This document shows positions 1-55,613 of a DNA stretch of 55,613 nt, in pieces (the first letter of the stretch is position 1; each line of letters begins with the position of its first letter). This DNA comes from Massilia frigida (lineage in GTDB: Bacteria > Pseudomonadota > Gammaproteobacteria > Burkholderiales > Burkholderiaceae_D). The stretch lies in NCBI RefSeq assembly GCF_011682175.1, contig NZ_WHJG01000043.1, positions 1 through 55,613 of the forward strand, read 5' to 3'. Position numbers and translations under genes: made by a program. The notes under the pieces were generated by a model, which saw only the letters and a list, made by a program, of their open reading frames with translations, had not been told where the DNA came from and made no database searches.

Positions 1-219
1 CATGGTGTGGGCGTTTTGATTAAGCGTTAGAAACTAAATCATGCCAGAAATGGGCGCCCACCCCCACCTTTTCGCTTGCGCTGCCAAGCAATTTTCATCC
101 GTTCCGCTAGTTTTGCAAGAGGCTCATTAGTCTCCTCCGACGGACCGAGGTCCCCTCACGTGGCTTTGGTTTTATCGCGGCAAATGAATGCCAAATTTCA
201 ACTCTTCAGGAGGCTCGAA

Positions 220-705
220 ATGACCAGCAAGAACACGATCTGTCTTTGGTACGACGGCGACGCTGTCGACGCCGCAAACTTCTACGCAGAAACCTTCCCC
301 GACAGCGCCGTCCACGCCATCCACCGCGCACCGGGCGACTATCCAGATGGTAAAGAGGGCAATGTACTCACCGTCGAGTTCACTGTCGCCGGCATTGCCT
401 GCATCGGGCTCAATGGCGGCCCGCATTTCAAGCACAGCGAGGCTTTCTCTTTCCAGATTGCGACAGATGATCAGGCCGAAACCGACCGCTTGTGGAACGC
501 CATCGTCAGCAATGGTGGTCAGGAAAGCGAATGCGGCTGGTGCAAGGACCGCTGGGGATTGTCCTGGCAGATCAGCCCGCGGGCACTCACCTCGGCAGTA
601 TTCGGCCCCGACCGTGCCGCAGCCAAGCGCGCGTTCGATGCGATGATGACGATGAAAAAGATCGATATCGCCACGATAGAACGGGCAATCCTTGGCCGGG
701 ATTGA
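220..705 (+). CDS. VOC-fold (PhnB/3-demethylubiquinone-methyltransferase-like) protein
   Basis: A 161-residue single-domain protein of the vicinal oxygen chelate family, PhnB-like branch. It opens with a CLWYDGDAVDAANFYAETFP segment, the usual first beta-alpha unit, and carries the WCKDRWGLSWQISP segment typical of this branch near residues 110-125. Members are annotated as 3-demethylubiquinone-9 3-methyltransferase-like, but most have no proven activity; the real substrate is unknown. The ATG at 220 is chosen because CAGGAGG lies 6-7 bases upstream at 207-213; an in-frame start at 76 would add 48 residues unlike the family. It converges with the acyltransferase that follows, ten bases away. 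Confidence 0.88.
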   Translation: MTSKNTICLWYDGDAVDAANFYAETFPDSAVHAIHRAPGDYPDGKEGNVLTVEFTVAGIACIGLNGGPHFKHSEAFSFQIATDDQAETDRLWNAIVSNGGQESECGWCKDRWGLSWQISPRALTSAVFGPDRAAAKRAFDAMMTMKKIDIATIERAILGRD

Positions 706-714
706 TCCGCTTGA

Positions 715-1845
715 TTAAATGAAGGCGGTACGCGACGCAGGTGCCTCGGTTACGGATTGCAAGACGCGTCCCAGCGGAAGCTCCACGCATCGATAAAACA
801 TAGCGCCTGCCATCAGGCTCGCACCCCAGGCCGCCAGCATGCCAATGGCCTGATAGTGCGGTTCAGGTGGTACGAAATGGGCAAACGCCGCATTCATCAC
901 CAGGCAGACCGGGAAGTGGATCAGGAATACCGAATAGGAAATTTGCGCGAGACGATTAATCGCCGACATGCCCCAATGTGAATAGGAACCGGTGCGCGCA
1001 CGGCCGAACAAAAACAGGACGCACGCCACCGCCAGCGCCACCGCAATGCGCAGGCGGAAATCCAGCGCCAGCGCGATCAGGGTCGGCAGCACGATCATCG
1101 CCACCAGCAGCGCCACCACGCGCGGCCGCCGTGTTGGATCGCTCGCCAGCCAGGCCATGATGCCGAGTCCATAACTGCCAAAGAAGTAGGGCGCCCAATC
1201 ATCCCAGTTGGGATCGCGATTGAAGTACAACAGGGACGTGCTGATCCCGATGACAATCACGGCGGGCATCAGCCAAGGCCGCAACCCGCCACCGGAAAAC
1301 CGTCCGCACAGCCAGACCAGCACCGCCACCACCGCATACAACTGGAAATCGATCGCGACATACCACGCCCCGGCCGACAAGGAGTCGTAACCCAGCACGC
1401 CCTGCAGCAGCAGCGCATGCGCCGCCAGTTGCAGAAAATCGGGCGGCGGAGAAATGGAATCGTGCGTCATCCACCGGTTGGCCAGGGCGGAAGCGGCAAC
1501 GGCGAACAGCATCGCCACCATGAACGGCGGCACCAGCTTGGCATACCGGCGCCACACGGTCCCTAGCGGATTGATCAAGCCTGGCTGGCCTTTCGGGAAC
1601 AAGGATTTGGCGACCAGAAATCCACCAATGACGAGGAAGACCTGCACCGCGATGCGCGCGAATGACCCCAGCCAATCGATCACGTCCGGCATCAGGGGCC
1701 GCGCGTAGTCCGCCATCGGGCCGTAGAAGGCCAGGTGATGCAACACAATCAACTGCGCTGCGATAACTTTCAATAAATTGATAAATCCAAACTGCGCCGG
1801 GACGCTTGCCTTGGCCCCGGCTATTTTTTCGACAACAACACCCAT
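715..1845 (-). CDS. Membrane acyltransferase, Acyltransferase_3 family
   Basis: A 376-residue integral membrane protein of the acyltransferase-3 (OafA/NodX/ExoZ-like) family, which O-acylates surface sugars or other acceptors at the inner membrane. Its early LLKVIAAQLIVLHHLAFYG segment holds the family's histidine, and the rest is a series of about ten hydrophobic helices (for example AVQVFLVIGGFLVAKSLF and ISYSVFLIHFPVCLVM). The ATG at 1845 is preferred over an upstream TTG at 1860 because GAGG sits 7 bases before it. The acceptor cannot be told from sequence, and no polysaccharide genes adjoin it. A near-perfect palindrome lies about 75 bases upstream. Confidence 0.85.
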   Translation of the reverse strand: MGVVVEKIAGAKASVPAQFGFINLLKVIAAQLIVLHHLAFYGPMADYARPLMPDVIDWLGSFARIAVQVFLVIGGFLVAKSLFPKGQPGLINPLGTVWRRYAKLVPPFMVAMLFAVAASALANRWMTHDSISPPPDFLQLAAHALLLQGVLGYDSLSAGAWYVAIDFQLYAVVAVLVWLCGRFSGGGLRPWLMPAVIVIGISTSLLYFNRDPNWDDWAPYFFGSYGLGIMAWLASDPTRRPRVVALLVAMIVLPTLIALALDFRLRIAVALAVACVLFLFGRARTGSYSHWGMSAINRLAQISYSVFLIHFPVCLVMNAAFAHFVPPEPHYQAIGMLAAWGASLMAGAMFYRCVELPLGRVLQSVTEAPASRTAFI

Positions 1846-1919
1846 GCAAACCTCTTCCAAAAGCTCGACCGCGCAAGCTGCGCACCGGTCGACACAAGCC
1901 AGTCAAACGTGATGACTGC

Positions 1920-1938
1920 TGATAACAATTTGTTATCA
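1920..1938. promoter_or_regulatory. Perfect 9-1-9 palindrome, candidate operator
   Basis: TGATAACAA, one T, then TTGTTATCA: a perfect inverted repeat with a single central base, 75 bases upstream of the acyltransferase start in an AT-rich patch. Its size and symmetry fit a dimeric repressor site. No cognate regulator is adjacent, so the binding protein is unknown. Confidence 0.5.
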
Positions 1939-2065
1939 TAGCGTATGCTGTCGGAAAGTGGCGCATGGATGAGTTACCGGATGTTACGCAACTGCGCCCG
2001 ATATCCGGGCCGTATTGCGCCTCATGCGGCGTCGTTACTGTGCGTGCCGCCAGATCAATGCATCG

Positions 2066-2527
2066 TCAATAGGGACTCGCTGCGGGTTCTCCCGCAGCGT
2101 TTATCCAGATGTCGTCAGGCAGCGAGCGGTCGCGCTGGCATACCCGGTCGTGGTCGGGATAGGTGATCCTGTCGACCGGAGCGCGGGTGCCGACCACCAG
2201 GCAGCGCGTGGGCGATGCGCTGCAATTCCACAGAAAATGACCGACCGCGACGCCGGCGCGGAACGTGGCCGCGTCGCCGGGCTTCAAGATGGTTTCGGTA
2301 TCGCCTTCCACCATTGTCACGTGGCCCTCCAGGACGTAGACCATTTCATCCTCCGCGCTGTGCCAGTGCTTGATCGACGAGCGCGTGCCCGGTTGCAGCA
2401 CTTCCACGAAGGCGCCAAACTGCGTCAACCCGCCGGCCTCCGAAATCCAGAGCGTCTGCTTGGGTTCGGCCAATTCTTCGGGGGAGCCTTCTTCCTTCAT
2501 GAAACGATCAGGCGTGAGCGCAGGCAT
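2066..2527 (-). CDS. Cupin-domain protein
   Basis: A 153-residue single cupin. Motif 1 is visible as PGTRSSIKHWHSAEDEMVYVLEG, with metal-ligand candidates H54, H56 and E61. Motif 2 follows as PGDAATFRAGVAVGHFLWN, with H97. This is an intact metal-binding cupin barrel in the cytosol with no signal peptide. Small cupins of this type are often annotated as sugar or auxin-like binding proteins; no substrate can be inferred. The ATG at 2527 has AAGGAGT a few bases upstream; a longer in-frame start at 2572 lacks one. It is divergent from the ATP-grasp gene, and the two share a 217-base intergenic region. Confidence 0.85.
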   Translation of the reverse strand: MPALTPDRFMKEEGSPEELAEPKQTLWISEAGGLTQFGAFVEVLQPGTRSSIKHWHSAEDEMVYVLEGHVTMVEGDTETILKPGDAATFRAGVAVGHFLWNCSASPTRCLVVGTRAPVDRITYPDHDRVCQRDRSLPDDIWINAAGEPAASPY

Positions 2528-2744
2528 GCGTGTACTCCTTTTGGCGGTGATAGAGGTGAGAAAGCAGATCATCCTTGACTGCGAGCGACAGCGCTTGCAC
2601 TGGACCCGATTTTACGCTGACGGGCGCAACCTGCAGGCAGTCGCACTGGCCGCGTTGTTCCAGCGAGCACGGTTTTTGTTGCCTTGCGCTGACGAGGCTG
2701 CGACACTGGGCGGCTGTGGGCATCAACGTTTTACTGGAACCGTC

Positions 2745-3500
2745 ATGCATTGGGTGATTCAACAAAGTATTTTCAAGCCGGGCAATTACCAGTTGCTGGT
2801 CAATGCGCTCGATACTGTCGGCATTTCCTATACGCCGGTCGCGATTCCCAACGGGACGTTCGACATGAGTCCCGATGTGAACCCGGAAGGGAAAGTCTAT
2901 GTCTGCGGCGCCATCAAGCTCGCCAGGATCGCGCGCGACAAGGGCTGGGTTCCCGGCAGCTTGTTGAACGAGAATTTCAAGTTCGATATCTGGCTCGCCC
3001 AACTCGGTGCCGGGCTGCTGAACCACGACATCGAGTCCGGCACCTTGGCGGAGGTACGCACCTGCCACCTGGCGAAGTTCTTCATCCGCCCGTCCGAAGA
3101 TAACAAGGCGTTCGACGGCATGGTGATGGACAGCGAAATGATCGCTGACTGGCGGCGCGATCCGGCCAAGGCCCACCTGCAAAAGATCGACGTCATCGTC
3201 TCGCCGGTCAAGGCGATTTATCGTGAATATCGCCTGTTTGTCGTGAACCGCAAGGTGGTGACCGGCTCGGTGTACCGGATCGGCGGCCGCGCGGAGATAT
3301 CGCCCGACGTGGAAGACGATGTCCTCGACTATGCCCGCGGCGTGATCGACACATGGACCCCGGCGCAGTCGTTCGTCATGGATGTCTGCCTGACGCAGGA
3401 GGGATTGAAGGTGATCGAGTTCAATAACATCAACAGCTCGGGTTTTTACGCGATCAATGTTCCCAAGTATGTCGATGCGATTCAAACGTACTACGGCTAG
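2745..3500 (+). CDS. ATP-grasp protein of the R2K clade (DUF4343-like)
   Basis: A 251-residue cytosolic protein. Features matching R2K-type ATP-grasp proteins are the charged middle region (YREYRLFVVNRKVVTGSVYR, with an R-E-Y-R-L-F core) and the C-terminal SFVMDVCLTQEGLKVIEFNN, where D and the E-x-N-N residues would bind Mg-ATP. This clade, which includes eukaryotic CDC123, is predicted to ligate amino acids or peptides to proteins; bacterial members are largely uncharacterised. The ATG at 2745 is the first start after which the sequence looks family-like. Divergent from the cupin gene. Function beyond ATP-dependent ligase or kinase-like chemistry is unknown. Confidence 0.75.
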   Translation: MHWVIQQSIFKPGNYQLLVNALDTVGISYTPVAIPNGTFDMSPDVNPEGKVYVCGAIKLARIARDKGWVPGSLLNENFKFDIWLAQLGAGLLNHDIESGTLAEVRTCHLAKFFIRPSEDNKAFDGMVMDSEMIADWRRDPAKAHLQKIDVIVSPVKAIYREYRLFVVNRKVVTGSVYRIGGRAEISPDVEDDVLDYARGVIDTWTPAQSFVMDVCLTQEGLKVIEFNNINSSGFYAINVPKYVDAIQTYYG

Positions 3501-3539
3501 GGCCGACGATGTCTGGCTGTAGCGCCGCGTGTATCCAGC

Positions 3540-3917
3540 CTACGCGCAGACGCTGGCCAGGAAATCGGCCACGCTGGCTTTTTTGAGAATCAGGCTTGAG
3601 GCGGCCGCATACGGATCGAACTGACGCTCCGTGCCACCGGGGAAGGGCACCCGCACGCTGATCCGTTCGCCGTCGACCTGCACCGACGCATCCGCCGTAT
3701 CGAGCAAATACTGCGAAATGAACGCGCCTACCAACCCGACGAAGAACCCCAGATCCTCGCGCCCCACCGTCTGCGCTTGCAGCCATTGGCTGAACGGTGC
3801 GCGCAGCGCGTCGAGATCGAGCGGTTCGCCCGGCGCAACCAGTCCGGCCTGGGTCAGTACCGCATCGAGCATTGGCCGGGCTTCTTCGACAATTTTGTAC
3901 GGGTCCATATTGGTCAT
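3540..3917 (-). CDS. Hypothetical protein, 125 aa
   Basis: I do not recognise this family. The product is a small acidic, probably soluble protein with a helical N-terminal half, a hydrophobic middle (DLGFFVGLVGAFISQYLL, about residues 55-72) and a beta-rich segment (ASVQVDGERISVRVPFPGG) before the end. There is no signal peptide and no clear ribosome site; a start at 3908 (MDPYK) is also possible. It is divergent from the OmpA-lipoprotein cluster. Codon use resembles its neighbours, which favours a real gene. Confidence 0.6.
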   Translation of the reverse strand: MTNMDPYKIVEEARPMLDAVLTQAGLVAPGEPLDLDALRAPFSQWLQAQTVGREDLGFFVGLVGAFISQYLLDTADASVQVDGERISVRVPFPGGTERQFDPYAAASSLILKKASVADFLASVCA

Positions 3918-4047
3918 GTGAGTGTGGGAGCGGGCCGGCGGCCGCGCGTTCGGGGCGCCATCATACCATCGAGCGCCCGCAGCGCGGCCCCGGCCTGCGT
4001 TCGCCGCAATGTCACCCTGGCCGGTAAAACGGCGCGGCGATTACCGC

Positions 4048-4075
4048 TTGCGACGGATCAGCGCCCGTGTATGAT
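4048..4075 (+). promoter_or_regulatory. Sigma-70-type promoter of first OmpA lipoprotein gene
   Basis: TTGCGA (4048-4053), a 16-base spacer, then TATGAT (4070-4075), about 75 bases before the ATG at 4151. The same TTGCGA-N16-TATGAT arrangement recurs before the second copy, which supports it as a duplicated promoter. Confidence 0.6.
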
Positions 4076-4150
4076 TTGCTTGTTTTTTTGGAATCGTTAT
4101 ACATTTTCCTGCATCGTCAGGCCGATCCCTTTTTTGCCCCACTGCCCGCC

Positions 4151-5209
4151 ATGACCAAACAACGCAACGCCGCTCTTTGCCTGTCGATCTCGCTCGCCTT
4201 TGCCTTCGCCGGATGCAAGCCGAAAGCACCGGTCGAACCCGTGCCGGCGCCCGTGGCAATCGCCCCCGCCCCCGCGGCGCCGCCCGCCGTGGCGCCGGCG
4301 CCGGTGGCCGCCACGCCGCCGCCGGTGTCGGCCAGCGCCGATGGCGTCGACCTCGACCAGATCGCGGTCATCAGCAAGCCGATGCCGCCGTTTCCGTTTG
4401 TCGATTACCCGGAAAACATCGGTGAACCGAAGCAGCAAACCAAGGCCTCCGACTTCGACCAGTTGCACCTGATCGTCGGTAACAAGGTGCAGGCCGTCGA
4501 AGGGCGGTTCCGGCGGCTGGTGTTTGAACTGGCCGATGCCAAGGTCTCGCGCTTCCAGGCGCTGCGCGATTACGCCAAGGCGGCAACCGACATGGGCGGC
4601 GTCAAGGTCAATGCCAGCATGCCGAAAGATGAGGCGTTCCAGAAGGTGAATGGCGCTTTCACCGATGCCATGGCCAAGAAGCTCGATTATCCGAATGAAA
4701 ACTACAGCTACGAAACCTATTTTTTTCCGACGCCGACCGGCCGCAAATGGATGCTCATCATGGCCAACGATTACAGTGTGCGCGTCACCTCCATCGAAGA
4801 AAAACAGACGGCATCGATGGTCAAGATGGTGACTGCCGCCGTCATGAAATCGGAACTCGACAGCAAGGGCCACGTCGCGCTGTACATTAACTTCGACACC
4901 GACAAGGCGGCCATCCGTCCGGATGGCAAACCGGCGGTCGATGAAATCGCCGCGCTGATGAAGAAAGAAACCGCGCTGCATCTGTCGGTCGAAGGCCACA
5001 CCGACAACGTCGGCGACAAGGCCCGCAACGCGACCCTGTCGCGCGAGCGCGCGCAGGCGGTGGTGCAAGCCCTGGTGAGCGACGGCATCGACGGTGCCCG
5101 CCTGAATGCCGCCGGCCACGGCTCGGACAAGCCGCTCGTCGACAATGGCAGCGAAGAGGGCCGCGCGAAAAACCGCCGCGTCGAGCTGGTCAAGGTCGTC
5201 AAAAGCTGA
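4151..5209 (+). CDS. OmpA-domain lipoprotein, tandem copy 1
   Basis: A 352-residue predicted outer-membrane lipoprotein. The signal sequence ends in a lipobox with Cys (FAFAGC, C22), followed by an Ala/Pro-rich spacer of about 40 residues. A unique central domain (about 60-245) comes next, then a C-terminal OmpA-like peptidoglycan-binding domain (about 250-350) with INFDTDKAAIRPDG, VEGHTDNVG, LSRERAQAV and KNRRVEL. The start at 4151 is conserved in all three copies (MTKQ); longer in-frame starts would bury the signal peptide. It probably anchors the outer membrane to the cell wall. First of three tandem paralogues. Confidence 0.87.
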   Translation: MTKQRNAALCLSISLAFAFAGCKPKAPVEPVPAPVAIAPAPAAPPAVAPAPVAATPPPVSASADGVDLDQIAVISKPMPPFPFVDYPENIGEPKQQTKASDFDQLHLIVGNKVQAVEGRFRRLVFELADAKVSRFQALRDYAKAATDMGGVKVNASMPKDEAFQKVNGAFTDAMAKKLDYPNENYSYETYFFPTPTGRKWMLIMANDYSVRVTSIEEKQTASMVKMVTAAVMKSELDSKGHVALYINFDTDKAAIRPDGKPAVDEIAALMKKETALHLSVEGHTDNVGDKARNATLSRERAQAVVQALVSDGIDGARLNAAGHGSDKPLVDNGSEEGRAKNRRVELVKVVKS

Positions 5210-5294
5210 GCGTGGGCGGCACCCGGCGCTGTGCCTGGTGCGCGCTTGCCGCCGCGGCCAAGGCGAAGCGGTAAAACGCCGCCCCTATTACCGA

Positions 5295-5322
5295 TTGCGA
5301 TTGATTAACACCGGTGTATGAT
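5295..5322 (+). promoter_or_regulatory. Duplicated promoter of second OmpA lipoprotein gene
   Basis: TTGCGA (5295-5300), 16-base spacer, TATGAT (5317-5322), 76 bases before the ATG at 5398. Spacing and hexamers match the promoter of copy 1, and the leaders share further sequence, so the duplication unit included the promoter. The third copy has only a degraded counterpart before 6575. Confidence 0.6.
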
Positions 5323-5397
5323 CGCCTTGCTTTTATGTAATCGTTATTTCATCCCCTGCACCGTCAGGCCCATCCTTTTTCGCTCCGACTGCTCGAC

Positions 5398-6462
5398 ATG
5401 ACCAAACAATTCAACGCCGCTCTTTGCCTTTCGATCTCGCTAGCCTTCGCCGCGACCGGATGCAAGCCAAAACCGCCGGCCGCGCCAGCCGAGGCGCCCG
5501 TCGCCAGTGTTCCGGCCGTGGTGGCGCCCGCAGCGCCAGCGCCAGCCCCAGTGGCGGCGGCCACGCCAGCGCCGGCGGCCGACAGTGCCGGCACCGGCGT
5601 CGACCTCGATAAAATCGCGGTCATCACCAAGCCGCTGCCGCCATTTCCGTTTATCGATTATCCGACCAACGTCAAGGAGGGCGACAGGCGAAACGAGGCA
5701 TCCGATTTCGACCAAGTGCACCTGATCGTCGGTAACAAGGTGAAAGCCATCGAAGGGCGCTTCCGCTTGATGTCCTTCCATCTGTCGGATGCCAAGATTT
5801 CAAAATTCCAGGCGCAGCGCGATTACACCAAGGCAGCGCTGGACATGGGCGGCGTGAAGGTCAATACCGCCACGCCGGACGATAAAGAATTCGTGGCGGC
5901 GCATGGCGGCGACAGCTATGCCCTGGACAAGAAATTGAACTTCCACGGCAACTCCAGCAGCTATGACGTGTACTTCGTTCCGACCCCGACGGGCCGCAAA
6001 TGGATGCTCATCATGATCAACGACAGCGGCGTGCGGATCTTGTCGGTCGAAGAAAAACAGACGGCTTCGTCGGTGAATATGGTGACCGCCGCCGAGATGA
6101 AGTCGGAACTCGACAGCAAGGGCCACATTGCGCTGTACATTAACTTCGATACCGACAAGGCGGCCCTGCGCCCCGACGGCAAACCGGCGGTCGACGAAAT
6201 CGCCGCGCTGATGAAAAAGGAAACGGCGCTGCACCTGTCGGTCGAAGGCCACACCGATAACGTGGGCAACAAGGCCCGCAACGTGACCCTGTCGCGCGAA
6301 CGCGCGCAAGCCGTGGTGCAGGCCCTGGTGAGCGACGGCATCGACGGCACCCGCCTGAGCGCCGCCGGCCATGGTGCGGAAAATCCGGTGATGGACAATG
6401 GCAGCGAAGAGGGCCGCGCGAAAAACCGCCGCGTGGAGCTGGTCAAGGTCGTCAAAGGCTGA
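5398..6462 (+). CDS. OmpA-domain lipoprotein, tandem copy 2
   Basis: A 354-residue paralogue of the preceding gene with the same order: lipobox FAATGC, Ala/Pro-rich linker, a central domain starting near VDLDKIAVITKPLPPFPFIDYP, and a C-terminal OmpA domain. The OmpA domain is nearly identical to copy 1 (INFDTDKAALRPDG, VEGHTDNVG, LSRERAQAVVQAL), whereas the central domain and linker have diverged. This suggests recent homogenisation or strong constraint on the peptidoglycan-binding part. It sits 188 bases after copy 1 with its own promoter. The role of the central domain is unknown. Confidence 0.87.
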   Translation: MTKQFNAALCLSISLAFAATGCKPKPPAAPAEAPVASVPAVVAPAAPAPAPVAAATPAPAADSAGTGVDLDKIAVITKPLPPFPFIDYPTNVKEGDRRNEASDFDQVHLIVGNKVKAIEGRFRLMSFHLSDAKISKFQAQRDYTKAALDMGGVKVNTATPDDKEFVAAHGGDSYALDKKLNFHGNSSSYDVYFVPTPTGRKWMLIMINDSGVRILSVEEKQTASSVNMVTAAEMKSELDSKGHIALYINFDTDKAALRPDGKPAVDEIAALMKKETALHLSVEGHTDNVGNKARNVTLSRERAQAVVQALVSDGIDGTRLSAAGHGAENPVMDNGSEEGRAKNRRVELVKVVKG

Positions 6463-6574
6463 GCCTCGGCCCGGGTGCGGTGGAATAGCCGCACCGTTTG
6501 ATCGATTCTTTATGCAATGCTTGTATTTTTTTCCTGCACCGCCAGGCCAATTCATCTTATTACGATTGCACGAC

Positions 6575-7633
6575 ATGACCAAACAATTCAACGCCGCACT
6601 TTGCCTGTCAATCTCGCTCGCCTTTGCCATCAGCGGATGCAAGCCGAAAGCACCGGTCGACGCGGCACAAGCACCTGTGGCGGGCGCAGCGGCGAGCGTG
6701 CCGGCACCGGCCGCCGTCCCGGCAGCGGCCCCAGTGGCGGCGCCGGCCGCGGTCAACGTTGGCGCCGTTGTCGACCTCGACAAGATCGCTGTCATCAGCA
6801 AGCCGGTGCCGCCGTTCCCGTTCATCGATTACCCGCCAGCCGTCGATAAACAGTTTTACAGCACCAAGGAGTCCGATTTCGACCAGGTGCAGCTCATTCT
6901 CGGCGATAAACTGCATGCGGTCGAAGGGCGGGTGCGGGCCATCCACTTCACCTTGGACAAGGCCAAGATCTCGCAATTCCAGGCCCAGCGCGATTATTCC
7001 AAGGCGGTGCAGGACATGGGCGGCATCAAGGTCAATACCGCCAAGCCGCACGACAGCGCGTTCCTGGCGGCCCATGGCGACAATCAAAGCGAGCTCGATA
7101 AAAAGCTGCGCTATGAGTTTCATACCTATTCCTATGAGGCCTACTTCTTGCCGACCGCGACCGGCCGGAAATGGATTGTGCTGATGGTGAGCGACGAAGC
7201 TGTGGATGTCATTTCCGTCGAGGAAAAACAGACCGCGTCGTCGGTGAAGATCGTGACCGCCGCCGCCATGAAGTCTGAACTCGACAGCAAGGGCCATGTC
7301 GCGCTGTACATCAACTTCGACACCGACCAGGCCGCCATCCGCCCGGACGGCAAGCCGGCGGTCGACGAAATCGCCGCGCTGATGAAGAAGGAAGCCGCGC
7401 TGCGTCTGTCGGTTGAAGGCCACACCGACAACCTGGGCGACAAGGCCCGCAACGTCACCTTGTCGCGCGAGCGCGCGCAAGCGGTGGTGCAGGCCCTGGT
7501 CAGCGACGGCATCGACGGCACGCGTCTGAGCGCGGCCGGCCATGGTGCGGAAAAGCCGCTCACCGACAATGGCAGCGACGAAGCACGCGCAAAGAACCGC
7601 CGTGTGGAGCTGGTAAAAGTCGCCAAGGGCTGA
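6575..7633 (+). CDS. OmpA-domain lipoprotein, tandem copy 3
   Basis: Third paralogue, 352 residues, starting with the shared MTKQFNAALCLSISLAF signal and lipobox FAISGC. The central domain keeps IAVISKPVPPFPFIDYP but differs more from copies 1 and 2. The OmpA domain is again almost unchanged (INFDTDQAAIRPDG, VEGHTDNLG). The ATG at 6575 is used because it aligns with the other copies; an in-frame upstream start overlaps the end of copy 2. The leader keeps the CTGCACCGCCAGGCC-like stretch but not a clean promoter, so it may be read from upstream. Confidence 0.87.
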   Translation: MTKQFNAALCLSISLAFAISGCKPKAPVDAAQAPVAGAAASVPAPAAVPAAAPVAAPAAVNVGAVVDLDKIAVISKPVPPFPFIDYPPAVDKQFYSTKESDFDQVQLILGDKLHAVEGRVRAIHFTLDKAKISQFQAQRDYSKAVQDMGGIKVNTAKPHDSAFLAAHGDNQSELDKKLRYEFHTYSYEAYFLPTATGRKWIVLMVSDEAVDVISVEEKQTASSVKIVTAAAMKSELDSKGHVALYINFDTDQAAIRPDGKPAVDEIAALMKKEAALRLSVEGHTDNLGDKARNVTLSRERAQAVVQALVSDGIDGTRLSAAGHGAEKPLTDNGSDEARAKNRRVELVKVAKG

Positions 7634-7843
7634 GCGCCGCAAGGGATGTCGATGCGCTACTGGGCGCGGACGGCAATGCCGGTGAAGATAAGCCGGAGGC
7701 CTGCGCGCCATGCAAAACTTGACCCCGGCATCATCTGTGTCGCAGCCGTAACGCGTGGCGCAAAGCGCGCGGCTGCGCTACCGTATCAGTGAACAAACGC
7801 CGTGGGAATCTCCCACGCCGTCACACTTTTCGGGAGCGGCTTC

Positions 7844-8608
7844 ATGACACGCACACATCTTTCCATGGCGATGGCAGCCCTGCTGCTATCGATGTCTCCA
7901 AGCTGGGCGCAAGAAAAAGTAGCGCCGCCACAAACGCCGCCCGGAGCCGACAAGGCGCCCAAGACCATCGCGCTCGAAGCCGGCGCCAAGCTTTTGCAAA
8001 GCAATAGTCCGGTCGCCGGTTTCGATCTCTATCTGGTCGGTTTCCATCCGATGAAGGACCATCCCGAACAGCAGATGGAAGCGCATCATTATTGCCACCA
8101 GATGAACGAGGATTTCGCCCAGTGCATCCTGTTCGACAGCAACACCAAAAAAGCCAATATGCACGGCGTCGAGTACATCATTTCCGAGACCTTGTTCGAG
8201 ACCTTGCCCACCGAAGAAAAGAAATTCTGGCATCCGCACAACGGCGAGATCCTCAGCGGCCAGCTGATGGCGCCCGGCATTCCCAAGGTCGCCGAAAAAG
8301 TCCTGATGAAGTCCAAGATGAATAGCTACGGCAAAACCTGGCACGTCTGGAATACCGGCCACATGGGCCAGCCCAACGACAAGCTGCCGCTGGGCGAACC
8401 GATGCTGGCCTGGTCCTTCAGCCGCGACGGCGAAGCGCAGCCCGGCCTGGTCGAAGAGCGCGACCGCCGCATGAAGCTCGATACCGCCCGCGCCCGCAAG
8501 GAGCGCGCCGATCTGGCCAGGCTGGCCCGGCCGCAATCGGGCACGGACGACCTCAAGGGCAAGTTCGCGCGCCCGACGCGCGATATCCCCGGCGTGGCGA
8601 ATAAGTAG
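7844..8608 (+). CDS. Exported DUF1264-like (OBAP-type) protein
   Basis: A 254-residue protein with an N-terminal signal peptide (MTRTHLSMAMAALLLSMSPS, cleavage near WAQ). The body carries the sequence signature of DUF1264, the family that includes plant oil-body-associated proteins: GFDLYLVGFHPMKDHPEQQM, then HHYCHQMNEDFAQCILFD and LPTEEKKFWHPHNGEILSGQ. It is rich in His and Cys (HHYCHQ), which might bind metal, but no function is established for bacterial members. Start at 7844 follows CGGGAG by 7 bases. A short GTGGGA-ATC-TCCCAC hairpin (7802-7816) lies in the leader. Confidence 0.78.
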   Translation: MTRTHLSMAMAALLLSMSPSWAQEKVAPPQTPPGADKAPKTIALEAGAKLLQSNSPVAGFDLYLVGFHPMKDHPEQQMEAHHYCHQMNEDFAQCILFDSNTKKANMHGVEYIISETLFETLPTEEKKFWHPHNGEILSGQLMAPGIPKVAEKVLMKSKMNSYGKTWHVWNTGHMGQPNDKLPLGEPMLAWSFSRDGEAQPGLVEERDRRMKLDTARARKERADLARLARPQSGTDDLKGKFARPTRDIPGVANK

Positions 8609-8754
8609 GCGAACCGGGCGCTCGCCGCAAAGGACGGGCAGCTCCGGCATGCACGGGTCACCTGGCGAGCGGAGCGGATTGGATACCCACGACTTGTGGC
8701 GGCAAATAGGGCAGAATAGCGGCCTCATTTACCCTGATAAAAGAAAAGAAAACC

Positions 8755-9213
8755 ATGTTCGAGCGCTTCGCAAAACCCCTGGCCTGCGCCGGCCTGGCCG
8801 TGTTCCTGACGGCATGCGCCGCCACCGGCCCGAAATTTTCGACGATAGAAAATACCCTTCCCGCCGTGGCGGACAAGACCGGACGCGTCTTCTTCTACCG
8901 CGAATACTCGTCCTTCGGCGCCGGCATGCGCCCCGATATTTTCGCGTGCGGAAGCAAGGTCGGAGAATCCATTCCAGGCGGCATGTTCTATGCGGATCTG
9001 CCGGCCGGCGAGTGCGAGATCACCATCCCTTCGGTCATGTATCCGGGTGAGCGCAAAATCAGCGTCACTGTCGGTACGCCGAAAGTGATTTATTTCAAGA
9101 CCTGGATGGGCGCATCGAGCTTTGGCGGGCGCACCAATATCGACGAGGTGAGCGCAGGCGAGGCCGTCGAGGCGATGCAAGACCTGGCCCTGACCAACGA
9201 GAAAAAGAACTGA
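8755..9213 (+). CDS. DUF2846-type lipoprotein
   Basis: A 152-residue predicted lipoprotein: signal MFERFAKPLACAGLAVFLTA with lipobox Cys about residue 21, then a compact beta-rich domain (GRVFFYREYSSFGAGMRPDI, YADLPAGECEITIP, KVIYFKTWMG) matching DUF2846. Such proteins are surface or periplasmic with no known activity. The C-terminus (EAVEAMQDLALTNEKKN) is helical and charged, as is usual. It follows the DUF1264 gene by 146 bases in the same direction but has an A-rich leader of its own, so co-transcription is uncertain. Confidence 0.8.
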   Translation: MFERFAKPLACAGLAVFLTACAATGPKFSTIENTLPAVADKTGRVFFYREYSSFGAGMRPDIFACGSKVGESIPGGMFYADLPAGECEITIPSVMYPGERKISVTVGTPKVIYFKTWMGASSFGGRTNIDEVSAGEAVEAMQDLALTNEKKN

Positions 9214-9476
9214 TCAGCCGTTCAAAAAAATAGCTCAATCGCTCAACCGCGCGGCCGGTAACGGACCCGCTCCCTGGGAGCATTTCCGCACCACGTGATT
9301 GGCATGCGTTCCGGCAAAAGCGGGCGGTTGCCGACGTCGCGCTTCGCCGGGTGCGCGGACATGCCGTCGCGCGCCTTCCAGGCAGAGGCCTTGCCACGCC
9401 GGCTGCGCGGCAGCAGCAGGACGGGGCGGCTGCATGCACTATACTGGCCGCTACGTCATCGTGCTTTTTTGATCTC

Positions 9477-10655
9477 ATGAGTATTTTCTTCCGACTGTTT
9501 CCCCCTGCGCTGCCCGCCGAACCTGCTCCCGCCCGCAGCGCGCCCGCGCTTCCCCTTGGCGCTGGCCAGTTCGCCTTTGCCGGCCTGGCGGATCTGGAAC
9601 AAGGGCTGGCATCGTATTGCGGCTATGAGCGCGAGGCAGCAGTGCGCGCATGCGGCGCGCTGGCCGATCCGCGCGTGCTGCCACTGCTTGCGTCCCGGCT
9701 CAACGACTGGGTGCCGCAGGTGCGCGAGGCGGCCCGCGCAGCCCTGATGACGCTGCTTGCGCAACTACCCCCGTCCGCCTCCCTCGCCATCTTGCCGCGC
9801 GTGCAGCATCTGCTGAACGCCGGCAGAACGGATCACCGTGCCTGGGTCGATGCGTTTGAACAAGAATTGATTCGGGTCGCCGGTGTCCAGGCCTTGCTAC
9901 AACGCGTGCACGATGCCGATCACGCCGTGGCGCGCGCCAGTTTCCGTCTGTTGCGCCAGCACGGCGCATGCACGGTTGCCGAACTGATCGGCGCCATCGG
10001 CCGCAACTGGAATGACGTGATGCTGGCCATCCAGGGTGTGCGCCTGTGCGTGCGATTGCCGCCGGATCAGCGCAGCGTACTGTGCCGCATGGCGCTCGCT
10101 TCGCCCTTCGGCAGTGTCCGCATGCTCGCGCTGCAAGCCATGATCGATATCGATATCAGTAGCGACGAGTGGCTGCCGGCCGCGCGCGCGGCCCTGCTCG
10201 ATGCCAACTCATCGGTGCGCGCCGTGGCCAAGCCGTTCATGGCGCGCCACGGTGTCGATCTCCGGGCGTTTTACCGGACCGCGGCGCGGCAGCCGGACCA
10301 GAAAGCCAGACAGGTGGTCACTGCGCTGGCCGGATTGGCCAGCCTGCGCAACCCGGAGGACATTGCCTTTCTGCGGACCTTCACCACGCACGGGTGCCAG
10401 TCGGTCCGGGCCCAGGCCTTGACCGAATGGCTGCATCTGGCCCCCGGCGACAAGGACGATATCGCGCTGGCGGCGCTGATGGATGTCTCGCGCACGGGCC
10501 GGAAATTGTCTTTGCAAATGGTCTGCAAGCAGCGCACCTACATCCCCATGGCGCTGGTGAGCGCGCGTCTGGCGGCAACCGGCGACATGGATATGCTGGC
10601 ATCGTTTGCCGAGCGCCTCGGATCGGGCGGCATGGCGCGCACCAATGGGCGATAG
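9477..10655 (+). CDS. HEAT-repeat-like protein
   Basis: A 392-residue alpha-helical protein built from helical pairs resembling HEAT/PBS-lyase repeats: EREAAVRACGALADPRVLPLLASRL, VPQVREAARAALMTLL, SVRMLALQAMIDI, NSSVRAVAKPFMARHG. There is no signal peptide, so it is probably a cytosolic protein-binding scaffold. The ATG at 9477 begins MSIFFRLFPP; upstream in-frame sequence is unlike protein. It lies just before the PAAR gene on the same strand, 218 bases away, so it could be functionally linked to the secretion cargo, but that is only positional. Confidence 0.7.
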   Translation: MSIFFRLFPPALPAEPAPARSAPALPLGAGQFAFAGLADLEQGLASYCGYEREAAVRACGALADPRVLPLLASRLNDWVPQVREAARAALMTLLAQLPPSASLAILPRVQHLLNAGRTDHRAWVDAFEQELIRVAGVQALLQRVHDADHAVARASFRLLRQHGACTVAELIGAIGRNWNDVMLAIQGVRLCVRLPPDQRSVLCRMALASPFGSVRMLALQAMIDIDISSDEWLPAARAALLDANSSVRAVAKPFMARHGVDLRAFYRTAARQPDQKARQVVTALAGLASLRNPEDIAFLRTFTTHGCQSVRAQALTEWLHLAPGDKDDIALAALMDVSRTGRKLSLQMVCKQRTYIPMALVSARLAATGDMDMLASFAERLGSGGMARTNGR

Positions 10656-10802
10656 TTGCTGCCCCTGTTGAGACTGCTAGCTAGCGAAGACTTGCTTGAT
10701 CGATGTCAAGCCTTCCAGGGCGTCGAAACGTAACCTTGGCATATGTCAGGCGCCCCGGTGCCGCTAACGCCAGTTTGTTTATGTCGTCGCAAAGGAAGAG
10801 CC

Positions 10803-10877
10803 ATGAAACCGACCTCCCACCCCGTCGTTCCCGCAGGAGCCAGCCGCCGTCCAGCCACGCGGAGCCTGGCGCAATGA
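10803..10877 (+). CDS. Possible 24-residue coupled small ORF before PAAR gene
   Basis: A short reading frame preceded by AAAGGAAG (10791-10798) at good spacing. Its stop TGA overlaps the PAAR start as ATGA at 10874-10877. The product would be a basic, Pro/Ser/Arg-rich peptide starting MKPTSHPVV. It may act only to couple translation into the PAAR gene, or be chance. The strong ribosome site and the exact ATGA overlap are the support. Confidence 0.35.
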   Translation: MKPTSHPVVPAGASRRPATRSLAQ

Positions 10878-11410
10878 GGCGCTACACCATCACCCTTGGG
10901 GCCACCACGACGGCCGGCGGGCGCGTCATGTCGGCCAGCGGCAGCGGCTGCATCAACGGCGTGCCCATCGCACTCGAGGGCGACCTGGTGGCCTGTCCCG
11001 CATGCAAGGCTACCGGGCGCATCCTGTGCGTCGGCCCGCGCATCCCCGAAATGTCCGACGGCAAGCACGTCGCGCTCGAAAACGATTTGTGCACCTGCCG
11101 CTGTTCGCCCCCGCCCAAGCTGCTGCCGGTGCAGATCATGCGCAGCCAGGTGCTCAAGGATACCGGCCGCGCCCTGTCCAATACCAGCGACGGCGATCCA
11201 TCCCGTCCCGCGCGTGGCGCGCCGCGCGGTCCCAGCTTCAACGAGCGCTTCGTGCTGCTTGACGAAGAAACCGGCGACCCGCTGGTGCACAAGGAATATG
11301 CGGTGGTGCGCGCCAGCGGGCAACTCGAATTCGGCACCTCGGACCGCAATGGCTACACGCACTTGCTGTCGACGACCGCGGTGCCCGAATCCGTCGAAAT
11401 CTATGTCTAG
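10874..11410 (+). CDS. PAAR-domain protein with C-terminal TTR-like extension (T6SS tip)
   Basis: A 178-residue protein. Residues 1-95 form a PAAR domain (TAGGRVMSASGSGCINGVPIA, EGDLVACPACKATGRI, EMSDGKHVALENDLCTCRC) with the Cys/His pattern of the zinc-tipped beta cone that caps the VgrG spike of type VI secretion systems. After a linker, residues 120-178 (FNERFVLLDEETGDPLVHKEYAVV...DRNGYTHLL) resemble the transthyretin-like tail that many PAAR proteins use to carry effectors. The ATG at 10874 starts the domain cleanly. The downstream endolysin-like gene is 9 bases away, so the two form a likely spike-cargo pair. No other T6SS genes lie in the window. Confidence 0.85.
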   Translation: MRRYTITLGATTTAGGRVMSASGSGCINGVPIALEGDLVACPACKATGRILCVGPRIPEMSDGKHVALENDLCTCRCSPPPKLLPVQIMRSQVLKDTGRALSNTSDGDPSRPARGAPRGPSFNERFVLLDEETGDPLVHKEYAVVRASGQLEFGTSDRNGYTHLLSTTAVPESVEIYV

Positions 11411-11418
11411 GAAGCAGC

Positions 11419-12081
11419 ATGAGCGCGACCCTCATTTCGCCGTCCGGTGCAGTCCTGCACCACCGGGCACGCGTGAGCACCACGCCGGCCGCCGAAGCCG
11501 AAGCGAAGGCGGTGCGCATCCGGCTTGAGAAGGCATGCCGGCTTGAAGAAAACCGCGTCTACCTCAAGCAGCCCAACATCCGCGCCTTCCTGCGCGCGAT
11601 GTGCCACAGCCTGGGTGGCGGCGTCGATTTTCTCGATGGCGCCATTCGCGGCCGGCGCAGCGACCCGTGGCGCTTCACCGACTTCTCCACCCATCCCGGC
11701 CCCGGCCACGACGGCAAGGGCACTGCGGCCGGCCTGTACCGCATCACCCGCGAAATATGGGAAGAGTACGGCGCGCGCATGGACCTGAGCGATTTCTGTG
11801 CCGAGACGCAGGAACTGATTGCCGTGGAAGTGCTGCGCGGATTGGGCGTGCTGGGCAAGATCCAGGCCGGCGATATCGACGCCACCCTGGTCATGGCGGG
11901 GGTCTGCTGGCCGGGCTTGCCCAAAACGCCAGCCAGCCAGGGGCGCTTTGCGGCGCCCGACGCGGCGTACGAGAGCTTCCTGCACAAATACGGTGAATGC
12001 GGCGGCACCATCAACCCGCAGGCGGGCATGCGCGGCCAGTCCGACCCGTCGCGCGCCGACCTGCCGCCACCGCGCCCTTGA
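11419..12081 (+). CDS. Lambda-endolysin-like (GH104-type) protein, probable T6SS cargo
   Basis: A 220-residue protein. Residues 50-195 follow the order of phage lambda endolysin R: NIRAFLRAMCHSLGGG, FTDFSTHP, GTAAGLYRITREIWEEY, LSDFCAETQELIAVEVLRGLG and IQAGDIDATLVMAGVCWPGLP. These match the lambda segments around AFLDMLAWSEGT, YSDHP, GAGRYQLLSRWWDAY and DFSPKSQDAVAL. The catalytic Glu of lambda R (in WSEGT) falls at Leu65 here (HSLGG), so activity may be lost or use another residue. Tight linkage to the PAAR gene suggests an exported peptidoglycan-targeting effector. No immunity-like gene follows; the next gene is on the other strand. The C-terminus is Pro-rich. Confidence 0.7.
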   Translation: MSATLISPSGAVLHHRARVSTTPAAEAEAKAVRIRLEKACRLEENRVYLKQPNIRAFLRAMCHSLGGGVDFLDGAIRGRRSDPWRFTDFSTHPGPGHDGKGTAAGLYRITREIWEEYGARMDLSDFCAETQELIAVEVLRGLGVLGKIQAGDIDATLVMAGVCWPGLPKTPASQGRFAAPDAAYESFLHKYGECGGTINPQAGMRGQSDPSRADLPPPRP

Positions 12082-12218
12082 GCCGCAGGGCGCCTGCGCG
12101 CTAGCCCAAGGCGCATCGCGCCGCCGTGATCGCGCTCCCGGCCCGAGCGCCGGCCCGCGCAGTGCCAGCGCCACGGCAGCACCGTCACCAGCGCCACCAG
12201 CGCCGCTCCGCCTTGTGC

Positions 12219-13166
12219 TTACTGCGCCGCCTTGACGCCGCCGGCCTGGCGCTGCTGCCACTCCAATCCCGGACGCGCCACCCGGAATTGCAGCAGCTGC
12301 CCATTCTCCACCTCGGTCACGTAAGCAGTGCGTCCATCCGGCCCGCCGAAACTGATATTGCTCGGCTTCTTGCCGGGCAGGGCGATCTCGGCCAGGATGC
12401 GGCCCTGCGGCGACAGCTTGACCACCGTGCCTTTGCCGATGCGCGTGACGTACAGGTTGCCGTCCACATCGACGCGCATGCCATCGAGCGCAAAATCGGC
12501 AAAGCTGGCGATGCGGCGCTTGCCGCCGAGCGTGCCATCGGGCGCGATCGTGAAGGCCCAGATATTGCGCTGCACGCTTTCGTTGACGTACAGGGTGCGC
12601 CCGTCCGGACTGACGTCGATGCCGTTGGCGGTGCCAAGCTGGTCGGCCGCAAGCGTGACGCTGCCGTCCGGATCGATGCGCCACACGCGTCCCGCATTCT
12701 TCTTCCAGTCCGGATCGCTCGCATAGATGACGCCGCCGGCCGTGATGGCCAGGTCGTTCGGCTGGCTCATGGCGGCCTCGCGCGCATGGACGGCGATGGC
12801 GCCGCTGGCCGGGTCGATGCGGTAAATCGTGTGTTCCACATAGTCGGCCACGAACATCGCGCCATCCGGCCCGAAGCGGATGCCGTTGGCCACGCTGGTG
12901 CCGGGCAGGGTCACGAACACCGCAGCCTCGCCATTCGGCTTGACCTTGCCGATGGTTTGCTGGCGCGCGAAATTGACTGCGTACACATTACCGGCGGCAT
13001 CAACCGCCGGCCCTTCCACGCCGAAGGTGAACGATTGGGGCGGGGTGAGGGCGCTGGCCACGTGCAGCCGCTCCAGGGTGGCCGGGGGCGCGCCGGCGGC
13101 CACCGCGTGCGCCGCGTGGCAGGCGGCAAAAGCCAGCGCGCACGCCAGCCGGGTCGAGGTATCCAT
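12219..13166 (-). CDS. Exported SMP-30/gluconolactonase-like beta-propeller protein
   Basis: A 315-residue protein with a signal peptide (ending near HAVAAGA, about residue 24), hence probably periplasmic. The body has propeller blades of the SMP-30/gluconolactonase/LRE family: GPAVDAAGNVYAVNFA, NGIRFGPDGAMFVADYVEHTIY, LGTANGIDVSPDGRTLYVNESV and ISFGGPDGRTAYVTEVENG. The N-x-x-x-x-S-P-D-G and D-x-x-G-x-x-Y-V elements are the usual metal/lactone-site surroundings. Sugar lactone hydrolysis is possible but unproven. Start at 13166 follows GGAG. Divergent from the NHL-M23 fusion, another beta-propeller, 75 bases away. Confidence 0.82.
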   Translation of the reverse strand: MDTSTRLACALAFAACHAAHAVAAGAPPATLERLHVASALTPPQSFTFGVEGPAVDAAGNVYAVNFARQQTIGKVKPNGEAAVFVTLPGTSVANGIRFGPDGAMFVADYVEHTIYRIDPASGAIAVHAREAAMSQPNDLAITAGGVIYASDPDWKKNAGRVWRIDPDGSVTLAADQLGTANGIDVSPDGRTLYVNESVQRNIWAFTIAPDGTLGGKRRIASFADFALDGMRVDVDGNLYVTRIGKGTVVKLSPQGRILAEIALPGKKPSNISFGGPDGRTAYVTEVENGQLLQFRVARPGLEWQQRQAGGVKAAQ

Positions 13167-13240
13167 GCAACTCCGATCGGGAAAAAGCCGGTCATCCGGC
13201 CGGCACCCAGTGTACTTGATGATGAGGTAAGCTTCGTGTT

Positions 13241-15493
13241 TTGATCATACTCAGCCAGGTGACAAGCTTGAATGGTAAATACAGGAAGCCGCTGCTGATT
13301 GCGGCGGCTATCGGCGTCCTGGCGGCGGGCGCCATCTGGATCGCGCTGCAACCGATCCACCAGCCGGCGATGCGCAAAGTGGCGGCCATGGCGGGCATCA
13401 CACCGCAGCCGACCGTGCTGGGCTGGCCGGTCAGCATCGGCACCGTGGCCGGTGCCAGCGGCAGCGCCGGATGGGCCGATGGCGCCGCGGCGCAGGCACG
13501 CTTTTCCGACCCCTTCGGCCTGGTGATCGACCGCGACGGCAACGTGTACGTGGCCGACGCGGGCGACAACAACCGCATCCGCAAGATCACGCCCGAGGGC
13601 GTGGTCTCCACCCTGGCCGGTGCGAGCGAAGGCTTGGCCGACGGCACCGGCGCCGCCGCCGCGTTTCACACGCCGTCCGGCATGGCCATCGATGGCGCCG
13701 GCAACCTGTTCGTGGCCGATACCGGCAACAATGCGATCCGCAAGATCACGCCGTATGGCGTGGTCAGCACCATCGGCGGCAGCGGCGTGGCCGGCTACCG
13801 CGACGGCAAGGCGGGCGAGGCCCAGTTCAACGGACCGGTCGGCGTGGCGGTCGACCAGGCCGGCGTGGTATTTGTGGCCGACACCTACAACGACCGCATC
13901 CGCAAGATTGCGCCCGACGGCACGGTCAGCACGCTCGCTGGCGGCGCGCCCGGCTATGTCGACGGAGCGGCTGATGCCGCCCGCTTCGACACGCCCACCT
14001 CGGTCGTGGTCGACGCCAGGGGCAACCTGTACGTGGCCGACACCAGCAACGGCGCGCTGCGCAAGCTGGCGCCGGACGGGCAGGTGAGCACCCTGGCGAT
14101 TGCCCCGCAAGACGCCGACAAACCGCTGCTGCGCCGCCCTGTGGGCCTGGCGCTCACGCATGACGGCTTTCTGTACGTGGGCGATATCTGGCGCGGACGC
14201 ATCCTGCAGGTCAGTCCCGACGGCAGCTTGCGCGGCCTGACCGGGATTGGCGTCGACATCGAGATCGGCGACCACAAGGCGCTGCGCTTTAGCCGGCCGA
14301 GTGCGATAGCGGTCGACCGCGAGGGCGCGCTCTACGTGGCCGATGCCGTGAAGCGCAGCGTGCACCGGGTTGCGCCCCGACTCGATGGGGCGACCGCGGT
14401 GCTGGCGCCCAGGGCGCCGGCGCTGGTCGCCGCCGCGACAGCGCCGGTGCCGGCAACGGCGAGCGCGTCCCAGCCTGTTGCGGCGGCGGTATCGCCGGCG
14501 CCGGCCGCCGCGCCCGCGCGCTTTCCATGGCCGTTCAAGCCGCAGGACCAGCGCCGCGAAGTGGTCGGCACGATCGGCGAAGTGCGCGGCAGTTATGGCG
14601 GCGAGAGCCGGCATCACTTTCACAGCGGCCTCGATGTCCAGGCCGACATGGGCGTGCCGGTGCTGGCGGTGGCCGACGAAAAAGTCAGCAGCCCGGCGCC
14701 CAACTGGGCCTTCGGCGAGGTCGGCGAAGGCATGAGCGTCGACAGCATGGCCTACATCCACATGCGGGTCGGGCGCACGGTCAAGGATGCGCCGCTCGAC
14801 CCAGCGCGCTTCATCATGCTAGCCGACGACAAAGGCAAGGCGGCGCGCATGCGCGTCAAGCGCGGCACGCGCTTCCATGTGGGCGACGCGCTCGGCACGG
14901 TCAACCGCATGTTCCATGTACACCTCGTGTACCAGCCGGGCGGGGCGGAAGCCAATCCGCTGATCCTGCCCTTCACGGGCTTCAGCGACCAGGTGGCGCC
15001 GCGCATCGACAAGATCGGGCTGGTGGACGCGGCCGGTACGGCGCTGGCGCGCAAGCCGGGCAAGCGGGTGGTGGTGGCGCGCGGCGCGGGGCCGCTGGGG
15101 ATCGTGGTCGATGCCTACGACCAGGCCGACGGCAATGCCGCGCGGCGCAAGCTGGGTTTGTACAAGGTCGGCTACCAGGTGCTGCGGGCGGACGGCACGC
15201 CGCTGGCCGGATTCGAGCAGCCGCTGATCAACATCGAATTCAACAAGTTGCCGCCGGACCCGGAAAGCGTCAAGCTGGCCTACGCCGACAACAGCGGCAT
15301 CACCGTGTACGGCAGCGCGACCACGCGGTTTTTATATGTGGTGACCAACACCGTGCGCGACGGCGCGGCCAAGACCGGGGGATGGGATCCGGCCGCGCTG
15401 GCGCCGGGCGACTACCTGATCCGCATCTTTGCGGCCGATTATGTCGGCAACGAAGCGCTCAACGGACGCGACCTGCCGATTACGGTGGAGTGA
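13241..15493 (+). CDS. NHL-repeat beta-propeller fused to an M23-type peptidase domain
   Basis: About 750 residues. One N-terminal membrane anchor or signal segment (LLIAAAIGVLAAGAIWIAL) precedes NHL repeats at about 55-385 (for example FGLVIDRDGNVYVADAGDNN-type blades repeated five to six times). An Ala/Pro linker follows, then a LytM/M23-like domain: H461-S-G-L-D465 and H559-V-H561 match the HxxxD and HxH zinc ligands of the family. A beta-rich C-terminal region follows (about 590-750). The window allows TTG 13241, GTG 13259 or TTG 13268; CAGGTGA lies 7 bases before 13268, which I find plausible. Likely acts on cell wall or matrix in the periplasm. The fusion is unusual. Confidence 0.8.
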   Translation: MIILSQVTSLNGKYRKPLLIAAAIGVLAAGAIWIALQPIHQPAMRKVAAMAGITPQPTVLGWPVSIGTVAGASGSAGWADGAAAQARFSDPFGLVIDRDGNVYVADAGDNNRIRKITPEGVVSTLAGASEGLADGTGAAAAFHTPSGMAIDGAGNLFVADTGNNAIRKITPYGVVSTIGGSGVAGYRDGKAGEAQFNGPVGVAVDQAGVVFVADTYNDRIRKIAPDGTVSTLAGGAPGYVDGAADAARFDTPTSVVVDARGNLYVADTSNGALRKLAPDGQVSTLAIAPQDADKPLLRRPVGLALTHDGFLYVGDIWRGRILQVSPDGSLRGLTGIGVDIEIGDHKALRFSRPSAIAVDREGALYVADAVKRSVHRVAPRLDGATAVLAPRAPALVAAATAPVPATASASQPVAAAVSPAPAAAPARFPWPFKPQDQRREVVGTIGEVRGSYGGESRHHFHSGLDVQADMGVPVLAVADEKVSSPAPNWAFGEVGEGMSVDSMAYIHMRVGRTVKDAPLDPARFIMLADDKGKAARMRVKRGTRFHVGDALGTVNRMFHVHLVYQPGGAEANPLILPFTGFSDQVAPRIDKIGLVDAAGTALARKPGKRVVVARGAGPLGIVVDAYDQADGNAARRKLGLYKVGYQVLRADGTPLAGFEQPLINIEFNKLPPDPESVKLAYADNSGITVYGSATTRFLYVVTNTVRDGAAKTGGWDPAALAPGDYLIRIFAADYVGNEALNGRDLPITVE

Positions 15494-15536
15494 CAAGGCT
15501 GGGCCGGGAGACCGCTACCGGCCTCCCGGCTTCTGG

Positions 15537-16199
15537 TCAGGCGCTGATGTTTGCCGGACGATTGCGGCGGCGGGCCATGAAGCCCAGCATTGCCATGCCG
15601 GTCAGGAACATGGCATAGGTTTCCGGTTCCGGGACCGCGCTGATGAGATTATCCGACGTGCTGAAACTGGTGAACGTGCCGCTTGGCGCCATGAACTGCG
15701 CTTGCTGGCCGCCATCGCAGCATCCCTCGAAGCCATAGATGGTCAGCGTGTGATTGCCCGCGCCCAAGTTTACCGTGGCGCCCAAATACTGCGACGGGTT
15801 GGTGTACTGGCTGTCCCACCAGATATCGTGGCTCTTCGCATCGAGCGCCACGCCGTTCAGGAACAGCGCGCCGCCGTAGCCGAAATCGACCCCTGCGCGG
15901 AACTGCCACAAGCCGGCTTTGGCGTCGCTGACGCCGAAGCTGATGGTCGACTTGAGCGCGAAATTGCTGCTGCCGCCGAACAGGCTGGCGTGGGTAATAT
16001 TGTCGTACGAAGCGACGCTGACTGACGCATGGGTGGGGCCCAGCAGCGCGGCATCGACGGCGCTGCGATAATCGGCTGCGCTGGACAAGGGGCCGGGCGG
16101 GGTGGCGGAAGCCGATTCGATGACGATCGCGCTAGCGCCGGCATTGGCGGCAAGCGTCAGGGTAGTCACTGCCAACATCCATGAGAGATTTTTCTTCAT
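15537..16199 (-). CDS. PEP-CTERM sorted exported protein (CCXG-like)
   Basis: A 220-residue secreted protein. It starts with a signal peptide (MKKNLSWMLAVTTLTLAANA) and ends with a PEP-CTERM signal: VPEPETYAMFLTGMAMLGF, then the basic tail MARRRNRP. This is recognised by exosortase/EpsH-type systems in EPS-producing proteobacteria. The body is a beta-sandwich-like domain with a CCDGG motif near residue 155 (GFEGCCDGGQQAQF), as in the CCXG subgroup. The ATG at 16199 has AGGAAA upstream; the in-frame extension to 16361 is not protein-like. No exosortase gene is in the window, so processing must be supplied elsewhere. Confidence 0.88.
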   Translation of the reverse strand: MKKNLSWMLAVTTLTLAANAGASAIVIESASATPPGPLSSAADYRSAVDAALLGPTHASVSVASYDNITHASLFGGSSNFALKSTISFGVSDAKAGLWQFRAGVDFGYGGALFLNGVALDAKSHDIWWDSQYTNPSQYLGATVNLGAGNHTLTIYGFEGCCDGGQQAQFMAPSGTFTSFSTSDNLISAVPEPETYAMFLTGMAMLGFMARRRNRPANISA

Positions 16200-16553
16200 A
16201 TTTTTCCTGGACAAAGCACCGCGCGCGCAATGCTGCGCGGTAAGTATAAAAAGGGTTTCGCCCCGCACAGGCGTCCAACAAATGCGATGGACGCCGAATC
16301 TGGGTGCTGGCGCTGAATCATGGTGTAGCGGATGGTCATCCGATACACGCACAGTGATCAAACAGTAACATAGATGCGCGGTGGAAAAAATATCGGCGGC
16401 AGCTGTGTTTACGTTTTACAACGAGCGAACTCCTACGGCTGAGCCCAAAACGCCTACAACCGGGGTCAGAGCTCTAACTAGCAACAAAAATATTGCAGAT
16501 TAGAGCTCTGAGCCCGGTTGTAGGAGTCTTTACTGCGGTTGTCGGCGTTGGCG
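16200..16553. other. Intergenic region upstream of PEP-CTERM gene
   Basis: 354 bases with no gene. The part next to 16199 is AT-richer and should hold the PEP-CTERM promoter on the minus strand, though I see no convincing hexamer pair. The distal part is filled by the 25-bp inverted repeat described separately. The dadA stop lies at 16554. Confidence 0.6.
16453..16524. repeat. Dispersed inverted-repeat element, copy A
   Basis: Left arm CCTACAACCGGGGTCAGAGC plus TCTAA (16453-16477) and a right arm 16500-16524 that is its reverse complement with one mismatch; the 22-base loop is 16478-16499. The same 25-base left arm occurs exactly at 41403-41427. This is a REP-like or non-autonomous mobile hairpin. 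It lies 3' of dadA, where it could also act as a transcription or RNA-stability stop. Confidence 0.85.
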
Positions 16554-17843
16554 TCAGGCGTTGGCGAGGTCGAGACGGGCGTCGCTGCCGCGACCCTGGT
16601 AGCGGCCGGCGGAGAGGTCGTCGAAGCGGATCGCCGGGCGCTTGGCCGACATCAGGTCGGCCAGCATCTGCGCCGAGCCGCATGACATGGTCCAGCCCAG
16701 CGTGCCGTGCCCGGTGTTCAGGAACAGATTGCCCAGCGCGGTGCGCCCGACAATCGGGGTGCCGTCCGGCGTCATCGGCCGCAGCCCGGTCCAGAACGTG
16801 GCGCGCGCGCTGTCGCCCGCGCCCGGAAACAGGTCGTTGACCACCATTTCGAGCGTGGCGCGGCGGCGCGGATTGAGCCGCTGGTCGAAGCCGGCAATCT
16901 CGGCCATGCCGCCGACGCGGATGCGGTCGTCGAAACGGGTCACGGCAATCTTGTAGCTCTCATCGAGAATGGTCGATACCGGCGCCTTGCTGGCATCGGT
17001 GATCGGCACGGTGATCGAGTAACCTTTCATCGGGTACACGGGAATGTCGACGATCGATTTGAGCAGCGCCGTCGAGTGCGCCCCCAGCGCGACCACATAG
17101 GCGTCGCCCTGCACCAGCTCGTCGCCGCAATGCACGCCGCTGATCGCGTTGCCCGTCACCGCCAGGCGGTCGATGGCGACGTTGTAGCGAAAGCGCACGC
17201 CCAGCGCTTCGGCCATCGCGGCCAGGCGCGTGGTGAACAGCTGGCAGTCGCCGGTCTCGTCATTGGGCAGGCGCAGCGCGCCGACCAGCTTGTCCTTGAC
17301 CAGCGCCAGTGCCGGCTCGGCCTGGCCGAGCTGGTCGCGCGCGAGCAGTTCGTACGGCACCCCGGAATCCTGCAGCACCTTGATGTCTTTTTCGGCGCTG
17401 GCAAACTGCTGTTCGGTGCGGAACAGCTGCATGGTGCCGCGCTGCCGGCTTTCGTAGCTGATGCCGGCTTCTTCGCGCAAGGTCTTGAAGCAGTCGCGGC
17501 TGTACTCGGCCAGGCGCACCATGCGTTCCTTGTTGACCGCGTAACGGTCGGCCGTGCAGTTGCGCAGCATGTCCCACATCCATTTGAGCTGGAAGGTGGT
17601 GCCGTCGGGCGTGATGGAGAGCGGCGCATGGCGCTGCAGCATCCATTTCATGGCCTTGAGGGGAATCCCGGGCGCGGCCCAGGGCGAGGCGTAGCCGGGC
17701 GAAATCTGGCCGGCATTGGCGAAGCTCGTTTCCAGCGCCGGACCGGGCTGGCGGTCGAGCACGGTGACGTCGTGGCCGGCCTTGGCCAGGTAGTAAGCAG
17801 TGGTCACGCCGATAACGCCGCTACCCAAAATGACGACACGCAT
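16554..17843 (-). CDS. dadA: D-amino acid dehydrogenase small subunit
   Basis: A 429-residue flavoprotein close to the usual length of DadA (about 430). It starts with the FAD-binding [20 protein letters not shown] and the acidic end VLDRQ. Hallmarks are [24 protein letters not shown] early and [16 protein letters not shown], then [17 protein letters not shown] near the end, which close the FAD site. It oxidises D-amino acids (classically D-alanine) to 2-oxoacids at the inner membrane, feeding electrons to quinone. GGAGAG lies just before the ATG. Divergent from an Lrp-type regulator 103 bases away, the arrangement seen for dad loci. Confidence 0.93.
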
Positions 17844-17946
17844 GGTCTCTCCGGAAGAATAAATGAGGATTCAAGAATTTCCGCTATATTATTGGGATTC
17901 AACCAGTCTTTGTTCACGTATAACTGCACTTATTTAGTGGAATTTC

Positions 17947-18447
17947 ATGCGAATTGTTAAAGAATCGACCCGCAGCCTCGATAAGCTCGACCGCCACATC
18001 CTGCGCATCCTGCAAAACGAGGGCCGCATCTCGATGAAGGACCTGGGCGAGCGGGTCGGTCTGTCGGTCACGCCCTGCATCGAGCGCGTCAAGCGCATGG
18101 AGCGCGACGGCGTCATCAGCGGTTATTACGCGCGCGTCGATCCGGCCGCGCTGGGCGCCAAGCTGCTGGTGTTTGTGGAAATTACGCTGAACCAGAAGTC
18201 GGCCTCGGCCTTCGAGCAGTTCCGGCGCGAGGTGCTGCGCATTCCCGAGGTGCAGGAATGCCATCTGGTGTCGGGCGATTTCGATTACCTGATCAAGGCG
18301 CGCATCCACGAGATGGCGGAGTACCGCAAGCTGCTCGGCGACATGCTGCTGCAATTGCCCGGCGCGGCGCAGTCGAAGAGTTATGTGGTGATGGAGGAGA
18401 TCAAGGAGACGCTGGTGCTGTCGACCGAGGCGCTGCTCCAGTCTTGA
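17947..18447 (+). CDS. Lrp/AsnC-family transcriptional regulator, probable regulator of dadA
   Basis: A 166-residue feast/famine regulator. The N-terminal winged HTH (LDKLDRHILRILQNEGRIS...LSVTPCIERVKRMERDGVI, about residues 12-60) is followed by the RAM ligand-binding domain (LVFVEITL, PEVQECHLVSGDFDYLIKAR). Family members bind amino acids and often control the adjacent catabolic gene. Being divergent from dadA with a short shared AT-rich promoter region, it most likely controls D-amino acid catabolism. Its last 67 bases overlap the 3' end of the convergent pirin gene. Confidence 0.9.
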   Translation: MRIVKESTRSLDKLDRHILRILQNEGRISMKDLGERVGLSVTPCIERVKRMERDGVISGYYARVDPAALGAKLLVFVEITLNQKSASAFEQFRREVLRIPEVQECHLVSGDFDYLIKARIHEMAEYRKLLGDMLLQLPGAAQSKSYVVMEEIKETLVLSTEALLQS

Positions 18448-19301
18448 CGCAGGCCCTGGAAACGCCCGGCCTCGAAGTCGGCAATGGCGCTCTGGATTTC
18501 CTCGCGCGTATTCATCACGAACGGTCCGTGCGACACCACCGGCTCGCCAATCGGTGTGGCGTGGCCGACGATCAGCAGGGCATCGGTCTCGGCGCTGACG
18601 GTGAGGGCATCGCCTTCGTCGTTCAGTTCGGCCAGGTGGAAAGCGCCGGCACGGTCGCCGTTGATGTCCACGCTGCCGCGCACGACATACAAAAACACAT
18701 GGCGCGCGCGCAGGTCCGGTAGGTGCAACTGGCCGCCGGCGCGCATCGCCACCGTGCTCATGAAGACGCCGGTCAGCGATTGCAGCGGGCCTTTGATGCC
18801 GTTCCACTCGCCGGCGACCAGGTGCAGGTCGACCTTGCCGCCGTCCAGGCCGATGGTCGGCATATCGTCCCGCTGCAATCCCGTGTACGCCGGCGCGCTC
18901 ATCTTCAGGCGTCCCGGCAGGTTGATCCACAATTGCAGGATTTCGAGCTGCCCGCCTTGCGCGCGAAACGCCGGCGGCGACACTTCCGCATGCACGATGC
19001 CGCTGCCAGCGGTCATCCATTGCACGCCGCCGGCGCCGATGACGCTCTCGTGCCCGGCGCTATCCTTGTGCATCAGGCTGCCGTCGACGATGAAGGTGAC
19101 GGTCTCGAAGCCGCGGTGCGGATGCGGGCCGAACGGCAGGCCGCGGTTGCCCGGCGGGTAGTGCTGCGGTCCGTGATGATTGAGAAACAGGAAGGGATCG
19201 ATCTGGTCGGCGTACGGTCCCGGCAGCGGGCGCTGGGTCAGCAGGTCGCCGATGTCGTCGCGTTGCGCCGGATGCAGGCGCTTGATGCTTTTTTCGCTCA
19301 T
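18381..19301 (-). CDS. Pirin family protein
   Basis: A 306-residue bicupin of the pirin family. The N-terminal cupin has the family metal site (FGPHPHRGFETVTFIVDGSLMH, HKDSAGHESVIGAGGVQWMTAGSGIVHAE, with His and Glu ligands) and is followed by QLWINLPGRLKMS and the C-terminal cupin. Pirins bind Fe and some have quercetinase-like activity; substrate here is unknown. The ATG at 19301 follows GGGAG. The stop lies inside the convergent Lrp gene, giving 67 bases of antisense coding overlap. The last 18 residues (Ser/Thr-rich) look like an extension beyond the usual end near EAGRFQGL. Confidence 0.87.
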   Translation of the reverse strand: MSEKSIKRLHPAQRDDIGDLLTQRPLPGPYADQIDPFLFLNHHGPQHYPPGNRGLPFGPHPHRGFETVTFIVDGSLMHKDSAGHESVIGAGGVQWMTAGSGIVHAEVSPPAFRAQGGQLEILQLWINLPGRLKMSAPAYTGLQRDDMPTIGLDGGKVDLHLVAGEWNGIKGPLQSLTGVFMSTVAMRAGGQLHLPDLRARHVFLYVVRGSVDINGDRAGAFHLAELNDEGDALTVSAETDALLIVGHATPIGEPVVSHGPFVMNTREEIQSAIADFEAGRFQGLRQDWSSASVDSTSVSLISSITT

Positions 19302-19452
19302 GGGCTCACTCCCTGGATGGTGGTGTCGTCTCCCACCATACCCGAAGCGCGGCGCGCGCGGCGTCGGCCTGCACGATGGCGAAAACTTTATGCCCCGGTT
19401 TGCTGTCCTACCGTGACGCCACCATTCTGGTGGAGACCACAAGGAGGCAATA

Positions 19453-19740
19453 ATGGCAACAATGAACGCACCCGCAAACGAACGCCGCCATATTCCGGAA
19501 CGCCGCAATGCCGGCGGCGCGCTGCACGCGACCCACTTTTCCGCCCTCGACTGGACGGCGATGGTCTTGATGATCGTCGGCGGCATCAACTGGGGCCTGG
19601 TCGGGGCCTTCGAGTTCGACCTGGTGGCGGCGCTGTTCGGCGATCGCACGAGCGGGCCGCGCCTGGTGTATGCGCTGGTCGGCATCGCCTCGCTGTACGC
19701 TATTTACCTGTTGAGCAAGATGGCCGCACGCCAGCATTAG
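19453..19740 (+). CDS. DUF378 small membrane protein
   Basis: A 95-residue protein with a strong AAGGAGG ribosome site. After a charged N-terminal 30 residues it has two membrane helices: TAMVLMIVGGINWGLVGAFEFDLVAALFG, containing the GGINWGLVG motif that defines DUF378, and LVYALVGIASLYAIYLL. The function of this inner-membrane family is unknown. It is divergent from pirin with a 151-base gap and is followed directly by a GC-rich tandem repeat. Confidence 0.88.
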   Translation: MATMNAPANERRHIPERRNAGGALHATHFSALDWTAMVLMIVGGINWGLVGAFEFDLVAALFGDRTSGPRLVYALVGIASLYAIYLLSKMAARQH

Positions 19741-19805
19741 CGGCGCCCGCTTGCGGCGCCCGCTTGCGGCGCCCGCTTGCGGCGCCCGCGTGCGGCGTCC
19801 GCTTG
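19741..19805. repeat. Five 13-bp tandem repeats after DUF378 gene
   Basis: Unit CGGCGCCCGCTTG: three exact copies (19741-19779), then two with single-base changes (19780-19805), and a weak sixth. It starts at the base after the DUF378 stop. Very GC-rich; the GCGCC/GGCGC core could stack into hairpins. Confidence 0.9.
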
Positions 19806-19928
19806 CCATGTCCGCGTGCGCCCGCTCTCTTGGGCCGCGCGCTTGCCGCCGCGCGCCCGGGGCCTGCGCAGCATGGCCGGCGGTGATAGACTTTGACGTT
19901 CCGCAAACCCAACGTCCAGGATGTCACC

Positions 19929-21437
19929 ATGCGCCACTCGTTCGTCCTCGCCAGCCTGCTGTGCTGCCTGAGCACCGCTGCCGGTGCCGCTCCCCCGCAA
20001 GCACCGGGGGAAGCGGCCTTGCGCGCGGCAGCCCATGCGGCCGCGAACTACCGTACCGCGCTGATCGACAGCCTGGCGAAGATGGTCAGCTTCAATACGG
20101 TCGCCGATCCGGCGCTGCCGTTCGAACGCAATCCGCAGCATCTCGGTTTCAAAAACTACCTCAAGAGCGAGGCGCAGCGGCTCGGCCTCGATTACACCGA
20201 CCATGGCTATGTGATGGTCATCGGCCTGGGCAGCGGCAGCGAGCGGGTCGGCATCATCACGCACGGCGATATCCAGCCGGTCGACCCGTCCAAGTGGAAA
20301 AAGTCGCCCTTCGAGCTGGACAAGACGAGCGAGGCCGGGCGCCTGATCGGACGCGGCACCGAGGATGACAAGGGACCGATCGCGACCGCCCTGTATGCAA
20401 TGAAGGCGATCAAGGACAGCAAGCTGGCGCTGGCAAAACGGCTGGAACTGTATGTGTACATGGCCGAGGAATCGGACTGGGGACCGCTGACCGCGTTTCT
20501 CAAGACGCACCAGCCGCCCCAGGTGAACATCACGCTCGACGCCGAGTATCCGGTGGTGACGGCCGAGAAGGGCTACGGCACGATCAGCGTGACGGTGCCG
20601 CCGCAGGCGCCGGTGCCGGCGGGCACGGCCGCGCTGGCCGCCTTCGGCGGCGGCTTTTTCGGCAGCCAGATTCCGGAAGACGCCAGCGCCGCCATCGACG
20701 ATGCCACACCGGAACTGGAAGCGAACATCCGCCAGCGCGCCAGCGCCCAGGGCGGCATGCGCTATACCTTCAGCCGCCAGGGCAAGCAGCTGCTGGTCAA
20801 GGCGCAAGGCTTGTCGGCACACTCGTCCAAGCCGGAAGACGGCGTCAATGCGATCAGCATGCTGGCCGATGCGCTCAATGGTCAGCCGTGGCCGAACACC
20901 ACGGCCGGCGCCATGGTCAATCTGCTCAATGACCTGATCGGGACCGGCGTCTACGGGGAAAAGTTCGGCAATATCGCTTACCGCGATAAGTTCATGGGGC
21001 CGATGACCGTGGCGCCGACCGTCATCAAGCAGGGCGAGGCCGGGATCTCGCTGCATGTGAACCTGCGCCGTCCGCAAGGCAAGAGCACCGAACAGCTGAC
21101 CCGCGAAGTGAACGAGGCGCTGACCCAGTGGCAGGCGCGGCGCATCGCGCTGGCCGATGTGAAGGTCGAGATCACGGAACCATGGCTGCAGAAAAGCGCG
21201 CCCCAGGTGCCGACCTTGCTGTCCGTGTTTTCCTACTACACCGGCATCAAGAATCCGCGCCCGATTTCCATCGGCGGCGGCACCAACTCGCGCCTGTTCC
21301 CGAACGCGGTCAGCTTCGGCCCCAGCATGCCGGGGACGGTGTATTCGGGACACTCCGAACACGAATTCATCACCGTCAAGCAGCTCATGCTGAACTTGCA
21401 GATGTACACGGCCGTCATGGCCGAACTGGCCAAATAG
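19929..21437 (+). CDS. Exported M20-family dipeptidase-like metallopeptidase
   Basis: A 502-residue protein with a signal peptide (MRHSFVLASLLCCLSTAAGA), so probably periplasmic. It has the M20 di-zinc hydrolase motifs in order: GIITHGDIQPV (His-x-Asp), LIGRGTEDDKGPIATALYAM (bridging Asp), VYMAEESDWGPL (catalytic Glu pair), and SGHSEHEFITV near the C-terminus (His). The family hydrolyses dipeptides or acylated amino acids. Start at 19929 is an ATG preceded by AGGATG; an upstream TTG would place extra residues before the signal. A strong hairpin follows the stop. Confidence 0.88.
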   Translation: MRHSFVLASLLCCLSTAAGAAPPQAPGEAALRAAAHAAANYRTALIDSLAKMVSFNTVADPALPFERNPQHLGFKNYLKSEAQRLGLDYTDHGYVMVIGLGSGSERVGIITHGDIQPVDPSKWKKSPFELDKTSEAGRLIGRGTEDDKGPIATALYAMKAIKDSKLALAKRLELYVYMAEESDWGPLTAFLKTHQPPQVNITLDAEYPVVTAEKGYGTISVTVPPQAPVPAGTAALAAFGGGFFGSQIPEDASAAIDDATPELEANIRQRASAQGGMRYTFSRQGKQLLVKAQGLSAHSSKPEDGVNAISMLADALNGQPWPNTTAGAMVNLLNDLIGTGVYGEKFGNIAYRDKFMGPMTVAPTVIKQGEAGISLHVNLRRPQGKSTEQLTREVNEALTQWQARRIALADVKVEITEPWLQKSAPQVPTLLSVFSYYTGIKNPRPISIGGGTNSRLFPNAVSFGPSMPGTVYSGHSEHEFITVKQLMLNLQMYTAVMAELAK

Positions 21438-21445
21438 CGGTACGC

Positions 21446-21487
21446 GGGGGACCCGGCGCGCAGCAGATCGCACGCGCCGGGTCCCCC
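21446..21487 (+). terminator. Strong hairpin after M20 peptidase gene
   Basis: Perfect 15-bp stem (21446-21460 with 21473-21487, GGGGGACCCGGCGCG) and a 12-base loop, 8 bases after the stop at 21437. It lacks a clear T-run, so it may be a stability or Rho-assisted stop rather than a classical terminator. Confidence 0.6.
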
Positions 21488-21839
21488 TGTCCGTTTGGTT
21501 CGTAACCGTAAAAACGCCGATTTTTGATGTAGGCAGCAGCCTACTTTATGTAACCAGTTCCGACCTCAAAAAGTCAGCGAACAGCGCCTCTCCCTCTCAG
21601 AAAAACCTTTGCGTTCCATATGATTGAACGCCACTGGTCACAAGCCATTTTCACCTAGAAATCTTGCCTTTCCGGGGTGTGAAAATGCGCAAAATTGGCG
21701 TGCTAGCATCCGTTCCCAGTCCGCGATAACGGCGCTTGTTCGCGGCGTGGCGCACGCTTGTTGTCCGGCATGCGGCGTCACGCAGCCTTGCGCCGCGCCG
21801 GCGGCCAGCGCCGTCGCAAGCCCATGACGAGGAGCACCA
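21488..21839. other. Intergenic region before GH2 gene
   Basis: 352 bases with no supported gene. It contains a small inverted repeat GTAGGC-AGCA-GCCTAC at about 21530-21545, an AT-rich stretch around 21540-21620 likely to hold the GH2 promoter, and a GC-rich run up to the ribosome site GAGGAG at 21828-21833. Confidence 0.5.
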
Positions 21840-23627
21840 ATGAGGCAATTCGAGTACCCGCGACCGCAGCTCGTGCGTGAGCACTGGACCAGCCTGAACG
21901 GGCCGTGGAAATTCATGTTCGACGATGAACGGCGCTGCCGCATGCCCGATGGCGCGACCGAGTGGACGCACCAGATCGAGGTGCCGTTCGCGCCGGAGTC
22001 GCGCGCCAGCGGTATCGGCGACATGGGCTTCCATACGGTGTGCTGGTATGAACGCGCCTTCCATCTGGCGCCGCACGCGGGCCACACCCTGCTGCATTTC
22101 GGCGCGGTCGACTACCGCGCCCGGGTCTGGGTCAACCAGCACCTGGTGGCCGAACACGAGGGCGGACACACGCCGTTTTCGGCCGATATCAGCGGCGTGC
22201 TCACGGAGGAGGGCACGCAGGTCGTGACGGTGTACGTCGAGGATGACCCGCACGACCTGGCCAAGCCGCGCGGCAAGCAGGACTGGCTGCTCGACGCGCA
22301 CTCGATCTGGTATCCGCGCACCACCGGCATCTGGCAGACGGTGTGGATCGAGCAGGTGGCGTCGACCTACATCCAGAGCTTGCGCTGGACGCCGATTTTC
22401 GAGACCTACGAAATCGGCTGCGAAATCTTTGCCACCGGCGACATCACGGAAGACCTGTTTGTCGAGGTCAAGATCTGGCATGGCGCCAATCTGCTGGCGG
22501 ACGATCACTACAAGCTGCTCGGCAACGAGGCCAACCGCAAGATCGCCTTGTCCGATCCGGGCATCGACGACTCGCGCAACGAGCTGCTGTGGAGTCCCGA
22601 GCGGCCCACCCTGCTCACTGCCGAGGTGAGCCTGCACCATCGGGGCAAGGTGCTCGACATGGTGCGTTCCTACACGGCGCTGCGCTCGGTGGCGATCAAC
22701 CGTGACCGCTTCATGTTGAATGGCCGCGCCTACGCGCTGCGGCTGGTGCTCGACCAGGGCTACTGGCCCGAATCGCTGCTGACGGCGCCGTCGGACGCAG
22801 CACTCAAGCGCGACGTGGAGCTGGCCAGGGCGATGGGGTTTAACGGTGTGCGCAAGCACCAGAAGATCGAAGACCCGCGCTATCTGTACTGGGCCGACCG
22901 GCTCGGCCTGCTTGTGTGGGAAGAAATGCCATCGGCCTACCGCTTCAGTCCCAAGGCCATCACGCGCATGGTGCGCGAGTGGACCGAGGCCATCGAACGC
23001 GACTACAGCCACCCGTGCATCATCGTCTGGGTGGCCTTCAACGAATCCTGGGGCGTGCCGAACCTGACCCTCACCCAGGCCCACCGCAATGCGGTCGAAG
23101 CCCTGTACCACCTGACGCGCACGCTTGACGCGACCCGGCCGGTGATCGGCAACGATGGCTGGGAAGCGTCGGCCACCGACATCCTCGGCATCCACGACTA
23201 CGACTGCAATCCCGACAAGCTGGCGGCGCGCTACACCACCAGCGAACCGACGCGCACCCTGTTCGACCAGCGCCGTCCGGGCGGGCGCATCCTGACGCTG
23301 GACGGCTTTCCGCACCGGGGCCAACCCATCGTGCTGACCGAATTCGGCGGCGTCGCCTTCGACAAGCACAACGGCAGCGCGCACACCTGGGGCTACTCGC
23401 GCGCCCACACCGAAGACAGTTTTCTCGACCTGTACCGGCGCCTGCTGGCGGTGGTCAACAGCACGACCATGTTCAGCGGCTTTTGCTACACCCAATTCAG
23501 CGACACCTTCCAGGAAGCGAACGGCCTGCTGTGCGCCGACCGCACGCCCAAGATCCCGCTCGAACTGATCAGCGCCGCCACGCGCAACGATGATGCGAAG
23601 GAGGAATGCTACCCCGAAATTGCCTGA
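21840..23627 (+). CDS. Glycoside hydrolase family 2 (beta-galactosidase/glucuronidase type)
   Basis: A 595-residue cytosolic enzyme with no signal peptide. Domain order is a jelly-roll sugar-binding domain (about 1-160, [11 protein letters not shown] and WYERAF), an immunoglobulin-like domain (about 170-285) and a TIM barrel (about 290-595). The acid/base Glu is E402 in WVAFNESWG and the nucleophile is E501 in VLTEFGG, both in family context. It hydrolyses beta-linked hexosides or hexuronides; length is short, closer to the glucuronidase-type group than LacZ. Strong GAGGAG ribosome site. The fusion gene downstream, 95 bases away, suggests a shared glycan pathway. Confidence 0.9.
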
Positions 23628-23722
23628 CGAGCCGCTGGCACCACCCGCGCGGGACGGCGCCGCGGGTCAGTAGGACACATCACTTTGCCAACATACGCCC
23701 GGGATGGGCGAAAGGAGATAGC

Positions 23723-26395
23723 ATGTCGACGATCATCGTTTTTTGCCACCTGCGCTGGGATTTTGTTTACCAGCGGCCGCAGCAGTTGCTGTCGCGGCTG
23801 GCGCAATATTTCCGCATCCTCTTTGTGGAGGAGCCCGTGCACGATGATGGCGGCAGCTTCATGGAACAATCGACGCCGGTTCCCAACGTGACCGTGTACC
23901 GGCCGCACACGCCGGTGCATGCGCCCGGCTTCCACGACGACCAGATCCGCCTGCTGCAACCGATGCTGGCCGGCCTGGTCGAGCCCGGCGAACACCCCAT
24001 CGTCTGGTTCTATACGCCGATGGCCCTGCCGCTGCTGCAGGAACTGCATGCGGGGCTGGTGGTGTACGACTGCATGGACGAGCTGGCGGCATTCAAGAAT
24101 CCTCCGCGCCAGCTGCTGCAACGCGAAACGGCCCTGCTGAACCTGGCCGACCTGGTGTTTGCCGGCGGGCCCAGCCTGTATCAGGCCAAGCGCGAGCGCC
24201 ACACCAATGCGCACTGCTTTCCCAGTAGCGTCGACGTGCGCCACTTCGAGCGCGCGCTCGGGCGCGATAACGGTCATCCGCTCCAGGCCGGCATCGGCGC
24301 GCCGCGCCTGGGCTTTTACGGGGTGATCGATGAACGCTTCGACGCGCCCCTGGTCGCCACGCTGGCCGACGCCCATCCCGACTGGCAACTGGTGATGGTG
24401 GGGCCGGTCATGAAAATCGACCCCGCCAGCCTGCCGCAGCGCCCCAATATCCACTACCTGGGGCAGCAGCCTTACGAAGCGCTGCCTGGCCTGCTGGCCG
24501 GCTGGGAGGTATGCCTGCTGCCGTTCGCGCTGAACGATGCTACCCGCTTCATCAGCCCGACCAAGGTGCTCGAATACATGGCCGCCGAACTGCCCATCGT
24601 CAGCACCGATATCGCCGACGTCGCCCGTCCGTACGGCCACGTGGTCGCGATCGCGCGCGATGCGGACGGCTTCGTGGCGGCGTGCGAGGCAGCCCTGGCG
24701 ATGACGCCCGAACGCCGCGCCGCCATGGGCGCCACCATGCGCACCATCGTGGCCGGCACCTCGTGGGATGTCACGGTCAACGCCATGCGCCGCTTGCTGG
24801 CGGAGACCCGGCCCGGACGCGGCACGGGCCGCTTCAGCGGCGCAGGCAATGCGGGCAACGCAGGCTTGGCCACCGGGGCCGGTGTCAGCGCCCCAGGCAC
24901 GGGCTCCGGCGCTGGCGCCGGGGCCACGGTCAACCCCTTGCGCTCGCCGAGCGGGGGGCAGAAGGTGCAGACTGTCATCGTCGGCGCCGGCCCCACCGGC
25001 CTGTCGGCCGCGTACCACCTGGGCGAGGGCACGGTGCTGCTCGACAAGAACCCGAGCGTCGGCGGCTGGTGCCGTTCGATCCATGACCAGGGCTTCACGT
25101 TCGACCATGCCGGCCACATCATGTTTTCCAACGATCCTTACGTGCTATCGCTGTACGAGATGCTGCTCGGCCCCAACCTGCACTGGCAAAATCGCGAAGC
25201 TTGGGTCTACAGCAAGCAGGTGTATACGCGCTACCCGTTCCAGGGCGCCCTGTACGGCTTGCCGCCGAAAGTGATCACCGAGTGCATCATCGGCGCGGTC
25301 GAAGCGCGCTTCGGCAGCCTCGACGGCGCATGCGCGGCGCCACCGTGTGCAGTCAAGCCGGTGGAAGACTGCTGCGCGGACGGTAGCGTCGAGGTCGCGC
25401 ACGGTACCGCCAGCATTGCACCGCGCAAGCGCGAAAGCCAGAATTTCGAGGACTTCATTTACAAGGTCTGGGGCCGCGGCATCGCCGAGCACTTCGCCAT
25501 CCCGTACAACAAGAAGCTGTGGACCGTTCCGCTGAGTGACATGGAAACTTCCTGGCTCGGGGGCAGGGTGCCGCTGCCCGACCTCGAAGAAATCATCGAG
25601 GGCGCGCTGGAACCTGTCGCCAAGCCCATGGGACCGAATGCCCGCTTTGGCTATCCGCTCTCCGGTGGCTTTCAAGCATTGATGTCCGGTTTCCTGCCGC
25701 ATATCAAGGGCCGGATTGAAATGCAGGCCGAGGCGGCCCAGTTGCTGCCACGCGAACATGTGCTGGTGATGGCCGACGGCAGCCGTTACCGCTACGATCA
25801 CCTGATCAGCACCATGCCCTTGCCGGAACTGATCAAGCTGATCGGCAGCGAAGCGCCGCGCGATGTGCGCGAAGCGGCCGCGGGCTTGCGTCATATATCG
25901 GTCCGCTGCGTCAACCTTGGCGTGGCGCGCGAAAACATCACCGACAAGCACTGGATCTACTACCCGGAAGACACGATTTTCCACCGGATTTTCGTCCAGG
26001 GGAACGCCAGTCCCCATTGCAACCCGCCCGGCGGATTCGGGCTGAGCTGCGAGATTTCCTACTCCCCATGGAAGCCCTTGCCGCTCGATGGCCAGGCGCT
26101 GATCGAGCGCTGCATCGACGACTGCATCAAGGTCACCATGCTCCGGCCGGATGACCGCATCATTATCGCCAACCTGGTCGACATGCCCTATGCGTATGTG
26201 GTCTACGATCACGCGCGCGCGGCCAATGTAGCGCGCGTCAAGGCGTGGCTGGCGCGTTACGACATCGTGCTGGCGGGACGTTACAGCGAATGGGAATACT
26301 ACAACTCCGACCACGCTTTCATCGCCGGCAAGAAGGCAGCGGAAGCGGTGCTTCGCCAGCGCGCCGATGCGGCGCAGAATGTCGGGTCGGAGTGA
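23723..26395 (+). CDS. Glycosyltransferase fused to FAD/UDP-galactopyranose-mutase-like oxidoreductase
   Basis: An 890-residue two-enzyme fusion. Residues 1-380 form a GT-B glycosyltransferase: CHLRWDFVYQRPQQLLSRLA at the start and SPTKVLEYMAAELPIVSTDI for donor binding. A Gly/Ala/Ser-rich linker (about 375-410) leads to a flavoprotein at 415-885 beginning VQTVIVGAGPTGLSAAYHLG (GxGxxG), then GGWCRSIHDQGFTFDHAGHI and PYNKKLWTVPLSDM, typical of UDP-galactopyranose mutase/protoporphyrinogen oxidase-like enzymes. An odd Cys-rich insert (four Cys, residues 534-555) interrupts it. AAAGGAG precedes the ATG. It could convert and transfer a sugar in one protein; products unknown. Confidence 0.85.
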   Translation: MSTIIVFCHLRWDFVYQRPQQLLSRLAQYFRILFVEEPVHDDGGSFMEQSTPVPNVTVYRPHTPVHAPGFHDDQIRLLQPMLAGLVEPGEHPIVWFYTPMALPLLQELHAGLVVYDCMDELAAFKNPPRQLLQRETALLNLADLVFAGGPSLYQAKRERHTNAHCFPSSVDVRHFERALGRDNGHPLQAGIGAPRLGFYGVIDERFDAPLVATLADAHPDWQLVMVGPVMKIDPASLPQRPNIHYLGQQPYEALPGLLAGWEVCLLPFALNDATRFISPTKVLEYMAAELPIVSTDIADVARPYGHVVAIARDADGFVAACEAALAMTPERRAAMGATMRTIVAGTSWDVTVNAMRRLLAETRPGRGTGRFSGAGNAGNAGLATGAGVSAPGTGSGAGAGATVNPLRSPSGGQKVQTVIVGAGPTGLSAAYHLGEGTVLLDKNPSVGGWCRSIHDQGFTFDHAGHIMFSNDPYVLSLYEMLLGPNLHWQNREAWVYSKQVYTRYPFQGALYGLPPKVITECIIGAVEARFGSLDGACAAPPCAVKPVEDCCADGSVEVAHGTASIAPRKRESQNFEDFIYKVWGRGIAEHFAIPYNKKLWTVPLSDMETSWLGGRVPLPDLEEIIEGALEPVAKPMGPNARFGYPLSGGFQALMSGFLPHIKGRIEMQAEAAQLLPREHVLVMADGSRYRYDHLISTMPLPELIKLIGSEAPRDVREAAAGLRHISVRCVNLGVARENITDKHWIYYPEDTIFHRIFVQGNASPHCNPPGGFGLSCEISYSPWKPLPLDGQALIERCIDDCIKVTMLRPDDRIIIANLVDMPYAYVVYDHARAANVARVKAWLARYDIVLAGRYSEWEYYNSDHAFIAGKKAAEAVLRQRADAAQNVGSE

Positions 26396-26569
26396 AATTG
26401 CCGCAAGCAGGTCCATGGACTGGCGCACATTCCACGAACGCGCGAAGGTTGATGGAGACTCCGCGCGGACCCCGGTCGTGGTCGTGGCGTTGTTGTGAGA
26501 GTAATCGGGGCTGTGTCGATGAACGCTATCGCGGTGCTGACTTCACGGCACGGAATTGACAGCCGCGAG

Positions 26570-26629
26570 AATCGGAATCGGAATCGGAGTCGGAATCGGA
26601 ATCGGAATCGGAATCGGAATCGGAATCAA
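26570..26629. repeat. Hexanucleotide tandem repeat (AATCGG)n
   Basis: Nine consecutive 6-base units AATCGG (one is AGTCGG) from 26570 to 26623, plus AATCAA at the end. On the minus strand it reads as Ile-Pro codons, but no gene context supports translation. Confidence 0.95.
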
Positions 26630-26709
26630 GGTTCGATTCGCGCATCCATTTGCCTCATTCAGTGATATCGACGTCGGGTGTGCACGCATACCGTGGTGGC
26701 ATTGATTAG

Positions 26710-26950
26710 GAAGGTGCAAACGCGGGCACGCTGTCCTTAGAGAAGGTGCCACGCGGACACCTGTGATCGGAGAAGGTGAAACGCGGACACGCTGTTTTTA
26801 GGGAAGGTGCAAACGCGGAGACGCTCTCATTAAGGGAGGTGCAGCGCGGACATCTGTCATAAGAGAAGGTAAAACGCGGACACGCTGTTATTAGAGAAGG
26901 TGCAGACGCGGACACGCTGTCATTAGGGGAGGTGCAACGCGGGGCAGGTT
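26710..26950. repeat. 31-bp tandem repeat with 93-bp higher-order period
   Basis: Eight imperfect units of about 31 bases, each starting GAAGGTG or GGAGGTG and containing ACGCGGACACGCTGT-like sequence. Unit starts are 26710, 26742, 26772, 26803, 26835, 26865, 26896 and 26928. Spacings repeat as 32, 30, 31, so every third unit matches best (period 93). There are no unique spacers, so this is not a CRISPR array. Confidence 0.88.
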
Positions 26951-27015
26951 GTCATTGAACGGGAAGCTATTTCGTCCCACAGCAGAAATGGCAGCGCCGC
27001 AGTTCCAGGCACCGG

Positions 27016-27055
27016 CAGGACGCAAGGACGCAAGGACACAAGGACGCAAGGACGC
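27016..27055. repeat. Octamer tandem repeat (AAGGACGC)n
   Basis: Five 8-base units based on AAGGACGC (one AAGGACAC; the first begins CAGG). Located 66 bases downstream of the 31-bp array. Confidence 0.92.
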
Positions 27056-27182
27056 GCGGCAACGGCGGTTCTGATCGACCACTCCCTTGCGACTGCGCTG
27101 GTACGCCATTCGGCACAGGAACTGGGCGTGCCGATGCCAGGCGTTATCGCCTGGCCCTTCAACGTCGCTTGTCGGCGCGGCG

Positions 27183-27986
27183 CTAGCGCTCGATTGCGCC
27201 GCCTGACATACGGACGCGGTCACCTGTCACGAAGGACGGCGCCCATTCCTGTGTGATGACCTGGGTAGCGCCGTCGTCCATCTTGAGTGTGATGCGGTAG
27301 ACGCGGTCGCCAGTCATGGTGCTGCCGCTGGTGCCCGTACTGCCAGCGCTGCCGGTGCCGCCCACGGACCCTCCCGCTCCGGTCGCCCCGCTGCCTTGAC
27401 GCGGCACCACTTCGATTTTGCTCACGGTGCTGTTGGGCGGGCCGGCTGGCGCGCTGGCTCCGCTTGCCATGCTCCCACTTCCTGACTGCGTGCCGCTGCT
27501 TGTCGCACCGGAGCTTCCCATCCCTGCCGTGGCGCTGCCGGTTCCTGTGCCTGCCATGCTTCCACTACCCCCACTGGTGCTCGTGCCGCCAGTAGCTTGG
27601 CCGCTGCCGCTGCCGCTGCCTGAAGCGGCGCCGCCGCTCCCTGTCGTTCCGCTGGTCCCCATCGATCCGCTGCCACCCGCCCCTGCGGCGCTGCCGCCGC
27701 TCCCGGTCGTTCCGCTCGTGCCCGTCGACCCGCTGCTGCCCGTCCCTGCGGTGCCGCCGCTGCTTCCGGCGATGCCGCCGCTGCCCGTCGCCGCAGTGCC
27801 GGAACCGGTCCCCGTCGTTCCGCCGCTGTCCGTCGTGCTCCCGCTCGATGGCGTACTGGTGGATGTGTCGCCACTTGTGCCGCTTGTGCCACTGGCTGTG
27901 TCGCCGTTCATGCCGGTGGAACTGCAGGCCGCCAGTTCAAGAGCCAGCAAGCCCGCCAACAGCACGCTTTGTTCGATACGCTTCAT
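27183..27986 (-). CDS. Gly/Ser/Thr-rich lipoprotein with structured C-terminal domain
   Basis: A 267-residue predicted lipoprotein. Signal MKRIEQSVLLAGLLALELAA ends at a lipobox Cys (C21, AACSS). Residues 25-185 are a low-complexity run of Gly, Ser, Thr and Ala in short GTSGTTGSGG-like motifs. The last 70 residues form a compact domain (VSKIEVVPRQ, VYRITLKMDDGATQVITQ, FVTGDRVRM) that resembles the C-terminal part of SlyB/Pcp-type glycine-zipper lipoproteins. The ATG at 27986 has AAAGGAGT upstream. The flexible stalk could present the domain outside the cell; function unknown. Confidence 0.8.
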   Translation of the reverse strand: MKRIEQSVLLAGLLALELAACSSTGMNGDTASGTSGTSGDTSTSTPSSGSTTDSGGTTGTGSGTAATGSGGIAGSSGGTAGTGSSGSTGTSGTTGSGGSAAGAGGSGSMGTSGTTGSGGAASGSGSGSGQATGGTSTSGGSGSMAGTGTGSATAGMGSSGATSSGTQSGSGSMASGASAPAGPPNSTVSKIEVVPRQGSGATGAGGSVGGTGSAGSTGTSGSTMTGDRVYRITLKMDDGATQVITQEWAPSFVTGDRVRMSGGAIER

Positions 27987-28411
27987 GATCAACTCCTTTG
28001 GTTGGGTGTTTTCCGTTGGTGCGTGACAATGCCGCGTGCCACTTCGGTAAGAGCGGGAAATTCTGGCGGCGTTCCCATGCATTCTCTACAGTTTGACCCA
28101 GATCAAACAGTGATCAGATAAGCTTGCTTTTCGCACAGGGGGAAGGGCTGAACGCAAGACATGCGCAATAAGAGATTGACGCAACGCAAAAGCCCGCCGG
28201 GTTGGGCGGGCCATAATTTCTTCATGCTATTTTTTGAGAGCCCGCCATGCCTGCTTCGTCACTCTCCAGCCTCATTGTCGACCTGGTCGCTTCGATGGAA
28301 ACGACCGCCATCAGCCTGCGTGAACATCATCAGTCCGGGCAAGCCGTGCGTCGCCTCGTGCGCGAGGCGAGTGCCGGGCAGTATGCGGACGCGGCGGACG
28401 CTGCGCCGCGT
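27987..28411. other. Intergenic region between divergent/convergent genes
   Basis: 425 bases between the lipoprotein start and the VanZ stop. It holds the lipoprotein promoter region on the minus strand (AT-rich around 28090-28130, including GATCAAACAGTGATC), a terminator hairpin at 28192-28211, and the start of a doubtful small frame at 28247. Confidence 0.55.
28188..28211 (-). terminator. Intrinsic terminator, minus strand
   Basis: GCCCGCC (28192-28198), a 6-base loop and GGCGGGC (28205-28211). Read on the minus strand the stem is followed by TTTT (28188-28191). It lies about 200 bases beyond the VanZ-like stop and could terminate that transcript. Confidence 0.55.
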
Positions 28412-28510
28412 TTAACGGGAGCGCGCCGTTTGCGGCAGGAAGGCCCAGAGCAGGCCAGCCGTGATCAGTGCGGCGTTGCAGTCGACCATCCAGTCGCCGA
28501 CCGCGCCTGA
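28247..28510 (+). CDS. Doubtful small ORF, 87 aa
   Basis: A short frame whose first 50 residues look like a plausible helical peptide (SLIVDLVASMETTAISLREH), preceded by GAG-rich sequence 10 bases upstream. Its last 33 codons are antisense to the VanZ-like gene and are Arg/Ala-rich, as expected of a shadow frame. I include it with low confidence; a shorter true product is possible only if it is frameshifted. Confidence 0.22.
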   Translation: MPASSLSSLIVDLVASMETTAISLREHHQSGQAVRRLVREASAGQYADAADAAPRLTGARRLRQEGPEQASRDQCGVAVDHPVADRA

Positions 28511-28831
28511 GCGGTACGGCAGGAAACTCTGCACCAGCTCGTCCAACGCACCCATGGCCATCACGGTCAGGACCGACTTGATCGCGCGTTCCCGCGCACT
28601 GCCCAAGCTGCCGGTGAACAATAGAAAGGTGATGGCACCATAGGCGATCGTGTGCAGGATAATGCCTGACGCCACGGTGCCGATCTCGGCACGCGCGCCC
28701 GGTACGGAACCCATGATGAGAATGGCGGCGTACATCGCCAATGCGGTGCCGTAGCGCAATTTGCGCAAGCGTTCGTCAAGGACAAGGAGGGAAATCAGGG
28801 CGGGCATGGCAGGGTGCGTGGGAAAAACCAT
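28412..28831 (-). CDS. VanZ-like membrane protein
   Basis: A 139-residue protein with about four membrane helices (LAMYAAILIMGSVPGA, IILHTIAYGAITFLLFTG, VLTVMAMGALDELVQSFLP, ALITAGLLWAFLP). The short motif LDELVQSFLPYRSGAVGDWMVDCNAA matches the VanZ family (E-x-x-Q then D-x-x-x-N). VanZ-like proteins are named after a teicoplanin-resistance protein, but most bacterial members have no known role. The start could be ATG 28831 or GTG 28834, which sit next to each other, or a later Met at 28807. Confidence 0.82.
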   Translation of the reverse strand: MVFPTHPAMPALISLLVLDERLRKLRYGTALAMYAAILIMGSVPGARAEIGTVASGIILHTIAYGAITFLLFTGSLGSARERAIKSVLTVMAMGALDELVQSFLPYRSGAVGDWMVDCNAALITAGLLWAFLPQTARSR

Positions 28832-28892
28832 CACCTTACCATGCCGGCCGTCGGACTTGCACGGCCTGCACGTTGCCTGCGTGGGCGCCAGA

Positions 28893-29219
28893 TCAGATCG
28901 TCAGCGCCGGCGCGCCATTGCTATAGCGCGCATCGAAACAGCCCTGGCACTCGGCGCAGAACAGATGGGCAACGCGCACGGCGCGCTGGCGCAAGACCAG
29001 CTTGAGGTGCGCATGGCCGCAATTAGGACAGGTTTCCCGGAGCGTGCCAAAGGTGATCAGTTCGACCGGGGCATCGTCGTCGTCGAGATGGTCGACGACG
29101 GCGCTGGAACGAAGTTCACTTAGGACGAGCGTATCGTCGGTGCTGTGGCGCTGGCGGCGGCTGGCGTGTGCCTGTTGAGAAAGTTCTTCTGATAATGCAT
29201 CAAGGACATATTCACTCAT
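28893..29219 (-). CDS. Zinc-ribbon-like hypothetical protein, 108 aa
   Basis: A small cytosolic protein with an acidic middle (DHLDDDDAPVEL) and a C-terminal four-Cys knuckle pair, CPNCGH and CAECQGC, about 22 residues apart, typical of a zinc ribbon. I do not recognise a named family. GGAGCGATAAGA precedes the ATG. It lies 61 bases before the VanZ gene on the same strand, so the two may be co-transcribed. Confidence 0.7.
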   Translation of the reverse strand: MSEYVLDALSEELSQQAHASRRQRHSTDDTLVLSELRSSAVVDHLDDDDAPVELITFGTLRETCPNCGHAHLKLVLRQRAVRVAHLFCAECQGCFDARYSNGAPALTI

Positions 29220-29358
29220 TCTTATCGCTCCGCTTGGCTGGCCAATGGTTATGAAAAAAGCTCGAGGACCTTCATCATAGTTGAATAGAGCGCAGCTTCA
29301 AGCTTTTGTATCATCTTTTTGTCAACCCTAGTCAAACGAACAGGAAAAAGTGTTGCGC

Positions 29359-29493
29359 AAAAAAAAGCCCGCTTGTGGGAGCGGGCTAAACCCAAGATCG
29401 GGCCAAGAGTTCGTCCATTCGGAGTGGTGTGCCGCCCTCTGGGTCGGCACACCTGGCTGCCAGTCACGCATATCGGGTGCGTGTACAGCAGAT
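29359..29493 (-). ncRNA. Candidate trans-acting small RNA with two hairpins
   Basis: Read on the minus strand, a -10-like TATACT (29500-29505) is followed by about 135 bases without a coding frame. This stretch has a perfect 9-bp hairpin (GGTGTGCCG, 29426-29434, with CGGCACACC, 29445-29453). It then has a second 8-bp stem AGCCCGCT/AGCGGGCT (29366-29387) ending in eight T residues (29359-29366), a textbook intrinsic terminator. There is no good -35 box; instead a palindrome GCGCAA-CAA-TTGCGC (29535-29549) lies 42-56 bases upstream of the predicted start. No adjacent gene on this strand explains the terminator. Expression is unproven. Confidence 0.5.
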
Positions 29494-29636
29494 GAAGCAA
29501 GTATAGGCAGGCAATGTGACCCAGCTATGACAATGCGCAACAATTGCGCTGGCGCGATAAATAAAGGAAAAAACCAGGCAGGCTGCACGGCGCAGGCGCA
29601 AGGGCGCACACCGCCGCGTTTCGTGTAGGCAAAAAA

Positions 29637-29660
29637 AAGCCCGCTGATGAAAGCGGGCTT
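29637..29660 (-). terminator. Intrinsic terminator of ohr
   Basis: Stem AAGCCCGCT (29637-29645) with AGCGGGCTT (29652-29660), loop of six bases; on the minus strand it is followed by a run of T (A residues 29631-29638 on the plus strand). It sits 120 bases past the ohr stop. Confidence 0.75.
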
Positions 29661-29781
29661 AAACTATTTTCTTGGAGGAAGATAGTGGAGACAGGTGCAA
29701 TTATGCGGGGTCGTCACTTATATGTCTAATTGACATTTTTGATACCAGACATGCGCCTGACTTATATCTCTACCGTGACAT

Positions 29782-30204
29782 TTAAACTGCCACGCTCAGC
29801 GCGACCTCGATGTTGCCTCGCGTGGCGTTCGAGTACGGGCAGACTTCATGCGCCTTGTTCACCGCCGCCTGGGCCGTTGCCTGGTCCATGCCCGGGGTTT
29901 TCACGACCAGCTTGACGGTCAGGCCGAAACCGCCCTTGTCGTTCGGACCCACGCCGACCGATGCGTCGATACTGGTGTCGGCAGGCACCGGGGTCTTGAG
30001 CGCGCCGCTGACCAATTTCAGGGCCGACAGGAAACATGCCGCATAGCCCGCCGCGAACAGTTGTTCGGGATTGGTGCCGGCGCCGCCCGCGCCGCCCAGC
30101 GATTTCGGGGTCGACAGTTTGACGTCCAGGACGCTGTCATCGGAAACGGCGCGGCCATCGCGACCACCGGTTGCTGTTGCGTGTGCTGTGTAAAGAACTT
30201 GCAT
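29782..30204 (-). CDS. ohr: Organic hydroperoxide resistance protein
   Basis: A 140-residue OsmC-fold thiol peroxidase that reduces organic hydroperoxides in the cytosol. The two catalytic Cys are seen: C57 in GYAACFLSAL and C122 in HEVCPYSNATRG, and the N-terminus (MQVLYTAHATATGGRDG) and NPEQLFAAGYAACF segment are diagnostic of Ohr rather than OsmC. AAGGAG lies 5 bases before the ATG at 30204. It is followed by ohrR on the same strand upstream (gap of 130 bases), the usual pairing. A palindrome between them may be the OhrR site. Confidence 0.95.
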   Translation of the reverse strand: MQVLYTAHATATGGRDGRAVSDDSVLDVKLSTPKSLGGAGGAGTNPEQLFAAGYAACFLSALKLVSGALKTPVPADTSIDASVGVGPNDKGGFGLTVKLVVKTPGMDQATAQAAVNKAHEVCPYSNATRGNIEVALSVAV

Positions 30205-30263
30205 GGTAACTCCTTGCTTGGGTTGGGGCGGCAACGCTGTGCCGATGCATGAACTATAGCGAG

Positions 30264-30274
30264 CAATTCAATTG
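30264..30274. promoter_or_regulatory. Candidate OhrR operator
   Basis: CAATT-C-AATTG, an 11-base palindrome 60 bases upstream of ohr. OhrR proteins bind AT-rich palindromes with AATT half-sites, so this is a reasonable operator. Confidence 0.5.
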
Positions 30275-30334
30275 TTAGCAACCTATTTATCGCTATTTTT
30301 TCGACGAACAGCGGGGCCTGCCCCGCCGCCAGAC

Positions 30335-30811
30335 TCAGTCGTGCTCGTCCATGGCCTTGAACAGGTCGTCGCGCACGCTCGACAGTTCGCTGCGCATGCG
30401 TCCCAGCGCGGCCAGTTCCTGTCCGCTGGCGCACAGTACCTGCTCGGGAATCGCCTCGGCCTGGGCGCGCAGCGCCCGGCCTTGCTCCGTGAGCACGATG
30501 CGCACCTGGCGCTCGTCGTGCGGGTCGCGGTTGCGCGAGAGCAGTCCGTTGCCTTCCAGCCGCTTGAGCAGCGGCGTGAGCGTGCCGGAATCGAGAAACA
30601 GGCGCGCGCCGATATCCTTGACGAGGATCGCGTCCTGTTCCCACAGCACCAGCATCACCAGGTATTGCGGGTAGGTCAGGCCAAGCCGGTCGAGCATCGG
30701 CTTGTAGGTCTTTGTCATCGCATGCGAGGCCGAATACAGCGCGAAGCAAAACTGGTTTTCCAGCGCCAGCATGTTGACCGACCCCGGCAGCGTCTGTTTG
30801 GTTTGGCTCAT
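30335..30811 (-). CDS. ohrR: MarR-family organic peroxide sensor
   Basis: A 158-residue MarR-type repressor. The peroxide-sensing Cys is C22 in [14 protein letters not shown], with the conserved Tyr pair nearby ([19 protein letters not shown]). The winged helix ([32 protein letters not shown]...[13 protein letters not shown]) binds DNA. In the reduced state it would repress ohr; oxidation of Cys22 releases it. It overlaps the upstream SDR gene by ATGA at 30808-30811, so the two are translationally coupled. A broken paralogue lies at 41.5 kb. Confidence 0.94.
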
Positions 30812-31572
30812 TCCTTCACCGGCACCGTGTAGTTGAGGGCGAGGCGGCCACCGTCGACATACATGGTCTGGCCGGTCATGTAGGAGGCGTCGTCGCTGGC
30901 CAGGAACACCACCACGGAGGCGATTTCGTCCGGTTCGCCGCAGCGTCCCAGCGGCGTGCGCGACAGGATCGTCTTGCGCGCTTCCGGGCTACCCAGCACG
31001 GCTTTCTTGGCCAGCTCGGTCAGGATGGTGCCCGGGCCGATGCCGTTTACGCGGATGCCGTAGCCGGCCAGGTTCAGCGCCATCACCTTGGTCAGCTGGT
31101 TGATGCCGCCCTTGGACACCACATAGGGCACCTGGTTGGCGATCGCCACTTCGGCATTGACGCTCGACATATTGATGATGCAGCCTTGCTGCTGGCTCAC
31201 CATGTGGCGCGCCGCAGCCTGGCCGCACAGGAACATCGACTTCAGGTTGATGCGCATCACGCGGTCGAAATCGTCCTCGGTCAAGTCGAGGAAATCGGCG
31301 GCGTGCGTCACACCGGCATTGTTGACCAGCACATCGATGCGGCCGAAGGCGGCCACGGTAGCGGCGATCATGGCATCGACATCGGCTTTCTGGCTGACAT
31401 CGGCAGCGAAGAAACGCGCATTCTCGCCGAGCGCGTCGGCCGCGGCGACGCCATCAGCCTTGATATCGACCAGCATCACGCGCGCGCCTTCTTTCACCAG
31501 ACGCTGGGCGCAGGCCAGGCCAATGCCTTGCGTGGCGCCGGTGACGATCGCTACTTTTTGCTCAAGTCTCAT
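30808..31572 (-). CDS. SDR-family oxidoreductase (glucose 1-dehydrogenase-like)
   Basis: A 254-residue classical short-chain dehydrogenase. [13 protein letters not shown] binds the cofactor, NNAG is present, and the catalytic triad is Ser (SSVNAE), Tyr and Lys (YVVSKGG). The C-terminal [12 protein letters not shown] is typical. An acidic residue after beta 2 (LVDIKAD) suggests NAD rather than NADP. Substrate unknown; similarity is to 3-oxoacyl-ACP reductase/glucose dehydrogenase-like enzymes. It is co-directional with ohrR through a 4-base overlap, which may place it under peroxide control. Confidence 0.88.
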
Positions 31573-31649
31573 GTATTGCTTTCAGTATGGTGCGGGAATA
31601 GCGAATTTTAACCACACAGCGCGCCCGGCGTTGATATTTTTGCGCTGCA

Positions 31650-32177
31650 TCAAAGCATGATGGGGCCGTCCGGCAACTCATTGGCGCGCGCACCCTGGGC
31701 CGGAAAGTGCTGTCCGAGCAAGGTGTTGACTTGTTCCAAGGCAGCGAGAGTGGCGCCGTGGAATTGTCCGCGCGCGAATCCCTGCGTCATGGCCGCGCAC
31801 AAGCGGTTCCAGACGATATTGTCGATCTTGCGTCCGACATTCCGGTCGGTCACGATCTCGACCTTGCGTTCGGCCAGGTTCACATAGATCAGCACGCCGC
31901 AATTGTCTTCCGTATCCCAGATGCCGTATTCCGCGAACAGGGCAATGGCGCGTTCGCGCATCCCCATGCCGGCCCACAAGGCATCGAACGGCATGCCGTG
32001 TTCGACGATCAGGCGCAGCTCGCTGCGGTGGGTTTGCTCGCCGACCGTGATGGCCTTGCCGATCGCGTCCAGCGTTTCCGGCGGAAACGCGCGCCGGCCT
32101 TTGGCTGCCGTGCTGCGCCAGTGGCGCCAGATGCGTGCGATGCGTGCGCCCATCGATGGTGTGGCGGACTGACTCAT
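31650..32177 (-). CDS. TPM-domain protein
   Basis: A 175-residue protein whose core (RRAFPPETLDAIGKAITVGEQTHRSELRLIVEHG... RAIALFAEYGIWDTEDNCGVLIYVNLAERKVEIVTDRNVGRKI) matches the TPM domain. In contrast to its neighbour there is no signal peptide or Gly tail. The start at ATG 32177 overlaps the preceding stop as TAATG, so translation is coupled. This is the third gene of a lemA-TPM-TPM operon; such proteins are linked to membrane-protein or photosystem maintenance in other organisms, with no proven role here. Confidence 0.85.
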   Translation of the reverse strand: MSQSATPSMGARIARIWRHWRSTAAKGRRAFPPETLDAIGKAITVGEQTHRSELRLIVEHGMPFDALWAGMGMRERAIALFAEYGIWDTEDNCGVLIYVNLAERKVEIVTDRNVGRKIDNIVWNRLCAAMTQGFARGQFHGATLAALEQVNTLLGQHFPAQGARANELPDGPIML

Positions 32178-32953
32178 TACCAATCTCCCGAGGCGCCGCC
32201 GCCGTCAAAACTGCCGCCGCCGCCGGAAAACCCGCCGCCGGAAGAACCACCGCCACCGCCACCGCCGCCGCCGCCGAGCATGCTGCCGATGATGAAGCCG
32301 GTGGCGCCGCTGCTCCAGCCGCCCCGGCCAAGACGCCCACGGCGCGGACGGAACAGGGAGAACACGAGAAATGCGCCAAACAGGACGAGCGGGACCAGGA
32401 TATTGTTCTCTTCCAATTCACCGGCTTGTTGCTGCTGTGGCGGCGCAGGAAATTTTTCCGCGTTCAGCAAGGTCGCGATCGCGCCCACGCCGGCCACCAG
32501 GCCATCATAAAACTGTTTTTGCTGGAAATGCGGCGCGATCACGTCTTGCAGGATGCGTTTCGATTGGGCATCGGTCAGCACGCCTTGCACCCCGCGTCCG
32601 GCTTCGATGCGCAGGCGCCGCAGGGCCGGCGGATTATCGGGCGCCACCAGCAGCAGCACGCCGTCATCGACGCCCTTGCGCCCCAGTTTCCAGGCATCGC
32701 TGACGCGGATGCTGTATTGCTCGATCTGTTCCGGCGCCGTGCTCTTGACCAGCAAGACCGCGATCTGGCTACCGGTCTTGCTTTCATAGTCGGTGAGCAC
32801 GGTTTCCAGCTTGGCGCGCTGTTCCTCGCTCAGCATGCCGGCCTGGTCGGTGACATGGCGGCTCAGGGCCGGCACCGGCACCAACTGCGCGTGCGCCGTG
32901 CCGCCCAGGCCGAGCGCCAGGACCAGCATCCATAAACATGGCAGCCAGCGCAT
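32177..32953 (-). CDS. TPM-domain protein with Gly-rich C-terminus (YgcG-like)
   Basis: A 258-residue protein: signal peptide (MRWLPCLWMLVLALGLGG, cleavage near AHAQ), periplasmic TPM domain (about 25-150, VTDQAGMLSEEQRAKLETVLTDYESKTGSQIAVLLV, GVDDGVLLLVA), one membrane helix (ILVPLVLFGAFLVFSLF), then a cytosolic/loop tail extremely rich in Gly and Ser ending GASGDW. The ATG at 32953 is chosen because it begins a clean signal; an upstream TTG overlaps the lemA stop. It is the middle gene of the lemA cluster. Confidence 0.88.
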   Translation of the reverse strand: MRWLPCLWMLVLALGLGGTAHAQLVPVPALSRHVTDQAGMLSEEQRAKLETVLTDYESKTGSQIAVLLVKSTAPEQIEQYSIRVSDAWKLGRKGVDDGVLLLVAPDNPPALRRLRIEAGRGVQGVLTDAQSKRILQDVIAPHFQQKQFYDGLVAGVGAIATLLNAEKFPAPPQQQQAGELEENNILVPLVLFGAFLVFSLFRPRRGRLGRGGWSSGATGFIIGSMLGGGGGGGGGGSSGGGFSGGGGSFDGGGASGDW

Positions 32954-32957
32954 GTGC

Positions 32958-33569
32958 TTACTTGCCAAAATTGACGGTCGGGGCGGTCGAAATCGCCTTT
33001 TCGTTCTCGACGGTGAACGACGGTTTGGTCTGATAGCCGAACATCATCGCGGTCAGGTTGGTCGGGAACTTGCGCACCTGTACGTTGTATTCCTGCACAG
33101 TGACGATGTAGCGCTGGCGTGCGACCGTGATGCGGTTCTCGGTGCCTTCGAGCTGCGATTGCAGGTCGCGGAAGCTGGCATCGGCCTTCAGGTCCGGATA
33201 TTTCTCGGCCACCACCATCAGGCGCGACAAGGCGCCGGACAGTTCGCCCTGCACCTGCTGGAATTTCTTGAACGCTTCCGGATTATTCAGGACCTCGGGC
33301 GTGATCTGGAAACTGGTGGCGGCGGCGCGTGCGCGCGTGACCGATTCCAGCGTTTCCTTTTCGTGGGTGGCGTACCCCTTGACCGTGTTGACCAGATTCG
33401 GAATCAGATCGGCGCGGCGCTGGTACTGGTTGACCACTTCGCCCCAGGCGGCTTTGCTGGCCTCATCCTTGGTCTGGAAATCGTTGTAGCCGCAGCCGGA
33501 CAGGAGCGTGCCTGTGAGTGCCAGGGTCAGCAGCACCCGGGCGCAGCGTGCGAATGCAGTGTTTGTCAT
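32958..33569 (-). CDS. lemA: LemA family protein
   Basis: A 203-residue LemA protein. The N-terminal segment (LLTLALTGTLLSGCGY) ends in a lipobox Cys about residue 26, so it may be a lipoprotein rather than the more common single-helix anchor. The LemA helical body follows: QRRADLIPNLVNTVKGYATHEKETLESVTRARAAA, ARQRYIVTVQEYN and FPTNLTAMMFGYQ. First gene of a three-gene operon with two TPM proteins, an arrangement found in many proteobacteria. Function unknown. Confidence 0.92.
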   Translation of the reverse strand: MTNTAFARCARVLLTLALTGTLLSGCGYNDFQTKDEASKAAWGEVVNQYQRRADLIPNLVNTVKGYATHEKETLESVTRARAAATSFQITPEVLNNPEAFKKFQQVQGELSGALSRLMVVAEKYPDLKADASFRDLQSQLEGTENRITVARQRYIVTVQEYNVQVRKFPTNLTAMMFGYQTKPSFTVENEKAISTAPTVNFGK

Positions 33570-33718
33570 GGTATTTCCGTCCGTAGCAAGTTGTCGAATG
33601 GTCAAAAATATACCCTAAATGCCAACACGATGACTTTTCAAACGTGCGTGGTGGGCGGCGGGGAGGGGCGGGGGACGCGCTACAATGACGGGTTTGTAAC
33701 CGACTACGAGGCTGTCCT

Positions 33719-34537
33719 GTGAACTTTATCAACAAGCTGTCCGCCGCCTGGACCACCAACCACTCCCTGCTGTGCGTGGGCCTCGACCCCGACCTGGCCC
33801 GTTTTCCGGCGCAGCTGGCTGGCGAGCCCGATGCGATTTTCCTGTTCTGCAAGGTGATCATCGATGCCACGGCCGACCTGGCGTGTTCGTTCAAGCCGCA
33901 GATCGCCTACTTCGCCGCGCTCGGCGCCGAAGGCCAGCTCGAACGCATTTGCGCGTATGCGCGCCAGCATTATCCGCATATTCCGCTGATTCTCGACGCC
34001 AAGCGCGGCGACATCGGCGCCACCGCGCGCCAGTACGCGCGCGAAGCGTTCGACCGCTACGGGGCCGACGCGGTGACGGTCAATCCGTACATGGGCTTCG
34101 ACTCGGTCGAGCCGTACATGGAGTGGAGCGACCGCGGCGCCATCGTGCTGTGCCGCACCTCGAATCCGGGCGGATCGGATTTGCAGTTCCTGATGGCCGA
34201 TGGCAAGCCTTTATACCAGCACGTGGCGCGCTTGGTGGCCGAGAAATGGAACAAGAACGGGCAGTGCGCGCTGGTGGTGGGCGCGACGTTTCCGGAGGAG
34301 CTGGCGCAGGTGCGCGCGATCGTGGGCGAGATGCCGCTGCTGGTGCCGGGTGTCGGCGCGCAGGGCGGGGATGTGGAAGCGACCGTGAAATCCGGACGCA
34401 CGGCCAGCGGCGCCGGCATGATGATCAATTCCTCGCGCGCGATTTTGTATGCGGTGCCGCAGGGGAGTGAGGATTTTGCGGCAGCGGCGCGCAGGGTGGC
34501 GCTGGAGACGCGCGACGCGATTAATTTGTATCGCTAA
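33719..34537 (+). CDS. pyrF: Orotidine 5'-phosphate decarboxylase, type 2
   Basis: A 272-residue enzyme of the longer (type 2) PyrF group, which makes UMP from OMP in pyrimidine synthesis. The active-site lysine/aspartate pattern is clear in [17 protein letters not shown], with substrate-binding [13 protein letters not shown] and the C-terminal [19 protein letters not shown]. The start is GTG at 33719, which begins MNFINKL as in relatives. Monocistronic; a hairpin follows at 34541-34567. Confidence 0.94.
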
Positions 34538-34540
34538 CAC

Positions 34541-34567
34541 GTCGTTCCTGGCATTGCCAGAAACGAC
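34541..34567 (+). terminator. Hairpin after pyrF
   Basis: GTCGTT-C-CTGGC / GCCAG-A-AACGAC: an 11-bp stem with one mismatch and a three-base loop, beginning 4 bases after the pyrF stop. Only a short T run follows, so it is a weak terminator call. Confidence 0.45.
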
Positions 34568-34590
34568 TTCCCGCGCCAAGGCGGCACTCG

Positions 34591-34700
34591 GCGGGAACGC
34601 ATGCGTTCCCGCCTGCGCGGGAACGACGAGCTAGTGGCCGGTACGACGGGCTCGCGGCCGGTACGACCGGCTTGTGGCCGGAACGACGCGCTTAATATCG
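34591..34700. repeat. REP-like palindrome and 20-bp tandem units
   Basis: GCGGGAACGCA/TGCGTTCCCGC is a perfect 22-base palindrome (34591-34612). It overlaps an alternative stem CGTTCCCGC-CTGC-GCGGGAACG. Four 20-base units follow at 34621, 34641, 34661 and 34681 (pattern GNACGACGNGCT...GGCCG), the last of which contains the sbcB stop codon at 34692-34694. Confidence 0.75.
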
Positions 34701-36140
34701 GCTCGGCGCAATCGCCTCGGCATAATCGTACAAGGTCCCCAAAATCTCCTCCGCGCGCTCGTCGGCATCTTCCGATAGCGCATCGATCTCGGCAAACAAC
34801 TGCTCGATCGTCCTCGCCCCGCCTTGCCCGTCGAACAGCTTGGCGGCGCGGTGCTCTTCCCACTGCTGCGCTTCGGCTTCGCTGAGCAACTCCGGGAAAT
34901 TGCGCGCGCGGTAGCGGAACACCAGTTCCACCAGGCGCTGATCCTCGAACGACGGCCTGGCCTTGGCCAGTTTCTCGGGCGTCTCGGCCCGCAGCGATTC
35001 CAGTTTGCGGCGGTCGCCATTGCCGATGAACCCGTTATACAGATCCTCATCCACATCGACCGCTTCCTGCGCGCCCGGGCGCTGATACACCTGCGCCCAC
35101 AAGGCGCCCATATCCGGCCCTGCCGCCGCCACGGCGGCGAACGCGCGTCCCTGCTCGATATCGATGCCCCACTTTTGCGCCATTGCCGCGCTCAGGGTCT
35201 TGAGGTTCCCCACCAGCATAGGCGACTTGTTCAGGTGAATGCTCTTGATCGGCAAGCGTGTCACGCCTTCCGGCAAATCGGCCGAGCGCGTGAACATGCG
35301 CAGGCGGATCGTTTCCGCATCGAGACCGAACAGCTCGGCCGGATCATGGCTGCAATCCCAGACCAGCACTTCATTCTTGTTGGTCGGATGGGTCGCCAGC
35401 GGCCACACCAGCCCGATGCAGCCGCGCTCGGTCGGGAACATGCCCGACACGTGCAGGAAGGGCTGGCGCTGCGCCGCCGCCAGATGCATGCCCATTTCCG
35501 ACGCGACCTTGTCTTTCTTGTGCAGGGCCAGGCAAAAATCGAACAGCTTGGGCTGCTTGTCGCGGATCAGGCGCGCCAGCGCGATGGTCGCGCGCACGTC
35601 CGACAGCGCATCGTGCGCCGTTTCGTGCAGCAAGCCGTTAGCCTTGGCCAGGTGCTCCAGCTTGAAACTCGGCTTGCCATCTTCGCGCAGCGGCCATTCG
35701 ATGCCTTCCGGGCGCAGCGCGTACGTCATGCGCACCACGTCGAGCAAGTCCCAACGCCCGCAATTGTGTTGCCACTCGCGCGCGTACGGATCGATCAGGT
35801 TGCGCCAGAACAGGAAACGCGTGATTTCATCGTCGAAGCGGATCGTGTTGTAGCCGACCCCGATCGTGCCGGCCTGGCTGAAGGCCGCCTCGATGGTGGC
35901 CGCGAACTGGTGCTCGGGTACGCCCAGTTCAAGGCATTGCTGCGGCGTGATGCCGGTGATCAGGCAGGACTGCGGGTCCGGCAGAAAATCCGGCGCCGGC
36001 TGGCAGTACAGCATGATCGGCGCGCCGATTTCATTGAGGTTGGCATCGGTGCGGATCGCGGCGAACTGCGCCGGACGGTCGCGGCGCGGCTGGGCGCCGA
36101 AGGTTTCGTAGTCGTGCCAAAGAAAAGTGTGGGTGGTCAT
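34692..36140 (-). CDS. sbcB: Exodeoxyribonuclease I
   Basis: A 482-residue 3'-5' single-strand exonuclease (Escherichia coli SbcB is 475). The exonuclease domain has the DEDD residues in order: WHDYETFG (Asp, Glu), GVGYNTIRFDDEITRF (Asp) and HDALSDVRATIALARL (His, Asp). The C-terminal part carries the SH3-like and helical regions that contact DNA and SSB. It acts in recombination and mismatch repair. The start at 36140 gives MTTHTFLWHDYETFG, matching homologues; the ribosome site is weak. Confidence 0.95.
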   Translation of the reverse strand: MTTHTFLWHDYETFGAQPRRDRPAQFAAIRTDANLNEIGAPIMLYCQPAPDFLPDPQSCLITGITPQQCLELGVPEHQFAATIEAAFSQAGTIGVGYNTIRFDDEITRFLFWRNLIDPYAREWQHNCGRWDLLDVVRMTYALRPEGIEWPLREDGKPSFKLEHLAKANGLLHETAHDALSDVRATIALARLIRDKQPKLFDFCLALHKKDKVASEMGMHLAAAQRQPFLHVSGMFPTERGCIGLVWPLATHPTNKNEVLVWDCSHDPAELFGLDAETIRLRMFTRSADLPEGVTRLPIKSIHLNKSPMLVGNLKTLSAAMAQKWGIDIEQGRAFAAVAAAGPDMGALWAQVYQRPGAQEAVDVDEDLYNGFIGNGDRRKLESLRAETPEKLAKARPSFEDQRLVELVFRYRARNFPELLSEAEAQQWEEHRAAKLFDGQGGARTIEQLFAEIDALSEDADERAEEILGTLYDYAEAIAPSRY

Positions 36141-36215
36141 GGAACGTCGATCAATAAGTGGCAGCCCGGCGCCGTGCGCATTCCGGGGCGAACCCTAATG
36201 CCGATAACTGACGAT

Positions 36216-36297
36216 CCGTCATTCCCGCGCAGGCGGGAATCCAAGGCCCGCCGCTGAGCCACGAGAGATTGGATTCCCGCCTGCGCGGGAATGACGG
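36216..36297. repeat. 28-bp perfect inverted repeat (REP-like)
   Basis: Arms 36216-36243 and 36270-36297 are exact reverse complements over 28 bases (CCGTCATTCCCGCGCAGGCG core) with a 26-base loop. Each arm also folds on itself (ATTCCCGC-GCAG-GCGGGAAT-like). It lies upstream of sbcB. Related GCGGGAATCCA sequence recurs at 53.07-53.12 kb. Confidence 0.85.
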
Positions 36298-36399
36298 CGC
36301 TGCATGTTGAGGCAGGCGTCAAGCGCATCAGGGGCGGACCCATATGGTACACAGATTGGCGCCGCGCTGGTGCCTGGATTGAGCGCGCGGCGCGGCAGG

Positions 36400-37365
36400 T
36401 CAGCGCGCGACGCGGTTGCGTCCGCCTTCCTTGGCGCGGTACATGGCCGCGTCGGCCGCCGCGATCAGGGCGCTGTCATCCATGCCCGCTTCCAGCAAGG
36501 CGACCCCGAACGAGGCCGTGATGTGCGGCAGCGGAATGCGCATGTCGCGGAAAATCGGCGCCTCGCGCATGCGCGAGCACAAGCGCTCGGCCACCATCAG
36601 CGCCAGCGGTTCCGGCGTTTCGGGCAGGATCACCATCAATTCCTCGCCACCGTAGCGCAGCGCGAAATCGGACGGGCGCAGCGCCGTCGAAATCACGTCG
36701 GCGGCCGCGCGCAGGGCGTCGTCGCCGGCCAGGTGGCCATGGGTATCGTTGAAGCGCTTGAAATGATCGAGGTCGAGCATCACCAGCGCCAGCGGGGTGC
36801 CGGCGCGGTGCGCGGTGGCGATCAGCTTGGGCAGCATGTCGTTCATCCAGGCGCGGTTGTACATGCCGGTCAAGCCATCGTTCATCGACAACTGGCGGTA
36901 GAATTCGCCCAGCTTCTGGCGCCGCCGCAGCAGCGCATTGGCGGCCCGGATGCGGAACGACAGCAGGCGCAGCAGGTTGCGCGCCAGCCCGTTCGACTGG
37001 TCGATCAGCTTCCACATCAGTTCGCCTTCGATGAGCAGCAGTTCCGATTCCTCCAGCGCGCTGATCGAGGCCAGGTTGGCCGCTTCATCCAGCACCGACT
37101 GCTCGCCCACGCTCTCGCCCGGCAAGATCTTGCTGACCGTGCCGTCGGCCATGCCGTTGCGGGTGTCGGCCTCGACCGCCAGCGCACCGCGCAGCAGGAT
37201 GTACAGGCGCGCACGGTTGCTATCCTCGACCCTGGCCCCGGGTGCGAGCCGCACCACGGTGCACTCGGCCAGCGCGCGCGCGATCTGCTCGTCGTCGATG
37301 TCGCGGAACAAATGCAAGTCCCGGATGGTGTAACTTGATGCAGCGAAGGTGCCGATCTGTTCCAA
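36400..37365 (-). CDS. Cyclic-nucleotide-binding domain fused to GGDEF diguanylate cyclase
   Basis: A 321-residue protein. Residues 12-130 form a CNB/CRP-type sensor (LHLFRDIDDEQIARALAECTVVRLAPGARV, LPGESVGEQSVLDEAANLASISALEESELLLI). Residues 155-321 form a GGDEF domain with the active GGEEL loop at 239-243 and an intact inhibitory RxxD site (R230-P-S-D233), so it probably makes cyclic di-GMP and is product-inhibited. The start is TTG at 37365 with GGAGAG 8 bases upstream; no ATG is available early. It would couple a nucleotide or redox signal to biofilm control. Transcribed divergently from the cobalamin-binding-like gene. Confidence 0.88.
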   Translation of the reverse strand: MEQIGTFAASSYTIRDLHLFRDIDDEQIARALAECTVVRLAPGARVEDSNRARLYILLRGALAVEADTRNGMADGTVSKILPGESVGEQSVLDEAANLASISALEESELLLIEGELMWKLIDQSNGLARNLLRLLSFRIRAANALLRRRQKLGEFYRQLSMNDGLTGMYNRAWMNDMLPKLIATAHRAGTPLALVMLDLDHFKRFNDTHGHLAGDDALRAAADVISTALRPSDFALRYGGEELMVILPETPEPLALMVAERLCSRMREAPIFRDMRIPLPHITASFGVALLEAGMDDSALIAAADAAMYRAKEGGRNRVAR

Positions 37366-37461
37366 AATAGTCTCTCCGGTCAGGTGTGCGCCGCTATAAC
37401 CATTGGCGTTCGCATCATATCAGTGTTCCAATAGCGTCATCCGAATCGAACCCGCCCCCAC

Positions 37462-38280
37462 ATGCACTTCACCGACGCCCTTGGCACCCCACACCGGCCC
37501 GACCCGGCGGCACGCATCGTGTCGCTGGTGCCCTCGATTACCGAATTGCTGTGCGAGCTCGGCCTGGCCGGGCAGCTGGTCGGGCGCACCGGCTTTTGCA
37601 TCCATCCGGCCGACCAGGTCGCCGCCATTGCCAAGATCGGCGGCACCAAGGATGTCAACCTGGAAAAAATCCGCAAGCTCGCGCCCACCCATCTGGTAGT
37701 CAACATCGACGAGAATGAAAAACCGACCGTCGAGGCGCTGGCGCAATGCGTGCCCAATATCGTCGTCACGCACCCGCTGGCGCCGCGCGACAACCTGGCG
37801 CTGGCGCGCCTGATGGGCGGGATTTTTTGCGCCGATGACAAGGCCGCCGCCTGGTGCGCCGCCTTCGAGGAAGAATACGCGGCGCTGCGGGCGCTGCCCA
37901 AGGGCCGGCCGGCGACGCTGCTGTATTGCATCTGGAAAGATCCGTGGATGAGCGTCTCGGCGGACACCTACATCGCCCGCATGATGGCCGAGATCGGCTG
38001 GAGCGTGCCGCAACTGGACGACCCGTCGGGTAGCGCCGCGCGCTATGCGACGCGCTACCCGCTGGTCACCTGGTCCGATGAACTGGTGGCGCGCATCGAC
38101 GGCGTGCTGCTGTCGACCGAACCCTACCGCTTCACGGACGTCCACGCGGACGCGCTGGAAAAACAGATCGGCAAGCCGGTGCATGTGATCGATGGTGAAA
38201 TGATGTCGTGGTACGGCAGCCGCTCGCTGGCCGGATTGCGCTACTTGCGCGCATTGGCACAGTCGGCATCGATGTTTTGA
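37462..38280 (+). CDS. Cobalamin-binding-like (helical-backbone metal receptor) protein
   Basis: A 272-residue protein with the periplasmic binding-protein fold of BtuF/FepB relatives: RIVSLVPSITELLCELGLAGQLVGRTGFCIHP, then LEKIRKLAPTHLVVNIDENEKPTVEALA, the central helix (TYIARMMAEIGW) and SDELVARIDGVLLSTEPY. Such proteins usually have signal peptides, but none is visible here, and the predicted start MHFTDALGTPH is polar. It may be a cytosolic cobamide-binding protein or have lost export. No transporter genes adjoin it. A strong terminator hairpin follows. Confidence 0.78.
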   Translation: MHFTDALGTPHRPDPAARIVSLVPSITELLCELGLAGQLVGRTGFCIHPADQVAAIAKIGGTKDVNLEKIRKLAPTHLVVNIDENEKPTVEALAQCVPNIVVTHPLAPRDNLALARLMGGIFCADDKAAAWCAAFEEEYAALRALPKGRPATLLYCIWKDPWMSVSADTYIARMMAEIGWSVPQLDDPSGSAARYATRYPLVTWSDELVARIDGVLLSTEPYRFTDVHADALEKQIGKPVHVIDGEMMSWYGSRSLAGLRYLRALAQSASMF

Positions 38281-38285
38281 TCCTG

Positions 38286-38318
38286 CGCCAGCAAGACAGG
38301 CTGGCTGTCTTGCTGGCG
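38286..38318 (+). terminator. Hairpin terminator after cobalamin-binding-like gene
   Basis: Perfect 14-bp stem CGCCAGCAAGACAG (38286-38299) with CTGTCTTGCTGGCG (38305-38318), loop GCTGG, starting 6 bases past the stop. A T-poor tail follows. Confidence 0.7.
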
Positions 38319-38378
38319 TTGCCTCGGGCCAGCCTGCCGCGGGGGCAGGGCGCTGGCCCTGGCCGTGTTACTTCGTAG

Positions 38379-38744
38379 TTACTCGCTGACTTCGTCCGGC
38401 TCGGGCACCAGTTTCGGCGTTGCGTGCAGCTGCTTGTCGTGCAGGCGGCCCAGGGCGCTTTCGATAGCGCGCTTGAGTTTGTCCGCTGCGCCGGTGATGG
38501 CCTGGTGCAGATGCACCGAGTGGTCGCTCACGGCGATCGGCTGGTAGCCGGTCACGCGCGCTTCGAGCAGGCAGCGGTTGCCGCCGTCGGAGGATTTCTG
38601 GCTGTTCTCGTCGCTGAGGTGGACTTCAACACGGGTAATGTGTTCGCTAAAACGCGAAACGGCAGCGGTGACCACGGATTGGACATGATCGTCGAGGCCT
38701 TGATGACGTTCGATCGTTTTATCGGTATTGATGTTGATTTGCAT
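38379..38744 (-). CDS. Ribosome hibernation/HPF-RaiA family protein
   Basis: A 121-residue protein of the HPF/RaiA (YfiA) type. It begins MQININTDKTIERHQGLDDHVQS and has the beta-alpha-beta fold elements ITRVEVHLSDENSQ, CLLEARVTGYQPIAVSD and HLHQAITGAADKLKRAIESALGR. These proteins bind the 30S decoding centre to stall ribosomes in stationary phase. GGGAG lies 7 bases before the ATG. The C-terminal tail (KLVPEPDEVSE) is short, so it is the short form without the dimerisation domain. Confidence 0.85.
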   Translation of the reverse strand: MQININTDKTIERHQGLDDHVQSVVTAAVSRFSEHITRVEVHLSDENSQKSSDGGNRCLLEARVTGYQPIAVSDHSVHLHQAITGAADKLKRAIESALGRLHDKQLHATPKLVPEPDEVSE

Positions 38745-38905
38745 AAGCTCACTCCCGGCTGTTCATAAAGGTACTGGCACAACCCTTGTTGACTTGCATG
38801 TGCTGCCTGGGCGCATTGCTGCGCCGCGCCAGGGTTGGCACATCGTTAAGCACACGGCCTATCTTACACCTTTGTTTGATATTGCTCAGCGCAAATGAAA
38901 TCGGG

Positions 38906-39400
38906 TCATGCCGCCTGCCAGCGCAGGGCGTCGGCGTGGGTGTCGGCGCGCTCGATCCGGAAGCCCAGTCCCAGGTACAGGCGGCGCGCGCGCGGGTTGG
39001 CGTGGTGGACCGACAAGGTCAGCGGGAGGTCATGGTCGGCCGCAAAGCGCTGCAGCGCGCCCAGCAGCGCGCGGCCGGTGCCGCGCCCGCGTGCCCGCGG
39101 CAGCAGGACGATATCGACCAGGCGCAGCGCCGCGCGGCCATGGTCGACGACGATGCGCGCCACCGGCTCGCCAGCCTGGTGCAAGACCAGATACTCGGCA
39201 TCCGGAAAGCGCGCGCGGTAATCGGCCGCCTGCAAGCGCTGCTGCATCGCGATCAGCGACGCCGCCAGGGCCGGGTCGGCGCTGCCTGTGCCGAGCAAAT
39301 CCTGGCGTGTGGACGCGTACAGGCGCGCCAGGAAGGGCGCGTCGGCTTCCACCGGCGCACGCGCAGCGAAGGCCCGCAGATGGGCGGCCAGCGCGCTCAC
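38906..39400 (-). CDS. GNAT-family N-acetyltransferase
   Basis: A 164-residue acetyltransferase. The acetyl-CoA site is RGRGTGRALLGALQRFA, preceded by RLVDIVLLPRA, with SVHHANPRARRLYLGLGFRI at the end, all in the usual order. The substrate is unknown. Its start GTG at 39400 overlaps the stop of the MFS gene as GTGA, so translation is coupled and the pair likely works together, for example modifying a molecule and exporting it. It ends 160 bases before the HPF gene on the same strand. Confidence 0.87.
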   Translation of the reverse strand: MSALAAHLRAFAARAPVEADAPFLARLYASTRQDLLGTGSADPALAASLIAMQQRLQAADYRARFPDAEYLVLHQAGEPVARIVVDHGRAALRLVDIVLLPRARGRGTGRALLGALQRFAADHDLPLTLSVHHANPRARRLYLGLGFRIERADTHADALRWQAA

Positions 39401-40668
39401 GCGCCGGCCTTGCCGTCGCGCAGCGCCGTCTCTTCCTTCTCGTGATGAGGGAAACGGTCCATGCGTGACAGGACCGGGAACTTGAAGATCCAGATCGCCG
39501 TGACCGCCAGCGTGGCGGCGCCGCCGAACAGGATCGCGCGCGTCAGCCCGAACCAGCCGGCGGTCAGGCCCGACTCGAATTCGCCGAGTTCGTTGGAGGC
39601 GCCGATGAACACCGCATTGACCGCGCTCACGCGGCCGCGGATTTCATCCGGCGTCTCGAACTGCACCAGCAGATGGCGCACGTACACGCTCACCATGTCG
39701 CCGGCGCCGAGCAGGAACAGGGCACCCAGGGCGACCGGGAAACTCGCGCTCCAGCCCAGCACCAGGGTCGCCACGCCGAACACGGCCACGCCGCCGAACA
39801 TCCACGTGCCGACCCGGCGGCGGATCGGATAAAACGCCAGTGCCACCGAACACAGCGCGGCGCCGACGCCCGGCGCGGTGCGCAGCAAGCCCAGTCCCAC
39901 CGCATCGACCTGCAGCACATCGTGCGCATAGGCCGGCAGCAGCGCCGTGGCGCCGCCGAACAGCACCGCGAACAGATCGAGCGAAATGGCCCCCAGCATG
40001 ATCGGGCGCGACCACACGAAGCGCAGGCCTTCCAGCACCGTGTGCCACGTAGCGGGCTCCTTGTTGACGACCTGGGGCGCGCTGTGGGTCATCGACATCA
40101 GGATCACCGACAACACCAGCAGCGTCGCGGCCGCCAGATACACCGTGGCCGGCCCCGTGATGTACAGCAAGCCGCCGAGCACCGGACCGGCGATCACGGC
40201 CACGTGAAACGCCGACGAACTCAGGGCCACCGCCTGGCTGAAATGTTCATCCGGCACCATATTACGCAGCACCGCCTGGGTGGCCGGCATCATGAATGCG
40301 CGCGCGCTGCCGAACAGCACCAGGATGGCAAACACCGGCCACACCACCGCCACCCCGCTCGCCGTAAAGGCCAGCAACATCAAGCCGCACAGCAACTGCG
40401 TGAGCAGGCACAGGATAATGATGCGGCGCCGGTCATAGCGGTCGGCCGTATGGCCGGCCAGCAGGATCAGCACCAGGAAAGGTGCGAACTGGGCCAGGCC
40501 GATCAGGCCCAGGTCGAACAGGCTGCCCGTCATTTGATATACCTGCCAGCCGATCGCCACGCTCTGCATCTGCACCGCCAGGGTCCCCAGCACGCGCGCG
40601 GCCAGGTAAAACGAGAAATTTCGGTGGCGCAAAACACTGAAACCGTTGGACGGCGGCATCACAGGCAT
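39397..40668 (-). CDS. MFS transporter (EntS-like)
   Basis: A 423-residue transporter with about twelve membrane helices. Features are the N-terminal RHRNFSFYLAARVLGTLAVQMQ, the motif between helices 2 and 3 (LAGHTADRYDRRRIIILCLL), PVLGGLLYITGP mid-protein and DEIRGRVSAVNAVFIGASNELGEFESG. This resembles the enterobactin-exporter-like (EntS/MFS_3) group. The probable role is drug or siderophore efflux. The ATG at 40668 fits the alignment with relatives, though the ribosome site is weak. It is coupled to the GNAT gene through a GTGA overlap. Confidence 0.86.
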   Translation of the reverse strand: MPVMPPSNGFSVLRHRNFSFYLAARVLGTLAVQMQSVAIGWQVYQMTGSLFDLGLIGLAQFAPFLVLILLAGHTADRYDRRRIIILCLLTQLLCGLMLLAFTASGVAVVWPVFAILVLFGSARAFMMPATQAVLRNMVPDEHFSQAVALSSSAFHVAVIAGPVLGGLLYITGPATVYLAAATLLVLSVILMSMTHSAPQVVNKEPATWHTVLEGLRFVWSRPIMLGAISLDLFAVLFGGATALLPAYAHDVLQVDAVGLGLLRTAPGVGAALCSVALAFYPIRRRVGTWMFGGVAVFGVATLVLGWSASFPVALGALFLLGAGDMVSVYVRHLLVQFETPDEIRGRVSAVNAVFIGASNELGEFESGLTAGWFGLTRAILFGGAATLAVTAIWIFKFPVLSRMDRFPHHEKEETALRDGKAGA

Positions 40669-40789
40669 AGGAACTTTCGGGACTGGCTACGCGGGTAGGG
40701 TAAAATGATTCTTTCTGGAATCAGCATGGCATTGTGCCCGATGTTTCCCGACCCTGCTGGCTGTGCCGCTTCCTTGCCGTTATCGTTTT

Positions 40790-41401
40790 ATGCAGAACAC
40801 CATATTTGAAACACCTGTCGTCAACACCTTGATGAGAGGATTCTCGCTCCTGACGCTGCGGCTGATGGGGTGGCGTACCGATGGGCTGACGCCGGAGCAG
40901 ATTGCCGGCTATTCCCGGTACGTGCTCATCGCCGCGCCGCACACCAGCAACTGGGATTTCCCGATCACGCTGATGGTGTGTTTCGCCTTGCGTTTGCGGG
41001 TGTACTGGATGGCCAAGTCGAGCCTGTTTACCTGGCCGATCGGGTGGTTATCGCGCTGGCTGGGCGGCATTCCGATCGACCGCACGGCCTCCAACAACAC
41101 GGTGCAGAACACGATTGACGCGTTTGCCAAGCGCGAGCGGCTGGCGGTGATTGTTGCGCCGGAAGGCACGCGCGGCAGGGTCACGCACTGGAAGACCGGT
41201 TTTTACCACATTGCGCACGGCGCCAACGTCCCGATCGCGCTTGCCTTCCTCGACTTCAAGCGCAAGACGGGCGGCATTGGCTGCATGTTCCACACCACGG
41301 GCGACATCACGGTCGATATGGTCGAAATCCAGCGTTTCTACAGCGGCGTGACCGGCAAAAACAGCGACCAATTCGACGCCTCCGCAGTCAAGCGTAAATA
41401 A
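40790..41401 (+). CDS. 1-acyl-sn-glycerol-3-phosphate acyltransferase family protein
   Basis: A 203-residue acyltransferase of the PlsC-like superfamily. Motif 1 is diverged but present as IAAPHTSNWDFPITLM (HxxxxD as HTSNWD), followed by WPIGWLSRWLGGIPIDRT and VIVAPEGTRGRVTHWKTGFYHIA, which is the EGTR acceptor motif. Such enzymes acylate lysophosphatidate or ornithine lipids. The ATG at 40790 is preferred over a GTG at 40763. Its stop abuts a dispersed inverted repeat. Confidence 0.86.
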   Translation: MQNTIFETPVVNTLMRGFSLLTLRLMGWRTDGLTPEQIAGYSRYVLIAAPHTSNWDFPITLMVCFALRLRVYWMAKSSLFTWPIGWLSRWLGGIPIDRTASNNTVQNTIDAFAKRERLAVIVAPEGTRGRVTHWKTGFYHIAHGANVPIALAFLDFKRKTGGIGCMFHTTGDITVDMVEIQRFYSGVTGKNSDQFDASAVKRK

Positions 41402-41402
41402 T

Positions 41403-41463
41403 CCTACAACCGGGGTCAGAGCTCTAAATTGAAATCTTTCTAATTAGAGCTCTGACCCCGGTT
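41403..41463. repeat. Dispersed inverted-repeat element, copy B
   Basis: Left arm (41403-41427) is identical over 25 bases to the element at 16453. The right arm 41444-41463 (TTAGAGCTCTGACCCCGGTT) pairs over 20 bases; the loop is 16 bases. It starts one base past the acyltransferase stop and ends at the broken ohrR-like fragment. Confidence 0.88.
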
Positions 41464-41464
41464 A

Positions 41465-41620
41465 AGCAAGCGGCGCGCGCCTTCCTGTTTCCACAGCACC
41501 ACCATCACCAGATAGTGCGGATAGCTCAGGTGCAGCCCGGCCAGCAGCGGCTTGTAGCGCTGTGTCATCTTCAGCGAGGTCGATACAGCTTGAAGCACAG
41601 TTGCTGGTCGAGGACGAGGG
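41465..41620 (-). pseudogene. Truncated, frameshifted OhrR/MarR-family pseudogene
   Basis: Reading the minus strand, 41620 to about 41575 encodes LVLDQQLCFKLYR, matching the OhrR sensing-Cys segment (here [11 protein letters not shown]). After a one-base shift, the next frame reads MTQRYKPLLAGLHLSYPHYLVMVVLWKQEG, matching [28 protein letters not shown]. The frame is broken by a TGA at the join and homology stops just before the inverted repeat at 41463. The wing, recognition helix and C-terminus are absent. This is a decayed ohrR paralogue. Confidence 0.8.
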
Positions 41621-41648
41621 GGCGGCCACGGCGGTTCCCGGGTGCGAA

Positions 41649-42671
41649 CTAGGCCAGGTCGGCTTCACTGGTGAAGGCGTCGGCGTAGAACTCCTCGGCC
41701 GGCAGCCCGCATTGCGCGACATACTCGCGCCGCGCAGCCTCGACCACCACCGGGGCGCCGCAGGCATACACCTGGTAGCCGGACAGGTCCGGCAGGTCGT
41801 GCATCACCGCCGCGTGCACGTAGCCGGTGCGCCCGCTCCAGTGGTCTTCCGGGAAGGCGTGCGAGACCACCGGTACGTAGCGCAAGTGGGGCAGGGTGGC
41901 GGCCCATTCTTCGCACAGGGCGTTCATGTACAGGTCGCCCGGGCGGCGTCCGCCCCAGTACAGGCTGACCGGACGGGTGGAGCCGAGGTGGATCAGGTGC
42001 TCGACCAGCGCCTTGACCGGCGCAAACCCGGTGCCCGAGGCCAGCAGCACGATCGGCTTGTCCGAGTCTTCGCGCAGGTAAAACGTGCCGAACGGGCCTT
42101 CGAAGCGCAGGATGTCGCGCTCCTTCATGGTGTTGAACACTTGCTCGGTGAACAGCCCGCCGGCCATGTAGCGGATGTGCAAGGTCAGCGGACCGGCCAG
42201 GCTGGGGGCGCTGGCCATGCTGTAGCTGCGCCGCTTGCCGTCGCGCAGCATGAATTCGATGTATTGCCCGGCGCGGTAAGCCAGCGCTTCATTGGCCGGC
42301 AGTTGCAGGGTGATGATGGCCACGTCCGGCGCGACTTTCTCGATGCTGGCCACGCGCGAGGGCATCTTGCGCACCGGATAATCGGTGCTGCCGCCGACTT
42401 CGCGCGCTTCGATCACCAGGTCGGCGGACGTGGTGGCGCAGCAGAACAGCGAGAAGCCGGCGGCTTTTTCTGCGTCGCTCAGGGCGCGCTGCTGGTGCGC
42501 CTTGTGCGCGACCGTGCCGGAAACGACCTTGCCTTTGCAGGAACCGCAGGCGCCATTCTTGCAGCCGTAGGGCAGGCCGATGCCGGCGCGGATCGCCGCC
42601 GCCAGCACGGTTTCGTCCGCTTCGCAGGCAAACTGGTGGCCGCTGGGCTGGACAGTAATCTGAAACGTCAT
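41649..42671 (-). CDS. CDP-6-deoxy-delta-3,4-glucoseen reductase-like Fe-S flavoprotein
   Basis: A 340-residue reductase. The N-terminal [2Fe-2S] ferredoxin domain has the plant-type cluster C37, C42, C45 (GCKNGACGSCKGKV) and C77 or C78. It is followed by an FAD-binding segment (GKRRSYSMASAP) and an NAD-binding domain (LLASGTGFAPVKALVEHL; YACGAPVVVEAARREY). The order matches CDP-6-deoxyhexose reductases (AscD/RfbI-like) and phenol or naphthalene reductase subunits. It supplies electrons to a partner that I cannot identify here; no deoxysugar genes adjoin it. Confidence 0.88.
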   Translation of the reverse strand: MTFQITVQPSGHQFACEADETVLAAAIRAGIGLPYGCKNGACGSCKGKVVSGTVAHKAHQQRALSDAEKAAGFSLFCCATTSADLVIEAREVGGSTDYPVRKMPSRVASIEKVAPDVAIITLQLPANEALAYRAGQYIEFMLRDGKRRSYSMASAPSLAGPLTLHIRYMAGGLFTEQVFNTMKERDILRFEGPFGTFYLREDSDKPIVLLASGTGFAPVKALVEHLIHLGSTRPVSLYWGGRRPGDLYMNALCEEWAATLPHLRYVPVVSHAFPEDHWSGRTGYVHAAVMHDLPDLSGYQVYACGAPVVVEAARREYVAQCGLPAEEFYADAFTSEADLA

Positions 42672-42874
42672 AGTGTTATCGTCATCAAGAAGAACTACAT
42701 GGTCGGGGTTGATCGCGCCGCTACGGTCGCGAGCAACGGGTGCGGGTATTTTACATGTTCCGCTGCGCTGGCCGGGTGCGCCAGGGCCGCCGCCACGGCC
42801 AGCGGCGGACCCTGCCGACGCTGCGCTTATCTTGTATATTGTGTGGCTACGCCATCGACGACAAACAATTCCAC

Positions 42875-43762
42875 ATGACCACCACTTCCCCCTTCAAGCG
42901 GCCGCGCCTGCTCATTCTCGGCTGCGGCGATGTCGGCATGCGCCTCTTGCCGCTGGTGCGCGCGCGCTTTCGCGTGTTCGCCGTCACCAGCAACGCCGGG
43001 CGCTGCGCCGAACTGCGCGCGGCCGGTGCCATTCCCATCATCGCCGACCTCGACCAGCCCGCCAGCCTGCAACGCCTGGCCGGCCTGGCGGACTGGGTGG
43101 TGCACATGGCGCCGCCGCAGACCGACGGCACGCTCGACCGCCGCACCCGCCATCTGTGCGCGGTGCTGCCGGCCGGGGCGCGCATGGTGTATATCAGCAC
43201 CACCGGCGTGTACGGCGATTGCGCCGGCGAGCTGATCGATGAAACGCGCACCGTGGCGCCGCGCAATGCCCGCGCGCTGCGCCGGGTCGACGCGGAACGG
43301 GTGCTGCGCGCCTGGGCCAGCCGCAGCGGGGCGCGCCTGGCGATCCTGCGCGTGCCCGGCATCTATGCGCGCGAGCGCTTGCCGCTGCGCCGCCTGGAGC
43401 AGGGCACGCCGGCGCTGCTGGCGTCCGAGGATGTCTTCACCAATCACATCCACGCCGACGACCTGGCGCGCATCGTCGCGCTGGCCTTGTACAGGACATT
43501 GCCCGGCCGCATCTATCACGCGGTCGACGATACGCACATGAAAATGGCCGATTATTTCGATACCGTGGCCGATGCCTTCGGCATGGCGCGCCCGCCTCGC
43601 GTTGCGCGATCGCAACTAGTTGCTTCGGTATCGCCCATGTTGCTGTCGTTCATGTCCGAGTCGCGGCGCATGAGCAATGCGCGCATCAAGCGCGAACTGG
43701 GGGTGCGCCTGCGGTATCCGCACCTTGCGCCTGCGGTGGCGGCGATGGCGCTGGTAAAATGA
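42875..43762 (+). CDS. NAD-dependent epimerase/dehydratase-like protein
   Basis: A 295-residue protein with an N-terminal Rossmann motif slightly changed to LLILGCGDVGMRLLP, a mid segment MVYISTTGVYGDCAGELIDETR (Thr-Thr-x-x-x-Tyr) and IRVPGIYARERLPL, followed by the C-terminal VFTNHIHADDLARIVALAL. The Y-x-x-x-K motif is not obvious, so the active site may be altered. The short form is typical of atypical SDRs such as the YeeZ-like group. The ATG at 42875 avoids an upstream extension lacking homology. Confidence 0.78.
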   Translation: MTTTSPFKRPRLLILGCGDVGMRLLPLVRARFRVFAVTSNAGRCAELRAAGAIPIIADLDQPASLQRLAGLADWVVHMAPPQTDGTLDRRTRHLCAVLPAGARMVYISTTGVYGDCAGELIDETRTVAPRNARALRRVDAERVLRAWASRSGARLAILRVPGIYARERLPLRRLEQGTPALLASEDVFTNHIHADDLARIVALALYRTLPGRIYHAVDDTHMKMADYFDTVADAFGMARPPRVARSQLVASVSPMLLSFMSESRRMSNARIKRELGVRLRYPHLAPAVAAMALVK

Positions 43763-43784
43763 CGGTCCCCACTAAGGAAGCACG

Positions 43785-43988
43785 ATGACCTACGAAGAAT
43801 ACCTGGATGAAGTAACCACCCTGATCACGGAAAAATTCAATCTGAGCGATGCCGCCGCGATCAAGCTGGTCGTAAAAGCGCAGGACGCGGATTTTTTCGT
43901 CGAACATGACGAGAAGGAAGCCATGCGCACGGTCGACCGCGCGCATCAGGATGCCAAAACCCTGTATCTGGCAAGCCAGAAGAAATAG
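43785..43988 (+). CDS. Conserved small hypothetical protein, 67 aa
   Basis: A 67-residue acidic helical protein (MTYEEYLDEVTTLITEKFNL, DEKEAMRTVDRAHQDAKTLY) with no membrane segment. I do not recognise a family. AAGGAAG is placed properly before the ATG. It follows the epimerase gene by 22 bases in the same direction and is probably co-transcribed with it. Confidence 0.7.
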   Translation: MTYEEYLDEVTTLITEKFNLSDAAAIKLVVKAQDADFFVEHDEKEAMRTVDRAHQDAKTLYLASQKK

Positions 43989-44111
43989 GGCGGAAAGCGG
44001 CTTGTCAATGGGCGCATACTTACGCTCGTTTGACGGCCATCAAGTTCTGGCGTCGGCGTGGCCGTATTGTGTGCAGTGTCGTCCCTCAATTGCTGACTTG
44101 TGCCAACTGCC

Positions 44112-44384
44112 ATGCCGCATCGAATCATTCAGCCTACCAAAGAACAAGTGCGCGCCTACATGGCGAGGCGCGAAAGCGCGCGCCGTCCGCCGCCCCCTCC
44201 CGACGAGATCCGCCGCCAGCTGGGCTGGCGCCTGGTACCCACCGATAGTGAGCGCTTGCTCGTTCAATTCTATCTGATTCCCACCAATTACAGCTGTTTG
44301 GCCACCCAAGTGGCTCTGGACTGGCTGTTTGCGCCTGTCCGGCGCGCCGCCCGCCGGCGCAATTCTCACCAAGTATTGCCTTAA
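44112..44384 (+). CDS. Small hypothetical protein, 90 aa
   Basis: A short basic protein with a stretch of prolines (ARRPPPPPDEIRRQLGWRL) and a C-terminal half (LLVQFYLIPTNYSCLATQVALDWLFAP) that looks like a folded or membrane-associated helix. Not a recognised family, but the RRQLGW-containing N-terminus resembles small proteins common in this bacterial group. The start could be 44112 (MPHRI) or 44100. The stop lies before an AT-rich promoter-like segment. Confidence 0.55.
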   Translation: MPHRIIQPTKEQVRAYMARRESARRPPPPPDEIRRQLGWRLVPTDSERLLVQFYLIPTNYSCLATQVALDWLFAPVRRAARRRNSHQVLP

Positions 44385-44463
44385 ATACAAACTTAATTGA
44401 ACTAAAGTTCTACTGGTTGAGCGAATGTCAACACATAGGTGTATGATGCACGCCTATGCAAGC

Positions 44464-44488
44464 ACAGCCGCATATTCGGGCTGTTTTT
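44464..44488 (+). terminator. Intrinsic terminator/attenuator-like hairpin
   Basis: Stem ACAGCC (44464-44469) with GGCTGT (44479-44484), 9-base loop, followed by TTTTT (44484-44488). It stands 80 bases after the 44112 gene and 84 bases before the 44572 start. If the -10-like TATGAT at 44442-44447 is used, it lies in the leader of the next gene. Confidence 0.55.
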
Positions 44489-44571
44489 GCCAGTACCGCT
44501 TACTTAATCGACTGTAAAGACAGCGCACCGGCGAATATGCCACGGGTGCGAATTTGGAAAGATTCAATCAC

Positions 44572-44838
44572 ATGACCAATCGCAGATTTCCGGAAGATCC
44601 GACCTACGATCCGAATAAAGTGCTCGATGCCATCATTGAGCGCTTGCAGCTCAAAAACGACGCGGCCCTGTCGCGCGCACTGGAAGTGGCGCCGCCCGTG
44701 ATCAGTAAAATCCGCCACCGCACCTTGCCGATTGGCGCGACGATCCTGTTGCGCATGCATGAAATCAGCGATTTCAGTATCCGGGAATTGCGCGCGATGA
44801 TGGGCGTGCCCGCAGTGAGCATCAATATCAACGCCTGA
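44572..44838 (+). CDS. Small HTH-like DNA-binding protein
   Basis: An 88-residue protein whose region DAIIERLQLKNDAALSRALEVAPPVISKIRHRTLPIGATILLRMHEISDFSIRELRAMMG has the pattern of a Cro/CI-type helix-turn-helix (LSRALEVAPPVISKIRHRT as the recognition part). It is probably a transcriptional regulator with no ligand domain. The start at 44572 gives MTNRRFPED; an in-frame TTG lies at 44554. A terminator-like hairpin lies in the leader. Target unknown. Confidence 0.7.
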   Translation: MTNRRFPEDPTYDPNKVLDAIIERLQLKNDAALSRALEVAPPVISKIRHRTLPIGATILLRMHEISDFSIRELRAMMGVPAVSININA

Positions 44839-44854
44839 GGCTGGGCAAAAGAAA

Positions 44855-44875
44855 AGGGGCACTGTGTGTGCCCCT
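44855..44875 (-). terminator. Intrinsic terminator of the AWC-repeat gene, minus strand
   Basis: Stem AGGGGCAC (44855-44862) with GTGCCCCT (44868-44875), loop TGTGT. Read on the minus strand it is followed by TTTTCTTTTG. It lies 163 bases past the AWC-repeat gene's stop at 45039. Confidence 0.75.
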
Positions 44876-45038
44876 CGACATTGCAACCGGATCGCTTCAG
44901 GATCTTGCGGGGCGTCCGCCCAGGTCATCGACCTCGTGCGCGCAACCGCCTCGCCATCCCTCTTTCTTGCCGCTCGCATTGTCGTTCGAATCAACGGCCC
45001 TGCGCGTGTTCCAACCCGCAGTGCCTTCCAGCCCATGC

Positions 45039-46169
45039 TTACGCCGGCTGCGGATTGCCGTGCGCGATAGACTGGATCAGCGCCGCCGTTGCCGCGCTCA
45101 CGCGCATGGCATGGGCTGCCGCGGACGGCTCGACGGTGCTGGACGCCGCCGCGCCGACGCCCGGTAGTCTCGTCTTGACGCACCACGCCGACTTGAGCGC
45201 AGCGGGAGTGCCCTTGACGCACCACGCCGACTGTAGTGTAGCCGGGGCCGCCTTAGCGCACCATGCCGCCGTGCGCGCAGCGGGAGCTGCCTTGACGCAC
45301 CACGCCGATTCGAGCGCGGCGGGAGCCGCCTTTGCGCACCATGCCGACGTGAGCGCAGTGGGAGCCGCCTTTGCGCACCACGCCGATTCGCGCGCAGCGG
45401 GAGCCGCTTTTGCGCACCACGCTGATTCAAGCGCAGCGGGAGCCGCCTTTGCGCACCACGCCGATTCGCGCGCAGCGGGAGCCGCTTTTGCGCACCACGC
45501 TGATTCGAGCGCAGCGGGAGCCGCCTTTGCGCACCATGCCGACGTGAGCGCAGCGGGAGCCGCCTTTGCGCACCACGCCGATTCGAGCGCAGCGGGAGCC
45601 GCTTTTGCACACCACGCCGATTCAAGCGCAGCAGCAGCAGCCTTGGCGCACCACGCCGACTTGTGTGCAGCGGGAGCGGCCTTTGCGCACCACGCCGATT
45701 CGAGCGCAGCGGCAGCCGCCTTGGCGCACCACGCCGATGTGGGCGCTACCGGCGCCGCCTTGGCGCACCAGGCTGCGGCGCGCTGGCCATACGGCTCGTC
45801 GAATACCTGTTCATACAGATCGCGCATGCGGTCGGCGCCCGCTTGCAGCACTTGCGCATCGTCGTGCGCGCCGCTCATGCCAACGTACGGGTAGTGGTGC
45901 AGGAAGTAGCCAAACGCTTGCTCGCAGTCTTTCGCGTACTTCATCGTGTCCAGGATATGGTAGTGCCAGAAAATATCGACTTCCACCAGTGGCGAGGTGT
46001 CTTCTTCAGGGAACGCTTTCATCAGATACAGGAAACGGCGATATTCCACTTCAACGGCCTCGGCTTTTTCCAGGGACCAGCCTTCGCCGGATTCCACGTG
46101 CATGAGCTTCATTTTGATCGGTTCCAGATCGAGTTCCGAGATTGCTTTGATTGCGTCGTTGGTCATCAT
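45039..46169 (-). CDS. GRDP-like (PF07173-type) protein with C-terminal 13-residue AWC repeats
   Basis: A 376-residue protein. The N-terminal 130 residues resemble the glycine-rich-domain-protein-like family: WSLEKAEAVEVEYRRFLYLM, then VDIFWHYHILDTMKYAKDCEQAFGYFLHHYPYVGM, with an invariant-looking His/Trp cluster (WHYH, HHYP). Residues 133-330 are about sixteen 13-residue repeats (consensus SAWCAKAAPAALE), each with one Trp-Cys pair and a Lys; a Ser/Ala/Val tail follows. There is no signal peptide. GAGGC precedes the double Met start. I cannot assign a function: the tail could be a repeated-core peptide precursor, a metal- or thiol-binding module, or a structural stalk. No modifying enzyme is adjacent. 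Confidence 0.75.
   Translation of the reverse strand: MMTNDAIKAISELDLEPIKMKLMHVESGEGWSLEKAEAVEVEYRRFLYLMKAFPEEDTSPLVEVDIFWHYHILDTMKYAKDCEQAFGYFLHHYPYVGMSGAHDDAQVLQAGADRMRDLYEQVFDEPYGQRAAAWCAKAAPVAPTSAWCAKAAAAALESAWCAKAAPAAHKSAWCAKAAAAALESAWCAKAAPAALESAWCAKAAPAALTSAWCAKAAPAALESAWCAKAAPAARESAWCAKAAPAALESAWCAKAAPAARESAWCAKAAPTALTSAWCAKAAPAALESAWCVKAAPAARTAAWCAKAAPATLQSAWCVKGTPAALKSAWCVKTRLPGVGAAASSTVEPSAAAHAMRVSAATAALIQSIAHGNPQPA
45174..45773 (-). repeat. 39-bp coding tandem array (about sixteen AWC units)
   Basis: Units of exactly 39 bases with GCGCACCACGCC on the plus strand, so all three frames on both strands stay mostly open. The reading frame is fixed by continuity with the conserved N-terminal domain on the minus strand. 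Variation is mostly at residues 9-12 of the unit (PAALE, PAARE, AAALE, PAALT). Confidence 0.93.
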
Positions 46170-46456
46170 GATTAAGCCTCTTTTTTAGAGTTGTGATTGA
46201 TTTATGTGCTACATCCCTGTTTGATCCTGCGGGTGCTACGGCTGTTGTAAAGCAATCGCCTCCTTCCTTTCCTCTGGTAAATCAATTGCCCGATTACATT
46301 GATTTCCGTTACTGTTTGAGGATGTTGCGCCGGTCCAAACGCCGCTTCTTGACTTAGCTCAATCATTAATTGAGGTAATTCCTAGCGGATACCGGATGCT
46401 CCGACTGTGCCGCAGGTCATTCAAGAGGATTCTGTTTAGGACAATGCCTGGCGTCA

Positions 46457-48319
46457 TCAGACAAACGCGGCATGCGATTCGTTTTTGCCGGATGCGGTGT
46501 CGGCCGGGCCGCCACGCGAAGGTTCGTTGTGCAGGGGCACGCTGACGCACACCGTGGTGCCGTCGCCGCCGTGGCTGGAGATGGAAAACGAGCCGCCGAG
46601 GATGCTGATCCGTTCTTCGATGCCGACCAGGCCGAACGAGCCGACCTTGCCCTGTTCGCCGGCTTGCAGGCCGATGCCGTTATCGGTCACCGTCATCGAC
46701 AGGCGATTTCCGCTGAGCTTGAGTTCGACGCGGACCCTGGTCGCTTGCGCATGGCGCACGATATTGCTCAGCGACTCTTGCAAGATGCGGAAAAAGGCCG
46801 TGGCGGCATGGTCATTGAGCGCGACTTCCTTCGGTTCATCGATCAGTTCGCAGGCGATGCCGGTGCGGCGCTTGAATTCGGCGATTTGCCATTCGACCGC
46901 CGCCGACAAGCCCAGGTCGAGCACGTTCGGACGCAAGTCGTTGATGATCTGGCGCACGCTCTTGATGGTGGCGTCGATCTGCTGCAAGGTCGAGCGCGCG
47001 CGTGCGTGCAGGCGCGGATGGCGCTCGCGCGTGCGCGAACTGAGCATGTCCGCTTCGATGCGCAGCGCCAGCAGGTTTTGCCCGAGGTCGTCGTGGATTT
47101 CGCGCGCGATGCGCTTGCGTTCGCCTTCCTTGATCTGGTCGGCGTGGGCCGCCAGACGGCGCAGGTTCTGGTGCGACAGTTGCAGCTTGGCCTGGCTATC
47201 GCGCAGTTCGCGCGTCATGCCCTTGGCCATCTTGATGGCGCGCCGGCGCGACGAGGTCAGCGCATGGAACAGCGCGTACAGCAGCATCGAGCTGACCGAG
47301 CCGGCCATCAACGCCAGCCAGGGCGCGAATTCCTCGAAGGCGGTGTACATTTCGGTGGTGTCGACGCTGAAGGTCGCATCCCACGGACGGCCGTTGAAGT
47401 CGATCGGCAGGGTGGCGCTGAAGCGGCTTGGCGGCATCAGGAACGGTGCCAGCGTATTCTCGTCGGCCGGATGGCTGTCGAACAGCACGCGTCCGCGCCG
47501 CCGGTCGACCCCGATTGCGTTATCGACCAGGGTCATGCGCACATTCTTGATGGGAATTTCATCGATCACGCCCTGCACCAGCTTTTGCACGCTAAAGGCG
47601 ATCCCGACCGTGCCGATGTAGGCTGCACGGCGCTGCTCGGTGGTGGTGGTGGGAGCGTGCGGCTTGTACACCGGCAGCCGCATCGCCAGTCCGGTGCGCT
47701 TCGGTCCCGAGATAAACGAGACCGGCATGCCCGAGGGGATCAGCTTGCCGGTATCGCGCATGCTGGCCAGCGTGTCGTGCACCAGGGGATTGGCGAGCAG
47801 GTCGTAGCCGAGCGTGGCGGCCCAGGGTTCTTCCGGCTCGGTAAAGGTGACCACGGTGTAGGTCGGACGGTGCCCGGGCGGCTTGATCGCAAACGCTTCC
47901 GGCGCCAAACCGTCGGCCACGCGCTCGTCGCGCATGCGCCGCAGGAAGGCGTCGCGCTCGGCATCATGCACCAGCTGGGCGTAATTGATGTTTTCGATGG
48001 CGGGGAAGTTGCGCGTCACGTCCAATCCCTTCACATAGCCATGGAATTGATGGCGCGTGAGTGGCTCGCTGATCTGGAACAGGCTGACCGTGCCGCGCAA
48101 CACGTGGGTGTACGACTTGATGCGGGCGCTGATGGTATTGCGGGCGTTTTGCGCCAGGCCGGCGAAACGGGTGCGCGAATCGGCTTCGATAGAATTGGCG
48201 GTCGCAAAGTAAAGCACCATGCCGACCGCCAGCGAGAAGGGCAGGCCAACCCATAGGGCAGGACGTGCCATAGAGAATGTTTTTATAGTTGTCTTTAAAG
48301 TAAGCATTGCGCGTTGCAT
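46457..48319 (-). CDS. CHASE-domain sensor histidine kinase (NarL-type HisKA_3)
   Basis: About 620 residues. An N-terminal membrane helix (LWVGLPFSLAVGMVLYFA) is followed by a periplasmic CHASE domain (EPLTRHQFHGYVKGLDVTRNFPAIENINYAQLV, TYTVVTFTEPEEPWAATLGYDLLANP). A second helix (LALMAGSVSSMLLYALF), then a HisKA_3 box with the phospho-His in RKRIAREIHDDLGQNLLAL, and the HATPase domain (FFRILQESLSNIVRHAQA, DNGIGL, GLVGIEERI) follow. It senses a small ligand and phosphorylates a response regulator, but no regulator lies nearby. Starts at 48349, 48319 and 48307 are all possible; GAAAGGA abuts 48319. Confidence 0.88.
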   Translation of the reverse strand: MQRAMLTLKTTIKTFSMARPALWVGLPFSLAVGMVLYFATANSIEADSRTRFAGLAQNARNTISARIKSYTHVLRGTVSLFQISEPLTRHQFHGYVKGLDVTRNFPAIENINYAQLVHDAERDAFLRRMRDERVADGLAPEAFAIKPPGHRPTYTVVTFTEPEEPWAATLGYDLLANPLVHDTLASMRDTGKLIPSGMPVSFISGPKRTGLAMRLPVYKPHAPTTTTEQRRAAYIGTVGIAFSVQKLVQGVIDEIPIKNVRMTLVDNAIGVDRRRGRVLFDSHPADENTLAPFLMPPSRFSATLPIDFNGRPWDATFSVDTTEMYTAFEEFAPWLALMAGSVSSMLLYALFHALTSSRRRAIKMAKGMTRELRDSQAKLQLSHQNLRRLAAHADQIKEGERKRIAREIHDDLGQNLLALRIEADMLSSRTRERHPRLHARARSTLQQIDATIKSVRQIINDLRPNVLDLGLSAAVEWQIAEFKRRTGIACELIDEPKEVALNDHAATAFFRILQESLSNIVRHAQATRVRVELKLSGNRLSMTVTDNGIGLQAGEQGKVGSFGLVGIEERISILGGSFSISSHGGDGTTVCVSVPLHNEPSRGGPADTASGKNESHAAFV

Positions 48320-48501
48320 TCCTTTCGGTAGCCGCAAATGGCGATGCATTGTTTGATCAACATTAACCGGAAGTAAGTTGTCAGAATACCTAGTCGAGCT
48401 GATAGGTATGGAGATCGGAAAAGTCTGAATATCGAAAGAATCCCACCACAGCAGTGAGCAGGGCGGGATTCGGGGGAAAAAATGTCGTGTTTTGGCAACG
48501 T

Positions 48502-50259
<1,758 letters not shown>

Positions 50260-50295
50260 GGAGAAATGCTTTGCGAATGATAGGGTTGCGTCATT

Positions 50296-50383
50296 CTAAC
50301 GCAATGCGTATATATTGCGTTAGTGGCCGCGGTCTCGTTCGGGCACGCGCTCTCCTATGGCATCCCTGACGCAATGCGTATAT
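50296..50383. repeat. Palindrome with repeated 15-base motif upstream of glnS
   Basis: CTAACGCAAT-GCGTATAT-ATTGCGTTAG (50296-50323): 10-bp perfect arms and an 8-base centre. The 15-base ACGCAATGCGTATAT recurs at 50369-50383. The pair lies between glnS and the divergent DnaJ-like gene. Confidence 0.8.
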
Positions 50384-50477
50384 CGCCCATCCCCCGGCGC
50401 CCGCACCGTCGTTCCGCCCGGCCGACGCCGTTCTATAGGATAATCTCGCTTTATAGTTTCGGCAGCAGGAGTTTCCC

Positions 50478-50768
50478 GTGGACAATTTATACACCATCCT
50501 CGGCGTGGCGCCGAATGCGACCGACGACGAGATCAAGAAGGTTTACCGCTCGCTGGCGATGCGTTTCCATCCGGACCGCAACGACGCCCCCGGTGCGGAA
50601 GTGCGTTTCAAGAGCATCACCAAGGCTTACGACATCCTGTCCGACCCGGCCAAGCGCGAGGAATACAACCAGAGCGTCAACCACCGCATCATCATCGATG
50701 CGGAAGAAGAGGCATTTGCCTTGTGGCGTTCGCTGTTCAGCCTGAATGGCGTGACCTTGCCGGCGTAA
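50478..50768 (+). CDS. J-domain (DnaJ-like) protein
   Basis: A 96-residue protein that is almost only a J domain: [61 protein letters not shown], with the HPD motif intact, followed by a short acidic/hydrophobic end. It would stimulate DnaK for a dedicated client, since it has no zinc or C-terminal client domain. The start is GTG at 50478 with AGGAG 6-7 bases upstream. Three unknown genes follow on the same strand. Confidence 0.9.
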
Positions 50769-50843
50769 GCGCCGCCCCCCTATCCGCGCCAAGCTCCACG
50801 CGCAGCACATCAGCAGTCATACGCACCACAACAGGACCAGAAA

Positions 50844-51347
50844 ATGAGAAAAGTACATCCCGAATTTGCCTACCAGTCGCGCGAACTCGGCGGCCAGATC
50901 GACGGCATTTTGGGCGACCCGCCGAACCGCAAGAACTACGACATGATGCTCAATGCGCTCGTGGGCGAATACGCCGGCGGCGGCGGCATCGAAGACGTCA
51001 ACATGATGAGCTTCGCGCTGGTCGATCACATCACCTTCAGCAATCCCAAGGGCTTGCTGGTGGAAGCGGGCGACTACGAAGGCGGCAGCCCGGAAAAAGT
51101 GTTCGCCATGGCCGCCTGCGAAGGCGAAGCCGAAGCCATGTACAGCGCCATGACCGGCAAGCACCCGGAACTGGCGCGCCAGGCCATCATCACCGCTTTC
51201 CTGTTCAAGCATCCGCGCCTGTGGGACGAAGAGGACGAATCGCTCGAACAGCTTTCGCGCGACGATGACGGCGACGACCGCCATGACGACGAAGACGACG
51301 GCGTCACCGACGACTTCGCCCAGATGTTCGACCAGGAAGGAGATTGA
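50844..51347 (+). CDS. Hypothetical protein with acidic C-terminus, 167 aa
   Basis: A cytosolic protein of unknown family. The first 120 residues are a mixed helical region (FAYQSRELGGQIDGILGDP, YAGGGGIEDVNMMSFALVDHITFSNP) and the last 45 are strongly acidic (RDDDGDDRHDDEDDGVTDDF). There is no signal peptide. It starts 75 bases after the J-domain gene and is followed by the next gene 2 bases away, so it is probably in one operon. Confidence 0.68.
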   Translation: MRKVHPEFAYQSRELGGQIDGILGDPPNRKNYDMMLNALVGEYAGGGGIEDVNMMSFALVDHITFSNPKGLLVEAGDYEGGSPEKVFAMAACEGEAEAMYSAMTGKHPELARQAIITAFLFKHPRLWDEEDESLEQLSRDDDGDDRHDDEDDGVTDDFAQMFDQEGD

Positions 51348-51349
51348 GC

Positions 51350-52129
51350 ATGAGTGAAAATAGCAATCTGCCGGCGCTGTCGAAACAGATCAGCGAACTG
51401 GTGCTGGCCGGTTCGCTGGCGCATGCCGAGCATGCGTTTTCCGAAGCGGTCGAGCAGCATGGCGACCTGGCCGTGGTCGAGGTGCTGGCGACGCTGGCGC
51501 CCCAGGTCACGGCCTTGCACCTGTCCGGTTTCGACGGCGGCAAGACCTCGCTGGCCACCTTGCTGGTGCCGCCCAAGGCCTGGGCCGACAGCCTGGCGTT
51601 CTTCGCCGCGACCTGGTCGGACGACATGATCGAAGACGACCCTGAACGCGTCGCCGAAACCCTGTTCGCGCACGTGCACGGCATCGTGTTTTCCGCCGAC
51701 GAACCGGAACGCCGCCAGGAGCTGCTGGCCGAAGCCTCGGCCACCGACCACGGCGCGACCGTGTTCGCGATCCTGTTCTCGATGGCGCCGAAGGAAATGC
51801 TGGAACTGGCCGGCGAAGTGCTGGCCAAGGGCCCGTACATCACCAGCCAGACCTCGTCCGACAGCGACGTCGCGCCGCTGGCGATCGAACTGGCCAAGGC
51901 CAGCGAAGATGGCTGGGACCGTGCCCTGTTCGAGCTGTTCCCCGACTTCCGCCACAGCGGCGACATCGCCGACGCCGAGTACAACGACGACCCGGACGAA
52001 GAGCAGAAATTCCTGCAGCGTTCGACCAAGGAATTGCTGTACCGCTTGCGCAAGCAGGTGCCATCGTCGCGCAGCAATGTGCCCAAGCGCGGCGTGCGCA
52101 AGAGCATCGGCACGGGAATCTTTTCGTGA
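51350..52129 (+). CDS. Hypothetical protein, 259 aa
   Basis: An acidic, largely helical protein (QISELVLAGSLAHAEHAFSEAVEQHGDL, ERRQELLAEASATDHGATVFAILFSM, TKELLYRLRKQVP). The last stretch is basic (PSSRSNVPKRGVRKS). No domain recognised. The ATG at 51350 has AAGGAG just before it, and the gene ends in TGATG with the next start, indicating coupled translation. Confidence 0.68.
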   Translation: MSENSNLPALSKQISELVLAGSLAHAEHAFSEAVEQHGDLAVVEVLATLAPQVTALHLSGFDGGKTSLATLLVPPKAWADSLAFFAATWSDDMIEDDPERVAETLFAHVHGIVFSADEPERRQELLAEASATDHGATVFAILFSMAPKEMLELAGEVLAKGPYITSQTSSDSDVAPLAIELAKASEDGWDRALFELFPDFRHSGDIADAEYNDDPDEEQKFLQRSTKELLYRLRKQVPSSRSNVPKRGVRKSIGTGIFS

Positions 52130-53019
52130 TGGAGGCGGCGCAAAACACGCTGCCCGCGATTGTCGTCGAACGCCTGCCGCGGCTGGTGCGGGCGATCCGC
52201 TGCCTGTCCGCGCGCGAGATCGGCGACGAAACCGTGATCCTGGCCGACGAACTGGCCGGCATCACCGCCATGGTGGCCGAAAAGTTCACCAACGACCGCA
52301 CCGCCGACGGCATCCAGAAAGCCTTGCTGCTGACGGTGGGCTGCGTGTCGCTGGGGCTGGAACATGAGCTGATGCACGAAGGTGACGAAGCGGCGCTTGA
52401 TTTTCTGATCGAGCATGGAGCCGAGCACGCGTTCCAGGCGGGCTTTCGCATGGTGCGCGACCTGGCCGCCTTGCCCGAGGATTCGCTGGTGGGCGAGTAC
52501 GACCAGGACCCGGTGTACGCGCAGCGGCGCCTGAAGGATTTGTTCGTCGACATCTGCAGCGCCGATCCGCATCAGAACTGGGCCGGGTACGAGAAGTTCG
52601 AGGTGCAATACAAGCAGCGCAAGGCGGTGCAGGCGATCGTGCGCGCGGCCGGCTGGCTGCGCCGCCATCATTACGCGGGGCCGATCAACGACGCCGACCT
52701 GAACGCGGAAGGGGTGATTGCGGTAGCGATCATTTTCGCGATCGAGGGAGGCGGGCGGATCGTGGCGCGCACCGGGCAGGCCGATTTCGAGCGCCTGGTG
52801 AAATCGGTACGCAAGAACAAGCCCGATTATGAAGAGGGCTGGGCGGCGCTGATGAAGCAGGTGCCGGCGCAGCACCAGCCGGTGATCGCGGAGCGGATCG
52901 CGTCGTATCGGACCAATTGCACCGTCATCCAGAAAATCCGAACGCGCACGGCGATGAAGACCTTGTTCGCGGAGTTCGAGAATTACGCGGGGTCGGAGCT
53001 CGATGCCGATTACGGCTAA
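52129..53019 (+). CDS. Hypothetical protein, 296 aa
   Basis: A helical soluble protein (VGCVSLGLEHELMHEGDEAALDFLIEHGAEHAFQAGFRMVRDLAAL, KQRKAVQAIVRAAGWLRRHHYAGP) with no signal. I see no catalytic motif. Its ATG overlaps the previous stop as TGATG. It is the last gene of the J-domain-led group and is followed by a REP-like repeat. Confidence 0.68.
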   Translation: MEAAQNTLPAIVVERLPRLVRAIRCLSAREIGDETVILADELAGITAMVAEKFTNDRTADGIQKALLLTVGCVSLGLEHELMHEGDEAALDFLIEHGAEHAFQAGFRMVRDLAALPEDSLVGEYDQDPVYAQRRLKDLFVDICSADPHQNWAGYEKFEVQYKQRKAVQAIVRAAGWLRRHHYAGPINDADLNAEGVIAVAIIFAIEGGGRIVARTGQADFERLVKSVRKNKPDYEEGWAALMKQVPAQHQPVIAERIASYRTNCTVIQKIRTRTAMKTLFAEFENYAGSELDADYG

Positions 53020-53065
53020 GGCCGGATCCCGGGATTGATTAGCACCGTTAGCTTTTAGACCGTCT

Positions 53066-53122
53066 TTCCCGCGAAGGCGGGAATCCATAGCAGGTCTGAA
53101 CATAGATGCCATGGATTCCCGC
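53066..53122. repeat. REP-like inverted repeats
   Basis: TTCCCGC-GAAG-GCGGGAA (53066-53083) is a small hairpin. GCGGGAATCCAT (53077-53088) is also the reverse complement of ATGGATTCCCGC (53111-53122). This resembles the GCGGGAATCCA element at 36.2 kb. Confidence 0.75.
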
Positions 53123-53181
53123 CGGTGCAGCCTTGGCGCGGAAAATCATGTCTGCCAGTGGCAGGAATGCTATGCGGACAG

Positions 53182-54072
53182 CTACACCGCAACCTCACTC
53201 GCCAACGCCAAAAACGCCTGCACCAACGGTGCATGCTCGCCCTTCCTCTGCGCCAGCAGCAAAGTCGTCGTCGCCGCCGGATCGAGCAAGGGCCGATAAC
53301 ACACCCCATCCATCCTGATCCGCTCGAACGACCCTGGCAGCACCGACACCCCGCACCCCGCAGCCACCAGCCCGATAATCGTCGACGCTTCCCCCGCTGT
53401 CTGCTCCACCCGCGGCACGAAGCCAGCATCCCTGCACAGCCTGAAAATCTGCGGATAAATCCCCGTCCCCGCGCTATGCGGATACATCACGAACGGCAGC
53501 TCGGCCATCTCGCCGATCGCGATCGCCTTCTTGCGCGCCAGGGCCAGGCCGGTCGGCAGCACCGCCACCAGCGGGTCTTCGCGCAGCGCCGTCAAGCCGA
53601 TGTTCTCGGGCAGACCATTCTCAGGCGGGCGCACGAATCCCAGATCGAGCTCGCGCCGCGCCAGCGCGTCGAGCTGCGGCACGGTGGCCATCTCGTGCAA
53701 GGTCAAGGTCACCGCCGGATACTGCTGGCGATAGCGGTTGATCACATTCGCAAACAAGGGCGTGAGCGGCGTCGAAAACGTGAACCCGATGCGCAGCTCG
53801 CCCGCCTCGCCGCGCTCGGCCCGGCGCGCGGTGGCCGCCGCCTGCTCGGACAAGGCGACGATGCGGCGCGCATCGGCCAGGAACAAGCGGCCAGCTTCGG
53901 TGAGCCTGACCCAGCGCTTGCTGCGCTCGAATAGCTGCGCGCCGACGTCCGCTTCCAGCATCTGGATGGCGTGGCTGAGCGGCGGCTGGCCGATGTGCAG
54001 GCGCTCGGCCGCGCGCGTGAAATGCAGTTCTTCGGCCACGGCGATGAAGTAGCGGAGCTGGCGAAATTCCAT
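53182..54072 (-). CDS. LysR-family transcriptional regulator
   Basis: A 296-residue LysR protein. The N-terminal winged HTH (MEFRQLRYFIAVAEELHFTRAAERLHIGQPPLSHAIQMLEADVGAQLFERSKRWVRLTEAG, residues 1-62) is followed by a periplasmic-binding-protein-like effector domain (LRIGFTFSTPLTPLFANVI, ELDLGFVRPPEN). Small molecules would switch it. It is divergent from the MFS gene with a 105-base shared region, the classic arrangement in which it controls that transporter. Confidence 0.92.
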   Translation of the reverse strand: MEFRQLRYFIAVAEELHFTRAAERLHIGQPPLSHAIQMLEADVGAQLFERSKRWVRLTEAGRLFLADARRIVALSEQAAATARRAERGEAGELRIGFTFSTPLTPLFANVINRYRQQYPAVTLTLHEMATVPQLDALARRELDLGFVRPPENGLPENIGLTALREDPLVAVLPTGLALARKKAIAIGEMAELPFVMYPHSAGTGIYPQIFRLCRDAGFVPRVEQTAGEASTIIGLVAAGCGVSVLPGSFERIRMDGVCYRPLLDPAATTTLLLAQRKGEHAPLVQAFLALASEVAV

Positions 54073-54177
54073 GGCTGTAATCGATTTAGTGTATTAGAAA
54101 CGACTTAAATATATATTGGACGGTATTAAAGCGCAAACCTAAGATGGCTCCAGTTTATTCACTTCGGGTCGCCCATC

Positions 54178-55392
54178 ATGTCTTCCAGTGCCGTCACCGC
54201 CGGTTCGCCCGCCTTCAAACGGATCAACCGCGCCATGCTGTGCGGCGGCTTTTCCGCCTTCGCGCTGTTGTATTCGGTGCAGCCGCTGATGCCCCTGCTG
54301 GCGCACCAGTTTGCGCTCACGCCCGCCCAGAGCAGCTGGTCGCTGTCGATTGCGACGCTGGCGCTGGCGGTGTCGCTGGTGATCAGCGGCGCACTGTCGG
54401 ACCGCATCGGTCGCAAGAAGCTGATGACTTTCGCGCTGGTGGGCGCCGCCGGTTTCACGGTGCTGACCGCCATCGCCCAGAACTACGCCCAGTTGCTGGT
54501 GCTGCGCGCCTTGCTCGGGTTTTCGCTGGGCGGCATGCCGGCCGTCGCCATGGCTTACCTGAGCGAAGAGATCGAGGGACCGTCGCTCGGCCTGTCCATG
54601 GGGCTCTACATCAGCGGCACCGCGCTCGGCGGCATGGCGGGGAGGGTGATCGCCTCGGTGGCAAGCGACCATTACTCGTGGCGCCTGGCGCTGGGGCTGA
54701 TGGGCGCGGCCGGTTTGTACGCCGCCTGGGAGTTTGCGCGCAGCCTGCCGGAGTCAGGCAATTTCAGGGGCGGCAAGCCTGGCCTGCGCGGTTTGCTGGA
54801 AGGCGCCCGCACCCACCTGCGCGACGATGGCATGCCGTGGCTGTTTGGGCTGGGTTTCCTGGTGATGGGCGTGTTTGTGAGCCTGTATAACTACATCGGC
54901 TACCGCATGCTGGCCGCGCCGTTTAACCTGAGCCAGAGCGCGGTGGGGGCGCTGTCGGTGCTGTATCTGATCGGGATGTTCAGTTCCGTGTGGGCCGGCC
55001 GCTTGGCCGACCGGATCGGACGGCGCAATGTGCTGTGGATGGTAATGATGATCATGCTGGCCGGGCTGCTGCTGACATTATCGAGCCATCTGGTGCTGAT
55101 TTTGGCGGGTATGAGCTTGTTCACGTTCGGGTTTTTCGGCACCCATTCGGTGACCAGCAGCTGGGTGGGACGGCGGGCGAGGGCGCCGCAAGCGCTGGCG
55201 TCGGCCATGTACCTGTTCTTTTACTATATTGGGTCGAGCGTGATCGGGTCGGTGTCGGGGCTGGTGTGGAGCGCGGCGGGGTGGAATGGGGTGGTGGGCC
55301 TGCTGGCGCTGGCGCTCGGCCTGGCGCTGGCGATTGCGCTGCGTTTGCGCGGGTTGGCGCCGATTGAGGCGGTCAACTTGAAGGTCGCGTAA
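54178..55392 (+). CDS. MFS transporter (YnfM-like)
   Basis: A 404-residue transporter with about twelve membrane helices. After a short cytoplasmic start (FKRINRAMLCGGFSAFALLYSVQPLMP) it has the family loop SDRIGRKKLMTFALV and a second ADRIGRRNVLWMV, GALSVLYLIGMFSSVWAG and FTFGFFGTHSVTSSWVGRRA. This pattern fits the YnfM-type arabinose/drug-efflux group. It is regulated probably by the divergent LysR protein. Substrate unknown. Confidence 0.87.
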   Translation: MSSSAVTAGSPAFKRINRAMLCGGFSAFALLYSVQPLMPLLAHQFALTPAQSSWSLSIATLALAVSLVISGALSDRIGRKKLMTFALVGAAGFTVLTAIAQNYAQLLVLRALLGFSLGGMPAVAMAYLSEEIEGPSLGLSMGLYISGTALGGMAGRVIASVASDHYSWRLALGLMGAAGLYAAWEFARSLPESGNFRGGKPGLRGLLEGARTHLRDDGMPWLFGLGFLVMGVFVSLYNYIGYRMLAAPFNLSQSAVGALSVLYLIGMFSSVWAGRLADRIGRRNVLWMVMMIMLAGLLLTLSSHLVLILAGMSLFTFGFFGTHSVTSSWVGRRARAPQALASAMYLFFYYIGSSVIGSVSGLVWSAAGWNGVVGLLALALGLALAIALRLRGLAPIEAVNLKVA

Positions 55393-55613
55393 GCGCACCG
55401 TTTCCTGCGCGGGATCGACGGTTGGGGTAATTTTTGTGGTACCTCACACGCAATCCGACACGGGGCATATGGTGATCGACAGCTCCCGTTAAGGGTTGTC
55501 CGATGCCGGCCGCCGTCACAGACTCAAACTGATGCACGCAAGCGTCTCCGGCCGGCGTTGGGCAAGCCGCGAAGGAGGAAACCGCGGGATGTGTCGTTGT
55601 CGTCAAGCTGTGC
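55393..55613. other. Terminal region, possibly holding the start of a next gene
   Basis: 221 bases with no complete gene. A strong AAGGAGG (55571-55579 area) precedes ATG 55589, which opens a frame beginning MCRCRQAV that runs off the window edge; it might be a gene start or a Cys-rich leader peptide. The frame on the minus strand at 55373-55606 looks spurious. Confidence 0.35.

Follow-up and report, generated by a model that had tools for sequence, protein, structure and literature searches.

The locus studied here raises the question of what a protein that ends in a long run of short Trp-Cys units is for, and with which other gene, if any, it works. The window, i.e., the whole 55,613 bp stretch of Massilia frigida DNA that was analysed, carries the repeat gene at 45039..46169 on the negative strand. 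It starts with ATG and encodes 376 aa arranged as a GRDP-like N-terminal domain, an array of 16 AWC[A/V]K units and a C-terminal tail. A combination of Tandem Repeats Finder and a degenerate DNA pattern placed the array at 45174..45773 (negative strand) with a period of 39 bp; the program alone reported 15.2 copies at 45179-45770, with 81% matches and 0% indels. The array observation is real: the protein contains 16 AWC triplets, whereas 10,000 shuffles of its tail gave 0.51 on average and never more than 5. An earlier note on this DNA had described an exact 39-bp array of about 16 units, and both the unit number and the exact period stood, although the copies are not identical. Its further statement that variation is limited to residues 9-12 of the unit did not hold, as the last units vary between the Cys and residue 9 too (AWCVKGTPAALK, AWCVKTRLPG). 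The degenerate AWC[A/V]K pattern had 24 matches in the genome of origin (7.79 Mb in 255 contigs, an Oxalobacteraceae, Massilia-like genome), 16 of them inside the repeat gene, which is single-copy there. The nearest named relatives, among the 120 best of 937 retrieved proteins, were from Massilia, e.g., M. antarctica, and the proposed comparison of repeat number between strains (M. antarctica and close Massilia) gave 11 units in P0001 versus 9 in P0002 and P0004. Modelling yielded no trustworthy structure of the tail, with low confidence over much of it. Note that the strand opposite the array can be read as a 342-aa open frame with AHHAD repeats (44866-45894, positive strand), in our view a by-product of the GC-rich 39-bp period. 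Elsewhere in the window there is a run of 9.8 copies of the hexamer GAATCG (26569-26627) and, apart from it, a 93-bp unit repeated in tandem (26705-26942; 2.6 copies, 84% matches).

The N-terminal domain, residues 1-124 (45798..46169, negative strand), was delimited with an 18-row alignment and the model of the relative P0142. Its proposed resemblance to the GRDP-like family was borne out by clear homology to annotated relatives (glycine-rich domain-containing proteins, with E values to 1e-200), but the match to the PF07173 profile lay near the limit: 22.3 bits where the curated cut-off is 22.7, or 24.0 bits, above the cut-off, in the genome search, and covering only the last third of the profile. 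Public pre-computed annotation assigned PF27765 to the listed relatives. The domain belongs in this family (PF07173, PF27765), whose members outside Oxalobacteraceae differ in having no array (L145, L146, L147); the cyanobacterial and other relatives shown differ also in having two GRDP-like domains, four with a Gly-Cys-rich end. In P0240-P0246, one of which is named as a cyanobacterial MAG, two GRDP-like domains occur per chain and, in four of those shown, the Gly-Cys-rich stretch comes after hydrophobic segments. Residues H24, W31, H69, H71, D74, Y78, C82, H91 and H92 were invariant in the 18 rows, and the His, Cys, Trp and Asp residues among them (H24, W31, H69, H71, D74, C82, H91, H92) suggest a metal site. 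The P0142 domain was modelled as six helices (mean pLDDT 89.9, pTM 0.84), and fold searches with this model returned no convincing PDB neighbour.

Relatives were collected by a protein search (937 relatives, best 120 used), an N-domain profile search (3232 proteins, best 120 used) and a scan of named genomes, from which the best 80 of 301 confirmed stretches were kept, corresponding to 77 distinct loci. The latter, within those best 80, came from Massilia, Telluria, Duganella, Pseudoduganella, Rugamonas, Janthinobacterium and near kin. The N-domain gene was found in 199 of 392 Oxalobacteraceae genomes and in 13 of 44 genera, some matches being remote only; a scan at the order level gave N-domain matches, mostly weak, in 43 of 300 genomes. 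Pooling the listed proteins and the loci gave 356 distinct sequences, of which 335 had at least 4 units, 2904 units in total. The array core A-[W/Y/F]-[C/S]-[G/A] was present in 335 of the 356 relatives retrieved, and the short-peptide, multi-core layout that had been proposed was supported in that the array is conserved together with the N-domain across the family. One protein with His replacing the aromatic residue (P0269, an AHSG array) represents a kind of gene that lies outside these counts, and a single gene, L114, combines two cores, SYS and AWC, in each unit of a composite repeat.

The composition of the 2904 units was T 56% or A 19% at position -3 relative to the Cys/Ser, A 97% at -2 and G 57% or A 26% at +1. 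The search pattern fixed the aromatic residue and the C/S and left the A at -2 free, so the percentages at -1 (W 41%, Y 38%, F 21%) and 0 (C 58%, S 42%) represent choice and not conservation. Across 33,050 residues from first to last unit in 330 genes, 96.4% of W, 97.9% of Y, 97.2% of F and 98.8% of C lay inside A-[WYF]-[CS] units, with 2817 perfect units against 31 near-misses; the spacing between units ranged from 6 to 34 residues. Selection was estimated from within-gene pN/pS between units in 102 genes (named loci plus the window), where positions -2 to 0 are fixed by the pattern and uninformative. The ratios were 0.12 at +1, 0.26 at +2, 0.17 at +3 and 0.46 at +4, and 0.53-0.75 at -6 to -3 and +5 to +7. 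The array reading had been tied to repeats being conserved in N-domain relatives and under purifying selection, and both were found: the repeats are present, and pN/pS at +1 to +3 (0.12-0.26) is well below that at -6 to -3 (0.53-0.75). As far as unit comparisons go, we showed that the core [T/A]-A-[W/Y/F]-[C/S]-[G/A] is conserved and that the spacers drift.

Arrays were all-Cys in 174 genes, all-Ser in 142 and mixed in 19 (n = 335), and most of the mixed ones listed had a single odd site. Ser codons in the units were TCN in 625 cases and AGC in 1, and Cys codons were TGC in 363 and TGT in 36, a codon usage consistent with Cys/Ser switching through one TGC-TCC step and subsequent homogenisation. 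A quickly built kinase tree for 61 single-array pairs requires 3 or more Cys/Ser switches and 11 or more aromatic changes. Sequence comparison shows the arrays to be internally homogenised and to switch as whole arrays, both at the Cys/Ser position and at the aromatic one (W, Y or F).

The earlier note had stated that no maturase, protease or transporter adjoins the repeat gene. None was found in the window; the statement overlooked, however, an adjoining sensor histidine kinase of 630 aa (46457..48349, negative strand), located 287 bp upstream on the same strand, which we propose as the cognate receptor. It matched CHASE (E 4.7e-35), HisKA_3 (1.3e-13) and HATPase_c (1.3e-12), and its CHASE sensor domain, residues 97-277 (47519..48061, negative strand), is the part whose divergence tracks the array (see below). 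Of the 77 named loci (from the best 80 of 301 stretches), 76 had a similar kinase upstream, in the orientation of the repeat gene, by tblastn; in the remaining one, L065, the contig ends 662 bp before the repeat gene. Larger stretches were taken for 12 further loci (L164-L175) representing distant or odd members, and 9 of them had a CHASE-region match near the GRDP gene. In other genera the kinase was placed divergently from the repeat gene (L164, L167, L169, L170 and L171), and in L165 the kinase output was replaced, the neighbour 53 bp upstream being CHASE-PAS-GAF-GGDEF-EAL. L173 had a CHASE kinase beside a GRDP gene without array, L174 a kinase-region match only, and L166 a GGDEF-EAL gene at the contig start and nothing more; L172, with a 3-unit array, had no CHASE match within 14 kb. 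No such kinase was near three array-less GRDP relatives outside the family (L161, L162, L163). The gene maps show that the repeat gene keeps company with a CHASE sensor despite changes of orientation and output domain. At the genome level, the best CHASE match was no better than E 5e-35 (about 33% identity) in 21 genomes without an N-domain match, and E 4e-63 or better in 7 genomes with the repeat gene. CHASE relatives are not always array-linked, since paralogues of 1011-1017 aa with an EAL-like motif (L188:4305-7346, L189:5971-9024 and L190:3996-7031, in G000, G005 and G192), 36-40% identical to the sensor part of the kinase, had no array gene nearby.

Other common neighbours found by clustering were glnS, a small HTH-like ORF and housekeeping genes. 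In the window the small ORF (44554-44838, positive strand, 94 aa, no Pfam match) is convergent with the repeat gene, a position conserved in many named loci. Between kinase and repeat gene, a conserved block of about 48 bp (46289..46336, negative strand), possibly a promoter or regulator site, was largely preserved in 4 aligned relatives; outside the genome of origin, an 18-base stretch from it recurred in L002, L003 and L004 only. The palindrome CTCAAT-N5-ATTGAG (46358-46374), put forward as a candidate operator, was not kept in the 4 relatives aligned. As for a terminator proper to the gene, there is indeed a terminator-like hairpin downstream (44854..44876, negative strand), but this single site does not exceed the shuffle mean of 1.8.

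We also inspected which part of the kinase varies with the array. In 58 single-array pairs, partial Mantel tests, which do not fully remove phylogeny, gave r = 0.30 (p = 0.001) for array and CHASE given kinase and N-domain, and r = 0.25 (p = 0.001) after thinning to 41 pairs. The corresponding value for array and kinase domain, given CHASE and N-domain, was r = -0.07 (p = 0.92). Array and N-domain, given the rest, correlated at r = 0.47 (p = 0.001), as expected because both lie in one gene.

Duplicated pairs offered a closer view. Kinase and repeat gene were co-duplicated in 7 named loci, three times in L005 and twice in L006, L007, L012, L017, L045 and L053, and in all 7 each pair had a different array. 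Nine within-locus kinase comparisons gave protein identities of 51-64% for CHASE, 77-83% for the linker, 90-100% for HisKA_3 and 93-100% for HATPase; at the DNA level the tandem kinases were 0.60-0.71 identical in CHASE and 0.92-0.99 in the kinase part. Between species, CHASE identity averaged 0.80 over the 123 comparisons in which kinase identity was 0.95-1.00. Paralogues that differ in their arrays had N-domains 0.81-0.99 identical in DNA, 0.96-0.99 in four comparisons and up to 0.98-0.99 in L006, L007 and pairs 2 and 3 of L005. These alignments show that CHASE and array diverge in duplicated pairs, and that the kinase domain, and in several genomes the N-domain too, stay alike; the pattern resembles the outcome of gene conversion acting on kinase and N-domain and leaving CHASE and array untouched. 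A separate observation concerns L077:5748-7658, an otherwise normal CHASE kinase whose kinase region gives a poor alignment (0.56-0.58 DNA identity), probably because of a frameshift or truncation.

Each of the 15 tandem kinases was compared with its paralogue in the same genome and with the kinase of another species that has the nearest CHASE domain; the array was nearer to the latter's in all 15, with only a narrow margin for pair 3 of L005 (0.32 versus 0.35). Linked inheritance predicts much of this result, so the informative part is the contrast with the kinase domain: with the neighbour chosen by kinase domain instead, the array was closer in 8 of the 15, within 0.01 in 2 and farther in 5. 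The AYCAGPR array of L007 is paired with a CHASE domain nearest the AYCASPR group, so the type cannot be read from the initial letters of the unit by themselves. Nor is the pairing of kinase and array strictly 1:1, given that downstream of 20 of the 81 aligned kinases lie two repeat genes whose arrays differ (distances 0.15-0.68); a 21st two-gene case, in L053, looks like one frameshifted gene. Where two arrays follow one kinase, a single receptor may take both ligands, or the second array may be read by something else. The earlier interpretation is partly supported by these results, in that the multi-core layout holds; the important fact is the linked CHASE sensor together with its co-variation with the array.

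Taken together, the linkage and the alignments suggest that the repeats and the membrane sensor diversified together, as parts of a peptide signalling or self-recognition system. We consider it an even chance that the array is the specificity-bearing part of a ligand, or a multicopy ligand precursor, for the adjacent CHASE sensor. CHASE domains are extracellular sensors, placed outside the membrane by standard topology. Array-derived peptides would bind CHASE in the periplasm, with a separate sensor for each type; the homogenised kinases would report to one common, putative response regulator; and the GRDP-like domain would carry, protect or process the array. Release is one weak point of this ligand reading, because there is no export signal and no linked exporter or protease: 0 of 107 family proteins reached a hydropathy of 1.6 over 19 residues, the threshold used for an export signal or membrane helix, and no protease or transporter was present among the conserved neighbours inspected. 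The likeliest routes to the periplasm would be lysis, as in a kin-lysis alarm, or an unlinked exporter, and release on lysis would require neither exporter nor protease. The other weak point is that 20 of 81 kinases precede two different arrays. Also counting against this reading are the share of linked inheritance in the CHASE-array match, the general tendency of sensor domains to change faster than kinases, the correlation of array and N-domain, the imperfect mapping of array labels (L007), the narrow margin of pair 3 of L005, the CHASE-EAL paralogues without an array gene and the exceptions L172, L173 and L166. A fuller version, to which we give somewhat less than an even chance, is a Gram-negative self-recognition system in which a signal-less cytoplasmic protein would store up to 19 lineage-specific A-aromatic-[C/S]-small peptides, released by lysis or another route and read by the cognate CHASE receptor; array conversion (Cys to Ser, Trp to Tyr to Phe) would create new signal types, and tandem duplication would provide 2-3 channels into one kinase output.

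The repeat protein could instead be the product that the kinase regulates, an intracellular or surface protein that is structural or adhesive or forms condensates, its aromatic residues acting as stickers and its Ala-rich stretches as spacers, in which case the gene would be controlled and the protein not sensed. A regulator beside its target is common in general, the 6 to 34 residue spacing resembles that of sticker-and-spacer chains, 96-98% of the array W, Y and F lie within the motif, and the low-confidence model over much of the tail and the absence of an export signal are in keeping with it. We nevertheless judge this explanation rather unlikely, as it predicts neither that CHASE, rather than the kinase, follows the array nor that CHASE is kept when the output becomes GGDEF-EAL. 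A cytoplasmic multivalent scaffold, whose units would be docking motifs for another protein and whose link to the sensor would be indirect, has in its favour the repeated short linear motifs in a cytosolic protein without signal sequence; it is improbable in our estimation, given that the array co-varies with CHASE, outside the membrane by standard topology, and not with the cytoplasmic kinase.

Between these two in probability, and still unlikely, is a multi-core RiPP precursor, with the N-domain as an oversized leader and the units modified by an unlinked enzyme and cut out to yield an antibiotic, a metallophore or a signal. Many identical short cores on one conserved leader-like domain were indeed found, Cys/Ser exchange would suit azole formation, and the genome of origin has 3 YcaO and 2 MNIO matches. 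Against this, a modifying enzyme was absent from the conserved neighbours, and the +1 residue is mostly Gly or Ala. The enzyme search covered YcaO and MNIO; among 52 chosen genomes with a strong N-domain match, YcaO was present in 51 and MNIO in 47, so neither is universal. Four of the 5 genomes without MNIO (G126, G058, G115, G045) have arrays, which makes a general need for MNIO unlikely. The earlier note had also mentioned a thiol or metal-binding store, for which the 16 Trp-Cys units of the window gene would be suitable. As a family role this finds no support because 142 of the 335 repeat genes have all-Ser arrays of the same architecture and hence no conserved Cys ligands; as the kinase tree (61 single-array pairs) also calls for 3 or more Cys/Ser switches, we regard a store on Trp-Cys repeats as very improbable.

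The ligand reading can be compared with known peptide systems. In agr, the groups are set by a hypervariable region that spans agrB, agrD and agrC (PMC10482373), and agr-like Gram-positive systems share with the present one a peptide gene beside a sensor kinase and a concentration of the variation in the peptide and the sensor part of the receptor. A peptide gene adjoining a sensor kinase, as in peptide-pheromone systems, was found in 76 of the 77 named loci, and co-variation of peptide gene and receptor sensor in duplicated as well as single pairs, linked inheritance being part of the match. The differences are that here there is no linked AgrB-like gene and no export signal on the carrier, that there are up to 19 units instead of one, and that the sensor is of CHASE type, the host Gram-negative and the ligand putative. 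The kinase-array pair may be of the peptide ligand with sensor kinase kind, an unproven assignment; we set it apart from agr-like systems because neither linkage nor sequence revealed an agr-type processing or export route. RRNPPA systems (Rap-Phr) have several copies of a short signal peptide per propeptide beside the receptor gene (PMC11343458) and resemble the AWC array in these multiple copies on a tandemly duplicated propeptide. Their propeptides are secreted, their receptors are cytoplasmic regulators and they belong to Bacillota; here, in contrast, a transmembrane kinase is the candidate receptor, and an array usually has 4 to 19 units. A precedent for a CHASE-type sensor kinase with small-peptide recognition is DhkA of Dictyostelium, which is reported to recognise the small peptide SDF-2 (PMC1863423). 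That system differs in being eukaryotic. The SDF-2 precursor is not known to be a repeat array. No account of a system combining such an array with a CHASE sensor was found in the literature searched.

If the ligand reading is true, Massilia, Duganella, Janthinobacterium and other genera would have a widespread ligand-receptor system in which the candidate ligand sequence is written 4 to 19 times per gene. The identity of CHASE ligands, the evolution of signal types and kin recognition would then be open to tests with synthetic peptides, and natural receptor-peptide pairs would be available for the study of specificity shifts. Even without signalling, the gene-wide switching of Cys/Ser and of the aromatic residue of the motif is a striking case of concerted evolution under constraint.
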